Virus record (IMG/VR): IMGVR_UViG_3300046010_008128
Location: 1-21,756 of that record
DNA from: a virus
Strand: one strand, 5' to 3'
DNA: 21,756 nucleotides
Made by a program: the position numbers and the translations under genes. Below, one piece after another: positions 1-21,756 of this stretch (its first letter is position 1; each line of letters begins with the position of its first letter). The notes below the pieces were generated by a model that did not search any database, was not told the DNA's origin, and was given only the letters and a program-made list of their open reading frames with translations.

Positions 1-192
1 ATCAGGATCATATAAACCTGAAACATTAAATTTTCCGTTAGGTAAACTCAGTGTTTCCAAACTATAAATTTGACATTCTTTAAAAGGAATACTACGTTTT
101 ATACATTTTAAAATAGAATTTCTATCCATTGATTGACCATCAAACTTATGATAGATGTTGTGCAAATTATACAATAATTGAAAATAATTCAT
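1..192 (-). CDS. Hypothetical protein, 3' part cut by window edge
   Basis: An open frame runs from an ATG at 192-190 to the left edge without a stop, giving the first 64 residues, which begin MNYFQLLYNLHNIYHKFDGQ. It starts one base after the stop codon of the membrane protein gene upstream, so it is probably translated from the same message as the lysis-type genes. The visible part is mixed polar and hydrophobic, with no signal peptide, membrane segment or motif that I recognise. I do not know its function. The close packing and matching strand are the main support that it is real. Confidence 0.65.
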   Translation of the reverse strand, partial: MNYFQLLYNLHNIYHKFDGQSMDRNSILKCIKRSIPFKECQIYSLETLSLPNGKFNVSGLYDPD

Positions 193-193
193 T

Positions 194-523
194 TTATTTA
201 AAAAGTATGAACGCCATCATTACTGCCTGCGCTATGAATCCTGCGCCGATAGTAATAATATTTAACTGATCTTTCAAAATAATAGCTCTGGTAAACAACA
301 AGACCAGTGCAGTCCAAATGAATAAAATCATTTCTAAATTAGGTAATCTATCAGTTAATGCGCTCATCAATGCAATAAGACTGGGAATGGTTGCAGCATG
401 TAATACAATTGCAGCCATCCATCCCAAAGTATTTGCGGTAATTTTTTGCAAATGAATCAAAAAGAATTTTTTCACTAACAAGTAAAATCTTAAAAAACTA
501 AATTTAATAGTAGATAATTTCAT
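194..523 (-). CDS. Small three-helix membrane protein, candidate holin
   Basis: A protein of 109 residues with a basic N-terminus and three strongly hydrophobic stretches at about residues 33-57, 64-82 and 87-108. It lies four bases downstream of the cell-wall hydrolase gene, and a size of about 110 residues with three transmembrane helices fits class I holins, which open the inner membrane at the end of infection. The first helix contains charged and polar residues only at its edges. The holin role is inferred from topology and neighbour. I see no family-defining motif, and it could instead be another small phage membrane protein. The start is the first ATG, next to the upstream stop. Confidence 0.8.
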   Translation of the reverse strand: MKLSTIKFSFLRFYLLVKKFFLIHLQKITANTLGWMAAIVLHAATIPSLIALMSALTDRLPNLEMILFIWTALVLLFTRAIILKDQLNIITIGAGFIAQAVMMAFILFK

Positions 524-527
524 GATG

Positions 528-1163
528 TCAATCCCGATAAAAAACGTGTTGTCCTATTTGCGCAATTTTAACTTTGTTCCAACCTGGTCGAACAGTGGTA
601 TTATGAAAATACATGGCTTTCGTCATAGTCGGTAATCGATAATTTTCAAAATAAACTTTTCTGGCAATGTCTTCGCTTTCTTTAAATAATCTGAGATTTT
701 TTGGGGGCACTCTAGATTTACCAGTACAAGTCCAACTAAATTGGCAAATTACAGTTTCATATACTTTTGTTCGTTGAAAAACAACTTGACAGATAGTATT
801 TCCGTAACGACCTGATTCTAGCCTATTCATGGTTACTTGCGCTACTGCCACTTTACCTTCAAATGGTTCAGATGCTGCTTCCCAATAAACATTTCTGGCC
901 AAACATTCTAATTGTTTCAACCTTTCTGTATGAGCTTGTTGTGCTTTAATTAGTTCTGCCTGTTTTAAATTCTCTGTCAGGATGGCATGGTGCAATCTTT
1001 CTATTTGTACAGTTTCTTCCAGCTTTAAATTACGTAACTTATTCGCAGTTATTTCGTACACTGCAAAAATAGTTAAACTTAGGCCTAAACCAAAAATTAA
1101 CAGTTTGATGCTGCTTATCACTGCTTTATAAGAGGTATGAGATAAACTCATAGTTGTAGTCAT
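528..1163 (-). CDS. SleB-type cell-wall hydrolase with N-terminal membrane anchor (endolysin)
   Basis: A protein of 211 residues. A single hydrophobic segment at about residues 15-38 looks like a signal anchor. It is followed by a charged, probably coiled-coil linker (about 42-86) and a domain of the cell-wall hydrolase SleB (Hydrolase_2) type. The motif ARNVYWEA (residues 89-96) matches the family's catalytic-glutamate region, with Glu95 as the likely catalytic residue, and the later stretches VAQVTMNR and AMYFHNT are also typical. Enzymes of this family cut peptidoglycan glycan strands. With the adjacent membrane protein it forms a likely lysis pair. The anchor suggests export to the inner membrane, perhaps like signal-arrest-release endolysins. 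The start is fixed by a perfect Shine-Dalgarno sequence. Confidence 0.88.
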   Translation of the reverse strand: MTTTMSLSHTSYKAVISSIKLLIFGLGLSLTIFAVYEITANKLRNLKLEETVQIERLHHAILTENLKQAELIKAQQAHTERLKQLECLARNVYWEAASEPFEGKVAVAQVTMNRLESGRYGNTICQVVFQRTKVYETVICQFSWTCTGKSRVPPKNLRLFKESEDIARKVYFENYRLPTMTKAMYFHNTTVRPGWNKVKIAQIGQHVFYRD

Positions 1164-1166
1164 ATT

Positions 1167-1175
1167 GACCTCCTT
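1167..1175 (-). promoter_or_regulatory. Strong Shine-Dalgarno site of the endolysin gene
   Basis: On the minus strand AAGGAGGTC lies just upstream of the ATG at 1163-1161, a near-perfect match to the anti-Shine-Dalgarno sequence. It is much stronger than most ribosome binding sites in this window, decides the start of the hydrolase, and suggests high translation. Further upstream is an AT-rich TATATAAAAAC that only loosely resembles a late promoter. Confidence 0.85.
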
Positions 1176-1221
1176 TTTATAGAGTGTAGTTTTTATATAT
1201 GTTTTATTGTTAAGACATAAA

Positions 1222-1250
1222 TGCTACTTTATTGTTTGACAATAATAGCA
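1222..1250 (-). terminator. Hairpin downstream of the 590-residue protein gene, possible weak terminator
   Basis: On the minus strand TGCTA-TTATTG pairs with CAATAA-TAGCA around a five-base loop, with a two-base bulge on one side. It follows the stop codon of the gene at 1281-3053 by about 30 bases. The sequence after it is only partly T-rich, so termination would be inefficient. It may instead stabilise the 3' end of the upstream message. Confidence 0.4.
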
Positions 1251-1280
1251 CTTAACTCACGAAAAATCAAGAAAAACGGT

Positions 1281-3053
1281 TTACACTACACCTTTGATTT
1301 GAACACCAGCATTGGCAAGAATTTCGGTGTTTTTATATTGATTTAAAATAGACTTTACAATGTCACCAGCTTGATTTGGTTGGCACATTGCATACAAAAA
1401 GTAATCTGTGCCTAACCCAGAATTGTCCAATGCATAACTAGGTAAACTACTTACAAAACTGTAGATCACAGTATTATCTTGAAATTCACTTGTAGTCATA
1501 TTGGCTTTGTTATAGTTTACCACCTCAGTATTGATACCTTCACATAATAAGTCCCAATTCAAATTAATGTTTTGCACAATATTTTTATAGGCAGCATCGT
1601 TGGATAATTGATTTAACAAATTGAAATAGTTTTGCACTGCTTGATCATAATTTTGTTTAATTCTAATATCTATAGGTAATTGTATATAACCGGTATGACC
1701 CACAGAGGGATTTCCTACTTCGGTCCAACTGTTACTTAATGCTTCATTGTATAGTTTATAAGTGTCGGCTATCTGTGTCAATGCATTATGGATTTGTGGA
1801 CCATAGGAAGATTTATTGATTATATCCAACCCTTGATTAACCTCATTTAAATTTTCAATTAGGTAACCACTTGCGCAACCTATTACATCTAATATCGAAG
1901 CTGGACCACCGTCGGGTGTTTTTGGCAAAAATGATTTGAAACTGTCGATTATATCTTCTGGTAGTAAGCTAGAATTAGTCGCTAAATTTTCCACGTTTGA
2001 TGTGGCTTGATTTAGAACAGTGTCTATCAACTCGGATAGTTCTTGTCCAGTAGTAATGTTGAAATTTGGAGTTTTTTGATATAAATCTTTTCCAAATTCT
2101 GCAAAAGTTGCGAACACGCTGTCATTTGGTCTACCACTTACAATTGAGATACTAGTAAAATCAAGTGCATTTGCTAAGTTCGGAACCTTACTACGCAAAA
2201 CAGTTTGAATGGTAGATAAGTCTGCTTTATTGTTTATAGACTGTAAAATAACATCAAGTTGACTTGTATAGATAGGATCTAAAATATCTGCATAATTAAT
2301 TCCAGCTGCCTGTATTTTTACACTTAAGTCTCCGATAGCTCCTAATCCATTATCAACAAAATGTTTTGCTACACTGTTACTAGTTCCAAATCGACCCGAG
2401 GGTATTTGCTGTATCAATGTGCCTATATTAGCTATTGCAGTTTTTAGTGCTACACCTTCTGCATATCTATTAAAACCTTGACTTAAAAATTCTTGGTAAC
2501 TACTTACACCAAAATAACTTAAATTTCTTTTTTCACTGTTATTGATGGCCAACAAATAGTTGTTAGCATTAGTTAACCAACCTAGTAATTGATTGAACGT
2601 GTTGATAAAACTATAATTATTAAAGTAATTACTGCCAGTCAGCCTTGTCATTTGCAAATCTATATAGTACAAAGCATTACCTGGGGTTTCAGTGAATCTG
2701 GGTGGCATAACTCCAGTGATAGCAGGAATAGCAGAGTTAGCTCCAAAGGTGCATGTTTTTGGATTTTTCCAATACTCTCTGAGGTATCCAGTCAGCCAGG
2801 GTATGTAAGTATAAGCATTGTTACCGTCGTCGGTCGTGCCTACAGTTATCGCATTGTAATTTCCTACGTTTAAGGACATGGCCAATATACTTCCATGAGC
2901 AGATAAACTGCCTGTATAAATGGAATCTTGACTGGGCACCCTAATATAGGCAGGTACATCTATGCCATAATTTACACCATTTGCTAATGGGTCGATTATT
3001 CCTGCAGGAATTTCTGGACCTGCACTTGTAGTATTTCCTGTGTCCAATGCCAT
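1281..3053 (-). CDS. Probable virion structural protein, 590 residues
   Basis: A protein of 590 residues, rich in Asn, Ser, Thr, Leu and Ile, with few Cys and no signal peptide or membrane helix. The N-terminal 130 residues are rich in Gly, Pro and Tyr. The middle looks mostly helical, with a PKTPDGGPAS segment. I recognise no catalytic motif. The start ATG overlaps the stop codon of the gene upstream by one base (TAATG), which in turn follows the PAAR gene, so these three genes form one translational unit. That placement suggests a tail or baseplate component carried near the spike. The structural role is inferred from context and composition. The exact function is unknown. Confidence 0.75.
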   Translation of the reverse strand: MALDTGNTTSAGPEIPAGIIDPLANGVNYGIDVPAYIRVPSQDSIYTGSLSAHGSILAMSLNVGNYNAITVGTTDDGNNAYTYIPWLTGYLREYWKNPKTCTFGANSAIPAITGVMPPRFTETPGNALYYIDLQMTRLTGSNYFNNYSFINTFNQLLGWLTNANNYLLAINNSEKRNLSYFGVSSYQEFLSQGFNRYAEGVALKTAIANIGTLIQQIPSGRFGTSNSVAKHFVDNGLGAIGDLSVKIQAAGINYADILDPIYTSQLDVILQSINNKADLSTIQTVLRSKVPNLANALDFTSISIVSGRPNDSVFATFAEFGKDLYQKTPNFNITTGQELSELIDTVLNQATSNVENLATNSSLLPEDIIDSFKSFLPKTPDGGPASILDVIGCASGYLIENLNEVNQGLDIINKSSYGPQIHNALTQIADTYKLYNEALSNSWTEVGNPSVGHTGYIQLPIDIRIKQNYDQAVQNYFNLLNQLSNDAAYKNIVQNINLNWDLLCEGINTEVVNYNKANMTTSEFQDNTVIYSFVSSLPSYALDNSGLGTDYFLYAMCQPNQAGDIVKSILNQYKNTEILANAGVQIKGVV

Positions 3054-3637
3054 TATGTGATCCCTAACAAATCAATAGGTGCACTATTTCCAGTAAGTTC
3101 GGGATTATCAATCACTTGTTGCAGATACGTCTGTTCTACTTGTGGTAAGGAGTAAGTTGCTGCTAGATTTGATACTATAGGATCGGGCTGATCCACTGAA
3201 TTACCTGGGACCGGACTTGGCCCAGTTATGCCACCTGTAGCCCATGGGCCACCTGCACCGTTAGCTGTAGATCCTCCTCTAACTACTAAGTCTGATCCAC
3301 TACGCCATGCTGTGACAGGTAAATTGTTTATTTTTCCTCTGTACACTAATTCTGTACGGTCTGTTTCATCTGGTCCGCAGTCTGGTGCTCTTTCAATAGT
3401 ATATACGTCATCGCCCTTTACTACAACAGGACCTGTGCCACCCACTTTTTTAGGATCAACAATACCACTGTCGCAATAAACTCTTAACGCTCTTAACCAA
3501 TCGTGATTTACAAAAAATGGAACTTGTTGTCCTTGAATCATGTAGTAAGCTGCAGCCAATTGTAACGGACTTAAACCGCCAGATAGATTGTCTGGTAAGT
3601 TTTGAAAACTGCTATATTGTTTTGGAATACTGGCCAT
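3053..3637 (-). CDS. Uncharacterised protein of the PAAR/tail cluster
   Basis: A protein of 194 residues. The first 60 residues look folded and include SPLQLAAAYYMIQGQQVPFF. A middle segment (about 65-120) is predicted to be beta-rich. A long Gly/Pro/Ser-rich stretch (about 120-155) follows, with a short polar tail at the end. It begins two bases after the PAAR stop codon and its own stop overlaps the next start, so it is made together with the PAAR protein and the 590-residue protein. No motif that I know identifies it. A virion or virion-assembly role is likely from position alone. Confidence 0.75.
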   Translation of the reverse strand: MASIPKQYSSFQNLPDNLSGGLSPLQLAAAYYMIQGQQVPFFVNHDWLRALRVYCDSGIVDPKKVGGTGPVVVKGDDVYTIERAPDCGPDETDRTELVYRGKINNLPVTAWRSGSDLVVRGGSTANGAGGPWATGGITGPSPVPGNSVDQPDPIVSNLAATYSLPQVEQTYLQQVIDNPELTGNSAPIDLLGIT

Positions 3638-3639
3638 AA

Positions 3640-4134
3640 TTAGCTTCGCAATAAAGTTATACCTAGTTTTGCAGCACCTAACAAACTTAAACTTCTTTCT
3701 ACTGTAGAAGCAACTGTGGCAATAGGTGCTGTAGCTGCTTCAAATCCTGCTGCAAAACTTCCAAACCCACCGGCAGCATCCACACTAAACCCTGAACCGA
3801 CTTGTCCTAACGCTAACCCCACAACTAGGCCTAGTAATCCACCTCCACCTAAACTAATAACATCATCACTTGCTACCATAATACCGTGACCACATATGCC
3901 TTTTCCTCCTTTTGTCAAAGGAATTTGTCCTTCAATAGTTAAGCCGCCGGCAAAATCAATAATAGTACCAAAACAATGTAAAGGTTTTTTAGGACTGCAT
4001 CCTAAGTGTGGAGTATATGCTGCTCCTAATAAGGCTACAGGACGACCATTGACAGTGACTGAGGAACTGGCATTTCCTATTACCAGCCCTCCGGGACCTA
4101 AAATGTCTCCTATTCTTACTAAGCCACCCGCCAT
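3640..4134 (-). CDS. PAAR-domain tail-spike tip protein (T4 gp5.4-like)
   Basis: A protein of 164 residues. Residues 1-90 match the PAAR fold: a GDILGPGGLV start, a VTVNGRPVALLG repeat, then HLGC (43-46), HC (53-54) and CGHG (81-84). Together these offer His43, Cys46, His53, Cys81 and His83 as candidate metal ligands. PAAR proteins cap the central spike of contractile tails with a sharp zinc- or iron-bound cone that pierces the outer membrane. Residues 95-164 form a long Gly/Ala-rich hydrophobic extension that T4 gp5.4 (about 97 residues) lacks. It could be a membrane-active or cargo-like tail. The gene opens a three-gene cluster, and a TATAAATA late promoter lies about 135 bases upstream. 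Confidence 0.88.
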   Translation of the reverse strand: MAGGLVRIGDILGPGGLVIGNASSSVTVNGRPVALLGAAYTPHLGCSPKKPLHCFGTIIDFAGGLTIEGQIPLTKGGKGICGHGIMVASDDVISLGGGGLLGLVVGLALGQVGSGFSVDAAGGFGSFAAGFEAATAPIATVASTVERSLSLLGAAKLGITLLRS

Positions 4135-4144
4135 TTTTTTCCAA

Positions 4145-4456
4145 TCAAGTTAAAATAGAACCTTTGCTGACTGTTTGAATTCCAGTTGTAGTCTGAATAT
4201 AATGATCTTGCATTTGTTTAATTACAGGAGCATGTAACATAACATGTTGACGTCCAAGAGTCACTTCAGTATTTATATCAGCCGAAATTAGGCTTTGCAT
4301 CAAACCAATACCTTGCGGACCAGGGATTACTGTACAAGGTCGGGATACCGACCATCCTTCATTATTGGCGGAAAGTACTTTTGCAACAATTTCATCGCCA
4401 TTTACCATTTTGAAACCTACAATATCATCTTTTGTGTATTCTTTAGCCATTAACAT
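4145..4456 (-). CDS. Small Sm-like (Hfq/Lsm-type) protein
   Basis: A protein of 103 residues, or 101 if the second in-frame ATG at 4450 is used. The stretch FKMVNGDEIVAKV (residues 15-27) followed by a beta-strand pattern resembles the Sm1 motif of Sm-fold proteins, and the rest is polar and probably beta-rich. Sm-fold proteins often bind RNA as rings, but some phage members have unknown roles, so RNA binding is an inference. The start overlaps the end of the glutaredoxin gene by 14 bases for the first ATG, and either start is possible. It lies between nucleotide metabolism genes and tail-tip genes. Confidence 0.65.
   Translation of the reverse strand: MLMAKEYTKDDIVGFKMVNGDEIVAKVLSANNEGWSVSRPCTVIPGPQGIGLMQSLISADINTEVTLGRQHVMLHAPVIKQMQDHYIQTTTGIQTVSKGSILT
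4270..4277 (-). promoter_or_regulatory. Candidate T4-type late promoter TATAAATA upstream of the PAAR cluster
   Basis: The minus strand holds an exact TATAAATA, the consensus -10 octamer read by T4-type late sigma factor gp55. It lies inside the Sm-like gene and points toward the PAAR gene, whose start is about 135 bases downstream. This would let the tail-tip genes be made late, independently of the nrd genes upstream. An AT-rich octamer inside a gene can occur by chance. Confidence 0.5.
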
Positions 4457-4697
4457 TTAATTTTTCCTTTAATTGATCTTCAGTTAATTTTGTTAGTCCT
4501 TGATAACCGCCTTGAACAAATAATGTTTCGCCTAAATAAATTTGAGGTACAGTTCTATGACCTTGCTCTAAAATAAATTCTTTTGCTTCTTGATTTTCAT
4601 CAATTTTAATTTCTGTAAAAGGTATATTTTTTTGAGTGAGATAATTTTTTGCCTGAACACAAAATGAACAATTATTTTTTGAATATACAGTTAGCAT
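4443..4697 (-). CDS. Glutaredoxin (NrdC-like reductant of ribonucleotide reductase)
   Basis: An 84-residue thioredoxin-fold protein. [13 protein letters not shown] gives the first strand and the Cys10-Ser-Phe-Cys13 active site. TVPQIY (residues 49-54) holds the conserved cis-proline, and GGYQGL near 63-68 is the glutathione-binding region. It would pass electrons from glutathione to the C-terminal cysteines of NrdA. The start overlaps the nrdB stop by one base, so nrdA, nrdB and this gene form one operon. The length is normal for a glutaredoxin. The active site CSFC differs from the CPYC of most bacterial glutaredoxins, which may change its redox potential. Confidence 0.92.
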   Translation of the reverse strand: MLTVYSKNNCSFCVQAKNYLTQKNIPFTEIKIDENQEAKEFILEQGHRTVPQIYLGETLFVQGGYQGLTKLTEDQLKEKLNVNG

Positions 4698-5824
4698 TAT
4701 AAACTAAATCCTTTGAAAGTGTTAAGATCGACGTCTTGTTTGGTTCCGCCGATAACATAACTACTTATTTCTGTTTCCTGCGGTGCTACTTGAACTTCTG
4801 CACCGGCTATCCATTTCGCAGTCCACGGCAATGGGTTACTGCCGGGTTTTATTCCACAATTTAGTCCTACTGCAGTCATACGTTTGCAAGTCAACCAATC
4901 TACATAATCACATAATAGTTGTTTGTTTAAACCTATCATTGATCCATCTTTAAACAGATATTCAGCCCAATCCTTTTCCTGCTGTGCTGCAGCCAAAAAC
5001 ATTTTTTCACATTCATTCTTTGTTTCTTCACGAATCTTGGCAATATCTGGATCGTCCTGTGGCAACAGTTTAATCATCATTTGCGTACTGCCTAAATGAA
5101 TATTTTCATCCCTTGCAATCAACTTAATAGTTTTAGCATTTCCTTCCATTTTCTTTAATTCAGCAAATGCCCAGCTGCAGGCAAAACTAACATAAAATCT
5201 AATACCTTCTAGTGCATTTACACTGTTGATTGCCAACCACAGTTTCTTTTTTAATTCATAACGATCAATAGTCAGTTGGCGATTGTTAATGTTATGTGTA
5301 CCTTCTCCCAACAATCTGTACCATGTCCCATATTCTATTAGATCATCATAATATTTGCTGATGTCTTTGGCACAATTAACAATAGGTTCAATATCTAGTA
5401 GATTATCAAAAATCTCACTGGGATCAGCATATACATTTCTGATAATGTGTGTGTAGCTTCGGCTGTGAATAGTTTCATTAAATGCCCAAGTTTCAATCCA
5501 TGTTTCTAATTCGGGAATGGTAGCCAATGGCAAAAATGCCAAGTTAGGACTGCGACCTTGTACACTGTCCAAAAGAATTTGTCGTTTTAGGTTACTGGTA
5601 AAAATGTGTTTTTCGAAACTGGTAAGTTCCTTAAAATCTTTTGCATCCCTAAGCAAATCAACTTCCTCGGGCCGCCAAAAGAAACCCAACTGTTTGTCCG
5701 TGAGTTTATCGAACTGTCTATATTTTAGAGTTTCATATCTTTGAACATTTACAGGGCCACTTGAATCCAGAAATGCCAATGATTCGGTATGTTTCTTTTT
5801 ATTGGTAATATTAAAAACGCTCAT
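4697..5824 (-). CDS. nrdB: Ribonucleotide reductase class Ia, small (radical) subunit
   Basis: A protein of 375 residues, the same length as E. coli NrdB, which it resembles closely. All diiron ligands are visible: Asp86 ([10 protein letters not shown]), Glu117 and His120 (NETIHSRSY), Glu206 (LEGIRF), and Glu240 and His243 (RDENIH). The radical tyrosine is Tyr124. The C-terminal segment [11 protein letters not shown] would dock on NrdA. It builds the tyrosyl radical that drives reduction of ribonucleoside diphosphates for phage DNA synthesis. The start is seven bases after the nrdA stop codon and has an AAGGAA ribosome binding site. There is no sign of an intron or frameshift, though phage nrdB genes are common homes for introns. 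Confidence 0.98.
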
Positions 5825-5833
5825 GTTTTTTCC

Positions 5834-8137
5834 TTAAATGACACAACTATCGCAATCTTCTTGGCTGCTTATTTCTGGTGAGGGTTCTGCACGTTTTGTA
5901 ACCATCTTTTCAATGTCCAATTCACCCTGCCCGTCCATTGTATTAAAGTAGTACAGTTGTTTAGTACCATACTTATAACACATCAATAAGTGTTTCAACA
6001 TTTCACTCATTGGAATTTTTTCATCTTCGTAGTAATGAGGATTATAAGAAGTATTGACACTTATACCTTGATCAATGTATTTTTGTAATACTGCACAAAT
6101 CTTTAAATATCCTTCAGGACTACGCTGATCCCATAGCAATTCGTATTTGTTTTTTAATTTTCTATATTCAGGAACTACTTGTTTTAACACACCATGTTTA
6201 CTTTGTTTTACTGAAACAAAACTTCTGGGTGGTTCAATTCCGTTGGTGCTGTTACTGATCTGTGCACTTGTTTCGGCTGGCATCAGTGCCATTAGTGTAG
6301 CGTTGCGCTGTCCGTATCTGGTAGCGTCCAGACGAAGTGATTCCCAATCCATTCGTTCAGTGTGTGGCACTAGTTCGTCCACTTCTTTTTTCCTAGTATC
6401 GACGGGTAAAATTCCGTGTGAGGATTTTAAATCCTGCCAACGTGTACATGGACCTTGTTCACGGGCCAAGTCCACGCTGGCCTTAAGCAAGTAATAACTC
6501 CAAGCCTCTGCATATTCATCTACTAATTTCAGTGCTTGGGGATCACTGTAACTGACATCATGTTTTGCTAGGAAATATGCAAAGTTAATAATGCCAATGC
6601 CTAATGGTCGAAATTCTTCTGTGGCGTATTTTGCAGCGATTACTGGATAGTACTGATAAGATAATAATGCATCTAAACCTCTGACTGCCAAAGTACACAT
6701 ACGTTCAAAATCACGAGGACTTTTTACATTCCCCCAATTGGTAGCACTTAAAGTGCAAAGTGCAATACGACCGTCGGGATCATTGATATCATCAAGCGGG
6801 ACAGTAGGCAAATCAATCTCACAACAAAGATTGCTCATTTTAATAGGTGCAATTAGTTCATTAAAAGGACTGTGGGTATTTGCATGATCTACATTTTGCA
6901 AATAAACTCTGCCTGTGTCTTTTCGTTCTTGCATAAATTTACTAAACAAATCTATTGCTTTGTAAGTTTTTTTACGTAACTTGGTATTGCGTTCTGCCCG
7001 TTCGTACAGTTCTTTAAATTTTTCCTGATTATTAAAAAATGCTTCGTACATTTCTGGAACATCATGCGGGCTAAAGCAAGTAATGTCACCGCCTGACACT
7101 AATCTTTCATACATCAATTTATTAAACTGTACTCCGTAGTCCATATGGCGAACACGATTATCCTCTGTGCCCTTGTTATTTTTTAACACAAGAAGATCTT
7201 CAACCTCTAAATGCCAAATTGGATAATATAATGTTGCTGCTCCATTGCGAACTCCACCTTGACTACAACTGCGGGTAGCACTTTGAAAGTGCTTATAAAA
7301 TGGAATTACCCCGGTATGATATGCATCCCCATTTCGTATAGGACTGCCTAAGGCACGAATGCGACCAGCCCCAATTCCAATGCCAGCTTTTTGGCTGACA
7401 TACCTAACAATACTACCAGCAGTAGCATTGATACTATCAAGGCTGTCACCTGTCTCAATGAGAACGCACGATGAGAATTGTTTTTGAGGTGTGCGTACAC
7501 CAGCCATAATGGGAGTGGGAAGACTAATATCGTGATTAGATATAGCATTATAATAATCCTTGATCCATTGTAGTCGAGTTTCTTTAGGATAGTTTTGAAA
7601 TAATGTAGCTGCAATTAATATATACGCCATTTGTGGAGTTTCAAAAATCTCACCAGTCACACGATTTTGTACTAGATATTTGCCTCTCCATTGCTCCATG
7701 GCCACATATGTAAAATTCAAATCTTTATTATGATCTATTGATGAATTTAATTCTTGCCATTCTTCTTCTGTAAATGCTGTTAACAAATCTTTATCGTAAA
7801 AACCACGTTGCACATTACGTTTCACCAGATCCAACAAATTTATCGGGTGATAATCACCGTAAACCTGTTTTCTGATATGGTAATTAATTAGCCTACCTGC
7901 AACATATTGATAGTTTGGGCAGTCTTCCGAAATTAAGTCTGCTGCACTTTTGATTAGTGTTTCTTGTATGTCACTGGTTTTAATGCCGTTATAAAATTGT
8001 AGATGACTGCGTAGTTCTAATTCACTTGCACTAACTCCTGCTATGTCTTTAGTAGCCCAAAATACTACTTTGTGCATTTTTTCTAAATCTAATGGTTCTT
8101 TTTGTCCATCTCTTTTTGTCACTTGAATCTGTGTCAT
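5834..8137 (-). CDS. nrdA: Ribonucleotide reductase class Ia, large (catalytic) subunit
   Basis: A protein of 767 residues, close to the usual class Ia length. Residues 1-90 carry an ATP-cone (VTKRDGQKEPLDLEKMHKVV), the allosteric activity site. The catalytic core has Cys224 (FSSC), Asn436, Cys438 and Glu440 (SNLCCEIDLP), and Cys461 (ALCTLSATNWG), matching E. coli Cys225, Asn437, Cys439, Glu441 and Cys462. The LYYFNT motif carries the two radical-relay tyrosines. The tail ends CDSCVI, so Cys762 and Cys765 form the shuttle pair in a CxxC spacing, whereas E. coli has four residues between them. It reduces NDPs to dNDPs with NrdB and is re-reduced by the glutaredoxin encoded downstream. Confidence 0.98.
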   Translation of the reverse strand: MTQIQVTKRDGQKEPLDLEKMHKVVFWATKDIAGVSASELELRSHLQFYNGIKTSDIQETLIKSAADLISEDCPNYQYVAGRLINYHIRKQVYGDYHPINLLDLVKRNVQRGFYDKDLLTAFTEEEWQELNSSIDHNKDLNFTYVAMEQWRGKYLVQNRVTGEIFETPQMAYILIAATLFQNYPKETRLQWIKDYYNAISNHDISLPTPIMAGVRTPQKQFSSCVLIETGDSLDSINATAGSIVRYVSQKAGIGIGAGRIRALGSPIRNGDAYHTGVIPFYKHFQSATRSCSQGGVRNGAATLYYPIWHLEVEDLLVLKNNKGTEDNRVRHMDYGVQFNKLMYERLVSGGDITCFSPHDVPEMYEAFFNNQEKFKELYERAERNTKLRKKTYKAIDLFSKFMQERKDTGRVYLQNVDHANTHSPFNELIAPIKMSNLCCEIDLPTVPLDDINDPDGRIALCTLSATNWGNVKSPRDFERMCTLAVRGLDALLSYQYYPVIAAKYATEEFRPLGIGIINFAYFLAKHDVSYSDPQALKLVDEYAEAWSYYLLKASVDLAREQGPCTRWQDLKSSHGILPVDTRKKEVDELVPHTERMDWESLRLDATRYGQRNATLMALMPAETSAQISNSTNGIEPPRSFVSVKQSKHGVLKQVVPEYRKLKNKYELLWDQRSPEGYLKICAVLQKYIDQGISVNTSYNPHYYEDEKIPMSEMLKHLLMCYKYGTKQLYYFNTMDGQGELDIEKMVTKRAEPSPEISSQEDCDSCVI

Positions 8138-8151
8138 TGATCGTTCTCTTT

Positions 8152-8598
8152 TTATTCTAATTTTGTTACTGCTAAGTCGTCGACTGTGATAGTTTTAATT
8201 AATTTTAAATTTTTTTCAATTTGTTGTTTATTTACGATGTCATCAAACACATAATTAATAACATATTTTCCTTTTTCAATCCAAACTAAATTATACTGTT
8301 CCTTGGTTGAAATATCATTATATATTCTTATTTCCATCTCAGGTCGATGATTACAAAGATGTAAAGTATATAACATTCCAAGAGCTTTTGCAAGATCACA
8401 ATAGGTGTTTTCGTAGACCAAATCCCATGGGCTGGGCCAATTAATTACATCATGATAATGTAAATAATGTTTTACGAATGGTGCATATGACCAAAGATGT
8501 GTGGTGTCCTTTATTGCTTGGTCTAAAGGTATAAGATTAAGTTTTTGTCGAAAATCATACCAAAAGCGAAGCCGTTCGCTTGGGTTTAAATTCCACAT
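8152..8598 (-). CDS. Conserved-looking protein of unknown function upstream of nrdA
   Basis: A protein of 148 residues that starts MWNLNPSERLRFWYDFR and contains aromatic-rich stretches such as PSPWDLVYENTYCDLA, a His-rich segment (residues 44-49, HYLHYH), and a beta-type C-terminal half. It has no membrane helix or signal peptide. It lies 14 bases upstream of nrdA, so it is probably the first gene of that transcript or the last of the preceding group. I do not recognise a domain. Position beside nrdA suggests an early or middle gene product, but no activity can be proposed. Confidence 0.75.
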   Translation of the reverse strand: MWNLNPSERLRFWYDFRQKLNLIPLDQAIKDTTHLWSYAPFVKHYLHYHDVINWPSPWDLVYENTYCDLAKALGMLYTLHLCNHRPEMEIRIYNDISTKEQYNLVWIEKGKYVINYVFDDIVNKQQIEKNLKLIKTITVDDLAVTKLE

Positions 8599-8601
8599 GT
8601 T

Positions 8602-9141
8602 TTAGAATGATAATGTGCTGATTGTGTACTGAATATTAGCTGCAAAGGCAGTGCTGTTATCCAAATTAGCAACTAACTGAACATAGCTACCTGGACCACC
8701 ACCCCCAACACCAATGGCTTCCCACGTTAACCCCACCGCTGTGACCCCATCGGTTTCGGTGTATTCTTCATCAATACTATAACTTGCAGCGTTAGCCAAA
8801 TTCCTAGCTATTTTAATCCACCCAACTCTAGTACCAATATCTCTTGTTGCTGCGTACTGAACATAAATGGCTGGTTTATTATAATCTACAATACCAGAAG
8901 CTAAATTTGCTGTAGTGTTAGCACTGATAGCCTGAGTATAAACAGTATAGCCTGGTATGTTACTGTGTTCTGTTAAGATTTCTGTGTTGCCGATTTCTGG
9001 AGCACCTTCGGATAAGGTACCATTACCAATGTATAATTTTCTAGTATCAACGCTCCAACCTAACTCAGCAGTAGCCAGTTGGGGTAAATCTGTTTGAACA
9101 CCATGTCTATGTTTTACTTGAGAAATTTGTACAATAGCCAT
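8602..9141 (-). CDS. Fibre-type virion protein with Mtd-like N-terminal module
   Basis: A protein of 179 residues. Residues 8-41 (HRHGVQTDLPQLATAELGW followed by SVDTRKLYIGNG) look like the small N-terminal beta module of phage receptor-binding proteins, of the major tropism determinant N-terminal type, which attaches a fibre protein to the virion. The remainder is rich in Ala, Thr, Asn, Tyr and Gly with beta-strand periodicity, and ends in a probable trimer-type beta domain. The protein encoded at 21167-21628 has a related WYDPITNTIRVGDG segment. The role in host attachment is inferred. The start has only a weak GGA upstream, and a CTAAATA sequence just before it is a poor match to a late promoter. 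Confidence 0.75.
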   Translation of the reverse strand: MAIVQISQVKHRHGVQTDLPQLATAELGWSVDTRKLYIGNGTLSEGAPEIGNTEILTEHSNIPGYTVYTQAISANTTANLASGIVDYNKPAIYVQYAATRDIGTRVGWIKIARNLANAASYSIDEEYTETDGVTAVGLTWEAIGVGGGGPGSYVQLVANLDNSTAFAANIQYTISTLSF

Positions 9142-9165
9142 ACTTAAATATCCAGTTTTGTATAT

Positions 9166-9849
9166 TTAGCTTGTAACATAATATTGTTCTACCCTGCGTA
9201 ACCATTGGTCTGTCCAGTGTTCAAATTCAGTTTCCTTAATTTCGAATTCTTGGTACTGATTATCTGCACTGCACATCAATATTACCCCAGTATTGATATT
9301 AGTGTTATATGTATTGTTATGTGCCATGGCATATGCAGCCAATTGAATAAAGTAATCGTCGATCCATTCTTTTTTCTTTGGCTTATTGGTTTGCTTGAAA
9401 TCTAAAATTGCAGCACGATTTTTCCAAACTCCAATACAATCAGTTGTACCCGCATATAATCCACTGTAATAGACAGGAACTTCTACACCCCAAAACTCTG
9501 TGATGTTTTTAGCCAATCCTTCAAAAATTATCACATTGGCCATGCTGTGACTTTGCTGGCTGAAAGGGTTGGTTCCTGGCATACCAATTTCACCTTCCTT
9601 AACATAAGTTTCTAACCACTTGTGCATTCTGGTGCCTCGACTACTAGCTTCGGTACTAATTTGTTGTGCTTGTGCAGTTCCTACTCTGCGTTTCCAATCT
9701 GCTAGTGCCTTTTTCTTTTCCTCGGGCTTGGTTGCGTCTAAGATTGTAGTAACACTGGGAACTTTAGTTCCGTCTGGCAGACAATAATGCCGTTTACCAT
9801 TAACTGTAGTTCTATCAACAGCTTTATATTCAAATTTTTGTAGTAACAT
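9166..9849 (-). CDS. PD-(D/E)XK superfamily nuclease (Cas4/RecB-like exonuclease)
   Basis: A protein of 227 residues with the full motif series of the PD-(D/E)XK fold: PSVTTIL near residue 31, RGTRMHKWLE with His76, a Glu at 118 or 123, GTTDCIGVW with Asp137, ILDFKQT with Asp150 and Lys152, and QLAAYA with Gln169. These match RecB-nuclease-like and Cas4-like enzymes, which digest DNA ends with Mg2+. I see no four-cysteine Fe-S cluster pattern of Cas4, so it is probably a plain exonuclease for recombination, DNA processing or host DNA breakdown. The start ATG lies directly after the iscA stop codon (TAAATG), so it is cotranslated with the isc genes. Confidence 0.87.
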   Translation of the reverse strand: MLLQKFEYKAVDRTTVNGKRHYCLPDGTKVPSVTTILDATKPEEKKKALADWKRRVGTAQAQQISTEASSRGTRMHKWLETYVKEGEIGMPGTNPFSQQSHSMANVIIFEGLAKNITEFWGVEVPVYYSGLYAGTTDCIGVWKNRAAILDFKQTNKPKKKEWIDDYFIQLAAYAMAHNNTYNTNINTGVILMCSADNQYQEFEIKETEFEHWTDQWLRRVEQYYVTS

Positions 9850-10170
9850 TTAAACTCTGAAACTCTCTCCGCAACCGCAACGGTCACGTTCATTTGGATT
9901 TATAAACTCGAAACCTTCATTCAAACCTTTTTTAACCCAATCAATTTCTAGCCCTGTGAGATAAACACTACTTTTTGGGTCAATAAAAATTTTACAATTT
10001 TTCAAATTGTAACATTGATCTTCAGACTGAGGTTCATCGACAAATTCTAATACGTATGCTAAACCACTGCATCCAGTAGTTTTCACACCCACTCTTAATC
10101 CGATGCCTTTACCGCGTTTATTAAGGTTTAATTTAATTTTTTCAGCTGCAATATCAGTTAATTGAATCAT
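9850..10170 (-). CDS. iscA: A-type iron-sulfur carrier IscA
   Basis: A protein of 106 residues, normal for IscA and close to the E. coli protein throughout. The three cluster-binding cysteines are Cys34 (TTGCSG), Cys98 and Cys100 (CGCGESF), and the LEFVDEP and KGLNEGFEF segments are typical. IscA accepts iron or Fe-S clusters and hands [4Fe-4S] clusters to target enzymes. The start lies 17 bases inside the end of iscU, so the two are translationally coupled. No other isc gene (iscS, hscA, hscB, fdx) is visible in the window, so the phage must use the host's cysteine desulfurase. Phage copies of isc genes are unusual auxiliary metabolic genes. Confidence 0.95.
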
Positions 10171-10420
10171 TTTTTTGTTTGTAATCTGCTATTGCTGCTT
10201 TGATAGCATCTTCAGCAAGTATTGAACAATGAATCTTAACAGGAGGTAGGGCAAGTTCTTCAGCAATTTGGACATTTTTAATCTGTCCTGCTTCATCTAG
10301 CGATTTACCTTTAACCCATTCAGTGACTAACGAACTTGACGCAATCGCCGAACCACAACCATAGGTCTTGAATCTTGCATCAGTAATAACACCATCTTGT
10401 ACTTTAATTTGAAGTTTCAT
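10154..10420 (-). CDS. iscU: Iron-sulfur scaffold IscU, C-terminal part (residues from Met41 on)
   Basis: Read alone from the ATG at 10420 this gives 88 residues that match E. coli IscU from VMKLQIKV to near the C-terminus. They include Cys in TYGCGS, the HscA-binding LPPVK motif, and Cys in KIHCSI. The first cluster ligand (PAC) and the whole N-terminus are missing. They are encoded just upstream in the same frame at 10433-10549, with a UAG in between. The ATG used here aligns with an internal methionine of IscU and has only a weak AGG upstream. Strong conservation of both halves suggests that a full-length product is, or very recently was, made. The end overlaps iscA by 17 bases. Confidence 0.93.
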
Positions 10421-10426
10421 TACATC

Positions 10427-10435
10427 GCCTATCTA
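10427..10435 (-). other. Nine-base in-frame insertion TAGATAGGC interrupting iscU (candidate bypass site)
   Basis: Compared with known IscU, the coding strand reads CCA GCG TGC GGT TAG ATA GGC GAT GTA ATG, where Pro-Ala-Cys-Gly-Asp-Val-Met is expected. Nine bases are extra, the frame is kept, and the first inserted codon is the stop UAG. A GGT (Gly) precedes the stop and a GGC (Gly), read by the same tRNA, follows six bases later. A hop from GGT to GGC would restore the family sequence exactly. Alternatives are re-initiation at the ATG twelve bases beyond the stop codon, suppression of UAG (adding three residues), or a disabled gene. Confidence 0.8.
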
Positions 10436-10549
10436 ACCGCACGCTGGGGCACCGACTATACCGGTCCCAACGTGCGCTTCTCCTTTATCGAAACTTCCTA
10501 CATTTCTAGGGTTTTCAAAGTGATTAATCACTTTACTGCTGTATGCCAT
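10433..10549 (-). CDS. iscU: Iron-sulfur scaffold IscU, N-terminal part ending at an in-frame UAG
   Basis: This 38-codon frame is too short for usual gene callers. It starts MAYSSKVINHFENPRNVGSF and ends GAPACG, matching the start of E. coli IscU residue for residue over most of its length, up to the cluster ligand Cys37 and Gly38. It then stops at UAG (10433-10435). After nine extra bases the same frame continues with Asp-Val-Met-Lys, so halves of 38 and 90 residues add up to 128, the length of E. coli IscU. The start has a good AAGGA ribosome binding site seven bases upstream and overlaps the 3' end of the HNH endonuclease gene by 17 bases. Its last part is very GC-rich, unlike the rest of iscU. 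Confidence 0.93.
   Translation of the reverse strand: MAYSSKVINHFENPRNVGSFDKGEAHVGTGIVGAPACG
10438..10476 (-). other. Strong GC-rich RNA hairpin ending at the Gly codon before the iscU UAG
   Basis: In the minus-strand RNA, CGCACGUUGGG pairs with CCCAGCGUGCG over eleven base pairs, including one G-U pair. An inner ACCGG pairs with UCGGU around the loop UAUAG, with a two-base GC bulge. The 3' arm ends on the first base of the GGU codon that precedes the stop. By my count 31 of 46 bases at 10437-10482 are G or C, far above the surroundings. No U-tract follows, so it is not an intrinsic terminator. It lies where T4 gene 60 has its 5' stem-loop relative to its take-off codon. Confidence 0.7.
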
Positions 10550-11144
10550 AATATTTTCCTTTTATTATTCTAATAAATGCCATAGACTGATTAGCATGCC
10601 ATTTGGCTCTATTGTCGTGTGCTTTTAAAAATTGTATATTCTTTATGTCGCCTAGTAAAGCAGCAGGTATACCTAATTCAAATCCTTGTTTAATAGAGAC
10701 TATATGATCAATTTGATAATCTGTTTTGTATTTGCCAAATTTTGGTAAAAAATGCCCGTCTGCTTTTAACTTTTTTATTGTTCGATAAGTTGTTTTTCTT
10801 ACTTCACTTTTATATATTTGAAATTCAGTTCTAACTGAATCAGATTTTTTTGGTCTTAAATTATTGAGTTTACCGTCAGCATTTGGATTATTTTCTTTCC
10901 ACCGTATACTCTGTAACACATTTTTCTTTCCTTTATTCCACCCATGTCCTTTTTTTAAACCTGACAAGTTTTGTTTAGATTTTTGTTCTGTTGAAAGTTT
11001 TATTCCTTTATTCCAGGGTTCATATTCACCCCTATTTAGAGGATTCTTACAAACGGTAGAACAAAATAATAAAAATCTGGGTCTAGTAGAAAATAAGTTT
11101 CCGCAAAACTTACAATTTTTCGTGACTCCATATTTGTGTTTCAT
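10533..11144 (-). CDS. HNH homing-type endonuclease with N-terminal zinc finger and NUMOD3-like region
   Basis: A protein of 203 residues. Residues 11-32 form a zinc-finger pattern (Cys11, Cys14, Cys28, Cys32). Residues 43-74 hold two WNKGxK motifs around STEQKSKQNLSGLKKG, as in the NUMOD3 DNA-binding repeats of phage homing endonucleases. The C-terminal third has an HNH site: IDHIVS (His147), Asn169, and KAHDNRAKW (His176 to Lys181). Such enzymes nick or cut a specific site and spread their own gene. It is free-standing between the gene at 11187-11567 and iscU, and its last 17 bases overlap the iscU start, as expected for a mobile insertion. A late promoter and a hairpin enclose its start codon. 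The iscU insertion next door could be related to its target site. Confidence 0.9.
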   Translation of the reverse strand: MKHKYGVTKNCKFCGNLFSTRPRFLLFCSTVCKNPLNRGEYEPWNKGIKLSTEQKSKQNLSGLKKGHGWNKGKKNVLQSIRWKENNPNADGKLNNLRPKKSDSVRTEFQIYKSEVRKTTYRTIKKLKADGHFLPKFGKYKTDYQIDHIVSIKQGFELGIPAALLGDIKNIQFLKAHDNRAKWHANQSMAFIRIIKGKYYGIQQ

Positions 11145-11152
11145 ACAAATAT
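11130..11152 (-). promoter_or_regulatory. Hairpin holding the start codon of the HNH endonuclease in its loop
   Basis: The coding strand reads ATATTTGT, then ATGAAAC, then ACAAATAT: a perfect eight-base-pair stem whose seven-base loop starts with the AUG. The 5' arm overlaps the late promoter. Long read-through transcripts would fold and hide the start, whereas a transcript begun at the late promoter would start at about the AUG and lack the 5' arm. T4 homing endonuclease genes such as I-TevI use this kind of early-off, late-on switch. The stem is AU-rich and moderate in strength. Confidence 0.55.
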
Positions 11153-11157
11153 TTATG
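11150..11157 (-). promoter_or_regulatory. Candidate late promoter CATAAATA for the HNH endonuclease
   Basis: CATAAATA on the minus strand matches the NATAAATA late octamer at seven of the eight T4 consensus positions. It ends five bases before the start codon, so the transcript would begin at or next to the AUG and be nearly leaderless. It could also feed iscU and iscA. A small GC-rich hairpin (TCGG paired with CCGA, 11158-11169) lies just upstream. Confidence 0.55.
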
Positions 11158-11186
11158 TCGGGGCTCCGATTTGTGAGTTTAAGAAG

Positions 11187-11567
11187 TTACTTTTGTCTAC
11201 GTTTTAGAGCACGGTCAGCCATTTTGCTTACTTTTTCTTCTGGATTTTCGGCTGCAGATTTAACTTCATCTGGATTGTTTGCTGTGGTTTGTATTTCAGT
11301 TTTAAATTTGATTTTTTCGGGGGTTATATTTGCCAACAATTCCTTCATGGCAGAATCTTGTTCATTGGCATCGATTAAATCCTGATATTCTATATTAGTA
11401 AGACCAGTATTACGAATATATCGTAAAATCATGGCTGTTGGCAGTTCGGATGGAATTTCGTCATCCATTACTCTTTTATGAAGAAGGGCTAAGACTGTGA
11501 CAATATCAGCCACTCGACTATTATAACTGTCGCTAAGATCTTCCCAAATGAAATCAGTTGCTCGCAT
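11187..11567 (-). CDS. Small acidic/basic mixed protein of unknown function
   Basis: A protein of 126 residues. It starts MRATDFIWEDLSDSYNSRVAD. The middle has helical character with SELPTAMILRYIRNTGL, and the tail (about 90-126) is highly charged and ends KMADRALKRRQK. It has no membrane helix. Its start overlaps the stop codon of the 226-residue gene by one base (TAATG), so the two are translated together. The charged, probably flexible C-terminus follows a compact helical N-terminus. I recognise no domain. It is the last gene before the HNH endonuclease insertion. Confidence 0.75.
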   Translation of the reverse strand: MRATDFIWEDLSDSYNSRVADIVTVLALLHKRVMDDEIPSELPTAMILRYIRNTGLTNIEYQDLIDANEQDSAMKELLANITPEKIKFKTEIQTTANNPDEVKSAAENPEEKVSKMADRALKRRQK

Positions 11568-12247
11568 TAACGACGCTTTCTGCCCATTTCCTCATCACCG
11601 CCCGCGGCAACATCAGCTGTGGCAAATTCATCGCCGCCATCCCCAAGTTCAGGAGGAGGTAAATTTGTGCCAGGCATTGGGGGAGGTGTTGCACCCATTA
11701 CACTACCCATTTCTGCGCCAGTGTCAATGGGTTCTCCTGCCAGTGCTCTTGCTCCATTATCTAATGCGTCTCTAGCAGAGTTTAAAGCGTCCATCAATGA
11801 CTGTAACGCTGCAGTCACAGTGCCCTTAAATTGGTCAGCTTGTGCTGTGCCAACTTGATCTTTGATAGTATCAATTAAGGGAGGTAATTCCTCATTCATC
11901 ATTTTACTAGCATCAGTGATCATGTCCTGAACACTATCAACCATGTCTTTGGCAGCTAAAACTGCTTCGGCTGTTTCTAGTTCACCTTCTGTTAGATAAG
12001 TTTGATTTTCTAACCAAGAACCTAAACTTTCTCTGACCATGAGCATTTCCATGTATTTTGGATTGCGCTCAGCAGTATGTGCTCCATAACTTTTACGAAT
12101 ATAATTCAAACTTTCTTCTAAAGCATGATATAATCTTTGTGCTTTTGCATAAGAAAGATTGTCATAATCAATACGAAAACCAAATCGACTTTCGATAACT
12201 TTATTAAGACGTTTGGTTTTTTGTGGTGCAAGTTCTTTTAAGTTCAT
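11567..12247 (-). CDS. Helical protein with Gly/Pro/acidic tail, possible virion or scaffold protein
   Basis: A protein of 226 residues. Residues 1-170 look almost entirely alpha-helical, with RLNKVIESRFGFRIDYDNLS near the start and YGAHTAERNPKYMEMLMVRE around residue 60. Residues 175-226 form a flexible tail rich in Pro, Gly, Asp and Glu, including TPPPMPGTNLPPPELG, and end in GRKRR. That architecture resembles structural or scaffold-like phage proteins, but I know no named family. The start overlaps the end of the gene upstream by four bases, and the stop overlaps the next start, so three genes are coupled. The function remains unknown. Confidence 0.78.
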   Translation of the reverse strand: MNLKELAPQKTKRLNKVIESRFGFRIDYDNLSYAKAQRLYHALEESLNYIRKSYGAHTAERNPKYMEMLMVRESLGSWLENQTYLTEGELETAEAVLAAKDMVDSVQDMITDASKMMNEELPPLIDTIKDQVGTAQADQFKGTVTAALQSLMDALNSARDALDNGARALAGEPIDTGAEMGSVMGATPPPMPGTNLPPPELGDGGDEFATADVAAGGDEEMGRKRR

Positions 12248-12765
12248 AATATCTTATCCCAGATTTTCATATATTTAGCATTTGAAATAGTTTTTTCCAA
12301 TTCTCTTTTAGATTGGCTGTATTGAGCTTTGGATTCTAAATATCTAGAAATCCAAAGCTCTTTTTGAAATGTATCTTGAGGTCTGCCACTTGTAAGTTTA
12401 GACGAATAAAACATAAATTCATTAAACATTTTGCCTGCAATTTTATCTCGCTCTGTTAATTCTTGTGCCATGGAATAGTTTCTTGTTTTTTCTAATACAA
12501 TGTAAATAATGGCTGCTTTTTTGTTAAAGAAATTATGAATTAACTTACCTTCTTTTTTAACTATGTGATTATAATCGTCCGTAATATAAATTGTATATTC
12601 ATCTATTACATAATGTTGATTATTGACTGGAATCACCACCGGAATATTTAATGCATACCTTAAGTAATTAAGTTCTTTTTTAGCCCATCCTCTAATTTCT
12701 TTAATTGCTAGATCTACTAGAGTTTTCCCTAGTTCTTCTTTTATAATTGATTCTACCTTGTTCAT
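12244..12765 (-). CDS. Uncharacterised 173-residue protein
   Basis: The protein is rich in Lys, Tyr, Ile and Asn. The N-terminal 40 residues are helical (MNKVESIIKEELGKTLVDLA). A beta-type segment follows at about residues 42-75 (VVIPVNNQHYVIDEYTIYI), then a long helical C-terminal half with ELTERDKIAGKMFNEF. It has no signal peptide or membrane helix. The first 65 bases overlap the end of the 79-residue gene in another frame, an unusually long overlap for this window. The ribosome binding site is weak, so translation may depend on coupling. A later start would shorten the overlap, but no strong alternative is seen. Function unknown. Confidence 0.68.
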   Translation of the reverse strand: MNKVESIIKEELGKTLVDLAIKEIRGWAKKELNYLRYALNIPVVIPVNNQHYVIDEYTIYITDDYNHIVKKEGKLIHNFFNKKAAIIYIVLEKTRNYSMAQELTERDKIAGKMFNEFMFYSSKLTSGRPQDTFQKELWISRYLESKAQYSQSKRELEKTISNAKYMKIWDKIL

Positions 12766-12940
12766 CTTTTGTTCTTTTTAATATAGATTTATTTACTAAT
12801 TGATTTGCCATAATCTGTTCACGTTCATCTAAATCGCGTTTTGCCAATGCAGGTGTAGTTTCATCAAATCGTTTCAGCAAATCTGCTTCTTCGTTTGTTA
12901 TGGCTATTTTTAATTGCTCAGTTAATTCAATAATTTTCAT
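12701..12940 (-). CDS. Small basic protein of unknown function
   Basis: A protein of 79 residues. The first 45 are helical with alternating charges (MKIIELTEQLKIAITNEEAD), and the rest is strongly basic with many Lys and Arg, ending RTRENSSRSSN. The start overlaps the stop of the membrane-anchored coiled-coil gene upstream by four bases, which supports it. The basic tail could bind nucleic acid, but this is only a compositional hint. Its 3' end runs 65 bases into the next gene. Confidence 0.6.
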   Translation of the reverse strand: MKIIELTEQLKIAITNEEADLLKRFDETTPALAKRDLDEREQIMANQLVNKSILKRTKDEQGRINYKRRTRENSSRSSN

Positions 12941-13203
12941 TTTGATGCTAAATGAATCAGTAATGTAATAATAGCTGCAAACATAGCACCAATGATGCCT
13001 GTTCCCAGGGTAATAAGTTGTTTGTTAAAGCCACCTGATTTATTCGCGACACTGTCTTTGATTTCAACGATGTGCTCTTCTAGTGTGGATAATCGACGGT
13101 CTAAATGATTTAATTTTTGTTCCAATGAAGCATAGCGCTCTGCACAAAGCTCGACATGAGCTTCTAAATTAATTTTTTCGATGCTGGTGGGGTTATTGGC
13201 CAT
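12937..13203 (-). CDS. Coiled-coil protein with C-terminal membrane anchor
   Basis: A protein of 88 residues. Residues 15-55 show heptad-like spacing (RYASLEQKLNHLDRRLSTLE), a clear coiled coil, and residues 63-85 form one hydrophobic helix (ITLGTGIIGAMFAAIITLLI). The layout resembles XhlA-like or holin-accessory proteins of phages, in which an oligomeric coiled coil sits at the membrane face. Whether it takes part in lysis or in another membrane function, such as superinfection exclusion, cannot be told. It lies far from the lysin gene. The first ATG is preceded by AAGAGA and fits the preceding gap. Confidence 0.75.
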   Translation of the reverse strand: MANNPTSIEKINLEAHVELCAERYASLEQKLNHLDRRLSTLEEHIVEIKDSVANKSGGFNKQLITLGTGIIGAMFAAIITLLIHLASK

Positions 13204-13285
13204 ATCTTGTCTCTTATTGTTAACACCGAGATGCGTTTGAAAATGCCTAGTTTTGCCATAATGAACACCCTAATAATGCCATGCA

Positions 13286-13693
13286 TCAATAATTATTTAG
13301 TTCATCTGCTTCAATAAAATGAATGTTTTTTAATGACCCATAACTGTGAAATATTGGCAACATAAATTTTACTGTTTCATCTAACCCTGCGACAATAGGG
13401 ACCTGTTCGAAGTCTTTATAAAGATTTTCTATATTATAAATATCAGCCAATTCGCTGCTAAATCTAACACCCCAAAATGTATGTATCCCAGGAAAATCTC
13501 GGTAGAAATCCCCAAACCATCCAGTGTGTCTTTCAAAATCTAAACCATTCACTTTAACTGGGCCTTCTAGTATTAGTGGTTGCGTTTTCAAACCTAAAAC
13601 TTGTAAAACTGTTTCCCAGTTTCTTTGTTGATCACGATGCTTGTTATTGCCTCTGATAACATGAGTTTGAGTGATATCAATCAGTGTGGCCAT
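13286..13693 (-). CDS. Uncharacterised protein starting MATLIDITQ
   Basis: With the start at 13693 the protein has 135 residues: MATLIDITQTHVIRGNNKHR, then QRNWETVLQVLGLKTQP, a WFGDFYRDFPGIHTFWGVRF segment, and a C-terminal LPIFHSYGSLKNIHFIE. It has no membrane helix or motif that I can name. The frame is open further upstream to 13762, but that would place the start inside the terminator hairpin of the preceding gene, so the long version is rejected. An ATG at 13711 is possible, but a late promoter would begin transcription about there. I chose 13693 because MATLIDI looks like a natural N-terminus and the longer start lies at the promoter. Function unknown. Confidence 0.75.
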   Translation of the reverse strand: MATLIDITQTHVIRGNNKHRDQQRNWETVLQVLGLKTQPLILEGPVKVNGLDFERHTGWFGDFYRDFPGIHTFWGVRFSSELADIYNIENLYKDFEQVPIVAGLDETVKFMLPIFHSYGSLKNIHFIEADELNNY

Positions 13694-13696
13694 TAC

Positions 13697-13721
13697 AAAT
13701 ATTGTATTCATGCCAATATTT
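13697..13721 (-). promoter_or_regulatory. Hairpin overlapping a late promoter and enclosing an AUG, second instance
   Basis: The coding strand reads AAATATTG, then a nine-base loop GCATGAATA, then CAATATTT: a perfect eight-base-pair stem. The 5' arm overlaps the TATAAATA promoter and the loop holds the ATG at 13711. The preferred start at 13693 lies three bases beyond the 3' arm. The layout is like that upstream of the HNH endonuclease. Confidence 0.45.
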
Positions 13722-13724
13722 ATA
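13717..13724 (-). promoter_or_regulatory. Late promoter TATAAATA
   Basis: An exact T4-type late octamer on the minus strand, placed directly after the terminator of the preceding gene and before the gene at 13286-13693. The terminator-promoter order marks a real transcription boundary, which makes this the best supported late promoter here. It would also serve the small genes further downstream. Confidence 0.75.
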
Positions 13725-13727
13725 GGT

Positions 13728-13755
13728 AAAAAAAAGGCAGCTAAAAAGCTGCCTT
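13728..13755 (-). terminator. Intrinsic terminator after the 130-residue virion-like gene
   Basis: On the minus strand AAGGCAGCT pairs with AGCTGCCTT around a four-base TTTT loop (nine base pairs), and the run continues as eight T residues. It is a textbook Rho-independent terminator. It lies 23 bases after the stop of the gene at 13778-14170 and isolates that gene from the next one. On the plus strand an A-tract precedes the stem, so it works in the minus direction. Confidence 0.92.
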
Positions 13756-13777
13756 GGATCATAACGTTGTGTTATGA

Positions 13778-14170
13778 TTATGATGTTGCTAACTTTAGAC
13801 CAACGTCTGTAACTGTTACACCTGTTAGGTTGTAAGAACCAACTGTACCATTTGCAGCACGAATGTTAGCTTGTAAATCAGTTGCATTCCAGCTGCTTTC
13901 TTCAATAACAACACTTAGTAAAGTGGTGTTTACTTGGTAAGCTAGCAATGTAGCATTGACGCCAACTACACGAAGAATACCTTCAACTGCTTCGCCTGTG
14001 CCCATTTGTGTTGCCATAGTAACGTTAGAAGTAATACCAAATGCCTGAATTGGCTTACCAATACCAGTACTGATAGGAATAGTTAAGCTAGAAGCTTCTG
14101 TGCTTAATGCAATGTTGCCAACGCTTACGACGTTTTGTGCATTACCATTTGTACGTGTAAAAACTGCCAT
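13778..14170 (-). CDS. Small, probably abundant virion or decoration protein
   Basis: A protein of 130 residues: MAVFTRTNGNAQNVVSVGNI, then alternating hydrophobic and polar residues that predict an all-beta fold, ending VTDVGLKLATS. It has no Cys and no membrane helix. It has its own late promoter (14211-14218), a good AAGGAA ribosome binding site, and a strong terminator directly after it, so it forms a one-gene transcript. In T4-like phages such isolation often marks highly expressed structural proteins such as head decoration or tail components. The role is inferred from this and the fold. No family is recognised. Confidence 0.8.
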   Translation of the reverse strand: MAVFTRTNGNAQNVVSVGNIALSTEASSLTIPISTGIGKPIQAFGITSNVTMATQMGTGEAVEGILRVVGVNATLLAYQVNTTLLSVVIEESSWNATDLQANIRAANGTVGSYNLTGVTVTDVGLKLATS

Positions 14171-14210
14171 TTTAGTTTCCTTTTAAATATCTGCGATTAA
14201 CGCATAATTT

Positions 14211-14218
14211 TATTTATC
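14211..14218 (-). promoter_or_regulatory. Late promoter GATAAATA of the 130-residue virion-like gene
   Basis: GATAAATA on the minus strand fits the late octamer except for the first base. It ends about 40 bases before the start codon. The leader contains a small hairpin (TGCG paired with CGCA, 14192-14204) and the AAGGAA ribosome binding site. It lies between the stop of the upstream gene and this gene, where a promoter is expected. Confidence 0.7.
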
Positions 14219-14230
14219 CAAATGACAAAA

Positions 14231-15616
14231 TTAGTTAGTTGTAGCAGGCTTTTGCCAAGTTTTGGGTTTAAGAAAATTCTCTCGACTAAACACAATTCTG
14301 TCTACTAATTTTACTGCACTGCCATCATGACCTACTGCTACAAAACCTTCAGGTTTAGTAACTTTGTATCCCGTATCACTTTTAATAAATGTGCCAGTAA
14401 TACCTTCAATTTGCTGTAGTTTTTGTATCAATTCTAATTTTAATTCTACAGCTTTTTTGTATACTGCTAATATTCCTAATAATGTATTAGAATTATCGGC
14501 AATAAATTTTTCCATGTCGTCTATTTCTTTTCTACGATTTTGTATAGCAACAGGTTCAGGTTTTTGTTTTGTGGGATCTGCGTCTTTTTTATCTTGCGAT
14601 TTTTGTTGAATGCCTGCTATTTCTTTTTCTTTAACATTTCTTACATAAGCCATAAAGTCTTTCAAAAACTCTATTGGGTTATTAACTTGACTAGTACCTG
14701 CAGGACTGACTGCATGAGTGGGACTTTTTACCACACTGTTTATAAAAGGTTTAACATATTTTCCAAATTCATGGCTTAAAAATTTGTCAAACTTTTTAGG
14801 ATCGATTTTAGTCAAAGTGCCTGCTACTTGATTCAGCCCAGAAATAATACGTTGATTTTCTTCTGGGGTCAAGCTGGCTATTCCAGTATAATCATTATAA
14901 TAAGCGTCATCAAACCATACATCAGCATTCTGCGTTAGTCCGGCAGCTCTGAATCCAAACTTTGCTCTCATTTCAGGAACATTTGCAAATGATTTAGCAC
15001 CTGCATCTAGTTCTTCCTGAGAAGGAGGATCCCAATCGTATACAGTATGGAAAATTATACCCAATTTAGCTCTACGCCATTTTTTTGCTAGTTCACTATT
15101 TGCATCAGTTGTATATGTTATTGTGTTAGGCGTACAGGCTAACATAGGTTTACCATCAATGGTGATTTCCTCAAGATCTTGATTTATAAATAACAAATCT
15201 CCTTTAATTACACCACTGATGCCTAGTTTTGGGAGATACTTTAAACATAATTGTAGTTTTACTGCTAATCCCTCGTCGCCGTACCAGTTTTGTATATCTT
15301 TTGGTGTTTTGCACAGTTTGGGTTCTGTTTTTGCAAATACACTTTTAGTTCCAACAAAAAATTTGCCATCAACAGGGTCAGTTCCACAATGTATAGCAGG
15401 TGCACCATCCCATTTCACTGTAACTTGACTGGGTTCTCCTTCTCCTACAGCCAACATAGCTCTGACACTGTTTACATAGTTAAATGCTTCTAACGCACCC
15501 CAATATCCTTTATTGAAGATTTCATCTTCAAGATGTTCTAAGTGTGTGGCTTGATCTTCAGAACCTTCCAGCAATAACCAATTTGGAGTTTGTTTTTTAA
15601 TCTCGAATAATTTCAT
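14231..15616 (-). CDS. Uncharacterised phage protein with covalent nucleotidyltransferase-like motifs (DUF6267-like)
   Basis: A protein of 461 residues with no close named relative in my recognition beyond a family of unknown function, probably DUF6267. Read for motifs, it has VKWDGAPAI (Lys68, Asp70, Gly71), like motif I KxDG of ATP-dependent DNA/RNA ligases and capping enzymes. Next come KGDLLF (138-143, like motif III), LGIIFHTVY (185-193, like IIIa), PEGFVAV (422-428, like motif IV, Glu423), and AVKLV (434-438, like motif V, Lys436). The order is canonical, but a helical, Lys-rich region of about 230 residues separates IIIa from IV. The activity is an inference. The gene follows the TTG-started small gene by 17 bases. 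Confidence 0.8.
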   Translation of the reverse strand: MKLFEIKKQTPNWLLLEGSEDQATHLEHLEDEIFNKGYWGALEAFNYVNSVRAMLAVGEGEPSQVTVKWDGAPAIHCGTDPVDGKFFVGTKSVFAKTEPKLCKTPKDIQNWYGDEGLAVKLQLCLKYLPKLGISGVIKGDLLFINQDLEEITIDGKPMLACTPNTITYTTDANSELAKKWRRAKLGIIFHTVYDWDPPSQEELDAGAKSFANVPEMRAKFGFRAAGLTQNADVWFDDAYYNDYTGIASLTPEENQRIISGLNQVAGTLTKIDPKKFDKFLSHEFGKYVKPFINSVVKSPTHAVSPAGTSQVNNPIEFLKDFMAYVRNVKEKEIAGIQQKSQDKKDADPTKQKPEPVAIQNRRKEIDDMEKFIADNSNTLLGILAVYKKAVELKLELIQKLQQIEGITGTFIKSDTGYKVTKPEGFVAVGHDGSAVKLVDRIVFSRENFLKPKTWQKPATTN

Positions 15617-15633
15617 ATTTTATTCCAAGAATA

Positions 15634-15885
15634 CTATTTACTTTCATTTGTAATTCGTTTTAAGCCTCGAGAAAATTTAGAAGAATCTTGAGACCTAATA
15701 CTGTTTATTAACCGTCTTTCTAATTCATCTGCTTGTTCAGCATCGTAGTTTTCTTTAATGAAATTAATTAGATTAATTGTACCTTGTATTAGATGACTAG
15801 CTTTAGATTCTACTAGATTATGCTTATCTTTAATTAATCTCAATGAATCTAGTTCATCTAATATACTACGTGTTTTCCGCAACAA
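15634..15885 (-). CDS. Small helical protein with a TTG start
   Basis: A protein of 83 residues, mostly helical and charged: TRSILDELDSLRLIKDKHNL near the start, INLINFIKENYDAEQADELE in the middle, and FSRGLKRI at the end. There is no ATG at the beginning of the frame. TTG at 15885 is used because a GGAG ribosome binding site lies eight bases upstream (a second TTG follows directly). It sits between the radical SAM gene and the 461-residue gene. It has no motif of known function. Coupling to a radical SAM enzyme could hint at a substrate or partner, but it lacks the look of a precursor peptide. Confidence 0.7.
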   Translation of the reverse strand: MLRKTRSILDELDSLRLIKDKHNLVESKASHLIQGTINLINFIKENYDAEQADELERRLINSIRSQDSSKFSRGLKRITNESK

Positions 15886-15893
15886 AATGAAAT

Positions 15894-15897
15894 CTCC
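15894..15897 (-). promoter_or_regulatory. Ribosome binding site GGAG that fixes a TTG start
   Basis: GGAG on the minus strand, with a spacer of eight bases before TTG at 15885-15883. No ATG or GTG lies at a suitable distance in the same frame, so this site supports the rare TTG start of the 83-residue gene. Confidence 0.6.
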
Positions 15898-15910
15898 GGA
15901 CAGATTAAGC

Positions 15911-17035
15911 TTATTTAGTTAAATAATCAGAATAAAATTCTGCTACTTCTGGAAACGTTTTGATCCAACTCAGATTCCTAAGTTTATCAAATTTGTTCAA
16001 ATATTCTATCATTCTTTTTATTTGTTGAGGATTTTCTTTCCAGTCAGCATTTAACACTGGTTTTATTTCGTTGTTTAGGTTCTGATAATATTTTTCAGTG
16101 ATAAAGTTAACATTTAAGTCACCATGCATAGATAATTGAAAATTGTAATCAACTGCGTCACCCAATCTATTGCTAGAAAAGTTTTGTGCTACCCATTGTT
16201 TAACTTCATCAAAATAATACAAATTCAAGGGATTAATCACTTCTTGTACCATGAACATTACATTCACAGGAAGGGTTTCTTTATAATTTTTTAGATTATC
16301 AATAAGTTTATTCCAATTAGCAGGCCAACGTAAATATTCAAATTTATCTTTTGTACCATCTATACTGATGATAAATTTTACTAACCTAAATTTTTCAATA
16401 ATCCGAAAATGTTTTTCGTTTAAAGATTGTGTGGCATTTGTATTAATAGCCATATCTAATTTTTCATGAGCGTTGGGTATTTTTCCTGCGATTAATTCTG
16501 ATATTTTCCAATATGAATTACTGATCATTGGTTCGCCGCCACAAAACTGAATTGTTGTTAAGTTGGATAAATCTAAATTATTAACTACATCCACAAGTTG
16601 AGTATAGGTCGAATTATTATCAAATTTAAATGATGTCAAATTATTATCGTTTAAATGTTTCTGCCAGAATGTACTATGTCGAGGTCCACAATTTATACAT
16701 GCCAAATTACAACTTCTATCAAATAAAAAATCTATTCTTGAAGGCCCTTTTGTGCTCTTTTCAGTGCCCAATCGTTCAGTCATGGTTTGTCGAAAACTTT
16801 TATAATTTGCGTTTTCTAATCTTTCACATTCCCAACAGCCTTCATCCCAAAGATTTTGATCATTCTTTTTTCTTAATTCTTGTAAGTCTTTAGACAGCCA
16901 TATTGTTTTAGGATCTTCTACATAAGTTAAAGGCCTCGAACTCAAACAGCATTGATTAAATGCCAGTTTATTATCTGAATTTTTAAAGTTAATATTCAGG
17001 CCTGAATGAATCATGGGACAATATAAATTTTTCAT
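15911..17035 (-). CDS. Radical SAM protein of unknown substrate
   Basis: A protein of 374 residues. SCNLACINCG gives the radical SAM motif CxxxCxxC (Cys109, Cys113, Cys116), which binds the [4Fe-4S] cluster, and QFCGGEPM (163-170) is the SAM-binding GGEP motif. The N-terminal 100 residues carry further cysteines (Cys6, Cys29, Cys30, Cys67, Cys70 in GCWEC) that could hold an auxiliary cluster, as in twitch/SPASM-type proteins. The substrate is unknown. Similar phage proteins are annotated only as radical SAM. It lies five bases after the helicase gene, and the window also encodes IscU and IscA that could supply its clusters. No precursor peptide is evident beside it. Confidence 0.9.
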   Translation of the reverse strand: MKNLYCPMIHSGLNINFKNSDNKLAFNQCCLSSRPLTYVEDPKTIWLSKDLQELRKKNDQNLWDEGCWECERLENANYKSFRQTMTERLGTEKSTKGPSRIDFLFDRSCNLACINCGPRHSTFWQKHLNDNNLTSFKFDNNSTYTQLVDVVNNLDLSNLTTIQFCGGEPMISNSYWKISELIAGKIPNAHEKLDMAINTNATQSLNEKHFRIIEKFRLVKFIISIDGTKDKFEYLRWPANWNKLIDNLKNYKETLPVNVMFMVQEVINPLNLYYFDEVKQWVAQNFSSNRLGDAVDYNFQLSMHGDLNVNFITEKYYQNLNNEIKPVLNADWKENPQQIKRMIEYLNKFDKLRNLSWIKTFPEVAEFYSDYLTK

Positions 17036-17039
17036 TGCT

Positions 17040-18419
17040 TTATCTTTTCAGTCCAGCCAGCATTTGCTTAAGCTTGTTGCTTTGTATTTCTGCGTCGACT
17101 TTTGCGCCATCATCTGCAGAGACTTTAGGTTTAATCGAGCTCATAATACTACCGATCTGTGGCTTAACAGTCCCCGGAGTGCCTTGAGCATCTTCCCCAG
17201 GATCAGTAATACGTAGACTTTCCAAATCAAAATCTAAGTCTACTTTCATCCCTACACCTGAACTGCTACGTGTTTTCATTAACTGGATTTGATAACGTCC
17301 ACGTTCACGCATAGCTCGGCTAGTGAAAATACCAAATACATTATCTGCAGTATTAATCTTACTGATACCACCGCTAATATGACTATGATCAAATTCAATT
17401 TCTTCTACTGCACTCCGATTAAGCTGACTGGCCGTAATCATTAATATATTAAATTCCTTAGCCAAATTACGTAGTTCTTCACTGACATATTTGTCCTTAA
17501 CAAATAAATCATTGGGGCTGACTTTAGCACTAACTGGCATCACAAGATCCAAGTAGTCTACCATAATAAAATCTGCACGTCGATTTGTTTGTACTTCTAA
17601 TTCTTTTAAGTATGCACGAATTTGATTTACATTGCTTTGTGCTGGCATATACTTGATTCTTAGACTGCCAGATTTTTTACCGGCCATTTTAATTTTCATT
17701 TCCAATGTATCTAGATCTTTGAATATCTCTCTAGTACTGACATTGGCAACCATACTGTCCATACGCATAGCACACAGTTCTTCACTGAGCTCTAAAGTCA
17801 AAAACACACCATTAAGTCCTTGACTGATCCAATTGATAGCAATGTTTTGCATGAACAAACTTTTTCCTGAACCCGATCCACCAGCAAAAATATTAAGTTC
17901 ACCTCGGTTCATTCCGCCAAACAGTCTTTTATCTAACGTAGGCCAACCTGTTGTAACTTGTCCATTGGAACTTTTAATCTTTAATAATCTAGCACGGGGA
18001 TCAGCAAAATAGTCTGTGCCCATGTCTTTTGTCAGACTAATTTGTACTGCATCCTTGATTAGTTTTTCTACTGGATCGAATTCACCTTTTTCAATCATGT
18101 CTGCGGCTTTTAAAATAGCACGTTCCAATTCTTGTTTTTTAGTAAAACTTTCAAACTCGGTCATGAACCAATCATAATGATTTTCACCTAAGTCAGGAAT
18201 GGGTTTTAATTCAGTTGTAGTTACAGCTCTAATTTGATCCAATGTAGGCATAGCTTTATGTTTATCTACATGCTCTTTGATAAATCTAGCCGCTTCTCTG
18301 AGACTGCGATCAAAGTTTTCTGGATTATAAATGTTTTGAACCCTGATATAACTTTCAGGATTCTGCTGCATCATTTCTAAGAATAATTTTTGTAAATCTA
18401 TGCTATATTCTTTATTCAT
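17040..18419 (-). CDS. 41: Replicative DNA helicase, gp41/DnaB family
   Basis: A protein of 459 residues, close to T4 gp41. The N-terminal 130 residues are helical. The RecA-like core starts near residue 155 with TGWPTLDKRLFGG. Walker A is GGSGSGKS (180-187), Walker B is IMVDYLD (285-291), and the downstream ITASQLNRS (near 330) is the DnaB H3-type motif. An SHISGG segment and an arginine-rich stretch with RSSSG follow. It forms a hexamer that unwinds the lagging strand 5' to 3' with the primase encoded immediately upstream. The start lies eight bases within the primase gene end, so both are translationally coupled, as befits a primosome pair. Confidence 0.96.
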   Translation of the reverse strand: MNKEYSIDLQKLFLEMMQQNPESYIRVQNIYNPENFDRSLREAARFIKEHVDKHKAMPTLDQIRAVTTTELKPIPDLGENHYDWFMTEFESFTKKQELERAILKAADMIEKGEFDPVEKLIKDAVQISLTKDMGTDYFADPRARLLKIKSSNGQVTTGWPTLDKRLFGGMNRGELNIFAGGSGSGKSLFMQNIAINWISQGLNGVFLTLELSEELCAMRMDSMVANVSTREIFKDLDTLEMKIKMAGKKSGSLRIKYMPAQSNVNQIRAYLKELEVQTNRRADFIMVDYLDLVMPVSAKVSPNDLFVKDKYVSEELRNLAKEFNILMITASQLNRSAVEEIEFDHSHISGGISKINTADNVFGIFTSRAMRERGRYQIQLMKTRSSSGVGMKVDLDFDLESLRITDPGEDAQGTPGTVKPQIGSIMSSIKPKVSADDGAKVDAEIQSNKLKQMLAGLKR

Positions 18420-19461
18420 ATTTTTTTGAAATTAACTGTATTTTTACGGGATTAGATTCGCTTGCTTCCAGAATAGTTTTGATCACAAACAATTTACCAT
18501 ATTTAACTAACGCATCTGCAATGTCTTTTACTTGTTCTGCCCAAACAGGAAAACTAACTGACCATCCATAGTCTATTGCACATTTTATTAATTGACGGCC
18601 AGGCCAAACTTGTTTACCTTGTTTGTTTTCGTGTCTGTCAAAATCAGGAACTACAATAACTTTTTTGCCTAAAGCTTCGATTAGTTCTGCTTGTTGCTCA
18701 CTAATGTTGTTGCTCAGTACTGCTATACCATCTACTGCCATAGCGTCAAATGCACCTTCACATACTATAACAAATTTATTGTCGTAATGTTGTTTGTCTA
18801 AATTAAACACAAACTGACTGGGATGATCACTATGGTATTTGGGTTGAATGCCATCTACGAAAGTTCGGGCAGTATATCCTACAATTTTCTTTTGATAGTA
18901 AAAAGGTATAATGACTCTATGACTTAATTTGTTTTCTACTTCGGGGCTCCAATAAAATTCGTACTGTTGCATATCAATTTTTCGTTGATACACGTAATCG
19001 ACTGCACTGACAAACTCTCTTGGAAAATTTTTATCTGCTAAGTGATAAAACTCCGCTATGGCCATAAAACTCTGTGCTTCGGCCGGCAACGACCTTTCTG
19101 CAAATTCAATCGGTTCTTCAATTTCTTTTATATCTTCAGGACTTATTAAAGATTTAATCCTAAGAGCTTCGAAAACTAGTCGTTGAATTTCATTCTTATC
19201 TGCGCCTAACCAACTAAGAAATTTTCGAAATTTAAAACTCAAAGGCCGACCAGGAGTAAAACTAGTTTTAAACTGACAGTTAAAACAATGATAACTGATG
19301 CCACCGTCGGGATTAGTTATTAGACCACCACGATCTCTGGTGTCTGTTGATTCACCATTATACTTACAACAAACTGCATTGAAACTAGTCCAACCACTTT
19401 GACTGTTTTTCTTTTTAGGAGGTAGTAGATTCAGCGTGTAATCTTGAATCACATTAAACAT
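18412..19461 (-). CDS. 61: DNA primase, gp61-like
   Basis: A protein of 349 residues, near the size of T4 gp61. A zinc-ribbon segment spans residues 31-62, with Cys31/Cys32 and a YHCFNC group (His58, Cys59, Cys62). The TOPRIM domain follows: VIVCEGAFDAMAV with Glu235, and VVPDFDRH with Asp273 and Asp275, the metal-binding acidic residues. It makes the short RNA primers for lagging-strand synthesis with the gp41 helicase. The spacing of the N-terminal ligands differs from the classical CHC2 finger, as is usual for phage primases. The gene starts about 45 bases after the stop of a virion gene. A change from late to replication genes occurs here. Confidence 0.95.
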   Translation of the reverse strand: MFNVIQDYTLNLLPPKKKNSQSGWTSFNAVCCKYNGESTDTRDRGGLITNPDGGISYHCFNCQFKTSFTPGRPLSFKFRKFLSWLGADKNEIQRLVFEALRIKSLISPEDIKEIEEPIEFAERSLPAEAQSFMAIAEFYHLADKNFPREFVSAVDYVYQRKIDMQQYEFYWSPEVENKLSHRVIIPFYYQKKIVGYTARTFVDGIQPKYHSDHPSQFVFNLDKQHYDNKFVIVCEGAFDAMAVDGIAVLSNNISEQQAELIEALGKKVIVVPDFDRHENKQGKQVWPGRQLIKCAIDYGWSVSFPVWAEQVKDIADALVKYGKLFVIKTILEASESNPVKIQLISKKYE

Positions 19462-19481
19462 CTGAGTAGTTTATATGAATA

Positions 19482-19505
19482 TTTGATAAAAATCAAACAG
19501 TTTGA
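19482..19505. other. Nested palindromes between the fibre gene and primase
   Basis: TTTGAT-AAAA-ATCAAA and TCAAAC-A-GTTTGA overlap in the 44-base gap between the stop of the structural gene and the primase start. An AT-rich TATAAA lies nearer the primase start. The palindromes could be a weak terminator, an operator, or part of an early promoter. No U-tract follows on the minus strand. Evidence for any one role is thin. Confidence 0.3.
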
Positions 19506-21170
19506 CTATGAAAGTTCTTGCCATTCAATGCTTGCATAAATGTCTTGGTTGGTGCCAGTGGTAGCCATTGTTATACAGTATTCATAGGCAACACCAGTAA
19601 ACGGCTCTCTTTCCAATTGGTATGAAAAAGTAAATGCTTCCTGAGTTGGTGCACCTGTGCTTTGATTAGTTGAGTTTAAAAATGTCTGCTCAGCAATGTC
19701 GCCGGATACCAATGATGTTGGAGCCAAATTATATTCAACTGAACTGTCAACTGCTGAACTAACCCAAGAACCGCCCGAGGTAACTGCTTTTTTATAGACT
19801 CTATATTGAAACACGCTTCCTGCTAGAGGAACAATAGAATAGTTTACAGGGATAACTACAGCATTTAAGTTTGTGCTTTTGAGTCTAATAGATATAATCG
19901 GTTTAAAACTTTGATCGTTGGGTAAACGAATAGGAGTGCCTATTAGGTGCGATGCTGCTCTCGGGTTACCCGAGCCTGACAACTCAAAACCACCTTCACT
20001 AATTACACTACTGCAAATCTGTGTCATCATACTGGCATTAGCAGTTGCTCCGGTATTTGTAATTTCATACCTGACAGGTAGTGTGGCGGTAGTCATATAA
20101 ACCTTAGTATTGCCAACTTGATTGGCATGTTTAAAAATATGACAGATTGTATAACTACCATTTAATACAAATCCAACACGTACACTACCTACACCAAGCC
20201 ATTCAACATCAGCAAACATGATCTGTGTGCGATCAGGGTAAAGAGTGTATCCCGATGGATTAGTAACAGGACCAGTACCATTTAGTTGATCAACGTTCCA
20301 AGAGTCTTGTCTTACTCGTTCTTCAACACCCGTAGATCCTGAACGAATAACAAAGTAATTATAAGTTCCATCGTTTTCAAAATAAACACCATCGTTCGAA
20401 TCGAACAACCCTACACGCTGACGCAAGTTGGTTTTGGGGGTGTTCATACAAAATGTATTCAGTGTAAGTTGACTTTTGCCTGGTTGATAAGGAAAAGTTT
20501 TTAGTGTTTCACGCAACACACTGTCACCCGAATCTGATCCAACATTCAATTGATAACTGCTTTGATTTTGCACGTAAACAACATTGGCGGTGCCAGTGAT
20601 ATTGTTTGCAAATTGATTATGATCAAAGTATCGAGCCTGTGTTTCAAATAATGTAACTGGGTTGGAAACACGCAATCGACCAAATGCATCACTGGTTGCT
20701 CCTGCAAACCCAGAAATAACGACATTTGCATCATCAGCTAGTACTAAATTGCCAGAAATGGCCCAAGGAGTTGTGCCTTGAGTAACCGTGACATTGCCAA
20801 CAATACCAACATTACCGCTAATCGGATTAACATTTACATTACTAGTAATAGAACTAACGGTGACACTATTTAAAATAGTTGCATTAATATTGGGCAAGCT
20901 AGTAATTATAATGTTTCCACCAGTAACTATAACATTGCCATCTATAGGCATATAAGGAACTTGTAAATTGCCCGAAGTGCCAACTTCACTTACATGAACA
21001 TGTACTGGGTTTTCTGGACTACTAGCTACATTTACTGTAGTGGGTACAGAAATATTTCCTATAATATTAATATTAGCACTACCCAAAGTTACGGGTAATG
21101 GGTTTACTTCTGTAATAGCACTACCATTACTTTGAAATATCGAACTTGTATTACTGAACAAATAGGTCAT
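19506..21170 (-). CDS. Fibre-type virion protein, 554 residues
   Basis: A protein of 554 residues. Residues 25-150 are a beta-repeat region rich in Asn, Val, Ile and Gly with recurring GN(V/I)x(V/I) units (INIIGNISV, GNVGIVGNVTV), typical of fibrous phage stalks. A DAFGRLRVSN motif at 161-170 introduces a larger globular beta domain that includes LRQRVGLFDSNDGVYFEN and continues to a SIEWQELS end. I recall DAFGRLRVSN-type segments from tail fibres and structural proteins of marine phages. The start overlaps the end of the upstream fibre-type gene by four bases (ATGA). The role in attachment or virion structure is inferred. No enzymatic motif is seen. Confidence 0.82.
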   Translation of the reverse strand: MTYLFSNTSSIFQSNGSAITEVNPLPVTLGSANINIIGNISVPTTVNVASSPENPVHVHVSEVGTSGNLQVPYMPIDGNVIVTGGNIIITSLPNINATILNSVTVSSITSNVNVNPISGNVGIVGNVTVTQGTTPWAISGNLVLADDANVVISGFAGATSDAFGRLRVSNPVTLFETQARYFDHNQFANNITGTANVVYVQNQSSYQLNVGSDSGDSVLRETLKTFPYQPGKSQLTLNTFCMNTPKTNLRQRVGLFDSNDGVYFENDGTYNYFVIRSGSTGVEERVRQDSWNVDQLNGTGPVTNPSGYTLYPDRTQIMFADVEWLGVGSVRVGFVLNGSYTICHIFKHANQVGNTKVYMTTATLPVRYEITNTGATANASMMTQICSSVISEGGFELSGSGNPRAASHLIGTPIRLPNDQSFKPIISIRLKSTNLNAVVIPVNYSIVPLAGSVFQYRVYKKAVTSGGSWVSSAVDSSVEYNLAPTSLVSGDIAEQTFLNSTNQSTGAPTQEAFTFSYQLEREPFTGVAYEYCITMATTGTNQDIYASIEWQELS

Positions 21171-21628
21171 ATTATTCTCCAGCCGCCATTAGTATATATC
21201 ATATCCACTGCGGCATTGTTTAATGCTAATATGACTGAATTTTGATTGTCTATGGTATCTATGCCCTGAGGATTAATTGTTAAATTATGTATGCTACAAT
21301 TTCCACTTTGATCTTTGACTACACAAATTCTACCTTCTTGTCCCACTGGCAGTGTAATTGTAATAGCAGTATTTGACTGCACACCCACATAATAATCTGA
21401 ATCAACAAAAGTATAGTCTGTAGTCACTGTTCTAACATTGTAGTTAAATGTACCGGTGCCGTTTCCGCCAAAACCTACTATGCGGCCGCCAGGGTTACCA
21501 TCGCCTACTCTGATTGTATTTGTTATCGGATCATACCAAAGACGATCCATTTGACCTATGCGAACGTTACCATCTGCATAGTTTCTTCTGTCTGTAAAAA
21601 AATCTTGTGTATAGGTATTACCAGACAT
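21167..21628 (-). CDS. Small fibre-type virion protein
   Basis: A protein of 153 residues. RLWYDPITNTIRVGDGNPGG (residues 29-48) resembles the N-terminal attachment modules of phage receptor-binding proteins, and also the segment in the gene at 8602-9141. The rest is beta-rich, with FVDSDYYVGVQSNTAITITL, a pattern common in phage tail proteins, and it ends MIYTNGGWRII. A GGAG ribosome binding site lies upstream. It is cotranslated with the 554-residue protein and may be its adaptor or partner. Confidence 0.8.
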   Translation of the reverse strand: MSGNTYTQDFFTDRRNYADGNVRIGQMDRLWYDPITNTIRVGDGNPGGRIVGFGGNGTGTFNYNVRTVTTDYTFVDSDYYVGVQSNTAITITLPVGQEGRICVVKDQSGNCSIHNLTINPQGIDTIDNQNSVILALNNAAVDMIYTNGGWRII

Positions 21629-21640
21629 TGTCAGACTCCA

Positions 21641-21756
21641 TCATGAGTCTAACGGTTCATCATCGCCCGCATCAAAGATTGTAGCTGTAGGTACACCTGC
21701 TATTTTTAAGATTTGATCAAGTTCATCATCTTGATCTACGTTGTCGTACATATTTT
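21641..21756 (-). CDS. C-terminal end of an acidic protein, cut by the window edge
   Basis: A frame open to the right edge ends at TGA (21641-21643), 13 bases before the next start. The visible 37 residues include MYDNVDQDDELDQILKIAGV and end DAGDDEPLDS. They are strongly acidic. An ATG lies at the second visible codon, but most of the gene is probably outside the window. No family can be assigned. The acidic tail fits a flexible C-terminus. Confidence 0.55.
   Translation of the reverse strand, partial: NMYDNVDQDDELDQILKIAGVPTATIFDAGDDEPLDS

Follow-up and report, generated by a model that had tools for sequence, protein, structure and literature searches.

A recurrent stop-containing insert in phage iscU genes, a covarying hairpin and an endonuclease-like neighbor point to a probable short, homing-linked translational bypass

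How a phage iscU gene that is interrupted by an in-frame stop codon could still specify a complete IscU protein is the question raised by the window analyzed here, a stretch of 21,756 nucleotides comprising positions 1 to 21,756 of the IMG/VR virus record IMGVR_UViG_3300046010_008128. The interrupted gene lies at 10154-10549 on the minus strand, with codons 1-38 at 10436-10549 and codons 39-128 plus the stop codon at 10154-10426. Between Gly38, which follows the sequence GAPAC, and Asp39 lies the nine-base insert TAGATAGGC (10427-10435, minus strand), made up of the stop codon UAG, the spacer AUA and the candidate landing codon GGC. In the coding direction, the putative take-off codon GGT (Gly38, 10438-10436, minus strand) is followed by TAG (10435-10433), ATA (10432-10430) and GGC (10429-10427), after which GAT GTA ATG AAA resumes the same frame from 10426. 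The initial annotation, which had described iscU as split by an in-frame UAG between two glycine codons, proved exact in coordinates and sequence, and inspection of the joined product confirmed its statement that a skip from GGU to GGC yields the family sequence and 128 residues. This product starts MAYSS and ends DSIN, and the gene matches NifU_N (PF01592; E 1.3e-50) with one TAG inside the match. Cys37, Asp39 and the YGCGSA and KIHCS stretches of the family are kept. Downstream of iscU lies iscA (9850-10170, minus strand; PF01521, E 5.5e-17), and elsewhere in the window a radical SAM protein (PF04055; 15911-17035, minus strand) may be an iron-sulfur client served by the phage iscU and iscA products.

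The insert is not peculiar to the window. The TAGATA-insert pattern was found in eight further IMG/VR contigs, always in iscU and in six sequence groups, one of which is represented by L086, a near-copy of the window. An unanchored scan, in which 2-32 bases were allowed between PACG and DVMK and neither a stop nor a landing glycine was required, returned 110 stretches, of which 79 were iscU (40 distinct). Among these 79, a stop codon stood right after the glycine codon in 73 and GGN preceded GAY in 78, and an ordinary in-frame sense insert was present in none. Longer gaps of 33-63 nt at the iscU site gave 16 stretches, none of them iscU. When these results were pooled with those of stop-anchored scans, alignment of iscU from related phages, which had been proposed as a check on the conservation of the nine bases, showed that one site is interrupted across 130 phage loci of IMG/VR, 68 of them distinct, L086 standing for the window and L089, a window copy, having been removed before counting. 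The comparison set of 81 uninterrupted genes consists of the 80 best relatives and one named phage, and because these were chosen as best relatives the figures 130 and 81 should not be taken as a prevalence. That the inserted records are all metagenomic might speak for an assembly or sequencing artefact, yet this explanation has a negligible probability: independent contigs carry the insert, and 25 different spacers occur among the 68 distinct sequences, from many samples and tied to the hairpin and neighboring gene described below.

The architecture of the site is highly regular. The take-off GGN is followed by a stop in 124 of 130 loci (65 of 68 distinct), a count that is partly built in because the later scans required TRR, TAR or TGA. 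The stops are TGA in 64 loci, TAG in 42 and TAA in 18, with TGT in the other six. A landing GGN is present in 129 of 130 loci (67 of 68 distinct), and the distance from one glycine codon to the other is 4 nt in 63 loci, 5 in 35, 6 in 22, 7 in 6, 3 in 3 and 2 in 1. The insert length modulo 3 is consequently spread over all frames, being 0 in 25 loci, 1 in 69 and 2 in 36. Take-off and landing codons both specify glycine in 129 of 130 loci; they are identical in 44 and share the third-base class in 22 more. In the remaining 63 the third base crosses the pyrimidine/purine divide, mostly from GGU to GGA, and given that one tRNA-Gly should read both of these codons poorly, this counts against a hop in those loci. 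At a single locus, L168, with TGT after the take-off codon and no landing glycine, a Gly-to-Gly hop fails to restore the family sequence. Five further loci (L094, L111, L128, L140 and L184) have the stop-less arrangement GGT TGTT GGA, in which the zero frame continues for 12 more sense codons; the TGTT inserts are possibly derived from the TAGTTA class. In L155, L357 and L372 the hop site is accompanied, in the same iscU gene, by an insertion of ∼340 residues at the YGC/CGSA cysteine, which is likely to be an intein.

On this spread of lengths, no single mechanism other than Gly-to-Gly bypass would restore the family sequence in all three insert frames. Lineage-specific stop readthrough or frameshifting, with suppression of the window UAG adding three residues, has in its favor that some shift opens each length class (+1 in 69 loci, −1 or +2 in 36, and zero-frame readthrough in 25, of 130), and one example, GGC U GAC GGC GAU, resembles prfB. 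Three different events would nevertheless be needed in relatives sharing one site and one hairpin, and the added residues would fall between the ligands Cys37 and Asp39. Readthrough, moreover, would have to cope with all three stop codons and could restore only the 25 in-frame loci, so that the UAG suppression considered in the initial annotation fits those inserts alone. The 30 overlapping tRNA segments that were read, representing part of the tRNAs of 10 records, contained no suppressor anticodon, and five records gave no tRNA matches. Readthrough and frameshifting are on these grounds unlikely. The hop is favored because re-pairing at the second GGN would serve 129 of 130 loci without extra residues, whereas shifts and readthrough each serve single classes.

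Termination at UAG followed by a restart at the DVMK ATG, with assembly of two IscU fragments, was likewise weighed. A stop close to a start favors coupled re-initiation, and in part of the loci GGAGATGTAATG and similar stretches provide a Shine-Dalgarno-like sequence just before this ATG. Such a restart would, however, drop Asp39, and 24 of 130 genes read DVL and thus have no ATG at this position; in 20 of the 24, no ATG, GTG or TTG occurs within 20 codons past the insert, which tells against the re-initiation alternative as first raised. In the five TGTT loci landing on GGA, the zero frame runs through 12 sense codons before its stop. A split protein would also leave unexplained both the GGN that precedes GAY in 129 of 130 loci and the covarying hairpin, and this interpretation is accordingly quite improbable. 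The Gly-to-Gly bypass, by comparison, takes in both of these features.

Directly 5′ of the take-off codon, a 15-bp mRNA hairpin is predicted from the fold of the window and from covariation among 56 distinct sequences. The family consensus spans 10438-10476 (minus strand), with the 5′ arm at 10462-10476 and the 3′ arm, which carries a two-base bulge, at 10438-10454, and the hairpin closes on the first G of the take-off codon as its final base. In the test region, the 63 nt up to and including the take-off codon in 56 distinct inserted genes, 95.0% of 840 cells were paired, against 89.1% after shuffling, and the covariation score was 0.222 against 0.115; neither value was reached in any of 500 shuffles. 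Pair 27-57 is formed in 56 of 56 sequences, as CG in 29, AU in 23, UA in 3 and GC in 1. Two weaker measures gave 4 pairs changed on both sides against 3.2 expected (123 of 500 shuffles) and 13 further pair types against 10.2 (13 of 500). By contrast, the same positions in 72 uninterrupted relatives (of 73 distinct sequences, with L055 outside the alignment) were paired in 59.9% of cases with covariation equal to that of shuffles. Unaided, RNAalifold recovered the hairpin in the inserted set at −19.9 kcal/mol; it did not find it in the uninterrupted control, for which the energy was −2.95 kcal/mol. Relative to random synonymous recoding, the inserted genes folded with a median z of −3.12 and 50 of 56 lay below −2, whereas the uninterrupted genes gave a median of −0.37 with 11 of 72 below −2. 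A Shine-Dalgarno-like AAAGGAG (10480-10486, minus strand) adjoins the hairpin at its 5′ base, and a GGAG just 5′ of the hairpin is present in 54 of 56 distinct inserted genes against 0 of 73 uninterrupted ones; these counts, like those for the hairpin, are inflated by the relatedness of the sequences. All 130 inserted genes have His or Gln immediately ahead of VGTG, whereas among 81 uninterrupted genes His occurs there in one and Gln in none, a constraint that can be explained by pairing in the hairpin.

Downstream of the insert the median dN/dS is 0.103, compared with 0.122 in uninterrupted genes, indicating about equal purifying selection on the two. Across codons 1-21 constraint is weaker with the insert than without it (0.225 versus 0.129), and this might be taken as a sign of decay, in which the insert would inactivate iscU, host IscU would serve the phage and the insert would persist only as a homing-resistant allele. 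A dead allele would still block cleavage, and the available text of PMC5332604 treats IscU as an auxiliary gene in phages. The downstream constraint, the retention of the landing GGN and a hairpin stronger than the amino acid sequence demands all stand against decay, which is very unlikely; the broken gene suggested at the outset does not fit a downstream dN/dS near 0.10. Of 15 large phage records with an insert, possibly fragments, 14 contained no further IscU. One, the 524-kb record G006, which holds L136, carries a second, intact iscU beside the interrupted one, reflecting either two copies or a mixed assembly.

The initial annotation made no mention of the open reading frame that precedes iscU. 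This 203-residue gene (10533-11144, minus strand), whose last 17 nt overlap the iscU start, encodes a zinc-finger protein resembling a homing endonuclease, with an HNH-type D-H..N..N pattern. Its homologs lie directly beside iscU in 81 of 130 inserted loci but in 0 of 81 uninterrupted ones; among loci with at least 900 nt upstream, an endonuclease-like gene is found in 71 of 115 inserted loci against 0 of 78 uninterrupted ones (Fisher 1.6e-22, a value that ignores kinship). This family is absent from the other 44 of the 115, three of which have another upstream open reading frame, with NUMOD3 in the one tested. The 203-residue protein matches phrog_5104, of unknown function. A D-H..N..N-like pattern occurs in 47 of 54 distinct upstream proteins, and residues D146, H147, N169 and N178 together with four shared cysteines are invariant in 31 aligned members, comprising the window protein and 30 of 31 picked homologs chosen at 215 residues or less. 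Pfam HNH scored two members at E 0.02-0.03, below the cut-off, and the window protein not at all. With a model of the endonuclease, Foldseek gave no match at E ≤ 0.001, and VIA returned weak, mostly HNH rows, the best being an HNH nickase at Z 4.8; sequence searches of the PDB gave no useful match. Profiles and folds thus point weakly to an HNH assignment. In L183, L336, L368 and L370 the upstream homologs keep the N-terminal zinc-finger part and differ in the C-terminal part (DUF559 in L368), which is likely to reflect a domain swap.

Filled and empty alleles of the locus coexist. L001, whose contig name places it in the metagenome of L086, runs collinear with the window (84-90% identical) and lacks both the nine bases and a 626-nt segment (10561-11186, minus strand) that holds all of the endonuclease-like open reading frame except its last 28 nt; 23 other nucleotides stand in place of this segment. 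A related phage lacking the insert, which had been named as grounds for rejecting the bypass, therefore exists, but L001 is an empty allele in which the endonuclease segment is missing too. In L084, conversely, the insert is present and the endonuclease gene absent. Of 103 inserted loci open to this comparison, 40 have a far flank, at least 560 nt upstream, whose counterpart in an uninterrupted phage sits no more than 150 nt from iscU; the comparison covered inserted against uninterrupted loci, and the background rate among uninterrupted pairs lies outside it. Identity between L086 and L001 is 65% over the 51 nt leading up to the take-off codon, 81% over the 63 nt before these and 95% over the first 60 nt past the insert. 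When inserted genes were paired by their 3′ flank, the same 51 nt had a median identity of 0.98, with 0.78 in the 5′ flank and 0.88 in the 3′ flank; the values for uninterrupted genes were 0.73, 0.73 and 0.90, respectively. The insert has been gained or lost repeatedly: a single inserted clade was rejected on a quick tree of the downstream half (AU p 5e-113), on which at least 5 changes are forced by starred branches and 29 by parsimony, and the whole-gene protein tree needs 11 changes, 2 of them forced (the three intein-bearing genes, short C-terminal parts and identical rows were left out of the trees). These sequence relationships suggest a homing cassette by which iscU would be converted.

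The cassette was confined to iscU in the records searched. In 21 phage records a covariance model gave one strong match apiece, at 69-85 bits and in every case in iscU. One further match, of 40 bits, fell on the second, intact iscU copy that one record carries, and all other scores in the 21 records were at most 11.7 bits. VGAPACG followed by TRR matched none of 200 bacterial genomes sampled from a single phylum around a Paraburkholderia genome, a count over all 200 irrespective of how many spell VGAPACG. With a loose gap pattern run on bacterial genomes, no iscU stood among the matches listed (at least 120), which decides nothing. Of named phages, 17 records have an IscU relative; two of the 17 were looked at, and the C48C1 iscU contains no insert. 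The gene order in the other of the two, MD-2021a, is iscR-iscS-iscU-iscA-hscB-hscA and has a bacterial look.

Six inserted iscU genes stop again at a second site, LPP|VKIHC. A scan in which the leucine codon was fixed as CTC returned 16 stretches, 15 of them readable (L118, L333, L336, L345, L368, L370, L415-L419 and L421-L424); L420, which starts inside the site, was left out. The 15 share the layout CTC CCN CCN, then TAACTN or TAGCTT (14 loci) or TGACG (one locus), then GTN AAR, so that the putative take-off CCN and landing CTN are unmatched, which counts against the bypass. The first insert is also present in six, absent in eight and not scorable in one. Here, too, the take-off codon closes a hairpin, in this case a compound one. 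Its outer helix is paired in 98.8% of cases in 13 distinct sequences against 42.3% in uninterrupted genes (40 of 152 available segments), and the inner helix in 64.1% against 46.3%. Covariation is slight, because the scores for the whole structure lie near those of shuffles (87.9% against 86.1% paired; covariation 0.104 against 0.073, reached in 8 of 500). The synonymous-recoding z was below −2 in 13 of 13. On the 3′ side of iscU in eight of these loci lie two related protein types, zinc-finger or NUMOD-bearing and DUF559/Vsr-like, with Pfam matches near or below the cut-off; L132 has the endonuclease type of this site and no insert there.

A homing-endonuclease-linked, hairpin-assisted short translational bypass is, to judge from these sequences, the highly probable explanation of the iscU inserts. 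Comparison lends support to the bypass first suggested for the window, through inserts in three frames, the covarying hairpin, downstream selection and the endonuclease-like neighbor. That suggestion had presented the locus as, if real, a new and minimal example; the short insert is real, but the example is not a single one, belonging to a large, apparently mobile family with a second iscU site. The mobile element would have two parts, the homing-endonuclease-like gene upstream and the short untranslated insert at the Cys37-Gly38-Asp39 codons, a highly conserved part of iscU. After codons 1-38 the ribosome is proposed to stall with peptidyl-tRNA-Gly on GGU while a stop codon occupies the A site. 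Release of the tRNA would be followed by movement of the mRNA by 5-10 nt (9 in the window) and by re-pairing at the downstream GGN, whereupon decoding would restart at Asp39 and give the normal 128-residue, full-length IscU. The 3′ arm of the 15-bp hairpin would lie inside the stalled ribosome, and its 11-bp lower stem might re-form behind the ribosome, pulling the mRNA out and driving the forward slide, a role also suggested for the T4 gene 60 5′ stem-loop. The Shine-Dalgarno-like GGAG, held close by the hairpin, may help to set the landing. By splitting the presumed endonuclease target, the insert would make the carrier genome immune, while uninterrupted iscU alleles would be cut and converted.

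More broadly, though with less confidence, we are inclined to regard the element as a phage "translational intron," a portable hairpin, stop codon and few skipped bases that let homing endonucleases lodge in the active-site codons of iscU and that arose at two sites. If so, it would be a third, translation-level silent seat, in codons that have to remain intact, beside RNA introns and inteins, and the endonuclease types would differ between the two iscU sites and lie on opposite sides of the gene. Confirmation would reveal widespread natural ribosome hopping, in phages so far known mainly from T4, and the 68 distinct variants (2-7 nt, three frames, matched and unmatched landings, empty sister alleles) would allow its dissection by comparison. 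The pairing of endonuclease and bypass in T4 would then be a recurrent strategy.

Among the matches listed in a search of full-text literature, with most subscription journals outside its coverage, bypassing in phage iscU was the subject of no title. The record of T4 gene 60 reads GGA, TAG and a 50-nt gap ending in GGA, with a mobA pseudogene upstream; an experimental paper of 2011 reportedly deals with MobA and this gap. As far as the available texts go, the iscU family resembles gene 60/mobA in having a glycine take-off codon followed by UAG, a glycine landing codon, a 5′ mRNA hairpin, an upstream endonuclease gene (a candidate HNH type in the iscU loci, an HNH pseudogene in T4) and related phages without either part. 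Excerpts of PMC5009743, PMC3014915, PMC2988022 and PMC11194080 describe a hairpin "motor" and glycine take-off, and suggest that the T4 gap protects against a nuclease tied to endonuclease spread. Synthetic "stop hops," in which matched codons around a stop turn nine bases into one amino acid, are described in the accessible part of PMC5009743; these are constructs, whereas the iscU inserts are natural and of similar design. According to the same portion of this 2016 review, a natural in-frame stop hop was not then known, shorter-distance counterparts had long been presumed, and Streptomyces phage Hau3 was a bypass candidate besides gene 60. It also reports 81 bypassed inserts in 12 of 15 genes of Magnusiomyces capitatus mitochondria, seemingly independent of mRNA context. 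Going by that account, the iscU inserts would share with these a short untranslated sequence, bypass by the ribosome and codons that do not always match; unlike them, they are linked to a hairpin and restricted to iscU (21 records). The free-standing T4 seg/mob homing endonucleases, in the text available from PMC2988022, have genes near their targets and cause co-conversion of flanks. The endonuclease-like gene similarly lies near its putative target iscU, but here the insert in the target gene would have to be hopped, and cutting is presumed. Relative to gene 60 itself, the gap is 5-10 rather than 50 nt, the landing is partly unmatched rather than GGA to GGA, and the host gene is iscU rather than a topoisomerase. 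The T4 take-off stem-loop takes in gap bases, whereas the iscU hairpin extends no further than the take-off codon, and 5-10 nt would leave little room for a stem-loop of the T4 type. Bypass of gene 60 additionally involves a nascent-peptide signal. Finally, bypassing is unique to gene 60 among T4-related phages according to the available text of a 2010 review (PMC3014915), whereas the iscU family comprises 68 distinct cases at two sites.
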